A stretch of 64,000 bases of DNA, from assembly GCA_002163115.1 (NCBI GenBank), contig MAAI01000066.1:1-64000 (forward strand). The letters are read 5' to 3'. The DNA is from Methylophaga sp. 41_12_T18. GTDB taxonomy: Bacteria > Pseudomonadota > Gammaproteobacteria > Nitrosococcales > Methylophagaceae. A model generated the notes under the pieces. The model ran no database searches, was not told where the DNA came from, and worked only from the letters and a program-made list of their open reading frames with translations. Position numbers and translations under genes: made by a program. This document shows, piece after piece, positions 1-64,000 of this stretch (position 1 is its first letter; each line of letters begins with the position of its first letter).

Positions 1-175
1 AAATTTAGCTGCCGTATTAAAACGCATTGCCGGTGAAAACGACGATCCACATATCATCATCAGTGCCGATGCCAATGCTGAATATCAAAATATTGTTACC
101 GCAATGGATACAGCTCAGCAACTAGGCTATACCCGATTAACACTGGCTACTCGCCAAAAAATGACTGAGAAATAA
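1..175 (+). CDS. exbD: ExbD/TolR-family biopolymer transport protein, 3' end only
   Basis: Partial: the frame is open from base 2 and ends with TAA at 173-175, giving the last 57 residues. The text (HIIISADANAEYQNIVTAMD, then LGYTRLTLATRQ) matches the periplasmic C-terminal domain of ExbD/TolR, the small partner of the ExbB/TolQ proton channel that energises outer-membrane processes. Its stop overlaps the start of msbA (TAATG), so the two are translationally coupled. An exbB-exbD-msbA/lpxK order is known in other gammaproteobacteria such as Pseudomonas, which supports the call. The N-terminal membrane anchor lies outside the window. Confidence 0.85.
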   Translation, partial: NLAAVLKRIAGENDDPHIIISADANAEYQNIVTAMDTAQQLGYTRLTLATRQKMTEK

Positions 176-1929
176 TGAGTTCACCTGTTCAAACGATGGA
201 TGCTAAACAACTCTATAAACGTTTACTAACTTACGTTCGCCCCTACTGGTTGGCCTTTGTTGTTTCGATTGCAGCCATGCTGGTATTTGCTTCTACCGAA
301 GCAGGTTTAGCAGCGTTGATGAAACCGTTAATGGACGGCAGCTTTATTGATCGTGATCCAGACATTATTAAAATGATGCCGCTATGGTTAATCGCTTTAT
401 TTATCGTTCGAGGCGTAGCTAATTTCTTAACTACTTATGGTTTAGGTTGGATTGCTCGCAATATTATTATGAACTTGCGAACAGAGATGTTTGAACGACT
501 GGTTAACTTACCTTCAAACTTTTTTGATCGTCATAACTCTGGCCAGTTAATGTCTAAGTTACTTTACGATGTTGAACAAGTTGCCAGTGCGGCTACTGAT
601 GCCATATTGACCATTATTCGCGATAGCTTAACAATTATCGCCTTGTTAGCTTGGATGGTGTATCTCAGTGGCATGCTGTCGTTAATCATCTTATTCACCG
701 TACCTATTATTTCCTTAGTGATTTATAAGATCAGCTCTCGGTTTCGTAAGATCAGTAAAATCATTCAAGACTCGATGGGTGATGTCAGTCATATCAGCAC
801 CGAAATTATTGAAGGCCACCGTGAAGTCAAAACTTTTGGCGGCCAAGACTATGAGATTGCCCGCTTTGATAAAGTGAATCAAACAAATCGACGTCAACGG
901 ATGAAACGTTTGACTACCGATGCCATCAGTCAGCCAATTATTCAATTGATCTCAGTGTTAGGCTTATCGCTAGTCATCTATTTAGCTTCTATGCCCGAAG
1001 TATTAGATACCATCACTCCCGGCAGCTTTATTTCGTTTATTACCGCGATGTTTATGATTTTGACCCCACTAAAACGCTTAACTAAAGTCAATGCTAAGCT
1101 ACAAGGGGGTATCGCCGCTGCCGATAGTATTTTCACTTTACTCGATCAAACACCTGAACGAGATACCGGCACTACTCGCCTAGTTCGTGCACAAGGTTTA
1201 ATTGAATACAAAAATGTTAGGTTTAGTTATAACAGTGATGCCGGCCAAATTCTAAACGATATCTCTTTCACTGCTAAACCCGGCCAGACCATCGCCTTTG
1301 TCGGTCATTCAGGCAGTGGTAAAACAACACTGGTTAGCCTGTTAGCCCGGTTTTATAATTTATCTTCAGGCCTAATTGCTATTGATGGCGTTGATATCAA
1401 TGAACTAAAATTAGCTGATTTACGCAACCAGTTATCCTTGGTTAATCAACAAGTCATCTTATTTAATGACACTATCGCTAACAACATTGCCTATGGTCAA
1501 AAACAGCATGTTAGTAATGAGCAAATTATAGCTGCAGCTAAATCAGCTCATGCTTGGGAATTTATAGAACAGTTACCCGATGGCCTGGCGACAGAAGTCG
1601 GTCAAAATGGGGTATTACTTTCTGGTGGTCAGCGTCAACGTATTGCTATTGCTCGAGCCTTATTACGTGATGCTCCTATCTTAGTACTTGATGAAGCCAC
1701 CGCTTCATTAGATAGCGAAGCTGAGCGCCATATCCAAGCGGCATTAGAAACCTTGATGAAACAACGCACCACGCTGGTTATTGCCCATCGTTTATCTACT
1801 ATCGAAAAAGCAGACCAAATTATCGTCATGCATGCCGGTCAAATTGTTGAAGCTGGTACCCACAGTGAATTGATTGCCCAAGGCCACCATTATGCTGAGT
1901 TGCATCGCTTACAGTTTCAGGAAAAATAA
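175..1929 (+). CDS. msbA: MsbA, lipid A export ABC transporter (permease-ATPase)
   Basis: Inner-membrane homodimeric half-transporter that flips lipid A-core from the inner to the outer leaflet. The 584 residues match the usual MsbA length (about 580). Residues 1-320 are the six-helix ABC exporter domain. The ATPase follows, with Walker A GHSGSGKTT at 377-385, signature LSGGQ at 482-486, Walker B LVLDE at 503-507 and a switch histidine in IAHRLST. It starts inside the exbD stop codon and is followed after 11 bases by lpxK, so the context is lipopolysaccharide assembly. Other type I exporters look similar, but the lpxK neighbour makes MsbA the clear choice. Confidence 0.95.
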   Translation: MSSPVQTMDAKQLYKRLLTYVRPYWLAFVVSIAAMLVFASTEAGLAALMKPLMDGSFIDRDPDIIKMMPLWLIALFIVRGVANFLTTYGLGWIARNIIMNLRTEMFERLVNLPSNFFDRHNSGQLMSKLLYDVEQVASAATDAILTIIRDSLTIIALLAWMVYLSGMLSLIILFTVPIISLVIYKISSRFRKISKIIQDSMGDVSHISTEIIEGHREVKTFGGQDYEIARFDKVNQTNRRQRMKRLTTDAISQPIIQLISVLGLSLVIYLASMPEVLDTITPGSFISFITAMFMILTPLKRLTKVNAKLQGGIAAADSIFTLLDQTPERDTGTTRLVRAQGLIEYKNVRFSYNSDAGQILNDISFTAKPGQTIAFVGHSGSGKTTLVSLLARFYNLSSGLIAIDGVDINELKLADLRNQLSLVNQQVILFNDTIANNIAYGQKQHVSNEQIIAAAKSAHAWEFIEQLPDGLATEVGQNGVLLSGGQRQRIAIARALLRDAPILVLDEATASLDSEAERHIQAALETLMKQRTTLVIAHRLSTIEKADQIIVMHAGQIVEAGTHSELIAQGHHYAELHRLQFQEK

Positions 1930-1940
1930 GTCAGCTAGCA

Positions 1941-2927
1941 ATGAAGTGGTTAATAAACACTTGGTATAACAGACACCCTATACGTTGGTTTTTAGCGCCT
2001 ATTTCTGGCCTATTTCGCTTAATCACCACACTGAGAAAAGCTGGCTATAAACAGGTTTTTTTTAAACAGTCTAAGCTTATAGCTCCTGTCATCATTGTTG
2101 GTAATATTAGTGTCGGCGGCACCGGAAAAACCCCTTTTGTCATCTGGCTAGTTAAACAATTACAACTTGCCGGTTATAAGCCAGGTGTTATTAGCCGTGG
2201 TTACGGTGGCCAATCTGAACAGTACCCTGTTGCAGTCAATGCCAATAGCGCACCAGCCATAGTGGGTGATGAACCCATTATTATTGCTAAACAAGCCGCT
2301 TGTCCGGTGGTGGTATCACCTAAACGTGTCGAGGCTGCCAACTTTTTATTAGCCCACTATGACTGTGACATCATCATTTCAGATGATGGCCTACAGCATT
2401 ACGCTTTAGCGCGTGATATTGAAATTGTTATTGTTGATAGTCAACGTCAGTTTGGTAATCAGTATTGTCTACCAGCCGGCCCGTTACGAGAACCTATTTC
2501 ACGACTATTAACTGTCGACTTCATTGTCAGTAACGGTCATAGCGACAAACAAGCCTTTAATATGACCTTACACCCTGCTCAAGCAATTAATCTTGCAGAT
2601 CCGACTATCAAGCGTCCTATTGCTAGTTTTCAGTCTGAGCCTCTGCATGCGGTGGCAGGAATTGGTAATCCAAGTCGATTTTTTGATAGTCTGCAACAGA
2701 ATAAATTAACTATCACCGCTCATCCATTTGACGATCACCATGCATTTAAAAGCAGTGATTTAAACTTCGGTGATCAGCATCAAATACTCATGACTGAAAA
2801 AGATGCGGTAAAATGCACCAACTTTGCCAAAAAAAATATGTGGTACCTTCCTGTCAATGTAACTGTTGATAATAGGTTGGACCAATTAATAATTCAAAAA
2901 ATAGCAGGAATTAACACTGATGGATAA
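1941..2927 (+). CDS. lpxK: LpxK, tetraacyldisaccharide 4'-kinase
   Basis: Phosphorylates the 4' position of the lipid A disaccharide precursor to make lipid IVA, at the cytoplasmic face of the inner membrane. The 328 residues are of usual size. The N-terminus has a hydrophobic patch (about 15-30) for membrane contact, then the P-loop VGGTGKTPF with GGTGKT at 59-64, and the family segments ISRGYGG, GDEP, DDGLQH and LPAGPLREP. It lies directly after msbA. The last 8 bases overlap the next small gene, so the operon is tightly packed. Confidence 0.95.
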
Positions 2928-3099
2928 AGCATTACTAGACATACTGGCCTGCCCAAGCTGTAAAGGTAATTTAGACTACAATAAGTCGCAACAGGAGTTA
3001 AGCTGTCCTCAATGCCGACTGGCTTACCCGGTTCGTGATGATATTCCAGTCATGCTTACTGATGAAGCTCGCTCACTCGATAAGACAGAAGAACAATAA
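2920..3099 (+). CDS. Trm112-family small zinc protein (YcaR-like)
   Basis: A 59-residue protein read directly from the sequence. It begins [16 protein letters not shown] and has two Cys pairs, CPSC near residues 11-14 and CPQC near 34-37, followed by [13 protein letters not shown]. This is the Trm112p/YcaR zinc-binding fold. YcaR lies between lpxK and kdsB in E. coli and Pseudomonas, exactly as here. It overlaps the lpxK stop by 8 bases and its TAA (3097-3099) abuts the kdsB ATG. Eukaryotic Trm112 activates methyltransferases; the bacterial role is not established. Confidence 0.9.
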
Positions 3100-3852
3100 A
3101 TGTCTTTTAAAATTGTCATCCCAGCTCGTTATAACTCTAGCCGCTTACCCGGAAAACCCTTGCTAGATATTGCCGGCAAGCCAATGATCCAACATGTATT
3201 TGAACGAGCACAGGAAAGTGCAGCCAGTGAGATCATTATTGCAACTGATGATGTTCGCATCGAGCAGGCAGCAAAAAACTTTGGCGCTGATGTCTGCATG
3301 ACACAAGCTGAACACCCTTCAGGTACTGATCGGTTGGCAGAAGTTGCCATCACTCGTCAATTTGCTAACGATGACATTATCGTTAATGTGCAAGGTGATG
3401 AACCCTGCCTACCGGCAGCGTTAATCAACCAAGTTGCTCGAGATTTAGAACAACATCAAGATGCTGATATTTCAACTCTTTACAGCCAAATAAACCAAGA
3501 AAAACAGATCTTCGATCCTAATGTTGTAAAAGCGGTGATGGATAACAACGGTTATGCCCTCTATTTCAGCCGCGCACCTATTCCTTGGATGCGGGAACAC
3601 TTCAATAGAGACTCGTCGTTACCGCCCGAACTGCCTCATTTCAGACATATCGGTTTATATGCTTACCGCGCCAGCTTCCTCAAACACTATTCTGAACTAG
3701 CGCCTTGCATCATAGAACAAGAAGAATCACTAGAACAGCTACGGGCCATGTTTTACGGTAAGAAAATTCACTTAACCGCTGCCGAAATAAGCTCAGGTCA
3801 TGGTGTTGATACAGCAGATGATTTAGTTGCCGTACGTAAATTACTTAGCTAA
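3100..3852 (+). CDS. kdsB: KdsB, CMP-KDO synthetase
   Basis: 3-deoxy-manno-octulosonate cytidylyltransferase: activates KDO with CTP for the lipopolysaccharide inner core; cytoplasmic. The 250 residues match the family. Visible motifs are the nucleotide-binding IPARYNSSRLPGKPL at the N-terminus, IIATDD, GTDRLAE, VNVQGDEP and the C-terminal HGVDTADDL. It starts one base after the Trm112-like gene stop. Its last 12 bases overlap the convergent small gene on the minus strand. In Pseudomonas, ptpA and murB follow kdsB; they are absent here. Confidence 0.96.
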   Translation: MSFKIVIPARYNSSRLPGKPLLDIAGKPMIQHVFERAQESAASEIIIATDDVRIEQAAKNFGADVCMTQAEHPSGTDRLAEVAITRQFANDDIIVNVQGDEPCLPAALINQVARDLEQHQDADISTLYSQINQEKQIFDPNVVKAVMDNNGYALYFSRAPIPWMREHFNRDSSLPPELPHFRHIGLYAYRASFLKHYSELAPCIIEQEESLEQLRAMFYGKKIHLTAAEISSGHGVDTADDLVAVRKLLS

Positions 3853-4116
3853 CAAGACATTTAAACCCGCAGCAACAAGTTCGGTATGTAAGTCACCTTC
3901 ACCATCAAATACCGGTAATACATAGGTTACTGGTACCGTCCTGTGGCCTTCACCATATTGAGTAGCTTGAATATTGGTATCATCTTCCAATACCTGCAAA
4001 ACAAATTCGCAATCATCCAATAATTCAATGATTTCACATTGTTGGCTCTGGTAAACAACCTGCTGACCGATTAAGGTCAACAGGTGTTGTTTTGTGTAGC
4101 TATTATTCGCTGACAT
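3841..4116 (-). CDS. Conserved-looking small hypothetical protein downstream of rne
   Basis: A 91-residue acidic protein with no recognised domain ([20 protein letters not shown]...). It looks like a small beta-rich cytosolic protein: [16 protein letters not shown], then [20 protein letters not shown]. No signal peptide or membrane helix is present. Its ATG lies 14 bases inside the rne stop region, so it is probably co-translated with rne. Its 3' end overlaps the convergent kdsB by 12 bases. The normal codon pattern and tight coupling favour a real gene. The function is unknown. Confidence 0.68.
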
Positions 4117-6454
4117 CCGCTTTTGGCTCTACCTTTTTAGGAGTGGCTTTTTCACTTTTGTTATCAGAATTATCTGACGAAGTCGCTTTTTTATCTACTG
4201 TAGTTTGCTTATCAGTACGATCTTTAGCTGGCTGACGGCGACGGCGTGGCCCTGAATTAGCTCTAGGCTTACGCGGTGCTTTAGTTTCAGGCTTATTGCC
4301 ATCCACTTCTTGTACCGAGTGATCAGAAGCTACCGAGTTTCCATCTACTTCAGGAGCAGCGGCAGCTATTGCATTACCTTCAACTATTTTCTTTTCTGGT
4401 ACCGCTTTATTTGCTGCATAGCCCTCTGCATTGGTATTGTCAGTATCAGTACGCGGACGACGACGACGACCACCTCGGCGCGAACGTCTTGCTTGGTTAC
4501 GGCCTTTATTTTCATCACCACTGTCGGTTGATGCAGCTTCATTGCTTTTCTTTGCTTCAGGCTTCGCACTGGCGTTATCCGTTGCTGTCGAATCTGCTGA
4601 CTCATTAGTGCCATTCTCAGGACGACGAGTGCGTGGACCACGACGATTATTATTGTTGTTACGGTTTCGTGGGCGACGATTTTGCTCACGTTTTGGTTTT
4701 TCTTCCGTTTTTTCTTCTTCAACTTTTACTTCAGCTTCACTATCTGCTGATTTACCAGTTAAGACATTCAATAATCGTTTTAATAAATTAGGCTTAGGGG
4801 CTTCTACCTTTTCTACTTTCTCTGCCTTTTCTTCCTTAGCTTTAGATACATCTGGCGCCGGTGCGGCAGGTGAAACACCTGTCACTGCTGGTTGTTCTGT
4901 AGCCGGTTTATCTTTTAAAGCCTCCGGGATTTCAGCTTCAGGCGTAACCATCAAGTGATGGCTTACTTCAGATCGCTCACTACCGTCACGAAGACGTTCA
5001 ATTTCATAATGAGGTGTGTCAAAGTGCGGGTTTGGAATTAATAACAATTTAACATTATGACGACGTTCGATAACATCTAATTGGGCACGCTTTTCATTTA
5101 ACATGAAAGTAGCAACGGCTACCGGCAACTGCACTACCAATTGGCTAATATTATCCTTATTCGCTTCTTCCTCGATCAAACGTAATACAGCCAAGCCAAG
5201 AGATTGCACTCCTCGAACATGACCTAAACCAGCACAGCGAGGACATACTTCTTGATGCGCATCACCCAATGACGGACGAATACGTTGGCGTGACATTTCT
5301 AATAAACCAAAGCGTGAGATACGACCTACTTGCACTCGAGCACGATCGACTTTTAAATGTTCACGTAAGCGGTTTTCAACATCACGTTGATGACGGCTTG
5401 GCCCCATATCAATGAAATCGATAACAACCAGACCACCTAGATCACGGATTCGTAATTGACGTGAAATTTCTTCGGCTGCTTCAAGGTTAGTATTAAAGGC
5501 TGTTTCTTCAATATCCCCACCTTTATTAGCTCGTGCCGAGTTAACGTCAATAGATATCAACGCTTCAGTAGGATCGATAACTAATGAACCACCTGATGGC
5601 AAGCGAACTTCATGACGGAATGCCGTTTCAATTTGGCTTTCAATTTGATAGCGGGTAAATAGTGGTACTTTATCTTGATAAAGCTTAAATTTACTTAACT
5701 CATGCGGCATCACCATGCGCATGAAATCATAGCCTGTTTGATAAACTTCTGGCGAATCAACAAGGATCTCTCCGATATCCTTACGTAAATAATCACGTAA
5801 AGCCCGGATAATGATATTACTTTCTTGATAAACCAAGAATGGTGCAGCACGCTCTTTAGTCGCCTTATCTATCGCAGTCCATAATTGGACTAAGTACTCA
5901 AGATCCCACTGCAACTCTTCCGCCTGCTTACCAACACCAGCAGTACGAACAATCATGCCCATACCTTCAGGCACTTCTAATGAACGTAAGGCTTCTTGCA
6001 GCTCAGCCCGCTCATCGCCTTCTATACGGCGTGAAATACCACCTGCACGCGGGCTGTTAGGCATTAACACCAAATAACGACCAGCAAGGCTAATAAAAGT
6101 TGTTAACGCAGCGCCTTTGTTGCCACGCTCTTCTTTTTCTATCTGAACAATAAGTTCTTGGCCGACAGTCAGCACATCTTGAACATTAATTCGGCCGTTA
6201 GACTCACCAGAAAGTTCTTTAAAATAGCTTTTTGAAATCTCTTTTAGCGATAAAAACCCTTGTCGTTCAGAGCCATAGTCAACAAAAACGGCTTCTAAGC
6301 TAGGCTCTACGCGGGTGATTTTACCTTTATAAATATTGCCTTTTTTTTGCTCTCTAGTCGGTGTATCAATATCTAAGTCAAATAGGCGTTGCCCATCAAC
6401 CATTGCTACTCGCAATTCTTCATCATGAATTGCATTAATCAAAATTCGTTTCAT
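4103..6454 (-). CDS. rne: RNase E, endoribonuclease and degradosome scaffold
   Basis: Essential 5'-end-sensing endoribonuclease for mRNA turnover and for rRNA/tRNA maturation. The 783 residues comprise an S1 RNA-binding domain (about 36-120), a DNase I-like catalytic part with the metal-binding aspartates in ISIDVNSAR and VVIDFIDM, and the zinc-link CPRC at 404-407, the same numbering as E. coli. After about 510 the protein becomes low-complexity, with Lys/Glu stretches and Arg-rich blocks ([28 protein letters not shown]). These fit the disordered RNA-binding scaffold. It is shorter than E. coli RNase E (1061), so degradosome sites may differ. It has a long leader (see 6455-7038). Confidence 0.96.
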
Positions 6455-6594
6455 GCATTAACCTCTATTTGAGGCCCGCATATCCAGTACAACCCGATTT
6501 TGGGTTTATACACCACCACCGTATTGTGGCGTTAACAGAACGACACTGCTAATAATCGTAGTCTTGGCTATGTGTTTGTCACTGCTACACTAGC

Positions 6595-6607
6595 GCTCAT
6601 CTTGAGC
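6595..6607 (-). repeat. Hairpin copy 1 in the rne leader
   Basis: GCTCATCTTGAGC: a perfect 5-bp inverted repeat around a 3-base loop. In the rne transcript it reads GCTCA-AGA-TGAGC. The same 13 bases recur at 6828-6840. Confidence 0.5.
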
Positions 6608-6826
6608 TGTGGTCTTACCTCTATTCATCAGTAAAATTTGTGAACCACTTCTATCGCAATAATGTTCTGCGATTTATTTATATCGGCGCTTTATCGTTAT
6701 TTTAAAGCTGCCTGACACCTACAATTTATTAAGCACTAATTTTGGTTGTCGCCCTATTCCCGGTATATATTTTTCTGCTTGTTTTGCGCATCCTGGATAT
6801 AGGAACCACTTAATTTTTTTCATCTC

Positions 6827-6841
6827 GGCTCATCTTGAGCC
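6827..6841 (-). repeat. Hairpin copy 2 in the rne leader
   Basis: GGCTCATCTTGAGCC: a perfect 6-bp inverted repeat with the same 3-base loop as copy 1, about 233 bases further upstream of rne. No T-run follows on either strand, so it is not a simple terminator. Confidence 0.5.
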
Positions 6842-7038
6842 CCAATTCTCAACGTCGAACCCGTGTCCAACGTCATGTCACGTAAATACTTATTTGTTAG
6901 CCGCATCAACCTCTATAATTCAGGGAGCAAACTCTAGCTTTTCAGGCCGAACAAGGTAAAAGCCGGTATACTGACCGCAATTCTTATTAGACCAACTATC
7001 AAATATAACAGTCTGTTGATTTATCAGCAACAAAAAAC

Positions 7039-8010
7039 TTGAACACCATTATGACATCTAAGCAATCCACCACTCCCCAAGTCCAATTCCTAGATATTAG
7101 TGCTGCGCAAGCTGGCCAGCGAATTGATAATTACTTACTGACGCTTGAAAAAGGCGTACCCAAAAGTCGAATTTATCGTGCTATTAGAAAAGGTGAAGTG
7201 CGAGTCAATAAAGGTCGTATCAAACAAACCTATCGAATTCAAGAAGGCGATAACATTCGAATTCCTCCGCTACGAACAGCCGAAAAGACCGAAATAACCA
7301 CGGTTAGTCATTCAATGACCCAACAATTGAATGACAGTATTTTATTAGAAGACGATGATTTATTGGTGCTTAATAAACCGCCCGGATTAGCCGTTCACGC
7401 GGGTACTAATGTTAAACAAGGTGTTATCGAAGCCTTACGTATCATTCGTTCTGAACTGCCCTACCTGGAGCTCGTTCACCGTCTAGATCGTGATACTTCG
7501 GGTGTTTTGTTATTAGCTAAAAGTCGTGAAGCCTTACTCAACTTGCAACAGCAAATGATTAATCACGATATCAACAAACGTTATCTAACTTTAGTTAAAG
7601 GTAGCTGGAGTGATGGCGAGAAATTAGTTGAACAACCACTCAAAAAAAATACCGTTTCTTCAGGTGAACGTATGGTTCGAGTTGATGCTGAAGGTAAATA
7701 CGCTAAAACAACCTTCATTGCCCGTGAAACATTTGCCCAAGCACAACTTACCGAAGTGATTTTATATACCGGCCGTACTCATCAAATACGCGTTCATTCA
7801 GATTTTATCAACCATCCCTTAGCCGGCGATGATAAATATGGCCAGCGAAATTTTAATAGAGATATGAAAAAGTTTGGCCTCAAGCGATTGTTTCTCCATT
7901 CGTGGAAACTCGGTATTAACCACCCGACCACACAGCAAGATATCGAGCTAATAGCCCCCTTACCTACCAGCTTAGAAAATGTGCTGACTAAGCTTCGAGG
8001 CCAAAATTAA
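7039..8010 (+). CDS. rluC: RluC, 23S rRNA pseudouridine synthase
   Basis: Makes pseudouridines 955/2504/2580 in 23S rRNA (E. coli numbering). It has an N-terminal S4 RNA-binding domain (about 18-80, QRIDNYLL...GEVRVNKGR) and an RsuA/RluA catalytic domain with HRLDRDTSGVLLLAKS, whose catalytic Asp is residue 150, plus the YTGRTHQIRVH motif. The 323 residues match the family. ATG at 7051 is a possible alternative start. Divergence from rne is the standard gammaproteobacterial arrangement. Its TAA overlaps the next ATG. Confidence 0.93.
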   Translation: MNTIMTSKQSTTPQVQFLDISAAQAGQRIDNYLLTLEKGVPKSRIYRAIRKGEVRVNKGRIKQTYRIQEGDNIRIPPLRTAEKTEITTVSHSMTQQLNDSILLEDDDLLVLNKPPGLAVHAGTNVKQGVIEALRIIRSELPYLELVHRLDRDTSGVLLLAKSREALLNLQQQMINHDINKRYLTLVKGSWSDGEKLVEQPLKKNTVSSGERMVRVDAEGKYAKTTFIARETFAQAQLTEVILYTGRTHQIRVHSDFINHPLAGDDKYGQRNFNRDMKKFGLKRLFLHSWKLGINHPTTQQDIELIAPLPTSLENVLTKLRGQN

Positions 8011-8660
8011 TGTCTTATCAACTGATCGTATTTGATTGGGACGGCACCTTAATGGATTCTACCGGTCATATTGTCAATTGCATGCAAGCCGCTATTGCTG
8101 AACTGAAATTGCCTTCATTAGAAGATAATGCCATTAAACACATTATCGGTTTAGGCTTAAATGAAGCAGTAACGACAATGTACCCAGTCGAGGCAAACCC
8201 TCAATTCATATCGACACTGGCGGACAAGTATCGCGAAATCTGGCTAAACAGCCCACATGACTCACCGTTATTTGCTAATGCCCGTGAGTTAGTACAACAA
8301 CTAGCTGAACAAGACTTTTTATTAGCGGTTGCAACAGGCAAGAGTCGCCGTGGTTTAGATAAAGTTTTACAAGCAACCGGTTTAGGCGAGTTTTTTCATG
8401 CCACCCGCTGTGCCGACGAGTGCCACTCTAAACCTCACCCTCAAATGCTTGAAGAGTTAATTGATTACTTCGGTGTTGAAAAACAACAAACACTGATGAT
8501 CGGTGATACCGAGTTTGATTTGCAAATGGCACATAATGCCGGAGCTGATAGTTTAGCGGTTAGCCAAGGTGCTCATGATATCGATAGATTGCAAGCTTGT
8601 GAGCCCAAAGCAATCGTTGCCGACTTACATCATGTTGAACAATGGCTAAATAACTTGTAA
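8010..8660 (+). CDS. HAD-superfamily phosphatase (phosphoglycolate phosphatase-like)
   Basis: A cytosolic HAD-IA hydrolase of 216 residues. Motif I FDWDGTLMDS is at 8-17, motif II is in the LLAVATGKSRRG segment, and motifs III/IV are KPHPQML and IGDTEFDLQMA. The substrate cannot be told from sequence; relatives act on phosphoglycolate, pyrophosphate or nucleotides. The same HAD gene sits between rluC and sppA in Pseudomonas, and here it overlaps rluC by one base (TAATG). Confidence 0.85.
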   Translation: MSYQLIVFDWDGTLMDSTGHIVNCMQAAIAELKLPSLEDNAIKHIIGLGLNEAVTTMYPVEANPQFISTLADKYREIWLNSPHDSPLFANARELVQQLAEQDFLLAVATGKSRRGLDKVLQATGLGEFFHATRCADECHSKPHPQMLEELIDYFGVEKQQTLMIGDTEFDLQMAHNAGADSLAVSQGAHDIDRLQACEPKAIVADLHHVEQWLNNL

Positions 8661-8710
8661 TCTGAGCTTTGCTATCACACACCGACAACTAATAACTACA
8701 GGGATCTGAA

Positions 8711-9685
8711 ATGGCCACATTTGGTGACTTTCCGCCTAATGCAAATAAGGATAACTCACAGTCTTCAAGTTCATGGGAACGAAAAATGATTGAAGATCTT
8801 GCATTCGCCGCTTTAAAAGAACAACGCAATAGCCGTCGCTGGGGTTATGTATTTAAAGGTTTCATTCTGCTCTACCTTGTTGCTGCAATGATCTTAATGC
8901 TGCCATCAGGCGAGTCAGCTGTATCAAAAATGGAACACACTGCGCTAGTTGAAATTCAAGGTGTGATTGCCGCTGATGCTGAAGCCAATGCAGACACCAT
9001 CGTCACAGGTATTCGAAAAGCATTTGAAAGTGACACAGCCAAGGGACTCATTTTAAGATTAAATACCCCCGGTGGTAGCCCTGTACAAGCAGGTGTGATT
9101 AATGATGAGATCAAACGGTTGCGAGCGACACGTCCTGACTTTCCAGTTTATGCCGTCATCCAAGATATCTGTGCTTCTGGTGGTTATTATATTGCCGCAG
9201 CAGCTGATGAGATTTATGCTGATAAAGCCAGTATTGTAGGTTCTATCGGTGTACGCATGGATAGCTTTGGCTTCACTGGCGCCATGGAGAAATTAGGTGT
9301 TGAACGTCGCCTATTAACCGCAGGTGAGCACAAAGGTTTCCTAGATCCGTTCCTACCTGTCCAACAAGCGGATGTCGATCACGTTAGTTTAATGCTAGAT
9401 AATATTCATCAACAATTTATTGATGTTGTTAAAGCAGGTCGTGGTGACAAACTCAGCGATGACCCTAAATTATTTAGTGGTCTGATTTGGTCAGGAGAGC
9501 AATCGTTACCATTAGGTTTAATAGATGGTTTAGCAAGCACTAGCCAGGTCGCCCGTGACATCATTGGTGCAGAAGATATTATTGATTACACCCCTCGTCC
9601 TAATTATCTTGATCGTTTTGCCGGTAAATTAGGGGCAAGCGTGAGTCAAATGATGCTGCAATCAACTACCTTAGGAGTACGCTGA
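8711..9685 (+). CDS. sppA: SppA-type signal peptide peptidase (S49, 36 kDa type)
   Basis: Inner-membrane serine protease that degrades cleaved signal peptides. The 324 residues have one transmembrane helix at about 46-66 (GFILLYLVAAMILMLPSG) and a periplasmic S49 domain. The nucleophile Ser156 is in DICASGGYYIA, and the likely general base Lys208 is in GEHKGFLDPF, the Ser/Lys dyad of the short SppA type. It follows the HAD gene as in Pseudomonas. Two bases after its TGA a 47-residue gene begins. Confidence 0.9.
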   Translation: MATFGDFPPNANKDNSQSSSSWERKMIEDLAFAALKEQRNSRRWGYVFKGFILLYLVAAMILMLPSGESAVSKMEHTALVEIQGVIAADAEANADTIVTGIRKAFESDTAKGLILRLNTPGGSPVQAGVINDEIKRLRATRPDFPVYAVIQDICASGGYYIAAAADEIYADKASIVGSIGVRMDSFGFTGAMEKLGVERRLLTAGEHKGFLDPFLPVQQADVDHVSLMLDNIHQQFIDVVKAGRGDKLSDDPKLFSGLIWSGEQSLPLGLIDGLASTSQVARDIIGAEDIIDYTPRPNYLDRFAGKLGASVSQMMLQSTTLGVR

Positions 9686-9686
9686 A

Positions 9687-9830
9687 ATGGCAGACGATAA
9701 TACTTTTCAAGAAATGTCTGAACAAGAAATTGCTGAGCGTGATGAATTATTTCGTTATACCGATCTATCTCATCCTTTAATGAAAGTCCTTTATGACTTT
9801 AAACTTACCTCCCCTATAGAAGCTGAGTAA
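9687..9830 (+). CDS. Small acidic hypothetical protein (47 residues)
   Basis: Read directly: an ATG one base after the sppA stop, TAA at 9828-9830. The protein starts MADDNTFQEMSEQEIAERDE and ends LMKVLYDFKLTSPIEAE. It has no signal peptide or membrane helix and is strongly acidic at its N-terminus. AGGAGTACGCTGAA upstream supplies a ribosome binding site inside the sppA end. The next gene starts 5 bases later, so it is embedded in the operon. No family is recognised. It could be a microprotein partner of SppA or of the HDOD protein, but that is speculation. Confidence 0.6.
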   Translation: MADDNTFQEMSEQEIAERDELFRYTDLSHPLMKVLYDFKLTSPIEAE

Positions 9831-9835
9831 ACATT

Positions 9836-10678
9836 ATGGCGCTTACCCCAGAATCACTGGTTAATAAATCACTTGAATTGGTTTCCCCCCCCAGCACCTA
9901 TGCTCAACTTGATGATTTAATCAAGGATCCTAACAGTTCAGCCGATGATATTAGTGAAGTCATCAATACTGATCCCGCACTGGTAACTCGATTGCTCAAA
10001 GTAGTAAATAGTCCTTTTTATGGCTTTCCATCACAAATCAGTACTATTTCACGTGCGATTACTATTATCGGCACACGAGAGCTCACCCATTTAGTACTTG
10101 CTACTGCGGTTATCGATGCATTTAAAGGCATTCCAAGTTCGCTGATCAATATGACTGAGTTCTGGCGTCATAGCCTTGCTAGTGCCATTGCCGCCAAATA
10201 TCTAGCGAAAGCTTGTGGCCAACGTGCCACCGAACGCTTTTTTATTTCAGGCTTATTACAAAATATTGGCTCGTTAGTGATTTATCAATCAGTGCCAGAG
10301 CTAGCAAGAGAAGCGATCAATAGTGCTGAGTTTGGCCATGAAGTCATTTATAAAGCCGAGCAGCGTATTCTCGGTTTTGATCACACTGATGTTGGTCAAG
10401 CTTTAGTCCGAGCTTGGCGTTTACCCAATTCATTGGAAGAAGTGGTCAAATGTCACCACACTCCCTCCGACTCTGTTAATTTTCCGTTAGAAGTCGCAGT
10501 TGTACACGTTGCCGACATTCTGGTCAGCTCAGCTCAGTTTGGACATAGTGGTGATACCCATGTTCCGCCGCTGGATCCTGAAGCATGGGAATTATTAGGC
10601 TTGGATGCCAATGTGGTCCCAGACATATTACAAGAACTAGCCGTTCAGTTAGACGAACTAGTCAGCTTATTAACGTAA
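9836..10678 (+). CDS. HDOD-domain signalling protein
   Basis: A 280-residue cytosolic protein almost wholly made of an HDOD domain, the degenerate HD family used in bacterial signal output. Visible hallmarks are LEDP-like INTDPALVTRLLKVVNSPFYGFP near 45-65, ISRAITIIGTRELTHLVLA, FWRHSLASAIAAKYLAK, SGLLQNIGSLVIYQ and VVKCHHTP. HDOD proteins usually lack phosphodiesterase activity and act through protein contacts. It starts 5 bases after the 47-residue gene and precedes adk. Confidence 0.85.
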   Translation: MALTPESLVNKSLELVSPPSTYAQLDDLIKDPNSSADDISEVINTDPALVTRLLKVVNSPFYGFPSQISTISRAITIIGTRELTHLVLATAVIDAFKGIPSSLINMTEFWRHSLASAIAAKYLAKACGQRATERFFISGLLQNIGSLVIYQSVPELAREAINSAEFGHEVIYKAEQRILGFDHTDVGQALVRAWRLPNSLEEVVKCHHTPSDSVNFPLEVAVVHVADILVSSAQFGHSGDTHVPPLDPEAWELLGLDANVVPDILQELAVQLDELVSLLT

Positions 10679-10722
10679 TTATTTAACATTTAATCGATTA
10701 AAATTTCGAAAGAGGCAAATTC

Positions 10723-11370
10723 ATGAGAACAGTACTATTAGGCGCTCCAGGCTCAGGTAAAGGCACACAAGGTGTGGTATTAGCTAAAAAATATGATATC
10801 CCACAAATTTCTACTGGTGATTTATTACGTGCTGCGGTCAGTGCCGGTTCAGAGCTAGGTAAAAAAGCCAAAACAGCGATGGATGCAGGTGCATTAGTGT
10901 CTGATGAAATTGTGATTGGTTTAATTCGCGAACGTATCGCTGATGATGATGCTAAAAACGGCTATATTCTTGATGGCTTCCCTCGCAACATCGCTCAAGC
11001 AGAAGCCTTAGATTCAATGTTAAAAGAGATGGGCCAACCACTACAAGGTGTCGTGTTATTAGATGTCGCTTTTGAAGAGTTAATGCAACGTTTAACCGGC
11101 CGCCGTACCTGTAAAGACTGTGGCGCTATTTACAATGTGCATTTATCACCGTCAAAAACAGCAGGTCAGTGTGATAGCTGTAATGGTGAATTATTCCAAC
11201 GTGCTGATGATAATGAAGAAACTATTGGCAACCGCTTAAAAGTTTATCAAGAACAAACAGCACCGTTAATTGGTTATTACCAAGCTCAATCAAAATTACA
11301 TTCAATTGCAGGTACAGGTGATATCGATTCAATCACCACAGCAGTCGGTGCAATTTTCGATTCAATCTAA
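10723..11370 (+). CDS. adk: Adenylate kinase with a zinc-type (four-Cys) LID
   Basis: Interconverts ATP + AMP and 2 ADP. The 215 residues have the P-loop GAPGSGKGT at 7-15, the AMP-binding STGDLLR and the DGFPRN motif. The LID carries Cys130, Cys133, Cys150 and Cys153. These are the same positions as the structural zinc ligands of Bacillus adenylate kinase, whereas E. coli uses a His/Ser/Asp/Thr network. An AGAGG ribosome binding site precedes the ATG and a strong terminator follows, so the gene can be expressed on its own. Confidence 0.96.
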   Translation: MRTVLLGAPGSGKGTQGVVLAKKYDIPQISTGDLLRAAVSAGSELGKKAKTAMDAGALVSDEIVIGLIRERIADDDAKNGYILDGFPRNIAQAEALDSMLKEMGQPLQGVVLLDVAFEELMQRLTGRRTCKDCGAIYNVHLSPSKTAGQCDSCNGELFQRADDNEETIGNRLKVYQEQTAPLIGYYQAQSKLHSIAGTGDIDSITTAVGAIFDSI

Positions 11371-11384
11371 GTTCTACTATCCAT

Positions 11385-11414
11385 AGCCCTCTTAACATAG
11401 AGGGCTGTTTTTTT
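11385..11414 (+). terminator. Rho-independent terminator after adk
   Basis: AGCCCTCT / AGAGGGCT, a perfect 8-bp stem (11385-11392 with 11399-11406), 6-base loop, then G and eight T. Confidence 0.92.
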
Positions 11415-11446
11415 TATGTCTATGCAAACACTCTCCCCACATTCAC

Positions 11447-12304
11447 ATGGCTAAAATATTAGCAATTGGCATTGCAACCTTAGATATCATTAATACGGTT
11501 GAAAAGTATCCAGCCGAGGATGATGAAATCCGTGTCGTTTCACAACGCAAAGCCCGCGGTGGCAATGCAACCAATACCTTAGCGGTGCTAAGTCAATTAG
11601 GTCACCAATGTAGTTGGGCTGGCGTACTCATCAACGAACCTGATGCTAAAACGATTCAACAAGATCTAGAGCAATTTAAGATCGATACTCAGCCATGTAC
11701 TATTCTGTCTGAAGGAAAAATGCCTACTTCCTATATTAACCATAGTGTAGCAACAGGCAGTAGAACCATCGTTCATCACCGAGATTGTCCCGAGTTTAGT
11801 TTTGCTGACTTTGTTAAAATTAACCACCAGCAGTATGACTGGATACACTTTGAAGGTCGTAACATTACTGAAACAGCACAGATGCTGAGCTGGTTAAAGC
11901 AACATCGTCCCAATATTGCTTGTTCACTTGAAGTTGAGAAGTCACGACCTGATATAGAGTCACTCTTTCAACTGCCACAACTGCTTATGTTTTCCCAACA
12001 CTATGCTACAACGGTTGGTTATAGCTCAGCGCCAGCACTGTTAGCATCACTACCAAACGATCTAAATGCAACGTGTACTTGGGGGAAGCAAGGAGCCTGG
12101 GCATTAACTAATGGTGATCTCATTCATCATCAAGCCTGCCCTCCAGACAAGGTAATTGATACTTTAGGTGCCGGAGATACCTTCAATGCAGCTTTAATCT
12201 CCGCTTTATTACAACAAAAAAACCTAAGCCAGGCCGTGGCACAAGCTTGCCAATTGGCCGGGAAAAAATGTGGCCAATTAGGGTTTACAGGTTTAATTAA
12301 CTAG
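11447..12304 (+). CDS. PfkB-family carbohydrate kinase (ketohexokinase-like)
   Basis: A cytosolic sugar kinase of 285 residues. The N-terminal IGIATLDIINTVEKYPAEDDE and RARGGNATNT-type segment (RKARGGNATNTL) bind the sugar. The C-terminal DTLGAGDTFNAALI is PfkB signature 2 with the catalytic Asp. The short length and the sequence style recall ketohexokinases more than ribokinase or 6-phosphofructokinase, but the substrate is not certain. The ATG has no obvious Shine-Dalgarno sequence. It follows the adk terminator and is 17 bases before a Rieske gene. Confidence 0.8.
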   Translation: MAKILAIGIATLDIINTVEKYPAEDDEIRVVSQRKARGGNATNTLAVLSQLGHQCSWAGVLINEPDAKTIQQDLEQFKIDTQPCTILSEGKMPTSYINHSVATGSRTIVHHRDCPEFSFADFVKINHQQYDWIHFEGRNITETAQMLSWLKQHRPNIACSLEVEKSRPDIESLFQLPQLLMFSQHYATTVGYSSAPALLASLPNDLNATCTWGKQGAWALTNGDLIHHQACPPDKVIDTLGAGDTFNAALISALLQQKNLSQAVAQACQLAGKKCGQLGFTGLIN

Positions 12305-12321
12305 ATAACGAGGAGACTATC

Positions 12322-12672
12322 GTGAATACGATGGCGAATTATTTTTTATGTCATGAAAGTGAAATTGCTAACGATACAACTCGCAGTTTTAATGTTGTCA
12401 CCAACCAGGGCCCTGTTGAGTTATTACTATTAAAACAGCAAGATACAATTCGTGGTTATATTAATAGTTGTCCACATTTGGGCATACCTCTTAATTGGCA
12501 ACCTGATGAGTTTTTATCGTTAGAGGGCACCCATATCCAATGCTCAACGCACGGCGCCTTGTTTAATTTAGATGATGGCCACTGCATTGCAGGCCCATGT
12601 ACCGGCCAATCTCTAACAGCAATAGACATTGAGCAGCAAGGGGATGGTAAAATTTACTTGCAGCAACAGTAA
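12322..12672 (+). CDS. Small Rieske [2Fe-2S] ferredoxin-like protein
   Basis: A 116-residue cytosolic Rieske protein. Cluster ligands are C50-P-H52 and C74-S-T-H77 (CPHLG and CSTHGALF). No transmembrane anchor or TAT signal is present, so it is a soluble electron carrier rather than a bc1 subunit. GTG at 12322 is chosen as start because GAGGAG lies 7-12 bases upstream; ATG at 12331 is the alternative. Its redox partner is not visible nearby. It may be cotranscribed with the PfkB kinase. Confidence 0.82.
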   Translation: MNTMANYFLCHESEIANDTTRSFNVVTNQGPVELLLLKQQDTIRGYINSCPHLGIPLNWQPDEFLSLEGTHIQCSTHGALFNLDDGHCIAGPCTGQSLTAIDIEQQGDGKIYLQQQ

Positions 12673-12744
12673 CTTCAACTCGCATCCAATGTCATGATGT
12701 GACAGAATTCACACTATTGTGTTAACGACGGAACCACCGCCTTC

Positions 12745-14484
12745 ATGGAACTGAGAAAACGAATTCGTATTGGTGACTTATTAATTGAAAATAAAGTCAT
12801 CTCCGAAACCCAATTAACATCCGCCTTAACTGAGCAGAAAAAAACCCGTCGTAAACTCGGTAAAACCTTAATTGATCTTGGTTTTATTAAAGAATCCCAA
12901 TTACTCACGCTACTATCAAAACAACTCAAAATCCCCTACCTTGAGTTAAAACAATATCCGATTGACCGTGAGGTTTTAAAAAAATTACCTGAAATACATG
13001 CTCGTCGCTTCAGAGCTATTGCTTTAAAAGAAGAACATGGCCGAATTCTAGTTGGTATGGCAGATCCAACGGATATTTATGCCTACGATGAACTTATTAA
13101 GGTTTTAAAATCACCCGTTGACCTAGCAGCTATCAGTGAAAGTGACTTATTACACCAACTTGAAACCGGCTATCGTAAAACCGATGAAATTGACTCATTA
13201 GCAGAAGTTTTAGATGTTCAGTTATCTGAGACAGACTTTGATCTTACCGCCTTAACAGCATCAACCTCCAGTGCTGATGCACCGGTAGTAAAGTTATTAC
13301 AAGCCATCTTTGAAGATGCGGTTGGTATCAAAGCTTCAGATATTCATATTGAACCCGACAGTACTGTATTACGGATTCGCCAACGTATTGATGGTGTATT
13401 ACAAGAACAAATCGTTGATGAAACAAGAATTGCGACAGCGTTAACATCACGCTTGAAACTAATGGCTGGCTTAAATATTTCTGAAAAGCGGCTACCGCAA
13501 GATGGTCGTTTTAATATTAAAGTGAAAAATAAAAGCATCGATGTCCGCCTATCAACCATGCCTATGGTGCACGGTGAGTCGGTTGTTATGCGTTTACTTG
13601 ACCATTCACAAGGTTTATTAAACTTTGCCAAACTCGGCATCCCAGCCAATATTCTGCAACCACTACAAAGTCTGATCAAAAAACCGCATGGTTTAATCCT
13701 CGTAACCGGTCCAACGGGGAGTGGTAAAACAACAACCTTGTATGCAGCACTTAATGAAATCAACTCTCCGGCCAGTAAGATAATCACAGCTGAAGATCCA
13801 GTTGAATATCAGTTACCACGCATCAACCAGGTTCAAATTCATGAAAAAATAGGCTTAACATTTCCAACTGTTTTACGGACAGCGCTACGCCAAGATCCTG
13901 ATGTTATTCTCATCGGTGAAATGCGCGATCAAGAAACCGTTGAAATTGGTTTACGTGCTGCAATGACCGGCCATTTAGTATTTTCAACACTACATACTAA
14001 TAATGCGATCAGTACCATCAGTCGTTTGATTGATATGGGAGCTGAACCTTTCTTGGTTGCCTCTTCCTTACAAGCGGTATTGGCACAACGTTTAGTGCGG
14101 CGCCTATGTCCTGACTGTAAAACAACGCGCGACTTAGACCAAGCCGAGACATTATTGTTAGAACAAATCAACGGCCCACAAAGTAGTTGGCCAGAGTTCT
14201 ACCATCATCAAGGTTGTAACCAATGTCATAACACCGGTTATAAAGGCCGTATCGGTATTTATGAACTGTTGGTAATTACACCTGAATTAGCCACCAGCTT
14301 ACATCACAATGATAGTGTGCAATTTTCAGCACTGGCCAAACAACAACCTGGCTTTATCAGCTTAACCGAAAATGCACTGGATCTAGCCAAACAAGGCATT
14401 ACCACCCTCGATGAAGTATTACGTATTGCCGGCGATCTTGATGTAAAAGAGCCCATATCAGCAAACAACAGCATTGCTGAATAA
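12745..14484 (+). CDS. mshE: MshE, MSHA pilus extension ATPase with c-di-GMP-type N-terminus
   Basis: GspE/PilB-type hexameric ATPase driving pilus assembly at the inner membrane; 579 residues. The N-terminus has two MshEN-type motifs: RIGDLLIENKVISETQL from about residue 6 and KLGKTLIDLGFIKESQL from about residue 34. In Vibrio MshE this pair binds c-di-GMP. The ATPase core has Walker A GPTGSGKTT (322-330), the Asp box EDPVEYQ, Walker B GEMRDQET and the His box STLHTNNA. A zinc site follows (C455, C458, C491, C494). It is the first gene of the pilus locus and ends 2 bases before mshG. Confidence 0.93.
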   Translation: MELRKRIRIGDLLIENKVISETQLTSALTEQKKTRRKLGKTLIDLGFIKESQLLTLLSKQLKIPYLELKQYPIDREVLKKLPEIHARRFRAIALKEEHGRILVGMADPTDIYAYDELIKVLKSPVDLAAISESDLLHQLETGYRKTDEIDSLAEVLDVQLSETDFDLTALTASTSSADAPVVKLLQAIFEDAVGIKASDIHIEPDSTVLRIRQRIDGVLQEQIVDETRIATALTSRLKLMAGLNISEKRLPQDGRFNIKVKNKSIDVRLSTMPMVHGESVVMRLLDHSQGLLNFAKLGIPANILQPLQSLIKKPHGLILVTGPTGSGKTTTLYAALNEINSPASKIITAEDPVEYQLPRINQVQIHEKIGLTFPTVLRTALRQDPDVILIGEMRDQETVEIGLRAAMTGHLVFSTLHTNNAISTISRLIDMGAEPFLVASSLQAVLAQRLVRRLCPDCKTTRDLDQAETLLLEQINGPQSSWPEFYHHQGCNQCHNTGYKGRIGIYELLVITPELATSLHHNDSVQFSALAKQQPGFISLTENALDLAKQGITTLDEVLRIAGDLDVKEPISANNSIAE

Positions 14485-14486
14485 TC

Positions 14487-15725
14487 ATGGCAATCTACGA
14501 ATACAAAGGTCGTAATCAACAAGGTGAAGCTGTTAATGGTCAGCTTGAAGCGGCTTCCAGCAGTGAGACGGCCAGCCACCTGATCAATACCGGCATCACG
14601 CCGATCGATATTCACGAACTTGAAGTCAAACAAGCTGACATTGTAGAAAACCTGACTGAATCATTATTCAATCGCCCACCGGATATCAATGATTTATTAA
14701 TGTTTAGCCGTCAAATGGCTACCTTGTTAAAAGCAGGTATCTCGATTCTACCTGCATTACGTGGCTTAAAATCCCATATGACACACAAAGGCATGGCTAA
14801 TGCTATAGAAAGCATCGCTAATGACTTAGAAAGTGGTCATCCCTTAGCTGGTGCCATGCAACAGCATCCACGTATTTTTTCTCCGTTATTTGCCAGCATG
14901 GTCAATATTGGTGAAAACACCGGTCAACTAGACCAAGCCTTTTTACAAATTCATCAATATTTAGAAATTGATAAAGAAACCAGCGACCGAATTAAAGCCG
15001 CAACTCGTTACCCAGTGTTTGTATTTGTCGCCATGGCCATTGCTGTCGGCATTATTAATTTATTTGTTATCCCAGCCTTTGCCAATGTCTTTGCTAGTTT
15101 TGGTAGTGACTTGCCTTGGGCAACACAAATATTAATGACCACCTCTGAATTCAGCATCAACTATTGGCACTATATTGTTATTGCCCTAGTCATCGGTACT
15201 TTTTCGACTAAGAACTACCTCAAAACAGAAAAAGGCCAATATCAATGGGGCCGTTATAAGTTAAAGATTCCACTGGTTGGCAGCATTATCGAACGAGCGA
15301 CCTTATCACGGTTTTCTCGTGCTTTTTCAATGGCTTTTCGAGCCGGTGTACCTATCACCCAAACCCTAGTCATTGTTAGTAAAGCGGTAGATAATAGTTT
15401 TATTGCAAGCCGAATTTTAGCCATGCGGGATGGCTTAGAACATGGTGAGTCACTCACTCAAACGGCCATTGCCAGCAACCTATTTACACCGTTAGTATTA
15501 CAGATGATCTCAGTGGGTGAAGATACCGGTGCTGTTGATGACATGCTCGATGAAGTAGCTAATTTTTATGAGCGTGAAGTCGACTACGATACCAAGCAAT
15601 TAAGTAGTGCAATTGAGCCTATAATGATTGCTGTGATTGGCGTGATTGGCGTGATGGTGTTAATCTTAGCACTAGGTGTGTTCTTACCAATGTGGGATCT
15701 CGCTGGAGCCGCATTTGGTCGCTAG
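14487..15725 (+). CDS. mshG: MshG, type IV pilus inner-membrane platform protein
   Basis: GspF/PilC-family integral membrane protein, 412 residues, which seats the extension ATPase. Two repeated T2SSF cytoplasmic domains are visible (FSRQMATLLKAGISILPALRGL near 72, and FSRAFSMAFRAGVPITQTL near 275). Membrane helices lie at about 172-195, 220-240 and 385-408 (IAVIGVIGVMVLILALGVFLPM). The partner is mshE, immediately upstream. The spacing of 2 bases argues for coupled expression. Confidence 0.92.
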   Translation: MAIYEYKGRNQQGEAVNGQLEAASSSETASHLINTGITPIDIHELEVKQADIVENLTESLFNRPPDINDLLMFSRQMATLLKAGISILPALRGLKSHMTHKGMANAIESIANDLESGHPLAGAMQQHPRIFSPLFASMVNIGENTGQLDQAFLQIHQYLEIDKETSDRIKAATRYPVFVFVAMAIAVGIINLFVIPAFANVFASFGSDLPWATQILMTTSEFSINYWHYIVIALVIGTFSTKNYLKTEKGQYQWGRYKLKIPLVGSIIERATLSRFSRAFSMAFRAGVPITQTLVIVSKAVDNSFIASRILAMRDGLEHGESLTQTAIASNLFTPLVLQMISVGEDTGAVDDMLDEVANFYEREVDYDTKQLSSAIEPIMIAVIGVIGVMVLILALGVFLPMWDLAGAAFGR

Positions 15726-15772
15726 ATTGAATTGTTAAGCCAAAAGTTAAAGATTTTTTTAAGGATTTAAGA

Positions 15773-16198
15773 ATGAAAAAGCAACAAGGTTTTACGCTTA
15801 TTGAATTAGTGATGGTTATTGTTATTTTAGGTATTCTGGCTGCAACAGCATTACCTAAATTTGCAAACCTACAGGCAGATGCTCGCTACGCTTCTTTACA
15901 AGCCGCACAAGGGGCCTTTAAATCAGCCGCTTCTATTGCCCATGCTAAATGGTTAATTGATAGTACTACTGTAACAATAGAAGGCGTTACCGTTGCTTAT
16001 AACAGCATTGGCTACCCAACCGAAGCTACAATTGCTGATATTGCTGGCATCTCTTCAACCGACTACGATTACACCACAACATCTGGCGTATTACATGTTG
16101 ATGGCAAAGCATCATGTGCATTTACCTACGATGCAAATGGCGGTGCAGGTGCCTTAAGCCCTAGCTATGGAACTCTACCAGCAAGAACAAGCTGTTAA
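15773..16198 (+). CDS. mshA: MshA-like major type IV pilin
   Basis: A 141-residue prepilin. The leader MKKQQG is cut before [17 protein letters not shown] (type IV N-methyl-Phe signal, with Glu5 of the mature protein), followed by [14 protein letters not shown] as in MSHA pilins. Two late cysteines ([10 protein letters not shown]... and the last residue) probably form the C-terminal disulfide loop. It has its own spaced start region and is followed by a strong terminator, as expected for an abundant subunit. An MshB-type minor pilin is the alternative. Confidence 0.85.
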
Positions 16199-16216
16199 TC
16201 AGTTAAAAATTTTTAT

Positions 16217-16245
16217 AAAAAGCCTCGATAATTCGAGGCTTTTTA
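16217..16245 (+). terminator. Terminator after the major pilin gene
   Basis: AGCCTCGA (16221-16228), loop TAAT, TCGAGGCT (16233-16240), flanked by an A-run and TTTTA. It can reduce read-through into the minor pilin genes. Confidence 0.9.
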
Positions 16246-16282
16246 TTTATAAGTCATCGATGATAGAGGACTTATAACCGGT

Positions 16283-16762
16283 ATGAATAAACGAATATTC
16301 CACATTCCAAATAATAATGGCTTCACACTCACCGAGTTAATCATGGTGTTAGTGCTGATATCTATTGTCGCTACCATCGCCCTTCCTCGCTTTTTTGGCC
16401 GAGATAGTTTTGATCAACGGGCGTTATTTGACGATACCCTCAATGCAGTTCGATATAGTCAGAAACTGGCTGTGGCTACCGGTTGTAAAATACGAATAAC
16501 TTTCGACGGTAATCAATTCGAACTTCTACATGAAAATAGCTGTGGCAATGATAGCTTTAGCACCGAACTCGCGGTCAAACATCCTGCCGATCCAGATCAA
16601 GCATATACGGGTTCCCAAACCAATGTAGTCATCACAGCCGCTAATAGCAGTACGACTTTTAATGCTCTAGGCCAAGCCGAAGCCAATAACACCGTTATAA
16701 TTGGCAATCACCAATTATCCATTATTGCTGAAACAGGCTTTAGCTATGACAGTAGCTCATAA
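16283..16762 (+). CDS. mshC: MshC-like minor prepilin
   Basis: A 159-residue prepilin. A long leader ending NNNG precedes FTLTELIMVLVLISIVATIALPRFFGRDSF, the mature N-terminal helix with Glu5. The segment FDDTLNAVRYSQKLAVATGCKIRI resembles MshC/FimT-type minor pilins. It is placed after the terminator of the major pilin and before the MshD-like gene, in the classic order A-C-D-O-P-Q. Two cysteines in the globular part may be paired. Confidence 0.83.
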   Translation: MNKRIFHIPNNNGFTLTELIMVLVLISIVATIALPRFFGRDSFDQRALFDDTLNAVRYSQKLAVATGCKIRITFDGNQFELLHENSCGNDSFSTELAVKHPADPDQAYTGSQTNVVITAANSSTTFNALGQAEANNTVIIGNHQLSIIAETGFSYDSSS

Positions 16763-16763
16763 T

Positions 16764-17201
16764 ATGAAACAACTCGGCGCTACCTTAGTTGAACTAATCA
16801 TTACCATAGTCATCATCAGTATCGCGTTAACGGGCATATTAAGTGTGGTTAGCTTATCGTCAAGACACACGGCTGATCCAATGGTTCAACAACAAGCAGT
16901 TGCCATTGCTGAATCTTATTTAGAAGAAATTTTATTACTCCCTATCACCGATCCGGACAGTATTGATGAAGGTAGTGAAAATCGCTCATTATTTGATAAT
17001 GTTGAAGATTATGATAACTGGAGTGATTCTGGAGCAGTTGATCAACATGGCAATGCAATAAACGGCCTTGAAGATTATCAAGTGAATGTCACTATCAACG
17101 ATGCAACTATTTCTGGCGTCACCATGAAAGCCGTTATGGTATCAGTGAGCAGATCTGGAACAGATACCATTCGTTTAACCGGTTATCGAGCAAACTATTA
17201 A
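16764..17201 (+). CDS. mshD: MshD-like minor prepilin
   Basis: ATG at 16764 (one base after the mshC stop) is chosen over upstream in-frame starts because it gives a proper short leader, MKQLG, before ATLVELIITIVIISIALTGIL. The product has 145 residues, with SYLEEILLLPITDPD typical of MshD/GspI-type minor pilins. Position 1 of the mature protein is Ala rather than Phe, which prepilin peptidases tolerate. Its TAA overlaps the next ATG (TAATG). Confidence 0.8.
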   Translation: MKQLGATLVELIITIVIISIALTGILSVVSLSSRHTADPMVQQQAVAIAESYLEEILLLPITDPDSIDEGSENRSLFDNVEDYDNWSDSGAVDQHGNAINGLEDYQVNVTINDATISGVTMKAVMVSVSRSGTDTIRLTGYRANY

Positions 17202-18034
17202 TGAGTAGATATCAGACTCAACGTGGCTTCACACTCATTGAAATGATCATTGTAATTGTTATCGGTGGCATTTTAGCTGCGATGACAACGTCTATTCTGA
17301 CTTTGCCTATCAATTCTTATATTGATAGTACCCGACGCGCAACATTAACCGATGCTGCTGAATCAGCGTTACGACGTATGCAACGTGATATTCGCCGCGC
17401 CTTACCAAATAGCATACGTGTTTCTTCAGATGGTCAATCATTGGAGCTATTACACATCGTTGATGGAGGTCGTTACCGAGCACAGTATTATACTGATGCC
17501 AGTGGTGCAATTAGTGGTGATACTTTAGATTTCACTGCCACTGATACCAGTTTTGATGTACTGGGTTCGCTGCAAAACTTTGCTCAAGTCACAACTGGAG
17601 AAGATCGAGTCGTTGTCTACCCTGTCGATGCATCAGGAGCTAATGCTTATGTTGGCAGTAATTCATCTGTTGTCAGCAATGCCTCTACAGTAGACTCTCT
17701 TGCGTTCACTGCTAAGCAATTTCCTTTAGCCTCACCACAACAACGTTTTTTTATTATTGATACACCCATTACATATCGTTGCGATACGGATCCAAGCGCA
17801 AGAAAAGACCGTACGTTAGTTCGATATCAAGACTATGATATTCAAGCAACACAACCAACACCTCCCAGCGAAGGTGCTGCTATTCAAGCCAATTACCTCG
17901 CTAGCTGTCAGTTTAGTTACAATTCAGGTTCAAGTAGCCGTGCAGGTTTAGTCACTATTGAACTGAGTTTGACAGACGATGCGAATGAATCTGTACGTTT
18001 AGTCCATCAAGTGCATGTGGACAATCAGCCATGA
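17201..18034 (+). CDS. mshO: MshO-like minor prepilin
   Basis: A 277-residue prepilin. The leader MSRYQTQRG is followed by FTLIEMIIVIVIGGILAAM. RATLTDAAESALRRMQRDIRRALPNSIRV is a hallmark of MshO (PilW/GspJ-like). The long C-terminal part is beta-rich, and a cysteine pair (YRCDTD and ASCQF) may be bonded. It overlaps mshD by 1 base and mshP by 4 bases, so the four minor-subunit genes form one translational unit. Confidence 0.84.
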   Translation: MSRYQTQRGFTLIEMIIVIVIGGILAAMTTSILTLPINSYIDSTRRATLTDAAESALRRMQRDIRRALPNSIRVSSDGQSLELLHIVDGGRYRAQYYTDASGAISGDTLDFTATDTSFDVLGSLQNFAQVTTGEDRVVVYPVDASGANAYVGSNSSVVSNASTVDSLAFTAKQFPLASPQQRFFIIDTPITYRCDTDPSARKDRTLVRYQDYDIQATQPTPPSEGAAIQANYLASCQFSYNSGSSSRAGLVTIELSLTDDANESVRLVHQVHVDNQP

Positions 18035-18423
18035 TTTATCAAAAAGGCATAACCTTAATCGGTGCGATCTTTGTTTTGGTTATTGTTAGCCTGTTAGGCC
18101 AGTACTTACTCAATGTCACCAGCACACAACGTCAGACCAGTTTATTAACCTTGCAAAGTGCACGGGCCTACCAAGCTGCTAGTGCAGGCATAGAATGGGG
18201 AGTAGAGCGGATTATTAATGGTTCTGGAAGTTGCAATGCTAGTACAGAACTATCTCCAGCTATCAGTAACTTCACCACAACGATTACATGCAACTCGTTA
18301 GGTGAATATGACGAAAACAGCATCATAACTAAAGTTTACAAAGTCACCTCAACAAGTGAATATGGTAACTATGGTCAGCTAGACTATGTTTCACGACAAT
18401 TAGAGACGATTGTTCATGATTAA
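18031..18423 (+). CDS. mshP: MshP-like minor pilus biogenesis protein
   Basis: A 130-residue protein with a short leader (MIYQKG) and hydrophobic helix ITLIGAIFVLVIVSLLGQYLL. SARAYQAASAGIEWGVERI is the PilX/MshP/GspK-type segment after the helix. Position 5 lacks the canonical Glu (ITLIG), as is usual for GspK/MshP-type pseudopilins. It starts 4 bases inside mshO and is followed by the large adhesin gene. Confidence 0.8.
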   Translation: MIYQKGITLIGAIFVLVIVSLLGQYLLNVTSTQRQTSLLTLQSARAYQAASAGIEWGVERIINGSGSCNASTELSPAISNFTTTITCNSLGEYDENSIITKVYKVTSTSEYGNYGQLDYVSRQLETIVHD

Positions 18424-18497
18424 TGTGCTTGCCATCACTGACTTTTTAAGCGGTAACACTATTGTGAAAATCACTTTCCAGTATCAGACCTAATAAT

Positions 18498-21400
18498 ATG
18501 AAATTTTTCTGGTTCTTACTTCTTAGCACTATATTCTTTAATGAGCTTGCCATAGCTGATAGCTGTGTAACCTTTCGAGATGAGTTTTCTTCTGAAAGTT
18601 ACAGTCGAAATGATGGAACATCCAACTGGGCAACTAGCTGGATAGAAGTAAGTGACAATAATGCCGCTTCAGATGGCAATATTGAAATATCTAACAACCG
18701 TTTACAACTTGAAGGGGACGGCTCTGGCTCTTCCGATCTCGGTGCTCCCTATATTTACCGTGAAGCTAACCTTTCAACTTATAGTAGTGCCACTTTAACA
18801 TTTGATTATTCGGAAAATGGTAACTGGGGAAATAACGATGATATTGAAATTCACGTTTCAAATGATGGTGGTTCCAACTGGAGTTTAGTTCATACTTTCA
18901 GCAATGATCAGGGCAACTCTACACAGCAGTTTTCCCAAGATATCTCAGCATATATATCTAATAACTCCCGCATAGCCTTTGTTGAAAAGGCTAGCAGTAA
19001 CAGTCAAACATTCTTTTTCGATAATGTACAGATTGAAGCTTGTTCCTCATCAAATCCAGTAGCTCAGCTCTTGTTACACATGGATGAAGAAAGCTGGGAT
19101 GGAACAGCTGATGAAGTTATCGATAGTTCAGGCAATAACAACAATGGCACCAGTTTCAATTCTATAACCACAAAAAATACTTCTCCGGCAATTTCAGGTG
19201 ATCCAGGAACATGCCGTTACGCAGAATTTGATGGTGTAGATGACTATATTTCTTCATCCAACTTATATAACCAATTGAAAGGCACAGCCTCAATGAGTTT
19301 TTGGGTGAGAACGACTCAAACTGGTAATGACATTGCATGGCAGTCTGTCGGTATCACTGGTGTTGAACAGCTTAATGGAGAAGATGATATTTTTTGGGGC
19401 TGGTTAGATGCGGCAGGACATATTGGTATTTCTGTTGGTAATGACAGTACGTCAAAGTCATCCACAGCTATCAACGATGGTAACTTCCATCATATAGTGC
19501 TCACAAGGAGTGCAGTTAATGGCGCCTATAAAATCTATGTTGATGGCGTTCTAGAAAAGTCAGGCACTATCGGGACCGGCGTTATAGGAAACAGTTTCTC
19601 TAACATCGGTCGAATTGAAGATACCGGAGGAACACCGAACTATTTCAATGGTGACCTTGATGAGCTACAGATTTTTAATACTGTCATTGATGATGCAACG
19701 GTACTATCTCTTATGGCAGAAACTCAGCCGTGCTCTGATGCAACACCGCAACTAATATTACATTTTGATGAAGAAAGTTGGGATGAAACTCTAGGTGAAG
19801 TAATAGATAGTTCATCTAACAACAATAACGCTACAGGAATCAACGGAGTGATTGCCATTGATTCATCACCCGCTATTATTGGAGATCCAGGTACCTGTGG
19901 TTATGCTAGTTTTGATGGTGTTAACGATTACATCGCACTTGATAACTTTCAAAATTTAACAGGCAGTTTTTCATTCACTGCTTGGGTTCAATCGACCAAA
20001 CACTCGCGAGGTCGAATCATAGCTGACGATGATACTAGTGGATTTGCACTTAGTTTAAATGAACCTAGTCCTGGATATTTACGGTTTTATTCACGTTCAG
20101 TCACTCCTATATCTTTAGATACCTCAAGTGTAGTCTTGCCACAAAATGATGGCTGGTATTTTGTTTCAATTGTTCATGATGCGGGTTCAAAGCGTCGATT
20201 TATTTACGTTGATGGAGTATTAGTTGCCAGTGATGCAAGTGCATATAGTGGAACATGGCCATCAGACTCTGGAGTCACAACGATAGGTAGTGAATCAAAC
20301 GCTTCTCTAGAAGGCGTTAATTTTGCTCCATTCAAAGGTAATATCGACGAAGTACAAATATTCACAGAAGCATTAACTCAAGCACAAATTCAATCATTGA
20401 TGACCGAGACTCATGCTTGTACAAATGAAAGCACTCCAGATCCTGCAGCATGTAATTTTGTATCTGGTGACTATAGTTTATATGGTGCAACATCAATCAA
20501 TTTGGCACATAACATCACAGTAAATGGTCAAACAGTAAGTTCTGGCAATTACTCTCCCGATGTTGCTATTGATAATACAGGCAATATCACGACCAATGCC
20601 AATCCAAGTTTACCTGCACTCAACCCAAGCAGTTTTCCAACAAATACGGCAACAAATGACGAAATATCCAATTCTGATATTTCTATTAACTCAAGTTCAG
20701 AAGTGTTTTATGACAAAATTCAAACTAAAAATAAATCATCGATAACGTTTACAGGTGGTGGCCCCTTCCATATTGATGAGTTAAATACTCAAAAAGAAGA
20801 GTCTGAAATCAACTTTGCAGCGGGTACGTATTACATTAGGAAGCTAAGTCTAAGCAAAGAAAAAACCAACATCAATATCACCAGCTCCCCCGTCGTCATT
20901 CACATTGGCTCATCATTTGATATCGATAAAGAAGATATCAATATCAATAAAGATGGAAATGTTGATGACTTTATTGTTTACCTACATTCTGGCGCGACAT
21001 TCAGAGCTCAAAAAGAAAACGTAGATTTCACCGGTCTTTTATATGGACCTGATGCTGGAGGTATTCGATTCGATAAGGAAAACATAGACTTTCATGGATT
21101 AATGATCACCGGTAACGGTAGTATTGAAGTCAAAAAAGAAGACTTCTCTCTCACCTTTACTGAGGCTGATAAAACAGCAGTCAATGCTATTTTAGGCACT
21201 TGTGACGCTGCCCTCGATCACTTTGAACTTTCCTACTCCGCTAATGGTTTAACCTGTCTGCCTTCAGCCATCACACTCAAAGCTTGTGCCAATGCGGATT
21301 GCAGCTCACTTTATACAGAAAATGTCGATGTCACCTTAGATCCTGCTACTGGCTGGGAAAATAACCCTGTCACCATTTCATCGGGTTCTGCATCGTTAGA

Positions 21401-23228
21401 GTTGCAACATACCACTGTTGAAGATGTCGTTGTTGATATCACAAATAGTACAGTCAACCCTACTGGTGCTTTACAGTGCTTTGATGGTGACAATGCCGAT
21501 GCAACTTGTACTATTAATTTTGCCGAAACAGGATTCATCTTTGATGTGCCCACTTTAACAGCTTGTAAAACATCAGCTGACGTGACAATTCAAGCTGTCA
21601 GAAAAAGTAATATCACCGACCAATGTGTCGGAGCATTAACCGGTACACAATCAGTTAACTTTTGGTCTACCTATTTACTGCCATCAACTGGAACTAAATC
21701 AGTCGCCATCTCAGGCAATACTATAGATAAATCCTCCCCTGGTAGTAGTGTTGATCTTGAATTTGATATTAATGGCGAAGCCTCTTTCACTGTGCAATAT
21801 GATGATGCAGGACAGCTACAATTAGATGCAAGCCATACTCTGACCACAACTGACGGTAACTTAACCATCGCTGGCAATGACACTTTTGTTAGTAAACCTG
21901 TCGCACTCGCTATTTACAGCACTGACAATAGTGCTGACTGTAGTGCAGGCGATGCTAGCTGCAGCATATTTAAAAAAGCAGGTGAATCATTTGATCTAGA
22001 AATCAAAGCCGCTTGCTGGGTCGATAATGATGACAGTGACTACAGTAACAACCCTGTGACAGCTAATTTTGAATTAGCAAGTATTGGCCTAGATCATTCT
22101 TTGATTGCACCTTCAGGTGGAAACTTAGGTTCGCTTTCCAATGCAAGTGTAAACTTTACGACTTCTGATAATGGGGTTCATACCGTTAGTCAAAGTGTTT
22201 CCGAAGTGGGCGTATTTACCTTTGATCTTAACCCGCCTATTTATTTTGGCGAATCTATTAATACGGCTGCCAGTGACAATATCGGTCGTTTTTATCCTGA
22301 CCACTTTGAAGTCACTGCTACCGATGATGGTGCATTTTCTGATTATGCCTGTGGCACATTTAGCTATAGTGGCCAGAGCTTTAATTACACAACTAACCCA
22401 ACACTGACTATCAGTGCTTATAACGCTGCTGATACAGCCGTGATAACTCAGAACTACACCGGTGACTTTGTAAAACTGGTTGCCAGTAACTTTCGGTTTA
22501 CGCAACCAACAACAGATGCATTACAAACCGGTGTAGATGGTAATTTAGTACAGCTAGAAATGTCCGTTTCTCCTGCCTCATTAACTGATAACGCTGATGG
22601 CAGCTTGAGCTTTGCATTTGGTAATGATAGCTACACATATCGTCATATTAGTAATAGTAAAATCGCACCATTTAGCAATGCAGTTAAGCTTGAGTTCACT
22701 GCAATTAATGATGATGATGGCGTGCAAACACAAGACTTACCGATCTCTTTACAGCCTAGTGGCGAACCAATACGCTTTGGTCGATTCTCAATCACTAATG
22801 CCCACGGCTCAGAGTTAATACCGTTGCCTGTACAAATTCAGACTGAGTACTTTAACGGTGCAAACTGGCAAAGCAACAGTGCAGATCAATGTACGACTTT
22901 AAATTTGGCCAGTCATTTGCAATTAGCTAATACCGATACTTCTGCAGGTAGTTGGCAGTCAGGAACAACGACGATGACGGTTAATAATGGTAGCAGTACG
23001 GCAAGTTTGAGCGCTTTAAACTCAGGTCAAGCCACCCTCACCTTCTCAGCTCCCGGCGAAGACAATCAAAGTTATATTGATATTCGTAGCCAGCTTTCAG
23101 CGAACTATGATTGGCTACTAGGTGATTATGATAATGATGGTGGCTACGATGATGAAGCCACAGCAAGAGCCAGTTTTGGTTTATTCAAAGGCTCGGATAA
23201 TATTATTTTCCGTCGGGAAGTGTATTAA
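18498..23228 (+). CDS. mshQ: MshQ-like giant pilus-associated adhesin (LamG x2, beta-solenoid, C-terminal MshQ domain)
   Basis: 1576 residues, secreted. The signal peptide is about 1-20 (MKFFWFLLLSTIFF...AIADSC). An N-terminal beta-sandwich (about 20-185) is followed by two tandem LamG/concanavalin-like domains (about 188-411 and 416-641), which begin almost identically (LLHMDEESWDGT, ILHFDEESWDET). A solenoid-like region at about 740-890 carries a recurring Lys-Glu motif (see findings). From about 900 the protein matches the MshQ/DUF6701 type, with RFGRFSITNAHGSELIPLPV near 1425. Its place after mshP supports a pilus-tip or surface adhesin. The last 26 bases overlap the convergent tmcA. Confidence 0.87.
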   Translation: MKFFWFLLLSTIFFNELAIADSCVTFRDEFSSESYSRNDGTSNWATSWIEVSDNNAASDGNIEISNNRLQLEGDGSGSSDLGAPYIYREANLSTYSSATLTFDYSENGNWGNNDDIEIHVSNDGGSNWSLVHTFSNDQGNSTQQFSQDISAYISNNSRIAFVEKASSNSQTFFFDNVQIEACSSSNPVAQLLLHMDEESWDGTADEVIDSSGNNNNGTSFNSITTKNTSPAISGDPGTCRYAEFDGVDDYISSSNLYNQLKGTASMSFWVRTTQTGNDIAWQSVGITGVEQLNGEDDIFWGWLDAAGHIGISVGNDSTSKSSTAINDGNFHHIVLTRSAVNGAYKIYVDGVLEKSGTIGTGVIGNSFSNIGRIEDTGGTPNYFNGDLDELQIFNTVIDDATVLSLMAETQPCSDATPQLILHFDEESWDETLGEVIDSSSNNNNATGINGVIAIDSSPAIIGDPGTCGYASFDGVNDYIALDNFQNLTGSFSFTAWVQSTKHSRGRIIADDDTSGFALSLNEPSPGYLRFYSRSVTPISLDTSSVVLPQNDGWYFVSIVHDAGSKRRFIYVDGVLVASDASAYSGTWPSDSGVTTIGSESNASLEGVNFAPFKGNIDEVQIFTEALTQAQIQSLMTETHACTNESTPDPAACNFVSGDYSLYGATSINLAHNITVNGQTVSSGNYSPDVAIDNTGNITTNANPSLPALNPSSFPTNTATNDEISNSDISINSSSEVFYDKIQTKNKSSITFTGGGPFHIDELNTQKEESEINFAAGTYYIRKLSLSKEKTNINITSSPVVIHIGSSFDIDKEDININKDGNVDDFIVYLHSGATFRAQKENVDFTGLLYGPDAGGIRFDKENIDFHGLMITGNGSIEVKKEDFSLTFTEADKTAVNAILGTCDAALDHFELSYSANGLTCLPSAITLKACANADCSSLYTENVDVTLDPATGWENNPVTISSGSASLELQHTTVEDVVVDITNSTVNPTGALQCFDGDNADATCTINFAETGFIFDVPTLTACKTSADVTIQAVRKSNITDQCVGALTGTQSVNFWSTYLLPSTGTKSVAISGNTIDKSSPGSSVDLEFDINGEASFTVQYDDAGQLQLDASHTLTTTDGNLTIAGNDTFVSKPVALAIYSTDNSADCSAGDASCSIFKKAGESFDLEIKAACWVDNDDSDYSNNPVTANFELASIGLDHSLIAPSGGNLGSLSNASVNFTTSDNGVHTVSQSVSEVGVFTFDLNPPIYFGESINTAASDNIGRFYPDHFEVTATDDGAFSDYACGTFSYSGQSFNYTTNPTLTISAYNAADTAVITQNYTGDFVKLVASNFRFTQPTTDALQTGVDGNLVQLEMSVSPASLTDNADGSLSFAFGNDSYTYRHISNSKIAPFSNAVKLEFTAINDDDGVQTQDLPISLQPSGEPIRFGRFSITNAHGSELIPLPVQIQTEYFNGANWQSNSADQCTTLNLASHLQLANTDTSAGSWQSGTTTMTVNNGSSTASLSALNSGQATLTFSAPGEDNQSYIDIRSQLSANYDWLLGDYDNDGGYDDEATARASFGLFKGSDNIIFRREVY

Positions 23229-25248
23229 GCTTTAGTAAGTTCCTCACCACTTCACGCAGTGCAACTAAAGCCTGTTTTTTTCCTGTATAAGGTAATTTCT
23301 CACACAGTTGTGACCATGATTGCTGTTGTAAGATAGCTTTAAAACACAGCGCTTGCTGTTGCGGCTCTATCTGTAAAAAAGTCGCTTGTGTGATTTGTTC
23401 TCGCAGCCAATGCATCAAACTGTATTGAGAAAACTCTAGACCTCGCTGTTGATGAGCAAATGCCAAAATTTCTTGTTGTTCCGTATGTGATAACAATCGT
23501 GGCAATGACGATAAACACTGCGAGAGTTCAATTAATAACACGCTATCAACTTCTTTAAGATCACGTGGCAATATATAGGTCCATTGTTCAGCAAAACGTT
23601 GTGATGCATCATGAATTAAATCATGTCCTTGGCTGGAGCTTGCACGCAACATCATCACCGCATGACTGCCACTGACATCATCTTGATGTATGCCAAATTT
23701 GCTTGGTGTAAATCCGGCCTTATGCCAAAACTTAATTAACTCACGGCTAACTGCAAAACTCGCTCCCAACACGTCACACTCATCTTGCTTTAATTGCTGT
23801 TCGATCTTGATTAATAACGCTTGGCCTATTCCGCGTTGCTGTATCGCCGGATGAACAGCAAGTCGAATAATGCGTTGGTAACGTAAGCTACCCGCATTTG
23901 GAATACCTACATGAGCCAATAAGGATTGAGGTAATAAGTGACCTTTAAGACGACGGTTTCCCGCATAAACCTGCTCAGCAAGCTCCTGTTCTAACTCGCC
24001 TTCCTTAATCAACCAACTACTGGCAACGATGTGCCCTTGATAACGCATCACTACAACAGAGACATCATCTCGATCTAACATCATTTGCAAATCAGAAGGT
24101 CGGGTTCGGTAATGGGCTAATACCATTAAACCAAATAACTCAGCCAGGCTTTGCGGATCAGTAAGTAACAGCTGCCGATCAATGAGTTCAAATTCACAGG
24201 CTTCGACTGTTGCATCAGCAACTAACTTATCGGCTACCGGACTGGCATTTAATAATAAAGCTTCAAAACTAAATGCTTCAAGCTGATCATTCTCAGCCCA
24301 ACGTATTGGTGTCGATAACTGTAAGGCTCGCCAATTAGGTGTTGCTTGGTCGAGTATTTGTTGAAAACGCACGACAAAGCCTCGGCCCGTGCCTTCGTAA
24401 CCATGCAGGGTCGTTGCAAATACAATTCGTGAAAACTTATGTAATAGCTTGTCTAACATTGAGCTAGGTATTGCCGCCGCTTCATCGACCAATAATAAAT
24501 CAGCGGTCAGATCTGAGTTCAATAATAGATCAGGTGCGACAAACTTGATTTCAGCCTGCTCGAGTTCAATATGACCGGCACTGACTTTAGCGGTTGGCAG
24601 CAAACGGGCAGCATGCTCAAATAAGGTATCAACCGTCGCCATGCTAGGCGCAGTGACTATCAGTCGTTGCTTACCATGTAATAAAAGTTCGGCAGCAGCC
24701 ATACCTAAAGCAGCTGATTTGCCGCGACCTCGATCAGATGAAATCACTAAGGGTCTGCGGCGATGGCCATGTACTACTTTTAATATCGCCTCAACCGCCT
24801 GCTGTTGATCAGCTGTTTTATCTAATTGGCTAGGCAATAATTGATTGGGTGAACACAATGAGAGTATTGGTAACGATTGGCCCTGACGCAGATAATAAAA
24901 ATCATCATGTTCGAAACTATATTGCTGAGCAATGTCTTTAAAGCGCTGCAACCAGAGCCCCTTACTGCTTGGTGCTAACAAGACAAAAAGGATGCCGCCC
25001 GCTGTTAGGGTGCCAACGATGGCGCCAAAGCTATCTGCAGAAAAATTAATGCTGCCATCAAAAACAATGACATCAAATTCTTTACCCAGCTGAGTTTGTG
25101 CCTGCTTGTGGCTAATAATCGACTGGGGAACATCGGCAGTATTAGCAATAGTGAGCATTTTATCGCTCTTAAACGTTGCTAATAGCTGTGTTACTTGCTG
25201 TTGGCAGTCGTCAACATTACTTTCAATAAAGACACATTGGCGCTGCAT
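23203..25248 (-). CDS. tmcA: TmcA, tRNA(Met) cytidine acetyltransferase
   Basis: Makes N4-acetylcytidine at the wobble position of elongator tRNA-Met using acetyl-CoA and ATP; cytosolic. The 681 residues comprise an N-terminal DUF1726-like part, an RNA-helicase-like ATPase with P-loop SDRGRGKSAA (about 170-180) and DEAAAIP Walker B, then a GNAT acetyltransferase domain with IRLAVHPAIQQRGIGQALL, and a C-terminal tail. The length matches E. coli TmcA (671). It overlaps the convergent mshQ by 26 bases at the 3' ends. Confidence 0.93.
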   Translation of the reverse strand: MQRQCVFIESNVDDCQQQVTQLLATFKSDKMLTIANTADVPQSIISHKQAQTQLGKEFDVIVFDGSINFSADSFGAIVGTLTAGGILFVLLAPSSKGLWLQRFKDIAQQYSFEHDDFYYLRQGQSLPILSLCSPNQLLPSQLDKTADQQQAVEAILKVVHGHRRRPLVISSDRGRGKSAALGMAAAELLLHGKQRLIVTAPSMATVDTLFEHAARLLPTAKVSAGHIELEQAEIKFVAPDLLLNSDLTADLLLVDEAAAIPSSMLDKLLHKFSRIVFATTLHGYEGTGRGFVVRFQQILDQATPNWRALQLSTPIRWAENDQLEAFSFEALLLNASPVADKLVADATVEACEFELIDRQLLLTDPQSLAELFGLMVLAHYRTRPSDLQMMLDRDDVSVVVMRYQGHIVASSWLIKEGELEQELAEQVYAGNRRLKGHLLPQSLLAHVGIPNAGSLRYQRIIRLAVHPAIQQRGIGQALLIKIEQQLKQDECDVLGASFAVSRELIKFWHKAGFTPSKFGIHQDDVSGSHAVMMLRASSSQGHDLIHDASQRFAEQWTYILPRDLKEVDSVLLIELSQCLSSLPRLLSHTEQQEILAFAHQQRGLEFSQYSLMHWLREQITQATFLQIEPQQQALCFKAILQQQSWSQLCEKLPYTGKKQALVALREVVRNLLKLNTLPDGK

Positions 25249-25266
25249 ATTAAATCCTAACTATCT

Positions 25267-25470
25267 TTAATAATGTGGCGGTGGCGGTTCCACCCCGTTG
25301 TCTTCAGGTTGTGATGACTGCATGGTTTGAATTTGCGTACGCATCACCCCCATCGTCATTTCCAAGCGAGTGATTTGCTGCTGCTGGCTAGTCAAAACTT
25401 GGTTGAGTTCATCTAATAAGCCATCTTGGAAAGCCACTCGGGTTTGCAAGTCGATAATTTCATCGTTCAT
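25267..25470 (-). CDS. slyX: SlyX-family small coiled-coil protein
   Basis: A 67-residue protein, almost entirely a coiled coil (IIDLQTRVAFQDGLLDELNQ, then QQQQITRLEMTMGVMRTQI), ending in the proline-rich NGVEPPPPHY. The N-terminal DLQTRVAFQ and the C-terminal PPPHY are signatures of SlyX. The biochemical role is unknown. It starts directly after the metH stop and lies 18 bases before tmcA, so the three are probably one transcript. Confidence 0.88.
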   Translation of the reverse strand: MNDEIIDLQTRVAFQDGLLDELNQVLTSQQQQITRLEMTMGVMRTQIQTMQSSQPEDNGVEPPPPHY

Positions 25471-28400
25471 TTAATCATCACCATCATAAGATAAGGCTGG
25501 TGATAACCAGCGTTCCGCCACATCCATAGACCAGCCTTTACGTTCAGCATAATCTTCTACTTGGTCTTTATCAATTTTACCTAAACCAAAATAACGTGAT
25601 TCAGGATGGGAGAAATAAAAGCCACTGACCGCAGCTGTTGGCAACATGGCAAAGCTTTCGGTAATAGTCATACCCGCATTAGTTTCAGGATCGATTAACT
25701 CCCACAATAAGCCTTTTTCGGTATGGTCTGGGCAAGCGGGATAACCCGGCGCCGGACGAATACCTTGGTACTTTTCATCGATCAAGTCTTCATTTTCAAA
25801 ACGTTCTTCAGGTACATAACCCCAGAATTCTTTACGCACTCGCTCATGCATTACTTCAGCAAAGGCTTCAGCAAAACGATCTGCCAATGCTTTCAACATA
25901 ATGCTGTGATAATCATCATGATCATCTTCAAACCGATCAACATGTTCATCAATACCAATGCCAGCGGTGACAGCAAAGGCACCGATATAATCTTTTACAC
26001 CACTGTCTTTAGGCGCAATAAAATCAGCCAATGCTGCATTAGGACGGCCCGGTGGACGTTCGGTTTGTTGACGTAAGCTGCGTAAGGTCATCCGTACTTC
26101 AGAGCGGGTATCATCGGTATACACTTCAATATCATCATCACCCACACTGTTGGCAGGAAATAAACCAAATACCGCTTTGGCTTGTAACCATTTTTCATCA
26201 ACAATTTGTTTTAACATGGCCTTAGCATCATTAAACAAATGGGTGGCATGCTCTCCGACCACTTCATCTTTCAAAATGCGAGGGTATTTACCTGCCAACT
26301 CCCATGATTGGAAAAATGGTGTCCAATCGATACGATCCACCAGCTCAGCTAAAGGGTAATCCTCAAAGATTTCTAAACCCAGTTTTTTAGGTACCGGCGG
26401 TGTATAACCAGTCCAATCAATTTTGGTTTTATTGGCTCGGGCATCTGCTATGGCGAGTTGACGACGCTTGCTCTTACGGCCTTTATGAGCGGCACGCTTG
26501 TTAATATAGTCAGTCTTAACTTTGCTGACAAAATTATCGCGTAAATCATCACTTAATAAACTCTGTGCCACACCCACGGCCCGTGACGCATCTTTCACAT
26601 AAACACTGCAACCATGATAGTTGTGTTCAATTTTCACCGCGGTATGAATCAACGATGTAGTGGCACCACCAATCATTAATGGAATATCAAAGCCAAGACG
26701 TTCCATTTCTTTGGCAACATGAACCATTTCATCTAATGACGGCGTGATTAAACCCGATAAACCGATAATATCAACATTTTCTTTTTTAGCCGTTTCCAGA
26801 ATGGTGGTTGCCGAAACCATCACGCCAAGATCAATAATCTCAAAGTTATTACATTGCAGCACCACACCCACGATATTTTTACCAATATCGTGAACATCAC
26901 CCTTAACGGTGGCCATCAAAATTTTACCGTTATAGCTTATTCCGCCGCCACTATCACCCTTTTCGGCCTCGATATATGGCATTAAATAAGCGACTGCTTT
27001 TTTCATTACTCGAGCAGACTTCACCACTTGCGGTAGAAACATCTTACCGGCACCAAACAAATCACCGACCACGTTCATGCCATCCATCAAAGGACCTTCA
27101 ATCACATGTATCGGACGTTCGGCATTTAGCCGAACCGCTTCGGTATCTTCTTCAATATAGTCCGTCACACCTTTTACCAAGGCATGCTCGAGGCGTTTTT
27201 CTACAGGCCATTCCCGCCAAGATAGATCTTCTTTTATCTCGACGCTACGACTACCATCAGCACGATATTTATCGGCGATATCCAATAAACGTTCAGTGCT
27301 ATCATCACGACGATTAAGAATCACATCTTCTACGTGCTCACGTAGCTCTGTTGGTAAATCATCATAGATAGCCAATTGGCCAGCATTAACGATACCCATA
27401 TCCATACCCGCTTTAATCGCATGGTAAAGAAACACCGCATGGATCGCTTCACGTAACGGGTTATTGCCTCGGAATGAGAATGACACATTACTCACACCAC
27501 CACTGATCATGGCATGTGGCAGGCTTTGCTTAATGTCTTGCACCGCTTCGATAAAATCAACAGCATAGTTATTATGCTCATCAATACCGGTGGCAACAGC
27601 AAAGATATTCGGATCAAAGATAATATCTTCTGGTGGAAAGCCAACTTGTTCAGTCAGGATTTCATAAGAGCGCGTACAGATCTCACGTTTACGCTCGCGG
27701 GTATCGGCTTGGCCCTCTTCATCAAAGGCCATCACGATTACAGCGGCACCATAACGGCGAACTAACTTGGCTTGCTCAATAAACTTATCAACACCTTCCT
27801 TCATGCTGATCGAGTTAACAATACCTTTACCTTGTACACATTTCAGACCGGCTTCGATCACTTCCCACTTCGAAGAATCGATCATTATTGGCACGCGACT
27901 AATATCAGGCTCAGCAGCAATCAAATTCAAAAAGGTCGTCATAGCCTCAACCGAATCCAACATGCCTTCATCCATGTTGATATCAATGATCGGTGCACCA
28001 CTTTGCACTTGCTGTCGTGCCACATCTAAAGCGGTGTCGTAGTCACCTTCTTTGATCAACCGTGCAAAACGAGCTGAACCGGTAACATTGGTTCGTTCAC
28101 CGACATTCACATATAGACTGTCAGGCGTGATATTAAAAGGTTCCAGACCACTTAAACGACAATGATGTTTATTTTCTAATAACTGACGAGGTTTTTCATC
28201 GGCCACCGCATCAGCAATCGCTTTAATATGAGCAGGCGACGTACCACAACAACCACCGACAATATTTAAAAAGCCACTGTTGGCCCATTCTTTAATATGC
28301 ACAGCCATGACTTCGGGGGATTCATCATATTCACCAAATTCATTAGGCAAGCCCGCATTGGGATGAGCACTGATATGACAAGTCACCACATTGGATAACT

Positions 28401-29187
28401 CTTCCACATATTGACGTAATTCGGCTGCACCCAAGGCACAGTTCAAACCGATGCTGACCGGATCAACATGAGATAAAGAGTTCCAGAATGCCTCTGCTGT
28501 TTGGCCTGATAAAGTACGGCCACTGGCATCGGTGATGGTGCCTGAAATCATTACTGGTAACTGAATATTATGTTCATCAAAATACTGTTCGACAGCAAAC
28601 AAGGCCGCTTTGGCATTTAAGGTATCAAAGATGGTTTCGACCAAAATAAAATCAGAACCACCATCGACTAAGCCAGCAATAGAGACCAGATAAGCTTCAA
28701 CTAACTCATCATAAGTCACATTTCGGTAACCCGGATTGTTTACATCGGGTGAAATACTGGCAGTACGGTTAGTTGGACCGAGTACCCCCGCGACAAAGCG
28801 TGGTTTATCAGGATTTTTAGCCGTTAGCTCATCAGCCACATCACGAGCTAATTTTGCTGATGCGAAGTTTAGCTCGTAAGCCAAATCTTCCATCTGATAA
28901 TCAGCCATTGCAATCGAGGTACCGTTAAAGGTATTGGTTTCCACAATATCAGCACCGGCTTCAAAATAAGCACGATGAATATCACTGATAATTTTCGGCT
29001 GGGTGATCGACAGTAAATCGTTGTTGCCTTTGACATCACAAGGATGGTCGACAAAACGTTCAGCACGAAAATCGGCTTCTTCAAGTTGATAGCTTTGAAT
29101 CATTGTTCCCATCGCACCATCTAAGATAAGAATACGTTGTTGCAAAAGCTGTTTTATTTGATGAATTGAAGCAGTCAAAATCGGCAC
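25471..29187 (-). CDS. metH: MetH, cobalamin-dependent methionine synthase
   Basis: Transfers a methyl group from 5-methyl-THF via cobalamin to homocysteine. The 1238 residues (E. coli 1227) contain all four modules: the homocysteine domain with zinc Cys ([15 protein letters not shown]), the pterin-binding domain ([12 protein letters not shown]), the B12 domain with the [10 protein letters not shown] histidine motif, and the C-terminal reactivation domain with [12 protein letters not shown]. The GTG at 29187 has AGG only one base away; the in-frame TTG at 29178 has better spacing, so the start is uncertain. No B12 riboswitch was seen upstream. Confidence 0.96.
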
Positions 29188-29348
29188 ACCTAACTATGAA
29201 AAAATCTAGAAAATAACAGCACATTATATCAGAACAACCATGCCATCTTGATGACTTAAAAAACTTAGTACAAACACCCTTTTCAGACGGTAAAAGTTGG
29301 CTCATAATCAAGTTGTACATCTTTTAACATAACTAAGGAGTACAGCTT

Positions 29349-30761
29349 ATGATCAAAAGAGTCATCACCGGAAAACGTTTGTTCGTACTGGATACCAATG
29401 TACTGATGCACGACCCCACTTCACTATTTCGGTTTGATGAACATGACATTTTCATACCTATGGTCGTATTAGAAGAATTAGATCGAGGTAAAAAAGGCCT
29501 ATCTGAAGTGTCACAGAATGTAAGGCAAGTGAGTCGTTTTCTAGATGAATTAATGCTGAAAGTTGGTGATAGTGAAGCTATCGCTCATGGTATTCCCCTC
29601 CCTGATATTAGAATTGAAGATGAATCCCCCGCTAATGGTCGCTTGTTTTTCCAAACCACGCAGATGGAACATGAGTTACCTAAGGACCTGCCCGGCCATC
29701 AAGCAGACAATGCTATTTTAGCCATTGCCATTAGCCTACAAAAATCTAGCCCCGACACCACAGTCACCCTCGTTTCCAAAGACATTAACCTACGCATCAA
29801 AGCAACGGTGATGGGTATCCATGCCGAAGACTATTACAACGATAAAGTACTTGATGATGTTGACTTGCTCTATCACGGTTCAACAGAACTTGCTGCTGAC
29901 TTTTGGGATGATCTCAATCGTTTAGAATCGTGGACAAATGATGGTCGCACTTTCTACCAAATTGAAGGAGATGTCGTTAAAGATTGGTATTGTAACCAGC
30001 TGGTTTATTCTCCAGATGAAAGCCATGCCATCGAAGCCGTGGTCAGAAAAATCAGTGATGGCGCAGCCGATATCGAGTTGATACATGATTATCGTAAAGA
30101 CAGTCATGCCATTTGGGGCATTACCGCCCGTAACCGAGAACAAAACTTTGCCTTAAACTTATTAATGGACCCAGCAGTCGACTTTGTCAGCTTGCTCGGT
30201 CAGGCTGGCACCGGAAAAACATTATTAACCCTTGCTGCTGCACTCACTCAAACCATTGAGCACAAGCAGTATATTGAAATCATCATGACCCGTGTCACTG
30301 TGCCAGTCGGTGAAGATATAGGTTTTCTACCTGGCACTGAAGAAGAAAAAATGACGCCATGGATGGGGGCATTAATGGATAACCTTGAAGTGCTCAATAA
30401 AACAGAAGTAGGTGATGATTGGGCACGGCAAGCAACCAATGACTTATTACAAAGTCGTATTAAAATTCGCTCACTTAACTTTATGCGCGGTCGTACTTTT
30501 TTAAACCGCTTTATCATTATCGACGAAGCGCAAAACTTAACCTCAAAACAAATGAAAACCCTTATCACCCGTGCCGGACCAGGCAGTAAGATTGTCTGCT
30601 TAGGTAATATCGCTCAGATTGATACTCCTTATCTCAGCGAGACTACTTCTGGTTTGACCTACGTTGTTGACCGCTTTAAAAACTGGGAGCATGGTGGTCA
30701 TATCACCTTATTAAGAGGTGAGCGTTCACGGTTAGCAGACTTTGCTTCCGAACATCTCTAA
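29349..30761 (+). CDS. phoH2: PIN-PhoH ATPase/RNase fusion (PhoH2 type)
   Basis: A 470-residue cytosolic fusion. An N-terminal PIN nuclease domain (about 8-150; FVLDTNVLMHD, LEELDRGKKG, DNAILAIA, LVSKDINLRIKA) carries the acidic metal site. A C-terminal PhoH ATPase has Walker A GQAGTGKTL from 284 and Walker B FIIIDEAQNLT. PhoH2 proteins are ATP-dependent RNA helicase/RNases. AAGGAG lies 9 bases upstream of the ATG. It is divergent from metH and separated from the PilZ gene by a long hairpin. Confidence 0.9.
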   Translation: MIKRVITGKRLFVLDTNVLMHDPTSLFRFDEHDIFIPMVVLEELDRGKKGLSEVSQNVRQVSRFLDELMLKVGDSEAIAHGIPLPDIRIEDESPANGRLFFQTTQMEHELPKDLPGHQADNAILAIAISLQKSSPDTTVTLVSKDINLRIKATVMGIHAEDYYNDKVLDDVDLLYHGSTELAADFWDDLNRLESWTNDGRTFYQIEGDVVKDWYCNQLVYSPDESHAIEAVVRKISDGAADIELIHDYRKDSHAIWGITARNREQNFALNLLMDPAVDFVSLLGQAGTGKTLLTLAAALTQTIEHKQYIEIIMTRVTVPVGEDIGFLPGTEEEKMTPWMGALMDNLEVLNKTEVGDDWARQATNDLLQSRIKIRSLNFMRGRTFLNRFIIIDEAQNLTSKQMKTLITRAGPGSKIVCLGNIAQIDTPYLSETTSGLTYVVDRFKNWEHGGHITLLRGERSRLADFASEHL

Positions 30762-30821
30762 ATCTGGCATAATTAATGATTAGATTTTTAATTTAGTGAT
30801 AACGTGACGCTAGTTTGACGC

Positions 30822-30855
30822 CGAGATAGTCCGACATAATACTCGGACTATCTCG
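30822..30855. repeat. Perfect 13-bp inverted repeat between phoH2 and the PilZ gene
   Basis: CGAGATAGTCCGA (30822-30834), loop CATAATAC, TCGGACTATCTCG (30843-30855). No T-run follows on either strand, so it is not a standard terminator. It may still stop or shield the phoH2 transcript, or act as an operator for the gene starting at 30918. Confidence 0.65.
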
Positions 30856-30917
30856 CTTCAATTGAACAAGGCCTTAGTCACGCTGTCAGATATAGCCAAT
30901 AATCTGGAGATTATATA

Positions 30918-31538
30918 ATGGTATCTAACGTTTCAACGCAAGCTGATCGTCGTGAATATTTTCGTATCAACGACTCCGTTTTTGTCGAGTTTCGCTCGGT
31001 CAATGACGATGAAGCTGAAACGCTCAGTCAAGTATTGAATGATCCATTACACAGCGCCAATAGTCAGGAAAAAAGCCAGTTTAGAACATTGCAAACCGCC
31101 TTTGCTCATCTAACCGATCAAATCAGCCAACATGATCGTGAAATAGCGAGAGCACTGCGTTTACTTGATGAAAAGATCAACCTAATCAACCATGCAGTGC
31201 AACGCCAACAAAATAAGTCAGATGATAATCAACTCGTTGAGGCTAATTTAAGTGGCGGCGGTATCGCATTTATGGCTTCACAACAGATTGATGCCAAAGA
31301 AGCAGTAGAAATAAAAATTGAACTGCAACCAACCGGCACCTACATTCATACCGTTGCCAATGTTATTTCTTGTACTAAAGCTGAAGATGCAGCCAATCCA
31401 GAGGCGCCTTATTACATGCGCCTTGTTTTCACTTATATGAGTGAAGTAGATCGCAGCCTCTTGATCAAACATATCTTAAATCGCCAAGCTGAAATCATCC
31501 GTTACAACAGTAATCAACTTGGGGTCAGCCATTTATAA
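30918..31538 (+). CDS. PilZ-domain protein with a long helical insertion
   Basis: 206 residues, cytosolic. The first PilZ half-motif RREYFR is at about 11-16, but the second, NLSGGG, comes only near residue 109. Between them lies a long helical stretch (FRTLQTAFAHLTDQISQHDR, then ALRLLDEKINLINHAV) with heptad character. The rest is beta-rich (VEIKIELQP, HTVANVISC, YYMRLVFTYM) and ends in a helix. PilZ domains bind c-di-GMP through these two motifs. A helix-inserted, oligomeric PilZ class has been described in xanthomonads, and this may belong to it. A GGAG ribosome binding site precedes the ATG. Confidence 0.75.
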   Translation: MVSNVSTQADRREYFRINDSVFVEFRSVNDDEAETLSQVLNDPLHSANSQEKSQFRTLQTAFAHLTDQISQHDREIARALRLLDEKINLINHAVQRQQNKSDDNQLVEANLSGGGIAFMASQQIDAKEAVEIKIELQPTGTYIHTVANVISCTKAEDAANPEAPYYMRLVFTYMSEVDRSLLIKHILNRQAEIIRYNSNQLGVSHL

Positions 31539-31546
31539 ATCATTGT

Positions 31547-32203
31547 ATGTCTAATACCATTTTATACAGCTTTCGTCGCTGTCCTTATGCGATGCGAGCA
31601 CGATTAGCTATTGCTAATAGCCAAATAACTGTTGAACTACGTGAAGTTGTATTACGCGATAAACCGCAACAACTGCTCGATATTTCAGCCAAAGCCACCG
31701 TGCCGGTCCTAATCAGCAACGATAATACCCTTATCGATGAAAGCTTAGATATTATGCTGTGGGCACTCAACCAAAACGATCCTGAAAACTGGTATCAAAG
31801 CCTCACTCAAAGTCAGTTACAACTTAGCCAACAATTGATAGCCGACAATGATGGTGAATTTAAATATTATCTCGATCGCTATAAATATGCCGATCGCTAT
31901 CCTGAGCACAGTCAAGACTATTACCGCCAGCAAGCTGAACAACAGCTACAAATATTAGAGCAGCACCTACAACAACATCGTTACCTAATTACCGATCGAG
32001 TCACTTATGCCGACATGGCTATCTTGCCATTTATTCGTCAATTTGCCTTTGCAGATAAACACTGGTTTGATCAAAGTCCTTATCCTTTGCTTCAAACATG
32101 GCTAAACGAGTTTATAGAATCTGAATTATTCACCACTATCATGCCTAAATTCAAACAATGGCAAAGTGATGCTGATATAACACTTTTCCCCTCGGCACAT
32201 TAG
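31547..32203 (+). CDS. Glutathione S-transferase family protein
   Basis: 218 residues. A thioredoxin-like N-terminal domain has a CPYA motif (FRRCPYAMRARLAI, Cys near residue 12), and the cis-Pro segment is ATVPVLI. An all-helical C-terminal domain contains VTYADMAILPFIRQF with the N-capping box. The Cys active site resembles omega/Grx2-like GSTs that do thiol-disulfide exchange rather than classic Tyr/Ser GSTs. It follows the PilZ gene by 8 bases and is probably cotranscribed. The substrate is unknown. Confidence 0.85.
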   Translation: MSNTILYSFRRCPYAMRARLAIANSQITVELREVVLRDKPQQLLDISAKATVPVLISNDNTLIDESLDIMLWALNQNDPENWYQSLTQSQLQLSQQLIADNDGEFKYYLDRYKYADRYPEHSQDYYRQQAEQQLQILEQHLQQHRYLITDRVTYADMAILPFIRQFAFADKHWFDQSPYPLLQTWLNEFIESELFTTIMPKFKQWQSDADITLFPSAH

Positions 32204-32304
32204 CTCCCAACAACAACGCTTGTCATATTGACTTAGTGATAAAAAATCAGCACAGTAAGTGAACTCATAAATAACTGTAACCATCTAATTCCTAAACTCT
32301 AAAT

Positions 32305-32946
32305 ATGCACATTCCAGCCAAATTCAAAGAAACTGATTTAGACACTTTGTATCAATTGATCACTGAATATCCCTTGGCTACGTTAATTACCTCAGACGCT
32401 GGAGAGCTTGATGCTTGTCACATCCCTTTTTATCTCAATAAATCTATTCTAGTGAAGTAGTACTGCAAAGTCATATAGCTAAAGCCAATGACCTTTGGCA
32501 AACCTGTAGTAATGAACCAGGTTGTCTTGCTAATTTTTCATGGCCCCAATAGCTATATCAGTCCTAACTTTTACCCATCAAAAAAATCAACCGGCAAGGT
32601 TGTGCCCACATGGAACTATGCTGTGGTCCACGTAAAGGGACAGATAACTTTCAGACATGAAAAGGAGTGGCTACTGCAACTTCTCGAAAACCTTTCAGAT
32701 TTCCATGAGAAAAAATCACAAGCGAATCCTTGGGCTGTTTCAGATGCTCCACAAGAGTTTACGGACCGGCTTGTAGATGCCGTCGTTGGCATCGAAGTTA
32801 AGATTGAAGATATAGTCGGTAACTTTAAACTCAGCCAAAATAAATCTAATGAAGATTATGCCGGTGTCATAACCGGTTTAGCAAGTTCAGATGATGAGCT
32901 TGATATCTCGGTTGCTAAACAAATGAAAGGTTCCCTGCGAAGATGA
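32305..32946 (+). pseudogene. Frameshifted PaiB-like (FMN-binding) protein gene
   Basis: Three pieces together make one PaiB-type protein. Frame A (32305-32460) reads MHIPAKFKETDLDTLYQLI to HIPFYLNKSILVK and stops. From about 32451 the next frame gives SEVVLQSHIAKANDLWQT. From about 32520 the first frame resumes with LLIFHGPNSYISPNFYPSKK and runs to 32946 with VPTWNYAVVH, WAVSDAP and the terminal KLSQNK. PaiB/FMN-binding negative regulators are about 205-210 residues. Two compensating frameshifts break it. Recent decay or two sequencing errors are both possible. Confidence 0.8.
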
Positions 32947-32968
32947 ACTAAGTATTGTTCTATTTTTT

Positions 32969-33463
32969 CTATTGGCTAATCACTTCTAAAACAAGTTCAT
33001 TCACTTCCGGCGCCAGATCGAGAGATAGCTCATCAAAGGTATACCGATGTTGATTGTGAATTATCGGCATCACTTTAAGTAATTTTTTACCCAACTCCGT
33101 TTTATTAAACTCAATGATGTTTTGTAGTTCATCTACAGTGAAATGCTGATCGTAGATCGGATAAACCATATTGTTAAACTTATCTTTCTCAGCGATTTGT
33201 TGTTCAACCGCCGTTTCAACTATGGCTGTAATTTGTTGCAATATCGCTTTGCTCAGCTCTGGTTGTGATTGTTGTAAAACAGAGGTGATTTGTTGTAAAT
33301 AACTTTCGATGAGTTGCTGGCTAATATCCTGCTCTGCACGGCTGGTTTGTTCAAGCAGGGTCGCAATTAAGTCTTGTTTGTACTGACTGATTTGACTGTC
33401 AGCAAATACTGAGCTGATTGAGAGACTCAATAATGTAATAAATAGCCTAGTAGCCAACTTCAT
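32969..33463 (-). CDS. Secreted DUF2059-type protein
   Basis: 164 residues with a cleavable signal peptide (MKLATRLFITLLSLSISSVFA, cut about 21/22). The mature part is helical and glutamine-rich, ending in a DUF2059-like segment (YDQHFTVDELQNIIEFNKTELGKKLLKVMP). Such proteins are periplasmic and of unknown function. It follows the DUF2721 gene by 4 bases in the same direction, so the two probably form a small operon. Confidence 0.78.
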   Translation of the reverse strand: MKLATRLFITLLSLSISSVFADSQISQYKQDLIATLLEQTSRAEQDISQQLIESYLQQITSVLQQSQPELSKAILQQITAIVETAVEQQIAEKDKFNNMVYPIYDQHFTVDELQNIIEFNKTELGKKLLKVMPIIHNQHRYTFDELSLDLAPEVNELVLEVISQ

Positions 33464-33467
33464 CGTT

Positions 33468-33875
33468 TTATTTATCCCTCAGTTTCGCCACTTTTGTTCT
33501 ATCTAATTCTATTTTCAGTGATTGTTCAGACTTAAGAATTTCAACAAATGAAATAAGCAATGAAATCACCATCATCACCAAACTAATCACAAAACAGACC
33601 TCACCCAAAAATTGTTGCTGCCAAAACAACATCATCATCGCAAATACACAGAATAAAAATGACATCACCCCAAATGCCTGCATGTATTTGATCAGTTTGA
33701 TACGCAAGTTTAAGTTGAGGATCTGACTGATTCGATTGGTTTCATCCTGCGTTTGTAAGTCTTTATTCAAGCTACGAATCACACTGGCTAAGGCTAAATA
33801 ACGGTTGGTATAAGCTAAAAACAACAGGGAGATGCCCGAAAACATAATGGCAGGATCGGTGATATTTAGGTTCAT
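33468..33875 (-). CDS. DUF2721-type membrane protein
   Basis: 135 residues with three predicted membrane helices: about 8-25 (AIMFSGISLLFLAYTNRY), 67-87 and 92-115 (VCFVISLVMMVISLLISF). The text NRYLALASVIRSL after the first helix is typical of DUF2721 proteins. The function is unknown. It sits downstream of the biotin genes on the same strand but 82 bases away, and just upstream of the DUF2059 gene. Confidence 0.75.
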   Translation of the reverse strand: MNLNITDPAIMFSGISLLFLAYTNRYLALASVIRSLNKDLQTQDETNRISQILNLNLRIKLIKYMQAFGVMSFLFCVFAMMMLFWQQQFLGEVCFVISLVMMVISLLISFVEILKSEQSLKIELDRTKVAKLRDK

Positions 33876-33957
33876 GGTAGTAGTCGATCTAAGAGTAATC
33901 GCTCTATTCTAACTAAAACTGCTGTGCACAGAGCAAATCACGATGTTTTATGATGAT

Positions 33958-34617
33958 TTAAATAGCTAAATTTAAAAATGATGTTGCTGATTGTTCTGAA
34001 TTTAATTGTGGCACCACACCTAAACAAGGAGCAGCAATATATTGCTCTAGTGTTTGCACCATTGCCTTTGCCTGCGGACTAGTTTCTAAATCATTGGCAA
34101 CCCAACCAAGTAAGCTCAAACCAGTTTGTTTTATGGCTGCAACAGATAATAGAGCATGGTTGATACAACCTAAGCGAATGCCGACCACCAGCACTACTGG
34201 CAAATTTAACGTACTGGCCAAATCTGCCATGGTATCTGTTTCATTCAAGGGTACTAACCAACCACCAGCACCTTCCACTACTACAACATCAGCTTGTGCT
34301 TGGATTTGTTGATAATGGCTTTTCAGCACATTGATATCAATCGCGGTGGCCGCTTGTTGTGCTGCAATATGCGGTGCAATTGCCGGTGCAAAGGCATAGG
34401 GATTTATCAGCTCATAAGCCAGTTCAACATTGGCTTGTTGTTGTAATGCTAAAGCATCTTCATTGCGTAGACCGGCTTGGGTTTGTTGACAACCACTGGC
34501 AATCGGTTTCATGCCGGCAACGTTTAAACCTTGTTGCTTGAACAATTCAATCAAAGCAACGCTAATGAAGGTCTTGCCCACTTCGGTATCAGTGCCAGTA
34601 ACAAATAGACTCGTCAT
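33958..34617 (-). CDS. bioD: BioD, dethiobiotin synthetase
   Basis: ATP-dependent ring closure of 7,8-diaminopelargonate with CO2 to dethiobiotin. The 219 residues have the P-loop-like GTDTEVGKTFIS at 7-18, the GMKPIASGC substrate motif and VEGAGGWLVPL. Its ATG overlaps the bioC stop by 4 bases (ATGA). It is the last gene of the bioB-F-H-C-D operon. BioA, the aminotransferase needed for the step before, is not in the window. Confidence 0.95.
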   Translation of the reverse strand: MTSLFVTGTDTEVGKTFISVALIELFKQQGLNVAGMKPIASGCQQTQAGLRNEDALALQQQANVELAYELINPYAFAPAIAPHIAAQQAATAIDINVLKSHYQQIQAQADVVVVEGAGGWLVPLNETDTMADLASTLNLPVVLVVGIRLGCINHALLSVAAIKQTGLSLLGWVANDLETSPQAKAMVQTLEQYIAAPCLGVVPQLNSEQSATSFLNLAI

Positions 34618-35519
34618 TCTGATGCTGATCGCCGTGAAATCTGACTAACAGGTACTTTAATCGTGCCATCACTGCTTTGTTGTTGTGCCGGTTCGCTACA
34701 CCAAGCATGGCCATACACCACTTCATAACTTGCCGGTAATACACCTTGTTGGCGAAACTGCTCATAACTGGCAATCATTTTTTGCAGGGCATGTTTGCCA
34801 GTCAAACCTCGACGGCGACCACTATTTACATTGTGTGCTCCCAACTCTTTTAAGTCTTTCATCAAGGCCATGGCGGTGTCGTAAGTTAAGGTCATCCGCT
34901 CTACATCTAACACCGGTTCGGTCAAACCACTATTCATCATCGCCTCACCAATATCATGCATATCATAGAAAATATTCACATGAGGATAATCATCTACCGC
35001 TGCCCAAGACTGACGTAACTCATGTAAGGTATCGGGGCCTAAGGTGGTGAAACTTAATAAACCACCGGGGCGCAATACCCGTTGAATCTCAGCAAAACAT
35101 TTTTGTGGTTCACACCATTGCAACGACAGATTGGCATAGATCATATCGACACTATTATCAGCTAATGGCAATGACTCAGCATCGCCCGCTAAAAAACGTA
35201 CTTTATGTTGACCTGGTAACCAACGTTTTAAACCTAAGTCTTGCTTATAACGACGTTGAGCCTGCTTAAGCATCGCCGGTGCAATGTCGACAGCAATAAG
35301 AGCGGCATCGGGATAATGTTGTGCTAATAAGCTTAAATTTCGGCCGGTGCCTGCACCTAAATCTAAAATGATGTTCGGTTGCAAAGTCACAAACGATAAA
35401 CGCTCTAATAACTCATCGGCCGTTTGCCTTTGCAAGATCGCCACATCATCATATTGCTGAGCGGCATCAGCAAAAGATTGGGCAACGTGGTGTTTGTTTG
35501 GAGTGTATTTAATGCTCAT
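34614..35519 (-). CDS. bioC: BioC, malonyl-ACP O-methyltransferase
   Basis: SAM-dependent methylation of malonyl-ACP, which disguises the pimeloyl precursor as a fatty-acid primer. The 301 residues have SAM motif I ILDLGAGTGRN near 50, motif II IAVDIAPAML, and the post-motif DMIYANLSLQWC. The N-terminal KHHVAQSFADAAQQYDDVA is typical of BioC. It overlaps bioH by 11 bases and bioD by 4 bases. Confidence 0.94.
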   Translation of the reverse strand: MSIKYTPNKHHVAQSFADAAQQYDDVAILQRQTADELLERLSFVTLQPNIILDLGAGTGRNLSLLAQHYPDAALIAVDIAPAMLKQAQRRYKQDLGLKRWLPGQHKVRFLAGDAESLPLADNSVDMIYANLSLQWCEPQKCFAEIQRVLRPGGLLSFTTLGPDTLHELRQSWAAVDDYPHVNIFYDMHDIGEAMMNSGLTEPVLDVERMTLTYDTAMALMKDLKELGAHNVNSGRRRGLTGKHALQKMIASYEQFRQQGVLPASYEVVYGHAWCSEPAQQQSSDGTIKVPVSQISRRSASE

Positions 35520-36273
35520 TAATAAATCGTTCTATCGCTTGCTGACAGGCCAAAGGTTGTGAAATAAACGGTGCATGGCCAGCACCTTTAATAATTTCAC
35601 TATCGACATCTGCTTTTAATTGTTGCACCTCAGCAATGAGTGCAGCAGGAATTAAGGTATCTCGGTCACCGATAATCAGTTGTAATGGACAAGCCAACAT
35701 CGCCAGTTCATTTCTCAGGTCGCTATTGATTAACAATGCTAAACCTTCCTGTAATGCAGCCGTCACTGGAGGAGTACTGTTTGCCAATTGCTCTGTTAAT
35801 TGACGAATAGTGTCTCTGCTTTGTTGTGATCCACGTGCTTGCAGCAATAAGAAACGCTGCAATGTTTGTTGCTGATTGTCAGCCAAATTAGCTGCAAACG
35901 CCTCAAACACTTGGGTATCTACAGCACAGGACCATGTTTCATCTTGTACAAATCGAGGGCTCGCTGCAATTAAACTCAGCTTATTAACTCGCTCTGGAAA
36001 TTGATGAGCAAAAGCAATACTAATTAAACCGCCTAATGACCAACCAATGTAATAAGCTTGCTCAGGCAGTAATGCTGCCATTTTAGCTAATACCACCGGT
36101 AAATCTAAATCACCCTGTTGCCATGAGCTTTGGCCATGGCCAGGTAGGTCAACAAGGTGCAAGGTAAAGTTCTGTGCCAAAGCTTCGGCTAACTCATGCC
36201 AGACAGCACTTTGCATGCTCCAGCCATGCATCAGTACCAAGTCAGGCCCTTGGCCGATGGTATTAATGTACAT
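35509..36273 (-). CDS. bioH: BioH, pimeloyl-ACP methyl ester esterase
   Basis: Alpha/beta-hydrolase that removes the methyl group from pimeloyl-ACP methyl ester and so ends chain growth. The oxyanion segment is LMHGWSMQS, the nucleophile Ser is in GWSLGGL, Asp is in GDRDTLIP and His is in GAGHAPF. ATG at 36273 (MYINTIGQ) is preferred to the in-frame TTG at 36279; it overlaps the bioF stop by 11 bases. The product has 254 residues, like E. coli BioH (256). Confidence 0.93.
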   Translation of the reverse strand: MYINTIGQGPDLVLMHGWSMQSAVWHELAEALAQNFTLHLVDLPGHGQSSWQQGDLDLPVVLAKMAALLPEQAYYIGWSLGGLISIAFAHQFPERVNKLSLIAASPRFVQDETWSCAVDTQVFEAFAANLADNQQQTLQRFLLLQARGSQQSRDTIRQLTEQLANSTPPVTAALQEGLALLINSDLRNELAMLACPLQLIIGDRDTLIPAALIAEVQQLKADVDSEIIKGAGHAPFISQPLACQQAIERFINEH

Positions 36274-37429
36274 GAGCAACGTCTAATGCTGACAACAGTT
36301 GATTAACCTGTTGCTCACTGTGACTCGCCGATAAGGTAATACGTAACCGTGCCGTGCCTGCAGGCACTGTCGGCGGCCGAATAACACCAACCAATAAACC
36401 TTGCTGTTCTAAGGTTTGGCCTAATGCAACAGCTTGTTTGTCATCACCAATGACTATCGGTTGAATCGGTGTATTAGATGGCATTAAGTCCAAGCCTAAT
36501 TGCTGTGCACCCGCTCTAAATTGCTTAATCAAACTGGCTAATTTTTCACGTCGCCAGCTTTGTTGTTGCACTAATTTCAAACTGGTTAAAGTGGCCGCCG
36601 CAACAGCAGCAGGTTGGGCAGTGGTATAGATATAACTGCGTGCTTGTTGAATTAAGGTTTCAATTACCTCTTCATCAGCAGCAACGAAGGCACCGGCAGT
36701 TCCGAATGCTTTACCAAAGGTCGCCATCAAAATAGGTTTATGTTCTAGTTGATAGTGAGTAATTGTACCTTGGCCCTGTTCGCCCAATACGCCAAAACCA
36801 TGAGCATCATCAATAAATACCCCGGCTTGATATTGCTTAGCTAGGTCCATCATTTCGGGCAACGGTGCAATATCGCCATCCATACTAAATACACCATCAC
36901 TAACTATCAGTTTTCGTGCTGAATCACTCGCGGCTAATCGACGCTCTAAAGCTGTCATATCAGCATGAAGGTAACGCTGTTGTTCAGCAGCACTAATTCG
37001 GCCACCATCCAATAACGATGCATGATTTAACTTATCTTGGATAACGGTATCACCACGATCGAGAAGACCATCAATGACCGCTAAATTTGCCATGTAACCA
37101 GTAGAGAATAATAAGGCGCGTTGTTGGCCGGTAAACTCAGCAATGGCTAACTCTAGCTCTTGATGAAAACGACTGTGGCCAGTTAATAAATGGGCAGCGC
37201 CACTGCCGACACCTTCATGTTCAGCTGCAGCGATAAATGCTTGGCTAATTTCTGAGTTTGCAGCTAGACCTAAATAATCATTACTGCAAAATGACACCAT
37301 GTCACGGCCATCAATAATGATATTAACGCCTTGCTGACCGGTGCGAATACGAGGACAACGATAACGTCCCGCCGCTTTACGTTCAGTTAAAGCGGCGGCA
37401 AGCTCGTTATTCCAAGGCAGACTGGCCAC
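36263..37429 (-). CDS. bioF: BioF, 8-amino-7-oxononanoate synthase
   Basis: PLP enzyme condensing pimeloyl-ACP with L-alanine. The 388 residues have the segments CSNDYLGLAA, GSGAAHLLTGH, DDAHGFGVLG and the PLP-lysine motif MATFGKAFGTAG. The start is GTG at 37429, immediately after the bioB TAA, with no clear Shine-Dalgarno, so it is probably coupled to bioB translation. The next in-frame alternatives would remove conserved N-terminal residues. Confidence 0.95.
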   Translation of the reverse strand: MASLPWNNELAAALTERKAAGRYRCPRIRTGQQGVNIIIDGRDMVSFCSNDYLGLAANSEISQAFIAAAEHEGVGSGAAHLLTGHSRFHQELELAIAEFTGQQRALLFSTGYMANLAVIDGLLDRGDTVIQDKLNHASLLDGGRISAAEQQRYLHADMTALERRLAASDSARKLIVSDGVFSMDGDIAPLPEMMDLAKQYQAGVFIDDAHGFGVLGEQGQGTITHYQLEHKPILMATFGKAFGTAGAFVAADEEVIETLIQQARSYIYTTAQPAAVAAATLTSLKLVQQQSWRREKLASLIKQFRAGAQQLGLDLMPSNTPIQPIVIGDDKQAVALGQTLEQQGLLVGVIRPPTVPAGTARLRITLSASHSEQQVNQLLSALDVAHVH

Positions 37430-38422
37430 TTATGCCGCTGAAGAGTGTTTTTCTACTAATGGTGTAATGCCTAAACGCGCGAATAACTGCTGATCATGAT
37501 TGGTATCAGGATTATCGGTTGTTAGTAGCTTGTCACCATAAAAAATTGAGTTGGCACCAGCAAGGAAACTCATTGCTTGCAGTTCATCACTCATAAATTC
37601 ACGGCCAGCAGACAAACGTACAAAGGAGTTCGGCATGATGATACGTGTCACTGCTATCGTGCGTACAAACTCAAAAGCATCTAGGTTTTCAATGCCGTTT
37701 AATGGCGTACCTTCTACCTGTACTAATAAATTGATTGGCACGCTTTCTGGATGACTAGGCATATTTGCCAAGCTGATTAATAAGCCAGCACGATCTTTAC
37801 GTTCTTCTCCCATACCAACGATACCGCCACTGCAGACATGAATATCGGCATTACGCACATAACTCAAGGTATCTAAACGATCTTGGTAAGTACGGGTAGT
37901 AATAATATCGCCATAGTATTCAGGTGAAGTATCCAAATTATGATTGTAATAATCTAAACCGGCTTCTTTTAAACGCGTAGCTTGGTGCTCTTCCAACATG
38001 CCTAAAGTGACACACGTTTCTAAGCCCATGTCTTTCACACCAGAAACCATGTCAGCAACACGTTCTAAATCACGGTCTTTCAGATTACGCCATGCAGCAC
38101 CCATGCAAAAACGACTTGCACCCGACTCTTTTGCTTCTGCTGCGCTTGCTAATACTTTATCTAAAGGCATGATCGGTTCAGCTTTAACTGCTGACTCATG
38201 GTGTGCACTTTGTGGACAATAACCACAATCTTCTGCACAACCACCTGTTTTAATGCTTAATAAGGTACTGATTTGTACTGCATTTGGATCAAAATTTTCA
38301 CGGTGAAGAGTTTGAGATCGGTACATTAAGTCGGCAAAAGGTAAAGCAAATAGTGCTTCTACTTCTTCAGACTTCCAATCGTGACGAATAATTTGGTCGG
38401 TATTTACTTCATTTTCAGGCAT
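37430..38422 (-). CDS. bioB: BioB, biotin synthase (radical SAM)
   Basis: Inserts sulfur into dethiobiotin, using a 4Fe-4S/SAM cluster and a 2Fe-2S sulfur donor. The 330 residues have the radical SAM motif [11 protein letters not shown], the 2Fe-2S cysteine/arginine regions ([23 protein letters not shown]) and the SAGRE motif. It is the first gene of the bio operon. Only 34 bases separate it from the divergent comF, so its promoter must overlap comF. I could not see a BirA-type operator (TTGTAAACC-like arms) there. Confidence 0.96.
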
Positions 38423-38456
38423 GATGTTACTTCAATAGATTTAAATGGATTAAGTC

Positions 38457-39176
38457 TTGATGGCAATGAATGCTTTCTCAAAATTGACACATCAAATAGC
38501 GCGATTATACAGCAATCTGCTGTCTGTTCCTTGTTTACTCTGTGCTAGCCCTTGCACGACTCATGCAGTGTGCAATGAATGTATCGCTGAGTTGCCCATA
38601 TTGGGCAGTCATTGTCCTCGTTGTGCTACGCCCATTAGCGCCAATCTTACTTGTGGCCATTGCTTAAATAATCGTCATAAACAAGATAAAACGTTTAGTT
38701 TATTTAGCTATCAAACGCCCATAGATAGGCTTATTGGCGATTTTAAATATCACGACTCCGTTTATCTTAGTGCTTTTTTTTCCTCATTGATGGCCGAACA
38801 GCTTAACCAATCAATTTTGCCAAAATTATTAATGCCTATTCCCTTACACCCAAAGCGCCTCAAACAACGTGGATATAATCAATCTTTAGAATTAGCCAAA
38901 AATCTATCAAATCAACTAGCCATACCTACTGATAAGTACAATCTAATTAGAAATCGTGACACCCCGCCACAAATATCTTTACCCTATGATCAGCGCAAGC
39001 GTAATCTTCGTAACGCATTTACATTAAAGCCGTGTAATTTACCTGATCATATCGCATTAATCGATGACGTACTGACCACAGGACATACCGCCAATGCCGC
39101 AGTAAAATTATTACGGCAACAAGGTGTTATCACAATTGAACTATGGACAATTGCACGTACAATAAGCCATGATTAG
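38457..39176 (+). CDS. comF: ComF-family phosphoribosyltransferase-like protein
   Basis: 239 residues. The N-terminal zinc ribbon has cysteine pairs CLLC, CNEC, CPRC and CGHC (residues about 22-65). It is followed by a type I phosphoribosyltransferase fold with the PRPP loop IALIDDVLTTGHT near 200-212. ComF is needed for late steps of DNA uptake in competent bacteria. Its place next to bioB is common in gammaproteobacteria. The extreme N-terminus (MMAMNAF) leaves a few possible start codons. Confidence 0.9.
   Translation: MMAMNAFSKLTHQIARLYSNLLSVPCLLCASPCTTHAVCNECIAELPILGSHCPRCATPISANLTCGHCLNNRHKQDKTFSLFSYQTPIDRLIGDFKYHDSVYLSAFFSSLMAEQLNQSILPKLLMPIPLHPKRLKQRGYNQSLELAKNLSNQLAIPTDKYNLIRNRDTPPQISLPYDQRKRNLRNAFTLKPCNLPDHIALIDDVLTTGHTANAAVKLLRQQGVITIELWTIARTISHD
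38484..38511 (+). promoter_or_regulatory. Sigma70-like element inside the comF 5' end
   Basis: TTGACA (38484-38489), 16-base spacer, TATACA (38506-38511) on the plus strand. The same AT core reads TATAAT on the minus strand (38509-38504), about 80 bases upstream of the bioB start, but with a poor -35. It may mark the bioB promoter, or a start further inside comF. This is tentative. Confidence 0.3.
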
Positions 39177-39181
39177 AGCTT

Positions 39182-40282
39182 ATGGACAACCATTTGCGAT
39201 CACAAGGTCAATTGATGTCAACAGACGTTGAGAAATTACAAGCTCAGCTTGATAACTTTATTCAAATTGCGAAAAACAATGAACGTAAGCAGATCAACTT
39301 TCAACAATATGAGTTGAGTTTGCTCAACTGTTCTGATCTATTTGAACTGCTCACGTTGATCCTTGAGCAGCATAAAGAAAAATTTCAACTGACTGAAGTG
39401 ACCTTGTTACTACATGATCCTGAGTATGAATTTCAGCGTTTAATTGATTCCAGAACAACACCACCACCTTGGCGAAAGAAACTGTTGTTTCAACAAAACT
39501 TACAGTTTATTAATCAATATTTCACCATACTGCGTAAACCACGCCTGTCAGAATTCTCTCTGCACCAGCATCAGCATTTATTTCTAGATAACGATACCCT
39601 ACGCTCTGTTGCGTTATTGCCTTTGGTTCGCCATAACAAGTTAATTGGTAGCTTAAACTTAGGCAGCCGCAAAGCCGATAGATTTCAGGCCAATATCGGT
39701 ACCCAGTTTCTACAACATCTTGCCGCGGTGGTTTCAGCTTGTATTGAAAATACTCGTTTGCACGAACATATTAAACAAGTTGGCTTACGCGATCCTCTAA
39801 CTGGTGTTAATAACCGTCGTTTCTTTGATCAACGTGTAGAAGAAGAAGTAAAACGTGCTCAACGTAATAAAACACCTTTATCCTGTTTATTTATCGACTT
39901 AGATCATTTCAAACGGATCAATGATAACCATGGCCACCAAGCAGGCGATGCCGTACTCAAGCAAACGGCACACATCCTTGATGACACCATTCGCGCCAAT
40001 GATGTGCTCGCCCGTTATGGCGGCGAAGAATTCGTTTGTTTATTGGCTGATACAACTGGTGATGATGCCAAAGAGCTCGCTGATCGAGTTCGTGAAAAAG
40101 TAGCTAATACAGTCTTTCAGATCTCACCATCAGTATCGCTCAATATCACCATGTCGGTAGGCTTAGCCACCTTAGATGAAACCACCAACGTTTATTCCAG
40201 CAGCCAATTAATCCATGCAGCAGATCAAGCCGTCTATGTTGCTAAAGTATCAGGCCGAAATAGAGTGCATAAAGCCAACTAA
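39182..40282 (+). CDS. Diguanylate cyclase: DUF484/GAF-like sensor plus GGDEF
   Basis: 366 residues, soluble. The N-terminal coiled coil (about 10-45) is followed by a DUF484/GAF-like domain (about 45-195; RSVALLPLVRHNKLIGSLNL, GTQFLQHLAAVV). A GGDEF domain follows from about 207 (DPLTGVNNRRFF). The active site is GGEEF at 280-284, and an intact I-site RAND at 271-274 allows feedback by c-di-GMP. Expected activity: 2 GTP to c-di-GMP. MshE and the PilZ protein are possible targets in this window. ATG at 39215 is an alternative start with a better ribosome binding site. Confidence 0.9.
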   Translation: MDNHLRSQGQLMSTDVEKLQAQLDNFIQIAKNNERKQINFQQYELSLLNCSDLFELLTLILEQHKEKFQLTEVTLLLHDPEYEFQRLIDSRTTPPPWRKKLLFQQNLQFINQYFTILRKPRLSEFSLHQHQHLFLDNDTLRSVALLPLVRHNKLIGSLNLGSRKADRFQANIGTQFLQHLAAVVSACIENTRLHEHIKQVGLRDPLTGVNNRRFFDQRVEEEVKRAQRNKTPLSCLFIDLDHFKRINDNHGHQAGDAVLKQTAHILDDTIRANDVLARYGGEEFVCLLADTTGDDAKELADRVREKVANTVFQISPSVSLNITMSVGLATLDETTNVYSSSQLIHAADQAVYVAKVSGRNRVHKAN

Positions 40283-40287
40283 TTACC

Positions 40288-40722
40288 ATGCTATTGACCT
40301 TTATTATCAATAGTTTATTAATCACTCTCACCGTTATTATTCATTATGAATTATTGTACAACCTGGCAGTAAAACTACCGTTATTACCGGTTAAGCCACG
40401 ACTGCGGGTGTTATGTGGCGTATTTATTATTTTATTGGCGCATATTATAGAAATCTGGCTGTTTGCCTTTGCTTATTTCTTGATGATCAATATTGATGGT
40501 CTTGGCAGTCTAAGTGGCAACTTCAATCAGAGTCTACTCGATTGTAGTTATTTTTCTTTTACCAGTTATACCACCTTAGGTTTCGGTGATATTGTGCCGA
40601 CCGGTCATATTCGTTTTTTAACAGGCTTAGAGTCATTGACAGGATTGGTGATGATCACCTGGTCAGCATCATTCTTATTTATTGAAATGCAAAAGTTTTG
40701 GCCTAAAGGCAGAGCGACCTAG
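40288..40722 (+). CDS. Two-pore-helix K+ channel-like membrane protein
   Basis: 144 residues with membrane helices at about 3-25, 45-68 and 112-133. A pore loop contains the filter TLGFGD (SYTTLGFGDIVPTG), close to the TVGYGD of potassium channels. This is the Ion_trans_2-type core without a ligand or RCK domain. Gly-Phe-Gly in place of Gly-Tyr-Gly is seen in some functional channels, so selectivity is plausible but unproven. It starts 5 bases after the diguanylate cyclase stop, so the two are probably cotranscribed. Confidence 0.8.
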   Translation: MLLTFIINSLLITLTVIIHYELLYNLAVKLPLLPVKPRLRVLCGVFIILLAHIIEIWLFAFAYFLMINIDGLGSLSGNFNQSLLDCSYFSFTSYTTLGFGDIVPTGHIRFLTGLESLTGLVMITWSASFLFIEMQKFWPKGRAT

Positions 40723-40735
40723 ATTCAAGTTCAGA

Positions 40736-41566
40736 CTAACGAATAATAATCGCACTAGGATGATGTACTAATATCGAAAACTTCTGTTTCGACCGTGAGG
40801 CCCAACCTCTAACTTCAAGAGCTTGATTCAAGTATGTCTCTAACTCTGGGAATAAATGAAGATTAGTTTTAGCGATGCGAAGATCGACATTTTTCGACAA
40901 CATTAATCGTACATAACTACGACCATGTTTAATTGATGTTGCCGTAGCTAAATATCGCTGCCAACCTTTCGAATTAGCTTTGGATAATTGTTCGACTGGA
41001 CGTGGCTTGGTTTTGGCTTGCGACCATATGCCCAGTTGAGCTAATTCAGCGTGCTGTTGAGCGGAGGTAAGTTCCTCACTGTAACGTAAGTTTGGAGGAA
41101 TAATCGTCACCGTTGCCAAGCCTTGTGCAACGATGGTTAGGTTTAAATGTTCATCATCAGCTAAAAAACAATGGGCTAATAATCGTTTATATTTATCACG
41201 TCGCTGTTGATCATACTCAAGATAAACTTGGCCCTGTTGGAGTTTTTTCTGTAACCACAGCTTAGCTTGTTGGCCACCTTGTTCGCCTTGCCGCAGTCTA
41301 CTTTCGATCTCAGGTGTATTGATACCTAATAAACGAACACGCTCGCCATTTTCTAAAATAATGGTATCGCCATCATAAACTTTCGCTACCGAATGTAAGT
41401 AACGATAAGGCTGAACTTGGCTAATAACCGGTTGTGAGTTGGCTGTCGCTAAATCAGAAAATGTAACATTGCCATCATCATCCTGACTGCGATAGATATC
41501 TGCCGCAAACAAATTGGCCTGCATAAGCAGGCCAATGAGTAATCCATTTCTCATCCATAACTTCAT
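40736..41566 (-). CDS. Secreted thermonuclease-family protein with DUF4124-like N-terminus
   Basis: 276 residues with a signal peptide (about 1-21, ending LFAADIY). A short DUF4124-like module (IYRSQDDDGNVTFSDLA) is followed by a staphylococcal-nuclease-like OB fold with VYDGDTI, ERVRLLGINTPE (catalytic Arg and Asp/Glu pattern) and YDQQRRDKYKRLLAHCFL. The third part (about 190-276) is unassigned. Expected role: periplasmic or extracellular nuclease, for example nutrient DNA/RNA use. It is convergent with the channel gene, 13 bases away. Confidence 0.83.
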   Translation of the reverse strand: MKLWMRNGLLIGLLMQANLFAADIYRSQDDDGNVTFSDLATANSQPVISQVQPYRYLHSVAKVYDGDTIILENGERVRLLGINTPEIESRLRQGEQGGQQAKLWLQKKLQQGQVYLEYDQQRRDKYKRLLAHCFLADDEHLNLTIVAQGLATVTIIPPNLRYSEELTSAQQHAELAQLGIWSQAKTKPRPVEQLSKANSKGWQRYLATATSIKHGRSYVRLMLSKNVDLRIAKTNLHLFPELETYLNQALEVRGWASRSKQKFSILVHHPSAIIIR

Positions 41567-41607
41567 AGAGACATTGTCCCATGAAAAAGGCGAGTGTGGT
41601 TAATGAG

Positions 41608-42354
41608 TTATCGTACGCCACTCCAACCAGAACCTAGGTCAAGGTTCTCGAACCAGTTTAAGAATTTATCAACATCTTCACCTTTGAAAATAGCACCATG
41701 TTGAGGACATAACATCTCAACATCACGCTTTCTAACTTGTGCTATCCAACGCATTTTTGCCGTATTTGATGGCATCCAACGACGATGGAAATATTCCATA
41801 TACTGGGTATGTTGTTCAAAGTCAGTTACAAAAGAACCAGCATAATCATCTGGTAATAATGCCGAACCAACATCACCTGAAAATAAAATTTTCGCTTTTG
41901 GATCGTAAAGAGACAAGTTACCTGATGAATGCAAATAATGAGCAGGGATAACTTCTAAATCATGGCCGCCCAAAGTAATAAAACCACCTTCATCAGGAAT
42001 CGGTCTAATATTTTCTAATTTAACACCAAAATGAGCAATAAATTTAACCCAAATCTTAGGCATATAAACAATTAGATCGGGATTAGTTTGGCTCCACAAT
42101 GCTAATGATGAAATAACATCAGGATCTTGGTGTGATACAAACACAGCTTCAACATTGGCTAAGTCAAAGTGTTTAGAAAATTCCGCAGCGACTACAGAAA
42201 ATATCTCACCACCACCGGGATCAAGTAACAAGCCACGATCGTTATTTCGGATTAAATATTGGTTGGTATCGATGACTTCTGACCGTCGTTCTTGATCCTG
42301 CCCCAACATCATCCAGCTATGGCTGTTTTTGGTATATAGTTGTTCAACGCGCAT
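41608..42354 (-). CDS. FprA-like diiron metallo-beta-lactamase protein (ODP-type oxygen/redox sensor candidate)
   Basis: 248 residues, soluble, MBL fold without a flavodoxin domain. Metal ligands follow the flavodiiron pattern: H75-Q-D77-P-D79, H142 (HYLHSSGN), bridging D161 (SGDVGSA) and H219 (CPQHGA). The usual second ligand Glu is Asp here and the final His of HxExDH is Val. Stand-alone proteins of this fold (oxygen-binding diiron proteins, ODP) act as sensors next to chemoreceptors in Treponema and Vibrio; that is family knowledge. Its ATG overlaps the stop of the chemoreceptor-like gene by 11 bases. A plain hydrolase role is the alternative. Confidence 0.8.
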   Translation of the reverse strand: MRVEQLYTKNSHSWMMLGQDQERRSEVIDTNQYLIRNNDRGLLLDPGGGEIFSVVAAEFSKHFDLANVEAVFVSHQDPDVISSLALWSQTNPDLIVYMPKIWVKFIAHFGVKLENIRPIPDEGGFITLGGHDLEVIPAHYLHSSGNLSLYDPKAKILFSGDVGSALLPDDYAGSFVTDFEQHTQYMEYFHRRWMPSNTAKMRWIAQVRKRDVEMLCPQHGAIFKGEDVDKFLNWFENLDLGSGWSGVR

Positions 42355-43033
42355 AGAGCAAGTTCCTCTGGTTTGATTGTTGTTTTTCCATCGTATCTGT
42401 TAAATCTCGCAATAAAGAGTGCTGACGGGAAGATTGTGTACCTAATTGGCGAACCAGTTCTCTTAACATGTTAGCGACCGCTTCAAAACTCACGCCATGC
42501 TCACCAGCACTCGCCGCTTCTACTGAGGAACATACCGCCAAATATTCACCTTTTTTAACCAAAGTCGCCACCGGAGACAGTAAGTTTTTTAACGAGCCCA
42601 AACTCCGACTTAATTTCGTATTATGATCGCGGATCTCATCAACCACATATCGTTGACCCCGTTCAAAATATTTAGGTGATGTTTTTGTCGCCTTTTCATC
42701 TAACCGATTCAATAAGTTTCTATAGGTCATATAGTCAGAGAATAATCTAGCTAGGTTTGATGCCAGCTTTACAATGTCATTAATGACTTTTTGAGTATCA
42801 TTAATGCAATGAGACACATCATCACCGAGCAATTGAATATCTTGCGTTAATACACGAAAGGCATCGCCTTCACTGCCTGCTCGTGCCGCCGAACTAACTG
42901 CATTTGATGACAATAGGTGCATCTGCTTTGCTAGTGGCACTAACTTATGTAATTCAGTATTTAAGCTTACGCATTGGCGAAAAACCATGTCGTATGCTTC
43001 CCCTATATTTCGGGTATATAAATTTTCGCTCAC
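42344..43033 (-). CDS. Soluble chemoreceptor-like protein with two hairpin-tip motifs
   Basis: 229 residues, all helical, no membrane segment or signal peptide. Residues 34-70 (LAKQMHLLSSNAVSSAARAG, then SEGDAFRVLTQDI) align without gaps to the chemoreceptor tip (QTNLLALNAAIEAARAG...). Residues 163-198 (EYLAVCSSVEAASAGEHGVS, then FEAVANMLRELV) do so again. Copy 1 has Ser48 for the tip Glu but keeps Arg51; copy 2 keeps Glu172 but has Ser175 for Arg. Coiled helices connect them. It lies upstream of and overlaps the diiron gene, implying a joint signalling role. CheA/CheW binding is uncertain. Confidence 0.72.
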   Translation of the reverse strand: MSENLYTRNIGEAYDMVFRQCVSLNTELHKLVPLAKQMHLLSSNAVSSAARAGSEGDAFRVLTQDIQLLGDDVSHCINDTQKVINDIVKLASNLARLFSDYMTYRNLLNRLDEKATKTSPKYFERGQRYVVDEIRDHNTKLSRSLGSLKNLLSPVATLVKKGEYLAVCSSVEAASAGEHGVSFEAVANMLRELVRQLGTQSSRQHSLLRDLTDTMEKQQSNQRNLLYAR

Positions 43034-43061
43034 AGGTGGCCTCGTAAATTTGTTTTCTGTA

Positions 43062-43928
43062 TCAAATTAATACGTAGTGGACGGCAATACCTATAAATAA
43101 TGCAGCACCTACCCAATTGTTATTAAGGAAGGCAAGCAAGCACTGTGCCGGTTGTCGCTGCTTGACCAAATTTTGTTGATATACAAATAGGCCAACAGTT
43201 GCTGCCACTGCCAAATAATAAACTAAGTCCATTTCTAATTGATTGCCAATCAGAATGATTATAAGCAAATAGGTAGCTTGTAATATACCGATTATTGTTC
43301 GGTCATCATCACCGAATAATATAGCGGTTGATTTCACGCCAGCTAGTAAATCATCTTCACGATCAGCCATCGCATAATATGTATCATACGCCGTTGTCCA
43401 CAAAATATTTGCTAAAAATAACAACCAGGCAATAACAGGTACTGTTTCTGTCTGAGCGGTAAATGCCATCGGTATTGCCCAACCAAACGCTGCGCCTAAA
43501 TATACTTGTGGTAGAAAGGTATAGCGCTTCATAAAGGGATAAGTGGCCGCTAAAAATAACGCGACAAACGACATTAAAATCGTCATTGTATTCAAGAATA
43601 AAACTAAGATAAATGCCAGCAATGACAGTCCGGCAAATGTGAACAGCGCATGTTTTGGCTGTAAAGCACCGGTAGCTAACGGCCGATTAACGGTACGTGC
43701 GACCAAGCCATCAACATCTCGATCAGCATAATCATTAATCACACAACCCGCTGAGCGCATCACAATCACACCCATGACAAAGATAAATAAGATATCAAGA
43801 TCGGGCATGCCATCAGCTGCAATCCATAATGCTGATAGGGTTGGCCAAAGTAATAACAAGATACCTATTGGCCGATCTAAACGCATCAATTGCACATAGG
43901 GCATTATTTTTTTCTGCCAAGACTCCAT
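43062..43928 (-). CDS. ubiA: UbiA, 4-hydroxybenzoate polyprenyltransferase
   Basis: Inner-membrane prenyltransferase attaching the isoprenoid tail to 4-hydroxybenzoate in ubiquinone synthesis. The 288 residues have about eight or nine helices and the two Asp-rich motifs [10 protein letters not shown] (near 65) and the [12 protein letters not shown] region (near 185). GLxxLWPT is seen near the N-terminus ([12 protein letters not shown]). Its ATG abuts the ubiC stop (43928), so the two steps of the pathway are coupled. Confidence 0.95.
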
Positions 43929-44467
43929 TAGTCATTATCCACTAAAGTCGGCAAAAATATCTCATTCACCAGCAGAACTTTGCCGCCTATATAAAACCGA
44001 GATCGTCTGGCCCATAATTCGTCTGGTCGATAATTTTCTTCTAACACAGCCATTTCATATAACCACTCACCCGGTGTTAAACGTGCGACTTCAATAGGGT
44101 CTCGTTTTACCGTTGGGTCGGTAAACAATAATTCACCTAATGGTTTAGTTCCTAATGCACTGAAGCGTTTTTTCATCGCCTGATAAGTGGCTAGAGGAAT
44201 AATCGTTCTGGCATACACTTTGGCATTATCACCATCCATCAAACGGACTTCACGTTGCATAGCCATTTGCGTGGTCGGAATGCCTAAATTAATGCACTCA
44301 TCAGGTAACGCTTTAATCCAGTGGTTGCCTAATAATTGCACTGAAAATCCATGCTCACTCACTGTCTGTAATCGGCGAGTTAACGAGCCAGTATCAGTTA
44401 ACCAAGCAGTCAGTTGTGAGGGGATTAATCGTCGTTGAGCACAATGCCAGCTGGGCCAATGTTTCAT
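43928..44467 (-). CDS. ubiC: UbiC, chorismate lyase
   Basis: Converts chorismate to 4-hydroxybenzoate and pyruvate, supplying UbiA; cytosolic. The 179 residues have the family pattern [18 protein letters not shown] near the N-terminus, REVRLM, ARTIIPL and the C-terminal [20 protein letters not shown] containing conserved Arg/Glu residues. It ends where ubiA begins and follows recG by about 20 bases. Confidence 0.94.
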
Positions 44468-44488
44468 TTTGCCATCTCTTTTAACATG

Positions 44489-46576
44489 TTATACCTGTCC
44501 AAAATCAATCCTATGTCCAAACCAACGAGTAATTAAGTCTTCTGCCCGCTCCGGTGTCGATTGCAAGAAGCTATCTGCAGCTTGTTGCATCACTGCAACG
44601 AGGTCTTGGTCTTCAACTAAATCAGCAACCCGAAATTGTGGCAAGCCCGTTTGTCTGGTGCCTAATAATTCACCTGGACCTCGTAACTCAAGATCACGTT
44701 GGGCAATGACAAAACCATCATTGGTTTCACGCAAACATTTTAAGCGAGCTTGCCCCTTTTCTGAGAGCGGAGAATGATACATCAACACACAGTGACTTTG
44801 AATACTGCCCCGACCGACTCGGCCTCTTAATTGATGTAATTGCGCCAAACCTAAGCGCTCTGAATTCTCAATCACCATTAAACTGGCATTAGGTACATCC
44901 ACCCCCACCTCGATCACCGTTGTTGCCACCAGCAAATCAATATCACCGGCTTTAAACGCCTGCATGATCGCTTCTTTTTCATGACCTTTCATCCTGCCAT
45001 GAACTAAAGCGATTCGTAAGTCAGGCAGTGCTTGCTGCAACTCGATAGTACTATCTTCTGCAGCCTGACACTGTAAATGCTCTGACTCTTCAATCAGCGT
45101 GCAAACCCAATAAACTTGTCGTTTTTCCTGACATGCCACAGCCACTCGAGCCACGATATCATCACGACGACTGTCCGGAATAACAACTGTTGTAACTGGA
45201 CTTCGCCCAGGTGGTAACTCATCGATTACCGATACATTCAAATCGGCATAAGCCGTCATCGCTAAGGTTCTAGGTATCGGTGTTGCCGTCATCACTAATT
45301 GATGAGGAACCAGCTCCAGGTTTTTACCTTTATCCCGCAACGCTAGCCGTTGATGCACACCAAATCGGTGTTGCTCATCAATCACCACCAAACCTAAATT
45401 ATTGAATACGACTTCATCTTGAAACAAAGCATGAGTGCCGACAGCAACCCGAATTTCACCACTGTCTAAATCAGCTAAAGTTTGCTTTCTTTCTGCTGCT
45501 GTTTGCTTACCGACACACCAACCTACCGAAATACCTAACGGCTCAAGCCATGCTTTAAAAGTACGTAAGTGTTGTTCCGCCAACAACTCAGTCGGTGCCA
45601 TCATCACCGCTTGATAACCGGCCGACACCGCAGAAACTACCGCCATAGCAGCCACTACCGTTTTACCCGATCCCACATCGCCTTGCACTAAGCGCTGCAT
45701 CGGTTGGTTTTGAGTAATATCCAGCAGGATTTCATCAATCACACGTTGTTGTGCATTGGTCAGCGGAAATGGCAGTTGTTGTAAAAACTGCTGGCTATGT
45801 TCATCTACGCCTTTCAACACTGGCGATTTATGTTGTAACGTTCGTTGTCGCAACTGACGCATACTCACTTGATGAGCGAGTAACTCTTCATAGGCTAAAC
45901 GACGTTGGGTAGGATGGGTACGTTCTAATAATTGCTGCACATCAACATCAGGTGGAGGCTGATGGACATAACGTAAGGCATCGGTCAGCGAATAATGAGC
46001 CACTGGGTGTAACCGATTATTCTCACTAAGTAATTCAGGCAAACTACTATTGTCCAAACATGCCAATGCTTGTTTTAATAATTTCCTTAAACTCAGTTGA
46101 TGCAAACCTTCCGTTGTAGGATAGATGGGAGTTAACTCTGTCTCTACCGGTACAAAACCTTCAACTGCAATAATCTTATATTCGGGGTGTACCATCTCTA
46201 ATGACGATGGACCATTGCGTAATTCACCAAAACAACGTACCCGTGCACCTTGGCTGAGCTGCTGTTGCTGAGTTTTGGAAAAGTGAAAAAAGCGTAATAC
46301 CAGTGAGCCGGTACCGTCTTCAATATGACACAACAAAGAACGACGGCGGCCAAATTTAATTTGGCTGAGCTTAACGGTGCCTTCAATCAGGCATTCTTGG
46401 TGTAATCGAACACTGCCTAATGGATGTAGGCGGGTACGATCTTGATAGCGAAGAGGCAAATGAAACAACAAATCTTGAACCTGTTGTATGCCTATTTTGT
46501 GAAGACGTTCAGCTACTTTACTGCCAACGCCTTTTAAAGCAGTAACGGACTGCGATAATACTAAATTGTCGACCAC
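44489..46576 (-). CDS. recG: RecG, replication-fork-reversal DNA helicase
   Basis: Branch-migrating helicase for stalled forks and Holliday junctions. The 695 residues have an N-terminal wedge/OB domain (about 60-165), then helicase motifs: Walker A GDVGSGKT (299-306), TELLAEQH, DEQHRFG (motif II), TATPIPRT (motif III), VATTVIEVGVDVPNA and QLRGRVGRG (motif VI). The gene order spoT-ridA-recG is common in gammaproteobacteria. The C-terminal TWR-like region ends in RxxxIDFGQ. Confidence 0.96.
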   Translation of the reverse strand: MVDNLVLSQSVTALKGVGSKVAERLHKIGIQQVQDLLFHLPLRYQDRTRLHPLGSVRLHQECLIEGTVKLSQIKFGRRRSLLCHIEDGTGSLVLRFFHFSKTQQQQLSQGARVRCFGELRNGPSSLEMVHPEYKIIAVEGFVPVETELTPIYPTTEGLHQLSLRKLLKQALACLDNSSLPELLSENNRLHPVAHYSLTDALRYVHQPPPDVDVQQLLERTHPTQRRLAYEELLAHQVSMRQLRQRTLQHKSPVLKGVDEHSQQFLQQLPFPLTNAQQRVIDEILLDITQNQPMQRLVQGDVGSGKTVVAAMAVVSAVSAGYQAVMMAPTELLAEQHLRTFKAWLEPLGISVGWCVGKQTAAERKQTLADLDSGEIRVAVGTHALFQDEVVFNNLGLVVIDEQHRFGVHQRLALRDKGKNLELVPHQLVMTATPIPRTLAMTAYADLNVSVIDELPPGRSPVTTVVIPDSRRDDIVARVAVACQEKRQVYWVCTLIEESEHLQCQAAEDSTIELQQALPDLRIALVHGRMKGHEKEAIMQAFKAGDIDLLVATTVIEVGVDVPNASLMVIENSERLGLAQLHQLRGRVGRGSIQSHCVLMYHSPLSEKGQARLKCLRETNDGFVIAQRDLELRGPGELLGTRQTGLPQFRVADLVEDQDLVAVMQQAADSFLQSTPERAEDLITRWFGHRIDFGQV

Positions 46577-46605
46577 CGTCCGTTACCTATCTTCTTCAAC
46601 TATTC

Positions 46606-46992
46606 TTATGCGCCTAAGTGCATAACGGCATCCATTTCTACCGGTACACCTTTGGGTAAAGATGCCACGCCAATAGCGGCGCGAGCAGGATAAGGTTGCT
46701 CAAAATATTCGGCCATGATTTCATTAACAGTGCCGAAGTAGCTCAAATCGGTTAAGAAAATGTTTAATTTTGCAATATCTTGCAATGTGCCGCCTGCCGC
46801 TACCGCAACGGCTGATAAGTTATCAAATACCTGACGTACTTGAGTTCCAAAATCACCTTCAATCACTGTCATTGTTTCAGGCACTAAAGGGATTTGCCCT
46901 GATAAATAAACTGTATCGCCAACTTTAACTGCTTGTGAATAAGTACCAATTGCTTCAGGTGCATTTGATGTATGAATAATTTTGCGAGCCAT
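46606..46992 (-). CDS. ridA: RidA, enamine/imine deaminase
   Basis: Hydrolyses reactive 2-aminoacrylate-type enamines from PLP enzymes. The 128 residues form the YjgF/RidA chorismate-mutase-like trimer fold. Key segments are [27 protein letters not shown], the Arg in [15 protein letters not shown] and the terminal [13 protein letters not shown] at 46992 (MARKIIHT) is chosen over 47013 because GGAGAG lies 5-10 bases before it and the N-terminus then matches the family. It lies between spoT and recG. Confidence 0.94.
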
Positions 46993-47050
46993 TTTACTCT
47001 CCGTTAGGTTCACCTAATGCTAGGTGATAATTAAAATCAATATATTAGGG

Positions 47051-49213
47051 TTATTGGTTGACTCTAGTAATGCGTACTACCATATCAATATGACGCAGGC
47101 GACGAATAACACGAGCCAAGTGTTGCCGATTTAACACTGAAATAGTGAGACGCAGATCGGAATACTCACTTTCTCGCTCATCTACCATCACATTATCAAT
47201 ATTCGAATCAGTTTCCGACACCGCTACTGCAATAGTTGCCAACACACCACGCTGATTTAATACATGCACAATAATATCAACCGGGAACTCACGATTAACA
47301 TCTGGCGACCAAGCCACATCCAACCACTTATCTTGTTGACCACGTAAATTAAGTGTCGTTTTGCAAGATACTTGGTGAATAACAATGCCGCGACCAGCAC
47401 TAACAAAACCGTTAATAGCATCACCTGGAATCGGATGGCAACAGCGAGCAAAGTTCACCACCATGCCCTCAGTACCTGCAATCATCAATGGTTGCTGTTC
47501 AATATTTGCTGATACTTCATCTTGTATCATTTTTTGAGCAATTAATAATGCTGAACGATTACCCAGTCCAATATCATCTAATAAATGCTCCATACTTTCT
47601 AATTCTAGTTCTTCTAATAAATCATGGACCCGCTGATGTGGAATGTCCTTAATTTGAGTAGAAAAAGCATGCAAATGTTTATTTAATAATCTATGTCCTA
47701 GCATCACCGCTTCTTCATTACGCAATTGTTTCAGGTAATGACGAATACTAGATCGTGCTTTTGCCGTGATCACAAAATTCAACCACGATGGATTTGGGTG
47801 GCTAGATGGAGATGTAATCACCTCAACTGACTGGCCCGTTTCCAACTGAGTGCTTAATGGTACGAGATGTCGGCCCACTTTGGAAGCCACACAAGAATTG
47901 CCAATATCAGAGTGAACAGCATAGGCAAAATCAACGGTAGTGGCACCACGAGGCAAGGACATGATCTGACCTTTGGGCGTAAACACGTAAATTTCTTCCG
48001 GAAAGAGATCGATACGTAAGTTTTCTAAGAATTCAATCGAATCCCCAGAGTCTTTTTGCATTTCTAAAATACCTTGCAACCATTGCCTCGCACGTCGGTG
48101 CGCTTGGTTACTACCTTCACTTTCACCCGTTTTATATAGCCAATGTGCAGCGACACCCGCTTCTGCCATTTGATCCATATTTCGTGAGCGAACTTGTACT
48201 TCTATAGGCAAACCATAAGGGCCAAACAGCACGGTATGTAATGATTGGTAGCCATTCGCTTTTGGAATAGCAATATAATCTTTAAATTTTCCTTGCACTG
48301 GCTTGTATAGATTATGGGCCACACCCAACATCCGGTAACACTGATCAACATCATCAACGATAATGCGAAATGCATACATATCCATTACTTCAGAAAAGGA
48401 TAGTTGCTTGCTGACCATTTTCTTATACAAGCTGTACAGATTCTTTTCGCGGCCTTGGATATCGGCGCTAATGCCTTCCTGTTCCATCCGGTTAAGAATA
48501 GATGCCGTGATCTGTTGGACAACTTCTTTACGATTACCTCGTGACTTACGTACCGCGTCAGCTAGAACTCGGTAACGTATCGGGTAAAGTACATGAAAAC
48601 CTAAATCTTCCAACTCACAACGCATTAGATTCATGCCTAAACGTTGGGCTATCGGTGCATAAATATCGAGCGTTTCATGGGCAATACGACGACGTTTATC
48701 GGGGCGCAAGTGCAACAAGGTACGCATATTGTGGAGACGGTCTGCTAATTTGACGATGATCACTCGAATATCTTGTGACATCGCCAATAACATTTTTCGT
48801 AGATTTTCAGCTTGAGCATGCTGACGAGTTTCAAATGCCGCTTGGGCAAGTTTACTCACGCCCTCAACCAACAAAGCCACTTCTTCACTAAATTCGCTAG
48901 CCAACTGCTCACGTGAGATCGCAGTATCTTCAATCACATCATGCAGCAGCCCAGCCATGATGCACTCATGATCCATATGCATAAGAGCAAGGACATGAGC
49001 AACCGCTAAGGGATGAGTAATATATGGTTCGCCTGAACGCCGCATTTGGCCTTCATGCGCCTGTTCTGCATAGAAATAGGCGCGACGAATATCATCAACC
49101 TGCTTAGACTCTAAATAGTTTGATGTAGCAAAACAGAGATCATCAATGGCTAACTTTGGTTCGGATTGCTGGATTTGGACCAGCTCATCAGCTACCGTTG
49201 GTTTTGCACTCAA
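47051..49213 (-). CDS. spoT: SpoT, bifunctional (p)ppGpp synthetase/hydrolase
   Basis: 720 residues, cytosolic. The N-terminal HD hydrolase has HPLAVAHVLALMHMD and the metal motif GLLHDVIEDT. The synthetase domain has YAFRIIVDDVDQCYR, the GYQSLHT segment and an EVQVRS motif. C-terminal TGS (VFTPKGQIMSLPRGATTVDF), zinc/helical and ACT domains follow. An intact HD site and the order gmk-rpoZ-spoT identify SpoT rather than RelA. It overlaps no neighbour but is 5 bases from rpoZ. Confidence 0.96.
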   Translation of the reverse strand: MSAKPTVADELVQIQQSEPKLAIDDLCFATSNYLESKQVDDIRRAYFYAEQAHEGQMRRSGEPYITHPLAVAHVLALMHMDHECIMAGLLHDVIEDTAISREQLASEFSEEVALLVEGVSKLAQAAFETRQHAQAENLRKMLLAMSQDIRVIIVKLADRLHNMRTLLHLRPDKRRRIAHETLDIYAPIAQRLGMNLMRCELEDLGFHVLYPIRYRVLADAVRKSRGNRKEVVQQITASILNRMEQEGISADIQGREKNLYSLYKKMVSKQLSFSEVMDMYAFRIIVDDVDQCYRMLGVAHNLYKPVQGKFKDYIAIPKANGYQSLHTVLFGPYGLPIEVQVRSRNMDQMAEAGVAAHWLYKTGESEGSNQAHRRARQWLQGILEMQKDSGDSIEFLENLRIDLFPEEIYVFTPKGQIMSLPRGATTVDFAYAVHSDIGNSCVASKVGRHLVPLSTQLETGQSVEVITSPSSHPNPSWLNFVITAKARSSIRHYLKQLRNEEAVMLGHRLLNKHLHAFSTQIKDIPHQRVHDLLEELELESMEHLLDDIGLGNRSALLIAQKMIQDEVSANIEQQPLMIAGTEGMVVNFARCCHPIPGDAINGFVSAGRGIVIHQVSCKTTLNLRGQQDKWLDVAWSPDVNREFPVDIIVHVLNQRGVLATIAVAVSETDSNIDNVMVDERESEYSDLRLTISVLNRQHLARVIRRLRHIDMVVRITRVNQ

Positions 49214-49218
49214 GGATA

Positions 49219-49479
49219 TTACTTCCCTACTTGTAATTCTTCTTCTGCAACAATACTTTCTTCAGCATGAACGCGTGCACTGGTTTTAGTTAAGATGCTT
49301 GCATCAACTAAACCTGCAGCAATTTCACGTAAAGCTAAAACGGTTGGTTTATCATTTTCCAATGGCACCATTGCATCAGCACCCATTGAAATTTCACGTG
49401 CACGTTTTGACGCCACTAAAACTAATTGAAAACGGTTATCTACGTTTTCTAAACAATCTTCTACTGTTGTACGTGCCAT
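49219..49479 (-). CDS. rpoZ: RpoZ, RNA polymerase omega subunit
   Basis: 86 residues. The conserved N-terminal [26 protein letters not shown] and the internal [15 protein letters not shown] match omega. Omega stabilises the beta' subunit and forms part of the ppGpp site 1, so its coupling to spoT is meaningful. GGGGAAG lies upstream as a ribosome binding site. It sits between gmk and spoT in the usual order. Confidence 0.96.
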
Positions 49480-49523
49480 ATTTTCTTCCCCAAAAACGTT
49501 TAATTTTACGAAATAACCAGAAC

Positions 49524-50135
49524 TTACGCCAGAAGTTCTACTAATAATTTTGCTTGTACTTGTTTTTGTACTGTTATTGACTGGCGTTGTGCCGTCATGA
49601 TCGCCTTTAATTCATCTAAAGCCAACTCAAAATCGTCATTGATAATTAAATAATCGAACTCAACATAATGTGACATTTCATTTTCAGCATCACGCATCCG
49701 GCGTGCAATGGTCGCATCATCATCTTGGCCACGGCCTTGTAAACGGTGTTCTAAGGCCTCTTTAGATGGAGGTAAGATAAAGATCCCAGTGCAGTCAGGC
49801 TGATTTTTTCTAACCTGTTGCGCGCCTTGCCAATCAATTTCCAATATCACATCTTGGCCAAGTTCCAACTCAGACATGACTGCTGCACTCGATGTTCCAT
49901 AAGAATTATCAAATACAGTTGCCGATTCCAAAAAATCACCCGTATCACGCATTTGCGCAAACTGTTCCTGACTGACAAAGAAATAATCCTTGCCATTAAC
50001 TTCACCCTCACGTGGCGCACGAGTAGTGTGAGAAACAGATAATTTTATTTGCTGATACTTCGCAACCAGTGCGTTTACCAAACTTGTTTTCCCTGCACCT
50101 GATGGCGCGGCAACAATAAAGAGACTTCCACTCAT
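49524..50135 (-). CDS. gmk: Gmk, guanylate kinase
   Basis: Phosphorylates GMP to GDP. The 203 residues have the P-loop [10 protein letters not shown] at 9-18, [20 protein letters not shown] for GMP binding, [12 protein letters not shown] and FILPPS. It is the first gene of the gmk-rpoZ-spoT-ridA-recG-ubiC-ubiA run. The promoter should lie in 50136-50300, where short inverted repeats are seen, but no clear hexamers were assigned. Confidence 0.96.
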
Positions 50136-50419
50136 TTTAATTTGATTCCTGTTCGCTTTTTTACGCTACGTTATTTATAGAATTTTATATTCTATATGTC
50201 GCGTATTCTACGCTTAATTTCTAACTATTTATAAGCAATAAGCACAAATAAAAACCTTTTCAAATAATTTTGAGATATATGACTTTCGAGTTTTCAAGCA
50301 TTGAGGTTCTGTAGCTAAAAGTAAAGAAAGTGGACGGTTCACGAAGGTATAGACATACCTTTAATAAGCATTAAGCCTAAATCAAGTCTTCAGTTAGGTG
50401 ATTGAAATTAATCTACATC

Positions 50420-50435
50420 TAGTACTAAAGTACTA
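50420..50435. repeat. Near-palindrome upstream of the PEP-CTERM gene
   Basis: TAGTACT-AA-AGTACTA, 7-bp arms with a 2-base centre. The tiny loop favours a protein-binding site over an RNA hairpin. It lies about 90 bases before the ATG at 50526. Confidence 0.45.
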
Positions 50436-50478
50436 TAGACATCCTTGTTGACTACTAATATTATGTATGTCGAATTAT

Positions 50479-50499
50479 GTGAAGTCCGTCACACTTCAC
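50479..50499. repeat. Inverted repeat just before the PEP-CTERM gene
   Basis: GTGAAGT (50479-50485), loop CCGTCAC, ACTTCAC (50493-50499), ending 15 bases before the AGGAG ribosome binding site. It could be a 5' leader hairpin or an operator. Confidence 0.45.
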
Positions 50500-50525
50500 T
50501 AAAGCCAAATACTTAGGAGTAGGTG

Positions 50526-51110
50526 ATGAAAACCAAAATAACAACATCTTTGCTTTTTGCAGTTATGACATTATTTAATGTGTCTGCTGCTACTGCAGGC
50601 CCTGTTGGTCCCGGAACATGCTCAAATTCCGATGTTACAGCAAATGGAACGGGAGGCCCTGCCTCTGCTATCTACTGTACCAATCAAGCAGGCAATGATG
50701 GTAACGGTGTTAATTTCTCAGCTAATATCAACTCACTGTTCAATACAGAATTTGGAACGTCACTCAGTGGTAACTGGTCACAACTGGCTAAAAATGATGC
50801 CATTGGCAACCAAAATATTAGTAGCGGGCCTTGGGATTTTTCAGCATTAGCCGCTTCAATCACCAATCCATTTGTGATTGTATTGAAGGCAACTAACAAC
50901 TTCGCTGCTTACCTATTTGACTTCACAACTGATGGCACCGGGACATTTAATACCGTTGGTATAACGGATGATAGTAAACAACATGATATCTCTCATATTT
51001 CTATTTATACTTTAGATACCATTTCACAGGTTCCAGTGCCTGCAGCACTATGGTTGTTTGGCTCTGCTCTAATGGGATTAGTAGGTATACGTAAACGTTA
51101 TACAGCATAA
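50526..51110 (+). CDS. Secreted protein with PEP-CTERM-type sorting signal
   Basis: 194 residues from ATG at 50526, chosen over GTG at 50523 because AGGAG (50515-50519) is ideally placed. A signal peptide of about 1-25 ends SAATAG. The mature domain is Gly/Asn/Ser-rich and beta-like, with two cysteines (GTCSNSD, IYCTNQ). The C-terminus is VPVPAALWLFGSALMGLVGIRKR: motif, hydrophobic helix and basic tail, the form of PEP-CTERM signals processed by exosortase. No exosortase is in the window. Such proteins are often surface or matrix components. A terminator follows. Confidence 0.82.
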   Translation: MKTKITTSLLFAVMTLFNVSAATAGPVGPGTCSNSDVTANGTGGPASAIYCTNQAGNDGNGVNFSANINSLFNTEFGTSLSGNWSQLAKNDAIGNQNISSGPWDFSALAASITNPFVIVLKATNNFAAYLFDFTTDGTGTFNTVGITDDSKQHDISHISIYTLDTISQVPVPAALWLFGSALMGLVGIRKRYTA

Positions 51111-51131
51111 GCCTCCCTCAAAAAATCAAAT

Positions 51132-51164
51132 AAAAAAGCCGTGATAAATATCACGGCTTTTTTA
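51132..51164 (+). terminator. Terminator after the PEP-CTERM gene
   Basis: GCCGTGAT (51138-51145), short AT loop, ATCACGGC (51150-51157), flanked by an A-run and TTTTTTT. The mirrored A-run means it can also serve yicC on the opposite strand. Confidence 0.92.
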
Positions 51165-51211
51165 TTTCTAATAGTCAGTGCTAGCTGACTTTGTTTTAGT
51201 CCTGACTATAA

Positions 51212-52078
51212 TTATTCAATATTCTGGATCTGTTCACGCATTTGCTCTATCAACACTTTCAAATCAACCGAATGACGAGTGGTATCACTATCAATGGATT
51301 TTGATGCCAAGGTATTGGCTTCACGATTCAGTTCTTGCATTAAAAAGTCTAAACGGCGACCAACAGGTTCATCACGTTGCAATACATTTTGCACTTCAAT
51401 GACATGGCTTTGTAGTCTATCTAACTCTTCTGCAACATCACTTTTTTGTGCTAGCACGACCATCTCTTGCTCTAAACGTTCTGCATCAAGGTTCACAGCT
51501 AGTTCAGCAACACGGTCAGCCAATCGCTGGCGATGTTGGGCTAAAATGTCAGGCATACGCTCACGCACATCAATGGCAATCGTATTAATATCATCACAAC
51601 GTTGTTCGATCATTTGTTGTAACGCTGAACCTTCGGTTTCGCGAGTGGTAATCAACTCTTCAATCGCAACTTTTAACGATGATAGAACGGTTTTATTTAA
51701 CGCGTTTTGGTCTAGCGAGTCAGAAATTATTACCCCAGGCCATTGCAATACTCTTAATGGGTCAACTGGCGCTGCTTGCTCAGAAAAGTTCGCCACTTGT
51801 TCGCAACTATTCACTACCGCTTGGGCTAACTCTTTATCTATTTCTAAAGTAGTCTGCTGTTGCTCTGGCGCTTTATAGCGCAACACAGCGTCAATTTTAC
51901 CGCGGCCTAACTTATCGGTGAACATTTTTCGGATCTTCATTTCTAAAGGTCGAAAACTTTCTTCCAAACGTAATGCCACCTCAAGGTAACGATGATTTAC
52001 CGAGCGAATTTCCCAAGTCAAACTGCCTTGATCGGTTTGCTGTTCTTGGCGGGCAAAGGCCGTCATGCTTCGAGTCAA
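51212..52078 (-). CDS. yicC: YicC-family endoribonuclease
   Basis: 288 residues with the family N-terminus MTRSMTAFARQEQQ and WEIRSVNHRYLE, a central coiled-coil region and a C-terminal DUF1732 segment (GRRLDFLMQELNREANTLASKS, then LKVLIEQMREQIQNIE). YicC proteins are RNases implicated in sRNA turnover. They commonly stand divergent to rph, as here, with a 119-base shared region. The C-terminal end and length match E. coli YicC (287). Confidence 0.94.
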   Translation of the reverse strand: MTRSMTAFARQEQQTDQGSLTWEIRSVNHRYLEVALRLEESFRPLEMKIRKMFTDKLGRGKIDAVLRYKAPEQQQTTLEIDKELAQAVVNSCEQVANFSEQAAPVDPLRVLQWPGVIISDSLDQNALNKTVLSSLKVAIEELITTRETEGSALQQMIEQRCDDINTIAIDVRERMPDILAQHRQRLADRVAELAVNLDAERLEQEMVVLAQKSDVAEELDRLQSHVIEVQNVLQRDEPVGRRLDFLMQELNREANTLASKSIDSDTTRHSVDLKVLIEQMREQIQNIE

Positions 52079-52159
52079 TTTAAAATCCTAAAAATCATTA
52101 AAAAAGACATCTTAACTAAAACTAGTACTAAAAAGCATCTGTATTTATTCAGACCCACG

Positions 52160-52165
52160 TATAAT
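52160..52165 (+). promoter_or_regulatory. Possible -10 element for rph
   Basis: TATAAT 33 bases before the rph ATG. No convincing -35 is present at 16-18 bases. Confidence 0.4.
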
Positions 52166-52197
52166 GTTGCGATTATTTATATATGAAGGAAGAAGCT

Positions 52198-52914
52198 ATG
52201 CGTCCAAGCGGTCGTCAACCTAATGAATTACGTAATGTAAAAATTACCCGTAACTACACAAAACATGCTGAAGGTTCAGTTTTAGTTGAATTTGGCGATA
52301 CCAAAGTATTGTGTACCGCTTCTGTTGAAGAACGCATTCCTAACTTCCTTCGCGGCAAGGGTGAAGGTTGGGTTACAGCAGAATACGGCATGTTACCGCG
52401 CTCAACAGGTAGTCGCATGGCACGTGAAGCTGCTCGCGGTAAGCAAAGTGGTCGTACTATGGAAATCCAACGTTTAATTGGTCGTTCTTTACGTGCAGCG
52501 ATTGATTTAAAGGGTTTAGGCGAACGCAGCATCACTATTGATTGTGATGTTATTCAAGCTGATGGCGGTACTCGTACTGCATCAATCACCGGTGCTTTTG
52601 TTGCTCTGCAAGATGCAATCAACCACTTGATTACCAAAAAGAAAATCAAGAAAAGTCCTTTACATGGCCAATTAGCATCAGTGTCTGTGGGTATTTACGA
52701 CGGTACGCCAGTGCTAGATCTTGATTACATCGAAGATTCAAATGCTGAAACAGATATGAATGTGGTGATGAACGATGCCGGTGCTTATATCGAATTACAA
52801 GGTACGGCTGAAGGTCATGCTTTCCACCCTGAAGAATTAACTGCAATGTTAGCTTTGGCCAAAGAAGGCATCGACGACTTAATGGTTAAACAACGCGAAG
52901 CTTTAGCCCAATAA
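52198..52914 (+). CDS. rph: Rph, ribonuclease PH
   Basis: Phosphorolytic 3'-exoribonuclease for tRNA and rRNA 3' ends. The 238 residues match the family. ATG at 52198 ([12 protein letters not shown]) is chosen over 52183, as it is preceded by AAGGAAGAAG and gives the conserved N-terminus. Motifs: [62 protein letters not shown] and the C-terminal acidic ELQGTAEG. Its TAA overlaps the rdgB ATG (TAATG). Confidence 0.95.
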
Positions 52915-53513
52915 TGAAAAAAATTGTTTTAGCCAGCGGCAATAAGGGCAAACTCAAAGAGTTTGCCCAATTATTTGCAACAATGAACATTGAAGTCGTG
53001 CCACAGTCTGAATTTGATGTGCCTGAAGCCGAAGAAACCGGCCTGACATTTGTTGAAAATGCCATCATCAAAGCACGTAATGCAGCCAAATATACTGGAT
53101 TGCCTGCGATTGCTGATGACTCAGGTATTGAAGTTGATGCCCTACAAGGCAGACCTGGTATTTATTCGGCACGTTTTGCTGGCGCAGATGCCACTGACCG
53201 AGACAACTTACATCTCTTATTAGAGCATCTACAAGATAAACCCACCGCAGAACGTACTGCACGTTACCAATGCTTATTGGTTTATATGGAGCATGAAAAT
53301 GATCCAACGCCGTTGATTAGTCAGGCTAGCTGGGAAGGACGAATCTTGCCGGCTCCTATCGGTGATGGCGGCTTTGGTTATGATCCCATTTTCTGGGTTA
53401 ATGAAACGCAATGTAGTTCTGCTGAACTCAGTCCAGAACAAAAACATGCGATTAGCCACCGAGGCAAAGCCTTGCAGAAATTCATGGCACAGTTCTCATC
53501 AAATGAGCAATAA
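52914..53513 (+). CDS. rdgB: RdgB, XTP/dITP diphosphatase
   Basis: Cleans deaminated purine nucleotides (dITP, XTP) from the pool. The 199 residues have ASGNKGKLKEFAQL at the N-terminus, the acidic TFVENAIIKARNAA, ADDSGIEVDAL, GIYSARFAG and GFGYDPIF, all hallmarks of the Ham1 family. It overlaps rph by 1 base and the lipoprotein gene by 11 bases. Confidence 0.95.
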   Translation: MKKIVLASGNKGKLKEFAQLFATMNIEVVPQSEFDVPEAEETGLTFVENAIIKARNAAKYTGLPAIADDSGIEVDALQGRPGIYSARFAGADATDRDNLHLLLEHLQDKPTAERTARYQCLLVYMEHENDPTPLISQASWEGRILPAPIGDGGFGYDPIFWVNETQCSSAELSPEQKHAISHRGKALQKFMAQFSSNEQ

Positions 53514-54159
53514 CAGACTTTTTAATTTCTGTCTTTTGTTAGTGATATCCATGATGACAGCCTGCTCATCACGACCTATTTCTGAGCAAGCTATCGCACC
53601 TATTTTCAAACTAGATAGTGTGCAAAGCCTGGAAAAATATAAGCTATTTATTGGTCACCCCACACCTAGTTTATATTCCATTTGCCGTCATAAAACCTGC
53701 CGAGAAATTGCTTTTGTCAGCTTAAGTGATGTTCAGTGGCAGAATGTTGAAGCACTGTTTTCTCCACCAGCAATATCAGCTGAATACGAACGCGGCCAAA
53801 TACAACAAGCAGTTGCCTTACTTGAAACCTATACTGGCGAGCAAACCAACACCGATAATGATCGAGCTGAAAATGACTCAAGGTCAGGTATTCAAGGTCA
53901 GATGGATTGCATCGATGAAGCCACCAATACCACGGTGTATTTACGGATGATATCCAAAGCAGGTTTATTAAAGTGGCATCAAGAGGCATCACGTATAGGT
54001 AGAGGCGTGATGACTGGTAATATTCCACATAACACTGCAACCATTATCGAAATAGAATCAGGTACGCCTTATGCCGTTGATTCATGGTTTGAAGACAATG
54101 GTGTAGAGCCCCATATTTTGCCTCTTGCAGAATGGAAATCAGGTTGGTGGCCACAATAA
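53503..54159 (+). CDS. Predicted lipoprotein of unknown function
   Basis: 218 residues from ATG 53503, 11 bases before the end of rdgB. Longer in-frame extensions run antisense-like through rdgB and are rejected because this start gives a signal peptide with lipobox-like MTAC (MSNNRLFNFCLLLVISMM, then TACSS). The mature part contains DCIDEATNTTVYLRM, KWHQEASRIGRG and ending DSWFEDNGVEPHILPLAEWKSGWWP. This C-terminal style is seen in small lipoproteins beside rdgB/hemW in other gammaproteobacteria, but the role is unknown. The hemW ATG overlaps its stop. Confidence 0.8.
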   Translation: MSNNRLFNFCLLLVISMMTACSSRPISEQAIAPIFKLDSVQSLEKYKLFIGHPTPSLYSICRHKTCREIAFVSLSDVQWQNVEALFSPPAISAEYERGQIQQAVALLETYTGEQTNTDNDRAENDSRSGIQGQMDCIDEATNTTVYLRMISKAGLLKWHQEASRIGRGVMTGNIPHNTATIIEIESGTPYAVDSWFEDNGVEPHILPLAEWKSGWWPQ

Positions 54160-55319
54160 TGTATAACTTCACAGCCTTGCCGCCCCTCAGCTTATATATC
54201 CATGTGCCATGGTGCGTACGTAAATGCCCGTACTGTGACTTCAATTCCCATAAGTCACCAGACCAGATCCCTGAAGATGCTTATATTGATGCCTTGATCA
54301 GAGATTTAGAACAAGAAGTACCCTTAATCTGGGGACGCACCGTGACCAGTATTTTCATCGGTGGCGGCACGCCGAGCCTATTATCAGCCGAAGCCTACGA
54401 TCGCTTATTTTCAGCAATACGAGCACTCTTACCGTTAAGTAGCCAAGCTGAAATTACCTTAGAAGCGAATCCCGGTACCTTTGAACAAGAACGGTTCGCC
54501 GATTATCTAGCCTTAGGCATTAATCGCTTATCTATCGGTATTCAAAGCTTTGATGATCAGGCTCTACAAGCTTTAGGTCGTATCCACGATAAAGACCAAG
54601 CCATTAAGGCAGTTGAAACTGCCCATAAAGTCGGCTTTGAAAACTTTAACTTAGACCTGATGTTTGGTCTACCCCATCAAACTGCCAGCAAAGCGGCACA
54701 TGATGTGAATACAGCTATCGCGCTTGAGCCAACACATATCTCCTATTATCAGCTAACATTAGAACCCAATACCTTGTTCTATCAACAGCCGCCCACCTTA
54801 CCAGATGAAGATCCAATTATTGATTGGCAAATTGATAGCCAACAATTGTTGGCTGAGGCAGGTTATCGACAATATGAAGTCTCAGCGTATGCCAAGGAAA
54901 ACAAACGCTGCCAACATAATCTAAATTATTGGCAGTTTGGTGATTACCTTGGCATCGGTGCCGGTGCACATGGCAAGATCAGCGATGCAGCTCAACAAAG
55001 CATCACTCGTCGTTCCAAACAAAAACAACCACAAGCCTTTATCGATACAGCAGGCACTGACAAAGTGCTGCTTAGTGATGAAAAAATCAGCCGCAAAGAT
55101 ATTGGTTTTGAGTTTATGCTCAATGCTTTGCGACTTACGGATGGCTTTCCTACTCCGCTGTTTTATCAACATGCCGGCGTACCGATTTCACATATCGATA
55201 AAGCACTTGAACAAGCTCAACATGAAGGTTTATTAGAAAGAAACATTCACTTCATTAAACCGACAGAAAAAGGACAACGTTACTTAAATAGTCTCATTGA
55301 GCTATTTTTGCCACAATAG
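54159..55319 (+). CDS. hemW: HemW, radical SAM heme chaperone
   Basis: 386 residues from ATG at 54159 (TAATG overlap), rather than the upstream in-frame ATG. The radical SAM motif is C19-VRK-C23-PY-C26 with HVPWC before and DFNSH after. FIGGGTPSLL, EANPGT, INRLSIGIQSFDDQAL and LDLMFGLPHQT follow. HemW inserts heme into acceptors and was once taken for coproporphyrinogen oxidase HemN. The position after rdgB is standard. Confidence 0.94.
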   Translation: MYNFTALPPLSLYIHVPWCVRKCPYCDFNSHKSPDQIPEDAYIDALIRDLEQEVPLIWGRTVTSIFIGGGTPSLLSAEAYDRLFSAIRALLPLSSQAEITLEANPGTFEQERFADYLALGINRLSIGIQSFDDQALQALGRIHDKDQAIKAVETAHKVGFENFNLDLMFGLPHQTASKAAHDVNTAIALEPTHISYYQLTLEPNTLFYQQPPTLPDEDPIIDWQIDSQQLLAEAGYRQYEVSAYAKENKRCQHNLNYWQFGDYLGIGAGAHGKISDAAQQSITRRSKQKQPQAFIDTAGTDKVLLSDEKISRKDIGFEFMLNALRLTDGFPTPLFYQHAGVPISHIDKALEQAQHEGLLERNIHFIKPTEKGQRYLNSLIELFLPQ

Positions 55320-55354
55320 TATGCTGTCAGCGTATTCAAACTAAGGATCATTCG

Positions 55355-55645
55355 ATGTTAACCAACAGCTTAAAAATTATTAGTGCCTTATTGTTACTTG
55401 CCGCACCGTTAGCGCAAGCAGAAGTCATCTCTATCGCTGATCCACGCTACGATGTAGCCAACACTGAACAAGGTGTATTACGCCCGACTCGCGGCATGTC
55501 AAAAGCCAATGTTACCAACAAGTTTGGTGAGCCAGAGCACAAAACAGCAGCCGTTGGTGAGCCACCTATTTCAAACTGGACTTACCCTGAGTTTGTTGTT
55601 TATTTTGAACACAATATTGTGATTCATTCCGTAGTACCTCACTAA
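55355..55645 (+). CDS. Small secreted protein with an OmlA/BamE-like motif
   Basis: 96 residues. The signal peptide of about 1-22 ends LAQA, and the mature protein has about 74 residues. GMSKANVTNKFGEPEHKTAAV, then PISNWTYPEFVVYFEHNIVI, recalls the G-M-x-x-x-V-x-x-x-x-G-x-P turn of SmpA/OmlA/BamE-like small envelope proteins. It is not a lipoprotein. CTAAGGATC is the ribosome binding site region. Located between hemW and a MOSC gene; function unknown. Confidence 0.75.
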   Translation: MLTNSLKIISALLLLAAPLAQAEVISIADPRYDVANTEQGVLRPTRGMSKANVTNKFGEPEHKTAAVGEPPISNWTYPEFVVYFEHNIVIHSVVPH

Positions 55646-55648
55646 AAT

Positions 55649-56290
55649 ATGCAATTAAAGTCGGTTAACGTCTCTTTAACCAAAGAGATTGAATATAACG
55701 GTGAGTTAATTAAAACCGGCATATTTAAACAACCGGTCAGTGGCAGCGTAACGATCAGCGCCACACAGATTAACGGCGACCAACAAGCAGATCTGAAAAA
55801 TCATGGTGGTGAACACAAAGCCGTCTATGGTTTTGCCAGCAATCACTATGATTATTGGCGTAAAGAGTTAAATAAGCCTGAATTAAGTTACGGTCAATTC
55901 GGTGAAAACCTGAGTATCAGTGATCTTGATGAAGCCAGCTTATGTATTGGCGATCAATTACAACTGGGTGACTGCATACTCGAAATCAGCCAACCTCGCG
56001 TACCTTGCTTCAAACTCGGTATGGTGATGGGCTTACCTACCATGCCAAAGTTATTTATCGAGCATGCCCATACTGGTATTTATTTCCGGATCATCCAAGC
56101 AGGCACAGTTGAGTCCGGCCAAACAGTTGAACGAATCCTAGCTCACCCAGAGCAATTATCTGTACAAACCTTGTTCAAAGCTTATTTTAATAAGCAATTT
56201 GTTGGTGCAGACAAAGTGATGCAACAAGCAGAAACAATCGGCCAATTATCAACCGAGTGGCGTCAAAAAGTCTTGTCTCGACTCAAATAA
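55649..56290 (+). CDS. MOSC-domain protein (YiiM-like)
   Basis: 213 residues. The MOSC core spans about 25-165: NHGGEHKAVYGF, YGQFGENLSISDLDE, GDQLQLG, and the conserved Cys in QPRVPCFKLGM, which binds the molybdopterin cofactor or substrate. The C-terminal helical tail resembles YiiM, a molybdoenzyme-type reductase of N-hydroxylated compounds. It begins 3 bases after the small secreted gene, so the two may be cotranscribed. Confidence 0.88.
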   Translation: MQLKSVNVSLTKEIEYNGELIKTGIFKQPVSGSVTISATQINGDQQADLKNHGGEHKAVYGFASNHYDYWRKELNKPELSYGQFGENLSISDLDEASLCIGDQLQLGDCILEISQPRVPCFKLGMVMGLPTMPKLFIEHAHTGIYFRIIQAGTVESGQTVERILAHPEQLSVQTLFKAYFNKQFVGADKVMQQAETIGQLSTEWRQKVLSRLK

Positions 56291-56416
56291 TCCAGAGTCA
56301 ATTGATAGCAAAAACCGCAACTAATCAGCCGTTTTTTATTGCCCAATTATTAACAGCACTCTTTATATTTCAATTTGTTACAATCGATATTTTGCTCATC
56401 CAACTAGGAGTGTTTA

Positions 56417-57499
56417 ATGTCACGCGTATACAATTTTAGTGCTGGTCCTGCCATGTTGCCTCAAGCAGTATTAGAACAAGCACAACAAGAGTTTATGGAC
56501 TGGAATGGCTCAGGCATGAACGTGATGGAAATGAGTCACCGTGGCAAAGAATTCATGTCTATTGCCCAACAAGCCGAAGCCAACTTGCGTGATGTAATGG
56601 CAATCCCTGACAACTACAAAGTGTTGTTTCTACAAGGTGGTGCTTCTAGCCAATTTGCAGCCATTCCGATGAACTTATTACGTGGCAAAAAATCAGCTGA
56701 TTATTTCAACACAGGCCAATGGTCCAAGAAAGCCATTGCCGAAGCTAAAAAATACTGTGATGTAAACATCGTTGCCAGCTCTGAAGATGCAAACTTCTGC
56801 ACCGTGCCTGAAAGAGACACATGGCAGTTAAATCCTGATGCTGCTTATGTTCATTACACTGCCAATGAAACTATCGGTGGTGTTGAATTTGATGCTATTC
56901 CAGATACCGGTGATGTACCGTTGGTTGTCGACTTGTCTTCAACGATCTTATCTCGCCCCATTGATGTCTCTAAATTTGCCCTCATTTATGCCGGAGCTCA
57001 AAAGAATATTGGCCCAGCTGGACTTTGCATTGTCATTGTTCGCGATGACTTTATCGGTGACGTTATTGATGGCACCCCCACTATGTTTGATTATAAAGTT
57101 CAAGCTGATAATGACTCGATGTATAACACGCCGCCGACTTACTCTTTATATCTAGCTGGCCTCGTTTTCCAATGGTTGAAAAACCTTGGCGGTCTGACTG
57201 CGATGGCTGAAGTTAATCAACGTAAGGCTGACAAACTTTATAACGCCATTGAAACCTCAGGCTTTTATGCTAACCCGGTTACGCCAAAATATCGCTCTTG
57301 GATGAACATTCCATTTACCCTTAATGATGCTTCATTGGATGCCGACTTTTTAGCCGGTGCTAAACAGGCAGGTTTAATCACTCTTAAAGGTCACCGCAGT
57401 GTGGGTGGTATGCGAGCCAGCATTTACAACGCGATGCCTGAGCAAGGTGTTGATGCATTAATCACTTATATGAATGATTTTGCAGCCAAAAACTCATAA
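56417..57499 (+). CDS. serC: SerC, phosphoserine aminotransferase
   Basis: PLP enzyme of serine synthesis (3-phosphohydroxypyruvate to phosphoserine), also used in pyridoxine synthesis. The 360 residues start MSRVYNFSAGPAMLP, with GGASSQFAAIPMNL, the PLP lysine K196 in GAQKNIGPAG, and GHRSVGGMRASIYNAMP. AGGAG sits 8 bases before the ATG. The next gene supplies its substrate, so serA and serC functions lie side by side. Confidence 0.96.
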   Translation: MSRVYNFSAGPAMLPQAVLEQAQQEFMDWNGSGMNVMEMSHRGKEFMSIAQQAEANLRDVMAIPDNYKVLFLQGGASSQFAAIPMNLLRGKKSADYFNTGQWSKKAIAEAKKYCDVNIVASSEDANFCTVPERDTWQLNPDAAYVHYTANETIGGVEFDAIPDTGDVPLVVDLSSTILSRPIDVSKFALIYAGAQKNIGPAGLCIVIVRDDFIGDVIDGTPTMFDYKVQADNDSMYNTPPTYSLYLAGLVFQWLKNLGGLTAMAEVNQRKADKLYNAIETSGFYANPVTPKYRSWMNIPFTLNDASLDADFLAGAKQAGLITLKGHRSVGGMRASIYNAMPEQGVDALITYMNDFAAKNS

Positions 57500-57657
57500 C
57501 CATTGATGGCAGCAAGCTTTCAACTGTTCAGATTAAAAAGGTAACACCAACACCAGGTACAAAAATCAGTCACAATCATCTGTATGACACTCACAAGTAC
57601 GTCCCAGCTCCTTATCGTGCTTGGGCGGTCATGCACACAACGCAGAGGACGCAGTAA

Positions 57658-58839
57658 ATGTTTAAAGTGTTAACGCTTAATAATATTTCAGTAACTGGCC
57701 TAAATAGACTGCCACGTGAGTTTTATGAAATTGCCTCCGAGATTCAGCATCCCGATGCCGTACTGGTTCGCTCTTTCAAAATGCATGATTGGATCATTCC
57801 CGAGACCCTGCAAGCCGTTGGTCGTGCCGGTGCCGGCGTTAACAATATCCCTATTGATGCCATGACTCAAAAAGGCATTCCGGTATTTAATGCCCCCGGT
57901 GCTAATGCTCATGCGGTGCAAGAGCTAGTATTAACAGGCATGTTACTCAGTGCTCGTAATATCTGTCCTGCGTGGGAATTTGCTCGTAATTTAGAAGGCA
58001 GTGATGTCGAAATCACCAAGCAAGTCGAAGCAGGTAAACAAGACTTTGTTGGTTTTGAGCTACCGGGTAAAACTATCGGCGTTGTTGGCTTAGGTGCTAT
58101 TGGTATCAAGATAGCCAACACCGCTATTGCCTTAGGTATGCGAGTCATTGGATATGATCCAAAAATCACTGTTGAAGGTGCATGGCAGCTTTCTCACGAA
58201 GTTGAACAAGCCTCGTCTGTAGATGACTTACTGCTGCACTGCGACTTCGTGACCTTTCATGTGCCATTGGTCGAAAGTACTAAACACATGATCAATGCAA
58301 CCAGACTGGCCAATATGCGTGACAAAGTCACCATCTTAAACTTCTCCCGTTCAGGTATTGTCGATGATGATGCTGTGATTGACGCTTTAGATAGTGGCAA
58401 GGTGCACACTTATGTCTGTGACTTTCCTAGCAACAAACTCAAAGATCACAGCAAAGTTATAGCCCTACCCCACCTCGGTGCTTCCACAATGGAAGCTGAA
58501 GACAACTGTGCCATCATGGTCGCCGATCAAATCAAAGATTATTTAGAAAACGGTAATGTTAAAAATGCCGTTAACTTTCCGACTATAAAAATGGCCAAAC
58601 TGCCTGACCAATTTCGTATTACCATTGCCCATCAAAATTCACCCCATCTATTAAGCGCCATCACCAATGCCATTGCCAATGCCGAAATCAACATTATGGA
58701 TATGCTTAATAAATCACTGCATGATGTGGCCTATACCTTAGTCGACACTGCTGCAGAGATTCCTGCATCTGTAGTTGATGAAATTACTGCCATTGAGGGT
58801 GTATTGAATGTCAGGTTCTTGGACTGTTCTAGTGAGTAA
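57658..58839 (+). CDS. serA: D-3-phosphoglycerate dehydrogenase-like protein with ACT domain
   Basis: 393 residues, first step of serine synthesis. The substrate domain is followed by an NAD-binding Rossmann motif GVVGLGAIG (about 140-148), the catalytic Arg in NFSRSGIVDD, His in ALPHLGAST, and a C-terminal ACT-like domain (about 315-393). The usual N-A-R-G-G is N-F-S-R-S-G here, and the acidic DVF-x-x-E-P motif is replaced by DFPSNKLKD, so the family is of the short SerA/2-hydroxyacid type. The serC neighbour supports phosphoglycerate dehydrogenase activity. Confidence 0.88.
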   Translation: MFKVLTLNNISVTGLNRLPREFYEIASEIQHPDAVLVRSFKMHDWIIPETLQAVGRAGAGVNNIPIDAMTQKGIPVFNAPGANAHAVQELVLTGMLLSARNICPAWEFARNLEGSDVEITKQVEAGKQDFVGFELPGKTIGVVGLGAIGIKIANTAIALGMRVIGYDPKITVEGAWQLSHEVEQASSVDDLLLHCDFVTFHVPLVESTKHMINATRLANMRDKVTILNFSRSGIVDDDAVIDALDSGKVHTYVCDFPSNKLKDHSKVIALPHLGASTMEAEDNCAIMVADQIKDYLENGNVKNAVNFPTIKMAKLPDQFRITIAHQNSPHLLSAITNAIANAEINIMDMLNKSLHDVAYTLVDTAAEIPASVVDEITAIEGVLNVRFLDCSSE

Positions 58840-58889
58840 ACAGGCTTGTTCCTTAATTTTGGTAAAAGACAAAACTAGATGGAGTTTGA

Positions 58890-59492
58890 ATAATCCCTAA
58901 TTTATCAGACAGTTCAAAAGTGGCTTTAAAAATTACTAGATTTATTATCATTCCCATTTTCTTAATTCTTATTATTATGGTCATTGCTTCTGCAAGACAA
59001 GCTTATATCCCAAGTGAGTTTTGCAAGCAATTAACTTACATAAGCGTTTCTTCCATCATATTTTTGATAGGAGGATATTTTGGTTTTTTACATGTCTACT
59101 ATAATGGCAAAACATCCCTTCAATACTTCTTAAGATCTGAGCCTTCAAAAAGGCCTATACACTACATAATTAAAGTGGGGACAGGACTAGTAGGATGCGC
59201 TGTCATCGCATCTGTACTGGCTGTAAACTTATGGGCACACCCAACACATTGGATTGCTAAAGAAGAAGTACAAATTAAAGCTATCGTAACAAAGCCCGGC
59301 TATCGCAACCGTGGAGCTGCGGCAGGACTAAAAAAAATTACGGTACAAGACACTCACTCAGGTGAAATCTTATCATTCTTCTGGCCCTCTACAGGCAAGT
59401 CCTATAATGCTCAAAAAGGTGACCTGCTTATTATCAACGCAAGGAAATGGTCTATGGGCATTATAATAACTGGTCTAACAGTAACTAACTAA
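58890..59492 (+). CDS. Unknown membrane protein with possible non-ATG start
   Basis: The clear frame from GTG at 58920 gives 190 residues with membrane helices at about 6-24, 37-58 and 84-106 (IIKVGTGLVGCAVIASVLAV), then a soluble C-terminal domain of about 80 residues (VQIKAIVTKPGYRNRG, DLLIINARKWSMGI). GTG has no ribosome binding site. GGAG (58881-58884) is followed 5-8 bases later by in-frame ATA/ATC at 58890-58895, so the frame may start there, or an ATG may have been lost. No family recognised; it lies in a more AT-rich stretch. Confidence 0.6.
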   Translation: MIPNLSDSSKVALKITRFIIIPIFLILIIMVIASARQAYIPSEFCKQLTYISVSSIIFLIGGYFGFLHVYYNGKTSLQYFLRSEPSKRPIHYIIKVGTGLVGCAVIASVLAVNLWAHPTHWIAKEEVQIKAIVTKPGYRNRGAAAGLKKITVQDTHSGEILSFFWPSTGKSYNAQKGDLLIINARKWSMGIIITGLTVTN

Positions 59493-59809
59493 AGCGCATT
59501 TAAAGAACCTTTTCACATCAACTTTATTTAAACCAAAATCAGAGTTAAAGATTAGATGAGACGCTTCCCTTTTAACCTATAGTTTCCCCCAACACCGGAA
59601 AGTCGCGCAATTCATCTAGCCATTACGAAACTCCTAACCGATAGTTAAGCCTCTCGGCTAGTATTTATTGCCATTCATTACTATTAGGCATTTAATAATA
59701 CTATTAGCCTGATAAACAGCTCATGTCCTTGTTCCTAGATCACAGTTAATGGCCTCAACAAGGCAACATGTATCACACTTAGTCTCACTACATTCATATG
59801 GAGTTTGCT
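59493..59809 (+). promoter_or_regulatory. Intergenic region with alternative hairpins and spaced direct repeats before the binding-protein gene
   Basis: About 310 bases without a gene. GGCTAG (59656-59661) can pair with CTAGCC (59616-59621) or, as GGCT, with AGCC (59648-59651). A TAAC-cgata-GTTA dyad lies at 59635-59647. ACTATTAGGC and ACTATTAGCC follow, exactly 20 bases apart (59680 and 59700). These point to regulated expression, but no known riboswitch class was recognised. Confidence 0.4.
59680..59709 (+). repeat. Direct repeats ACTATTAG(G/C)C spaced by 20 bases
   Basis: Two 10-base repeats differing in one base, starting at 59680 and 59700, i.e. two helical turns apart, about 100 bases upstream of the periplasmic binding protein start. 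This spacing suits tandem binding of a regulator. Confidence 0.45.
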
Positions 59810-60748
59810 ATGGATACAGTCAAATACTCATTTCTCAAACTATTCCTGCTCGGTAGCCTATTAATTCTGGCCAGTCCATTTGCTGTAGCTCAGTGTATTG
59901 GTGTGGTTACCGCAGGCGGTGGCCAAGGTTTTTGGGCTGATGTTGGCAAAGGTGCACGCCAAGCAGGGCAAGAGTTAGGGCTGGCAGTGTATGTGCGTGG
60001 CGCCGTTGATGAATCTAATATTGCAGCCCAGCGATCACTGATTAACGTTATGATTGATAAGGGCTGTACCGGCTTAGTATTGGCTCCCAATACTAAGGAG
60101 CGGCAAAACGATGTTGAAATCCTAAAGGCTCAAGGTATTCCCACGGTATTCATCGATCGTGATATTGGTGGTGACCGTGTCAGTGTTATAAAAACAAATA
60201 ACTTTCGTGCAGGTCAATTAGCCGGTAAAGAGATGGTTAAGGCACTGAATGGTAAAGGCCAGGTTGCCGTATTACGCTCCAATAAAAATATACCCACTAC
60301 TACATCAAGAGAAAGAGGATTTATTAAAGAAGCAATTAACGGGGGCTTAGAAGTCACTGTTGATTACTACTTAGGCACGATGATTGGCGATGCTAGAAGT
60401 CGGGCGTTTGAAATATTTGATTCAGCAGACCATATTGATGGTGTATTCACCCCTAATGAAGTCACAACGATGGCAACCATAGCTGCACTTGGAACGACTA
60501 ACGATCGCAGTTTGATCACACATATTGGTTTCGACTCGAGTGACTATATGGTTAAAGCACTACAGTCGGATCAGATATTTGGCTTTGTGGTGCAACGTCC
60601 ATTTGATATGGGCTATCAAGGTGTTTATACCGTTCATCAGGTAATGCTAGGTAATAATGTCGATAAAAATATAGATACTAACGTGATTTTTGTTAACAAA
60701 GATAAGCTTGTACAGACCGAAATCAAGCAAGTACTAGGCATCAATTAG
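59810..60748 (+). CDS. Orphan periplasmic sugar-binding-type protein (RbsB/PBP1 fold)
   Basis: 312 residues from ATG 59810, preferred to 59798 because GGAG lies 7 bases before it. The signal peptide of about 1-26 ends FAVAQ. The mature protein is a type I periplasmic binding protein: IGVVTAGGGQGFWADVGKGA, GLVLAPN, VFIDRDIGG, GDARSRAFEIFD, HIGFDSSDYMVKALQ. It has no permease or ATPase genes around it. Relatives bind sugars or serve as sensors for chemoreceptors and kinases. The ligand is unknown. Its 3' end overlaps the convergent membrane gene by 8 bases. Confidence 0.8.
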   Translation: MDTVKYSFLKLFLLGSLLILASPFAVAQCIGVVTAGGGQGFWADVGKGARQAGQELGLAVYVRGAVDESNIAAQRSLINVMIDKGCTGLVLAPNTKERQNDVEILKAQGIPTVFIDRDIGGDRVSVIKTNNFRAGQLAGKEMVKALNGKGQVAVLRSNKNIPTTTSRERGFIKEAINGGLEVTVDYYLGTMIGDARSRAFEIFDSADHIDGVFTPNEVTTMATIAALGTTNDRSLITHIGFDSSDYMVKALQSDQIFGFVVQRPFDMGYQGVYTVHQVMLGNNVDKNIDTNVIFVNKDKLVQTEIKQVLGIN

Positions 60749-61250
60749 TCTTGTCTTGGCTAATGTTTTCACCTAAAAACCGGCGTTGTGCCCATTTAGG
60801 CAGAGTGCCGACACGTGCATGATGCAACGAGTCTGACTCAATCACGATCAATACTAATACGGTGACTAAGGTCGGCAAAATACCGAGTCCGCCAATCATT
60901 GCGTAAACCGCTTCTTTCATCAATCCTAGCTGTTGATTGGCTAACCAACCTAAGGCTGCAACAGTAGCCAACAAGCTCAAAGCTATTGCAAATAATGTGC
61001 TCCAACGACGAGCGATTTGCCAATGAATATAAACAAATTCACTGTCTTCACGTTTAACTTTGGCAGCTCGATAGAACGTGTAACTTAATGTAGCAATAGA
61101 AATGATTGGTACTAAAACCAAAAACTTCATATAAGACTGGCCAAAGGTCGCCAGACCAGTGAACAACAGAATATGATTCATAATCAGGTTACTGATAAAG
61201 ATATCATGAGGCACTTTTGCAGATGCCATTTCTTGCTCTGTTGCGTCCAA
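60741..61250 (-). CDS. Unknown four-helix membrane protein
   Basis: 169 residues with membrane helices at about 18-38, 42-60, 85-105 and 115-137 (AMIGGLGILPTLVTVLVLIV). The segment FYRAAKVKREDSEFVYIHWQIARRW between helices 2 and 3 is cytosolic and charged. The family is not recognised. It reads from the thrC side; the thrC terminator at 61268-61301 lies before it, so it probably has its own promoter. Confidence 0.65.
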   Translation of the reverse strand: MDATEQEMASAKVPHDIFISNLIMNHILLFTGLATFGQSYMKFLVLVPIISIATLSYTFYRAAKVKREDSEFVYIHWQIARRWSTLFAIALSLLATVAALGWLANQQLGLMKEAVYAMIGGLGILPTLVTVLVLIVIESDSLHHARVGTLPKWAQRRFLGENISQDKTN

Positions 61251-61267
61251 ACTGCCACCTTTTCCTA

Positions 61268-61301
61268 ATTAAAATCAGCCCTCACCTTCCGGTGAGAGCT
61301 G
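61268..61301 (-). terminator. Terminator after thrC
   Basis: An 11-bp stem CAGCCCTCACC/GGTGAGAGCTG (61276-61286 with 61291-61301; one G-T pair), 4-base loop. On the minus strand it is followed by ATTTTAATT. Confidence 0.85.
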
Positions 61302-61317
61302 TTGTTTTACTTTACTA

Positions 61318-62400
61318 CTAGTCTGCCATGTTGCTCAAGATTGCATCACGAACAGCATCTAATGTTGCATCAACAGTTACCAGTGGTGCAGTACTTTGTT
61401 GAATCGCTGTGTCTGGATCTTTCAAACCATGACCAGTCAATGTACAAACAATTTTGCTGCCTTCAGGAATCTTGCCACTGTTAATGTCGTTGATTGCACC
61501 GGCTAATGATGTTGCAGATGCTGGCTCACAGAAAATACCTTCGTGTTCTGCCAACATTTTTTGTGCTGCCAATATTTGTGCATCACTACACTCATCAAAC
61601 CAACCTTTTGAGACTTCTTGCAATGCCCAAGCTTTATCCCAGCTTTGTGGATGACCGATACGAATAGCCGTTGCCACAGTTTCTGGATTATCAACCATTT
61701 CACCACGCATAAATGGTGCACTTCCTTCAGCTTGGTAACCGACCATTTTTGGACGTTTATCAATAATACCTTCATCGAAGTATTCGCTGTAGCCCATCCA
61801 ATGTGCAGTGATGTTACCGGCGTTACCAACAGGTAAGCAATGGAAGTCAGGTGCAAATGATAATTCTTCTACAATTTCAAATGCCGCTGTTTTTTGACCT
61901 TCCAAACGGTATGGATTAATTGAGTTAACAATCGTTACTGGCGCATGTTCAGCGACATCTTTAACTAATTGCATGCCTTCATCAAAGTTACCTTTGATTT
62001 GAATAATCGTAGCACCGTGCATCATCGCTTGGGCTAATTTACCTAAGGCAATTTTGCCATCAGGAATTAATACAAACGCTGCGATACCCGCACGTGCTGC
62101 ATAAGCTGCTGCTGCTGCTGAAGTATTACCAGTAGAAGCACAGATAATCGCTTTGCTGCCCGCTTCAACGGCTTTAGTCACTGCCATGGTCATGCCACGA
62201 TCTTTGAATGAGCCCGTTGGGTTTAAACCTTCGTATTTAACGTAGATTTCAACATCTTTGCCTAATAGGCCAGGGATGTTTTCTAATTTAAGTAACGGTG
62301 TATTACCTTCACCTAAACTGATCAATTTAGTATCCGCACTCACAGGTAAGCGATCGCGGTAACGTTCAATTAAGCCGGTATAACGTGGTCGAAATGGCAT
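61318..62400 (-). CDS. thrC: ThrC, threonine synthase
   Basis: PLP enzyme converting O-phosphohomoserine to threonine. The 360 residues are of the short bacterial class. The PLP lysine K66 is in TGSFKDRGM, with the phosphate-binding GNTPLLKLE and CASTGNTSAAAAAYAA, and PVGNAGNITAHW. It is followed by a terminator. hom lies upstream on the same strand, so hom-thrC is one unit for threonine from aspartate semialdehyde. Confidence 0.95.
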   Translation of the reverse strand: MPFRPRYTGLIERYRDRLPVSADTKLISLGEGNTPLLKLENIPGLLGKDVEIYVKYEGLNPTGSFKDRGMTMAVTKAVEAGSKAIICASTGNTSAAAAAYAARAGIAAFVLIPDGKIALGKLAQAMMHGATIIQIKGNFDEGMQLVKDVAEHAPVTIVNSINPYRLEGQKTAAFEIVEELSFAPDFHCLPVGNAGNITAHWMGYSEYFDEGIIDKRPKMVGYQAEGSAPFMRGEMVDNPETVATAIRIGHPQSWDKAWALQEVSKGWFDECSDAQILAAQKMLAEHEGIFCEPASATSLAGAINDINSGKIPEGSKIVCTLTGHGLKDPDTAIQQSTAPLVTVDATLDAVRDAILSNMAD

Positions 62401-62434
62401 GATTGTTCCTTTAAAATTATTTGTTTATGTTGGC

Positions 62435-62460
62435 TTAAACTAAAAGTGCTTCTAGTTTAA
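62435..62460. repeat. AT-rich inverted repeat between hom and thrC
   Basis: TTAAACTA (62435-62442), 10-base loop, TAGTTTAA (62453-62460), immediately after the hom stop. Low GC makes it a weak hairpin; it could reduce or pace read-through to thrC. Confidence 0.35.
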
Positions 62461-62461
62461 C

Positions 62462-63772
62462 TTAACCAAGTGATTCCACACGAATACGCATCACCGAATT
62501 TTTAACACTAGCTAGTGCTTCGATTTGTGCGATTGCAGCATCCATATTTTTCTCAACAACTTGTTGGGTCAGCATAATGACAGGAACAATCCCGCCTTGC
62601 TCTTCAGGTTCTTTTTGTAAGATAGCTTCAATACTAATGCCTTGCTCACCCATGATGCGAGTGATGTCAGCCAATACGCCCGGCTTATCTTCAGTGTGAA
62701 CACGTAAGTAATATGACGTTATTACTTCAGATACAGGCAAGATGGGTGTATCAATCAATGCATCATCTTGGAAACCTAAATGAGGCACTCTGTTTTCTGG
62801 CGCTGTATTTAAAGAACGTACGATATCGATGATATCGGCTACTACTGCAGATGCCGTGGCATCAGAACCAGCACCAGCACCGTAATACAATGTTGGACCA
62901 ACTGCATCGCCTTGTACTAATACCGCATTCATCACGCCATCTACATTGGCAATTAAACGACGCTCAGGAATCATCGTTGGATGAACACGTAGTTCAATAC
63001 CTGTATCGGTCTTCTTCGCAACACCTAAGTGTTTGATGCGGTAACCTAATTCAGCAGCATATTTCACATCTTCTTGTGAAATTTCACTAATGCCTTCGGT
63101 ATAGGCTTTATCAAACTGTAACGGCACACCAAATGCGATTGAAGCCATGATAGTTAATTTATGTGCAGCATCAATACCTTCAACATCAAAGGTAGGATCC
63201 GCTTCGGCATAACCTAAGGCTTGTGCTTCTGCTAATACATCAGCAAAGTCACGACCTTTGTCACGCATTTCTGTCAGGATGAAGTTACCTGTACCGTTAA
63301 TGATGCCTGCTAACCATTCAATGCTGTTGGCAGCCAAACCTTCACGCATTGCTTTAATAATTGGAATACCGCCAGCTACAGCAGCTTCAAAACCAATGGT
63401 AACGCCTTTTTCTTGGGCTTTTGCAAACAACTCATTGCCGTGCATCGCGATCAACGCTTTATTCGCTGTAACCACATGCTTGCCATTCGATAAAGCTTCT
63501 AAAACTAACTCACGAGCAATGCCCGTTCCGCCAATTAACTCAACAACAATTTGAATCTCTGGATCAGATACAATCTCGTGGGCATCGGTAGTCAGTGCAA
63601 TACCGTCTGTCTCACAGCCTTTTGGACTGTCAAAACTTCGATCTGCTGCACGAGCAACTTCAATATCACGGCCAGCGCGACGAGTGATTTCTTTTAGGTT
63701 ACGACTAAGTACATTAACTGTACCGCTGCCCACAGTACCTAAACCAAGAACGCCAATTTTTACTGATTGCAC
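62462..63772 (-). CDS. hom: Hom, homoserine dehydrogenase with ACT domain
   Basis: NAD(P)-dependent reduction of aspartate semialdehyde to homoserine, branch point to threonine and methionine. The start is GTG 63772, with AGGAG 6 bases before it. The 436 residues then begin VQSVKIGVLGLGTVGSGTVN, the dinucleotide motif. NKALIAMHG and GIINGTGNFILTEM follow, then a C-terminal ACT domain (RVHTEDKPGVLADI) for feedback control. An upstream in-frame ATG (63847) would run into alaC and is rejected. It lies one base after the alaC stop. Confidence 0.95.
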   Translation of the reverse strand: MQSVKIGVLGLGTVGSGTVNVLSRNLKEITRRAGRDIEVARAADRSFDSPKGCETDGIALTTDAHEIVSDPEIQIVVELIGGTGIARELVLEALSNGKHVVTANKALIAMHGNELFAKAQEKGVTIGFEAAVAGGIPIIKAMREGLAANSIEWLAGIINGTGNFILTEMRDKGRDFADVLAEAQALGYAEADPTFDVEGIDAAHKLTIMASIAFGVPLQFDKAYTEGISEISQEDVKYAAELGYRIKHLGVAKKTDTGIELRVHPTMIPERRLIANVDGVMNAVLVQGDAVGPTLYYGAGAGSDATASAVVADIIDIVRSLNTAPENRVPHLGFQDDALIDTPILPVSEVITSYYLRVHTEDKPGVLADITRIMGEQGISIEAILQKEPEEQGGIVPVIMLTQQVVEKNMDAAIAQIEALASVKNSVMRIRVESLG

Positions 63773-63773
63773 T

Positions 63774-64000
63774 TTATACTCCTGAATCTTTTTTAAGCAT
63801 GTCACGGATTCCACGAATCGCCTGACGTGTTCGATGTTCATTTTCAATTAAACCAAAGCGAACATGATCATCACCATATTCACCAAAGCCGACGCCTGGG
63901 GATACCGCAACTTTCGCTTCTTGCAATAATTTTTTCGTAAACTCGAGTGAGCCCATTGCTTGATATTGTTCAGGAATCTTCGCCCAAACAAACATCGTCG
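63774..64000 (-). CDS. alaC: AlaC-type alanine aminotransferase, 3' end only
   Basis: Partial: the frame runs off the right end of the window. About 75 C-terminal residues are visible ([52 protein letters not shown]). They match class I aminotransferases of the AlaC/YfdZ type, which transaminate pyruvate to alanine. An alaC-hom-thrC order is common in gammaproteobacteria. Its TAA and the hom GTG are one base apart. Confidence 0.88.

Follow-up and report, generated by a model that had tools for sequence, protein, structure and literature searches.

A Lys-Glu turn motif in a predicted β-solenoid module of a putative MshQ-like pilus adhesin

Our question was what structure underlies a lysine-led motif that recurs seven times within about 140 residues of a putative adhesin from Methylophaga sp. 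41_12_T18, and why nearly the same residue pair returns at each place. The gene lies on contig MAAI01000066.1, and the window that we analyzed is its positions 1 to 64,000 (64,000 nucleotides). The original prediction, made from this DNA alone, read the motif as fitting a Lys-Glu ladder along a right-handed β-helix that could stand as a rigid stalk between a pair of LamG domains and an MshQ domain.

An MshQ-like gene with a repeated Lys-Glu motif

The Pfam domains of the adhesin confirm the proposed location, with the motif between two Laminin_G_3 stretches and a DUF6701 (MshQ-type) part (Table 1). The region itself matches DUF7305 (PF23981) with 31.4 bits in the whole protein and 40.7 bits as an excised module (the curated cut-off is 27); an NCBIfam scan of the module gave no match at E ≤ 1. 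DUF6701 scores 456.9 bits, and the genes upstream encode an ATPase (MshEN + T2SSE), a platform protein with T2SSF, four pilin-like proteins with N_methyl and one weak PilX_N-like protein. This combination indicates an MshQ-like protein that closes an msh-like cluster, and by family membership it would be a pilus-located, putative adhesin. In a study on Vibrio cholerae, MshQ is termed a putative MSHA adhesin, and cells without mshQ have less surface MSHA while retraction persists (PMC7096442). Our protein resembles MshQ of the MSHA pilus in its DUF6701 part and in the ATPase, platform and pilin-like genes upstream, but it differs in the DUF7305 module: a protein search found DUF7305 in 3 of the 57 genomes of the host's family and DUF6701 in 18, and the module is thus no common feature of the family. 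The closest named relative is a protein of Methylophaga sp. 42_25_T18 (L009, 63% identity). Residues 22–1576 are acidic (64 Lys and Arg versus 197 Asp and Glu), and 13 of the 37 lysines fall within residues 735–890.

Table 1. Features of the adhesin gene and its surroundings, in window coordinates
Feature	Residues	Coordinates	Strand	Evidence
Upstream msh-like genes		12745..18423	+	Pfam domains of ORFs
MshQ-like adhesin gene	1576 aa	18498..23228	+	ORF; Pfam Laminin_G_3 (2 stretches), DUF7305, DUF6701
Second Laminin_G_3 domain (better of two stretches)	473–632	19914..20393	+	Pfam
DUF7305 module as modeled	about 654–899	20457..21194	+	Pfam, AlphaFold2 model
N-terminal cap coil region	659–699	20472..20594	+	Model strands; fold matches start at model residue 4; cap-coil letters
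Main solenoid (predicted)	721–886	20658..21155	+	Model strands, block pLDDT 82–93
Turn pair 1, KN	744–745	20727..20732	+	Sequence, model
Pfam DUF7305 match proper	750–872	20745..21113	+	Pfam
Turn pair 2, KE	766–767	20793..20798	+	Sequence, model
Turn pair 3, KE	787–788	20856..20861	+	Sequence, model
Turn pair 4, KE	811–812	20928..20933	+	Sequence, model
Turn pair 5, KE	839–840	21012..21017	+	Sequence, model
Turn pair 6, KE	860–861	21075..21080	+	Sequence, model
Turn pair 7, KE	880–881	21135..21140	+	Sequence, model
DUF6701 (MshQ-type C-terminal part)	991–1575	21468..23222	+	Pfam

Among the ORFs read, the msh-like cluster (12745–23228) has no secretin of its own; the two secretins detected in the genome sit on other contigs, in a PilMNOPQ-like cluster (C73) and a Flp/Tad-like cluster (C53). 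A second T2SSF-like protein (34% identity) is encoded on contig C85. A sister genome carries two DUF6701 genes ∼1.6 kb apart (G001:C2:235842-240937), of which the DUF7305 search matched only one.

All seven lysines lie exactly where they had been placed (residues 744, 766, 787, 811, 839, 860, and 880 of ORF 18498–23228), with spacings of 22, 21, 24, 28, 21, and 20 residues. Lys is followed by Glu in six cases and by Asn in one (Lys-744). The motif as originally written, K-(E/N)-x-x-x-(I/V)-(N/D/T)-(F/I)-like, is only approximate, because the distance from the pair to the next strand varies. All six KE dipeptides of the adhesin fall in residues 736–890. The recurrence exceeds what chance would give: when these residues were shuffled, six KE were reached in 4 of 100,000 trials, although six or more copies of some dipeptide arose in 95 of 5,000, and all gaps fell between 20 and 28 in 3 of 200,000 random seven-place sets.

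The coils might simply be recent copies, made by duplication or gene conversion, that inherited KE from a common unit, and the nearly uniform codons (AAA GAA in five of six pairs, AAG GAA in one) would fit such an origin. Against it, Tandem Repeats Finder detected no protein-scale DNA array in the motif stretch, only a 15-base run with a 6-base unit at 20935, and DNA identity between coils outside the KE codons is 0.34, close to the 0.29 (S.D. 0.07) of random gene windows. The absence of a coil-scale array and the near-background identity make recent duplication unlikely, and the core positions of the coils show no sameness either (see below). On these three grounds we rejected recent coil duplication, which we regard as highly improbable.

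Predicted fold of the module and its relation to ice-binding proteins

We modeled residues 651–930 with AlphaFold2 using three sequences. The model is a β-solenoid (mean pLDDT 78.3; averages of 82–93 for the ten-residue blocks in model residues 71–240 and a low confidence region, 58, at 51–60), and all seven Lys motifs are predicted to fall in inter-strand loops, at equivalent turns of successive coils. The only helix of at least four residues is C-terminal (model residues 239–249). A relative with no KE at its turns, L010, served as control; its model has a mean pLDDT of 80.8 and a strand list similar to that of the adhesin module. When the module was compared with solved structures, the top 25 of 50 rows were titled ice-binding or antifreeze (Z 13.2–14.6, r.m.s.d. 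2.7–4.1, 165–178 residues aligned), followed by a Caldicellulosiruptor adhesin domain at Z 11.4; for L010 the top 22 of 50 rows are of the ice-binding kind (Z 13.5–14.5, next row 11.3). Solved ice-binding proteins of this type are right-handed. Tapirin and other surface β-solenoids appear at Z 8–11, but these rows (4wa0, 6n2b, 6n2c, 5nxk) cover the main solenoid from about model residue 64 and not the cap coil. Foldseek alone gave no match to the module at E ≤ 0.001 (tapirins ranked first, the best at E 0.038, and listed TM-scores were ≤ 0.34 by query), and a PDB sequence search returned just two matches with the module, at E 1.8, and none with a 9-row profile. The structure prediction proposed as a check of the motif thus gave a solenoid with the motifs at repeated turns, as expected at the outset. 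The earlier interpretation was sound as to solenoid and place; it missed DUF7305, the likeness to ice-binding proteins, and the lineage-specific choice of KE described below.

AlphaFold2 is reported to over-predict solenoids when random sequences are repeated perfectly (PMC11795689), and we therefore sought sequence evidence for the fold. An alignment of 35 DUF7305 rows matched one of 10 DUF3494 (ice-binding) rows with a probability of 91.6% (P 8.2e-7, score 49.4). The reversed profile scored 15.0, 200 column shuffles reached at most 18.6, and 200 shuffles of 20-column blocks reached at most 35.7, with probabilities of up to 54.6%. Without the adhesin, L003, and L004, the remaining 32 rows scored 50.1; a 9-row DUF7305 profile gave a probability of only 8.1%. 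The pectate-lyase-like family Beta_helix (PF13229), represented by 15 members (16 taken from 20 loci, one removed for stops), gave an hhalign probability of 0.1 and a score of 10.1 against the DUF7305 profile. Pfam DUF7305 matched the adhesin and all nine rows of alignment A3 and touched two of the 10 ice-binding proteins, at E 0.019 in the better case. Conversely, among eight DUF7305-like pieces scanned, L039 touched Ice_binding at E 1.5e-4, under the curated cut-off; Ice_binding (PF11999) was found neither in the adhesin at E ≤ 1 nor in the host genome. Another piece, from L066, touches pAdhesive_15 (“putative ice-binding-like adhesive domain”) at E 7e-4, also under the curated cut-off. The predicted fold and the profile match together support a DUF3494-like fold for the module.

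The fold likeness extends over model residues 4–244, and the last four spacings in the adhesin (24, 28, 21, and 20) resemble coils 2 to 6 of AnpIBP, which have 23, 28, 21, 18, and 18 residues (PMC7277481). The same paper describes a first coil that packs on the last and a long A-face α-helix; this helix has no counterpart in the strand and helix list of the adhesin model. To assess the cap coil, we compared turn letters in 14 DUF7305 proteins in which it could be read by eye. They agree best with those of coil 7 (0.45 versus a permutation null of 0.16, reached in 0 of 5000 permutations; 0.21–0.33 for coils 1–6), which suggests that the N-terminal cap coil probably packs on the last rung. DUF3494 proteins bind ice with a Thr/Ser-rich B-face. 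In the adhesin, by a hand count, nine of the 18 outward letters that adjoin the turns in coils 2–7 are charged, and six are Thr, Ser, Ala, or Gly. Such a composition does not suggest ice binding for the module.

Turn pairs tend to be alike within single DUF7305 proteins

At the threshold used, at least 45 domain matches from at least 38 ORFs were collected, and 29 rows with six or more readable coils each entered a permutation test; they come from 28 ORFs, L058 contributing two. We read as turn letters those after the last inward hydrophobic residue of each coil, with anchors set on the adhesin and L003; the automatic table reads coil 1 of the adhesin as KNK, one place off the KN found by eye, and thereby lowers the adhesin's score. 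At the two offsets that hold KE in the adhesin, agreement between coils of one protein is 0.368 and 0.315, compared with 0.148 and 0.159 after letters were exchanged between proteins. Core offsets show no within-protein sameness in the same 29 rows (z −1.2 and 0.5). The signal holds when the adhesin and L003 are dropped (z 12.8 and 7.8), in the 21 rows outside profile building (z 11.8 and 7.1), and in the 12 rows of DUF6701 proteins (z 8.6 and 6.7). With the seven most uniform rows removed it falls to z 6.5 and 1.7, and a minority of rows thus carries most of the effect.

Could turn preferences and local composition produce this sameness, with no ladder of contacts? Gly and Asn favor turns (PMC12081914). 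The outward offsets −3, −1, and +1 are also alike within proteins, if more weakly (z 5.9–6.6 in the 29 rows), and in 22 of the 29 rows the commonest pair occupies at most three coils. Yet the sameness at the KE offsets stands out against swaps of letters between matching coils of different proteins (z 16.1 and 11.8, 0 of 1000) and against shuffles of outward and loop letters inside each protein (z 16.1 and 12.9), so that composition does not account for it; Lys-Glu is not known as a favored turn pair. We consider it quite improbable that turn preference and composition are the whole cause.

In the other seven rows the commonest pair stands on four or more coils, and its identity varies from protein to protein. 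NN occupies all seven coils in L044 and six of seven in L042 and L040, and KE six of seven in the adhesin and L003. L066, a phylum-level relative, has GT on four and GS on three of the seven coils read, and L039 has NA on four. The most uniform row, L044, matches our own profile at E 3.0e-29 but gives no Pfam DUF7305 match at E ≤ 0.1. Lys stands at the first offset on five of seven coils in L020, and partly charged turns therefore exist elsewhere. The adhesin module is a DUF7305 domain above the curated cut-off that differs from its relatives (NN, GT/GS, NA, or mixed letters) in the KE at the turn, and KE is, to judge from these alignments, specific to its lineage, as other members place different letters at this turn. 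Both the domain and the predicted fold belong to known kinds; the novelty is that in part of DUF7305 one turn pair is chosen per protein, in ionic form in the adhesin.

A proposed ladder of Lys-Glu turns

We favor, with moderate confidence, a DUF3494-like solenoid with a cap coil and a stacked Lys-Glu seam that would tie its rungs, the module being a likely spacer in an MSH-type pilus adhesin. Residues of about 654–899 would form a β-solenoid of some seven rungs plus the N-terminal cap coil. With Lys-Glu at one turn of every rung, stacking of the pairs should produce a charged surface seam, and salt bridges to neighboring rungs would most likely hold the rungs together, taking over the job of an asparagine ladder in the NN relatives. 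At 4.8 Å per rung the module would be compact, roughly 3 nm long, and would keep the Laminin_G_3 domains apart from the DUF6701 part; it may itself be an adhesive or binding surface.

Parallels are found in two reports. In the designed β-helix SaBeH, GNN turns promote asparagine ladders, and asparagine and lysine ladders run along the axis (PMC12081914); in the HET-s solenoid, Lys and Glu are aligned as pairs between rungs (PMC9201691). SaBeH is a left-handed design and HET-s a fungal amyloid, so these are likenesses in principle and not of ancestry. Against the proposed ladder, like charges would be stacked above each other in the seam, and turn sameness does not drop with the distance between coils, which argues against contact between neighbors only.

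The charged seam could instead serve chiefly to bind a charged polymer, a surface, or ions, in which case ligand selection would have set the pairs and pinning of the rungs would be secondary. Its family makes the protein a putative adhesin, as V. cholerae MshQ is called (PMC7096442), and a protein described as collagen binding contains a predicted ice-binding-like domain (PMC9210967). The mean share of charged turn letters is 0.44 in 12 rows with a detected DUF6701 versus 0.125 in 20 rows without (p 0.004, with relatedness ignored; these 32 rows needed less flanking sequence, and as DUF6701 was sought within the fetched flanks, rows counted as lacking it may be cut off). However, other DUF7305 proteins are equally uniform with the neutral pairs NN or GT/GS, which suggests a structural reason for the uniformity. 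A seam set mainly by a ligand appears unlikely to us, and we retain the rung-tying ladder as the preferred reading.

Relatives differ in how they treat the turn set. Of the adhesin's 14 turn letters and 140 other residues, L009 shares 13 and 79, whereas L010 shares none and 67. Because the coils of some relatives bear a different pair, the seam may be replaced as a whole. The chances appear about even that DUF7305 solenoids carry an exchangeable ladder, with one pair per protein (amide NN, small or hydroxyl GT/GS, or ionic KE, the version of the adhesin), and that it evolves as a single set, being replaced between relatives with the core preserved. A search of the open-access literature for DUF7305, DUF6701, or MshQ together with β-helix found no publication, and no open-access paper found on side-chain ladders names DUF7305 in its title. 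If the ladder does exchange as a set, DUF7305 offers a natural series (NN, GT/GS, KE, and mixed) on one scaffold, which would serve to measure the contribution of a ladder to solenoid stability and its response to salt. Through its link to DUF3494, this domain of unknown function, which occurs in pilus-associated proteins, acquires a likely fold and a clue to its role.

Two proteins from the same order as the host, L007 and L008, contain DUF7305 with GN-rich turns, and the N terminus of L008 has, by eye, a pilin-like hydrophobic stretch of PilX type, which suggests that DUF7305 recurs in type IV pilus components. In the DUF7305 rows, the agreement between coils at the outward offset −1 seems to rise and fall in turn with coil distance, being 0.15, 0.25, 0.12, 0.23, 0.11, and 0.28 for distances of 1 to 6.
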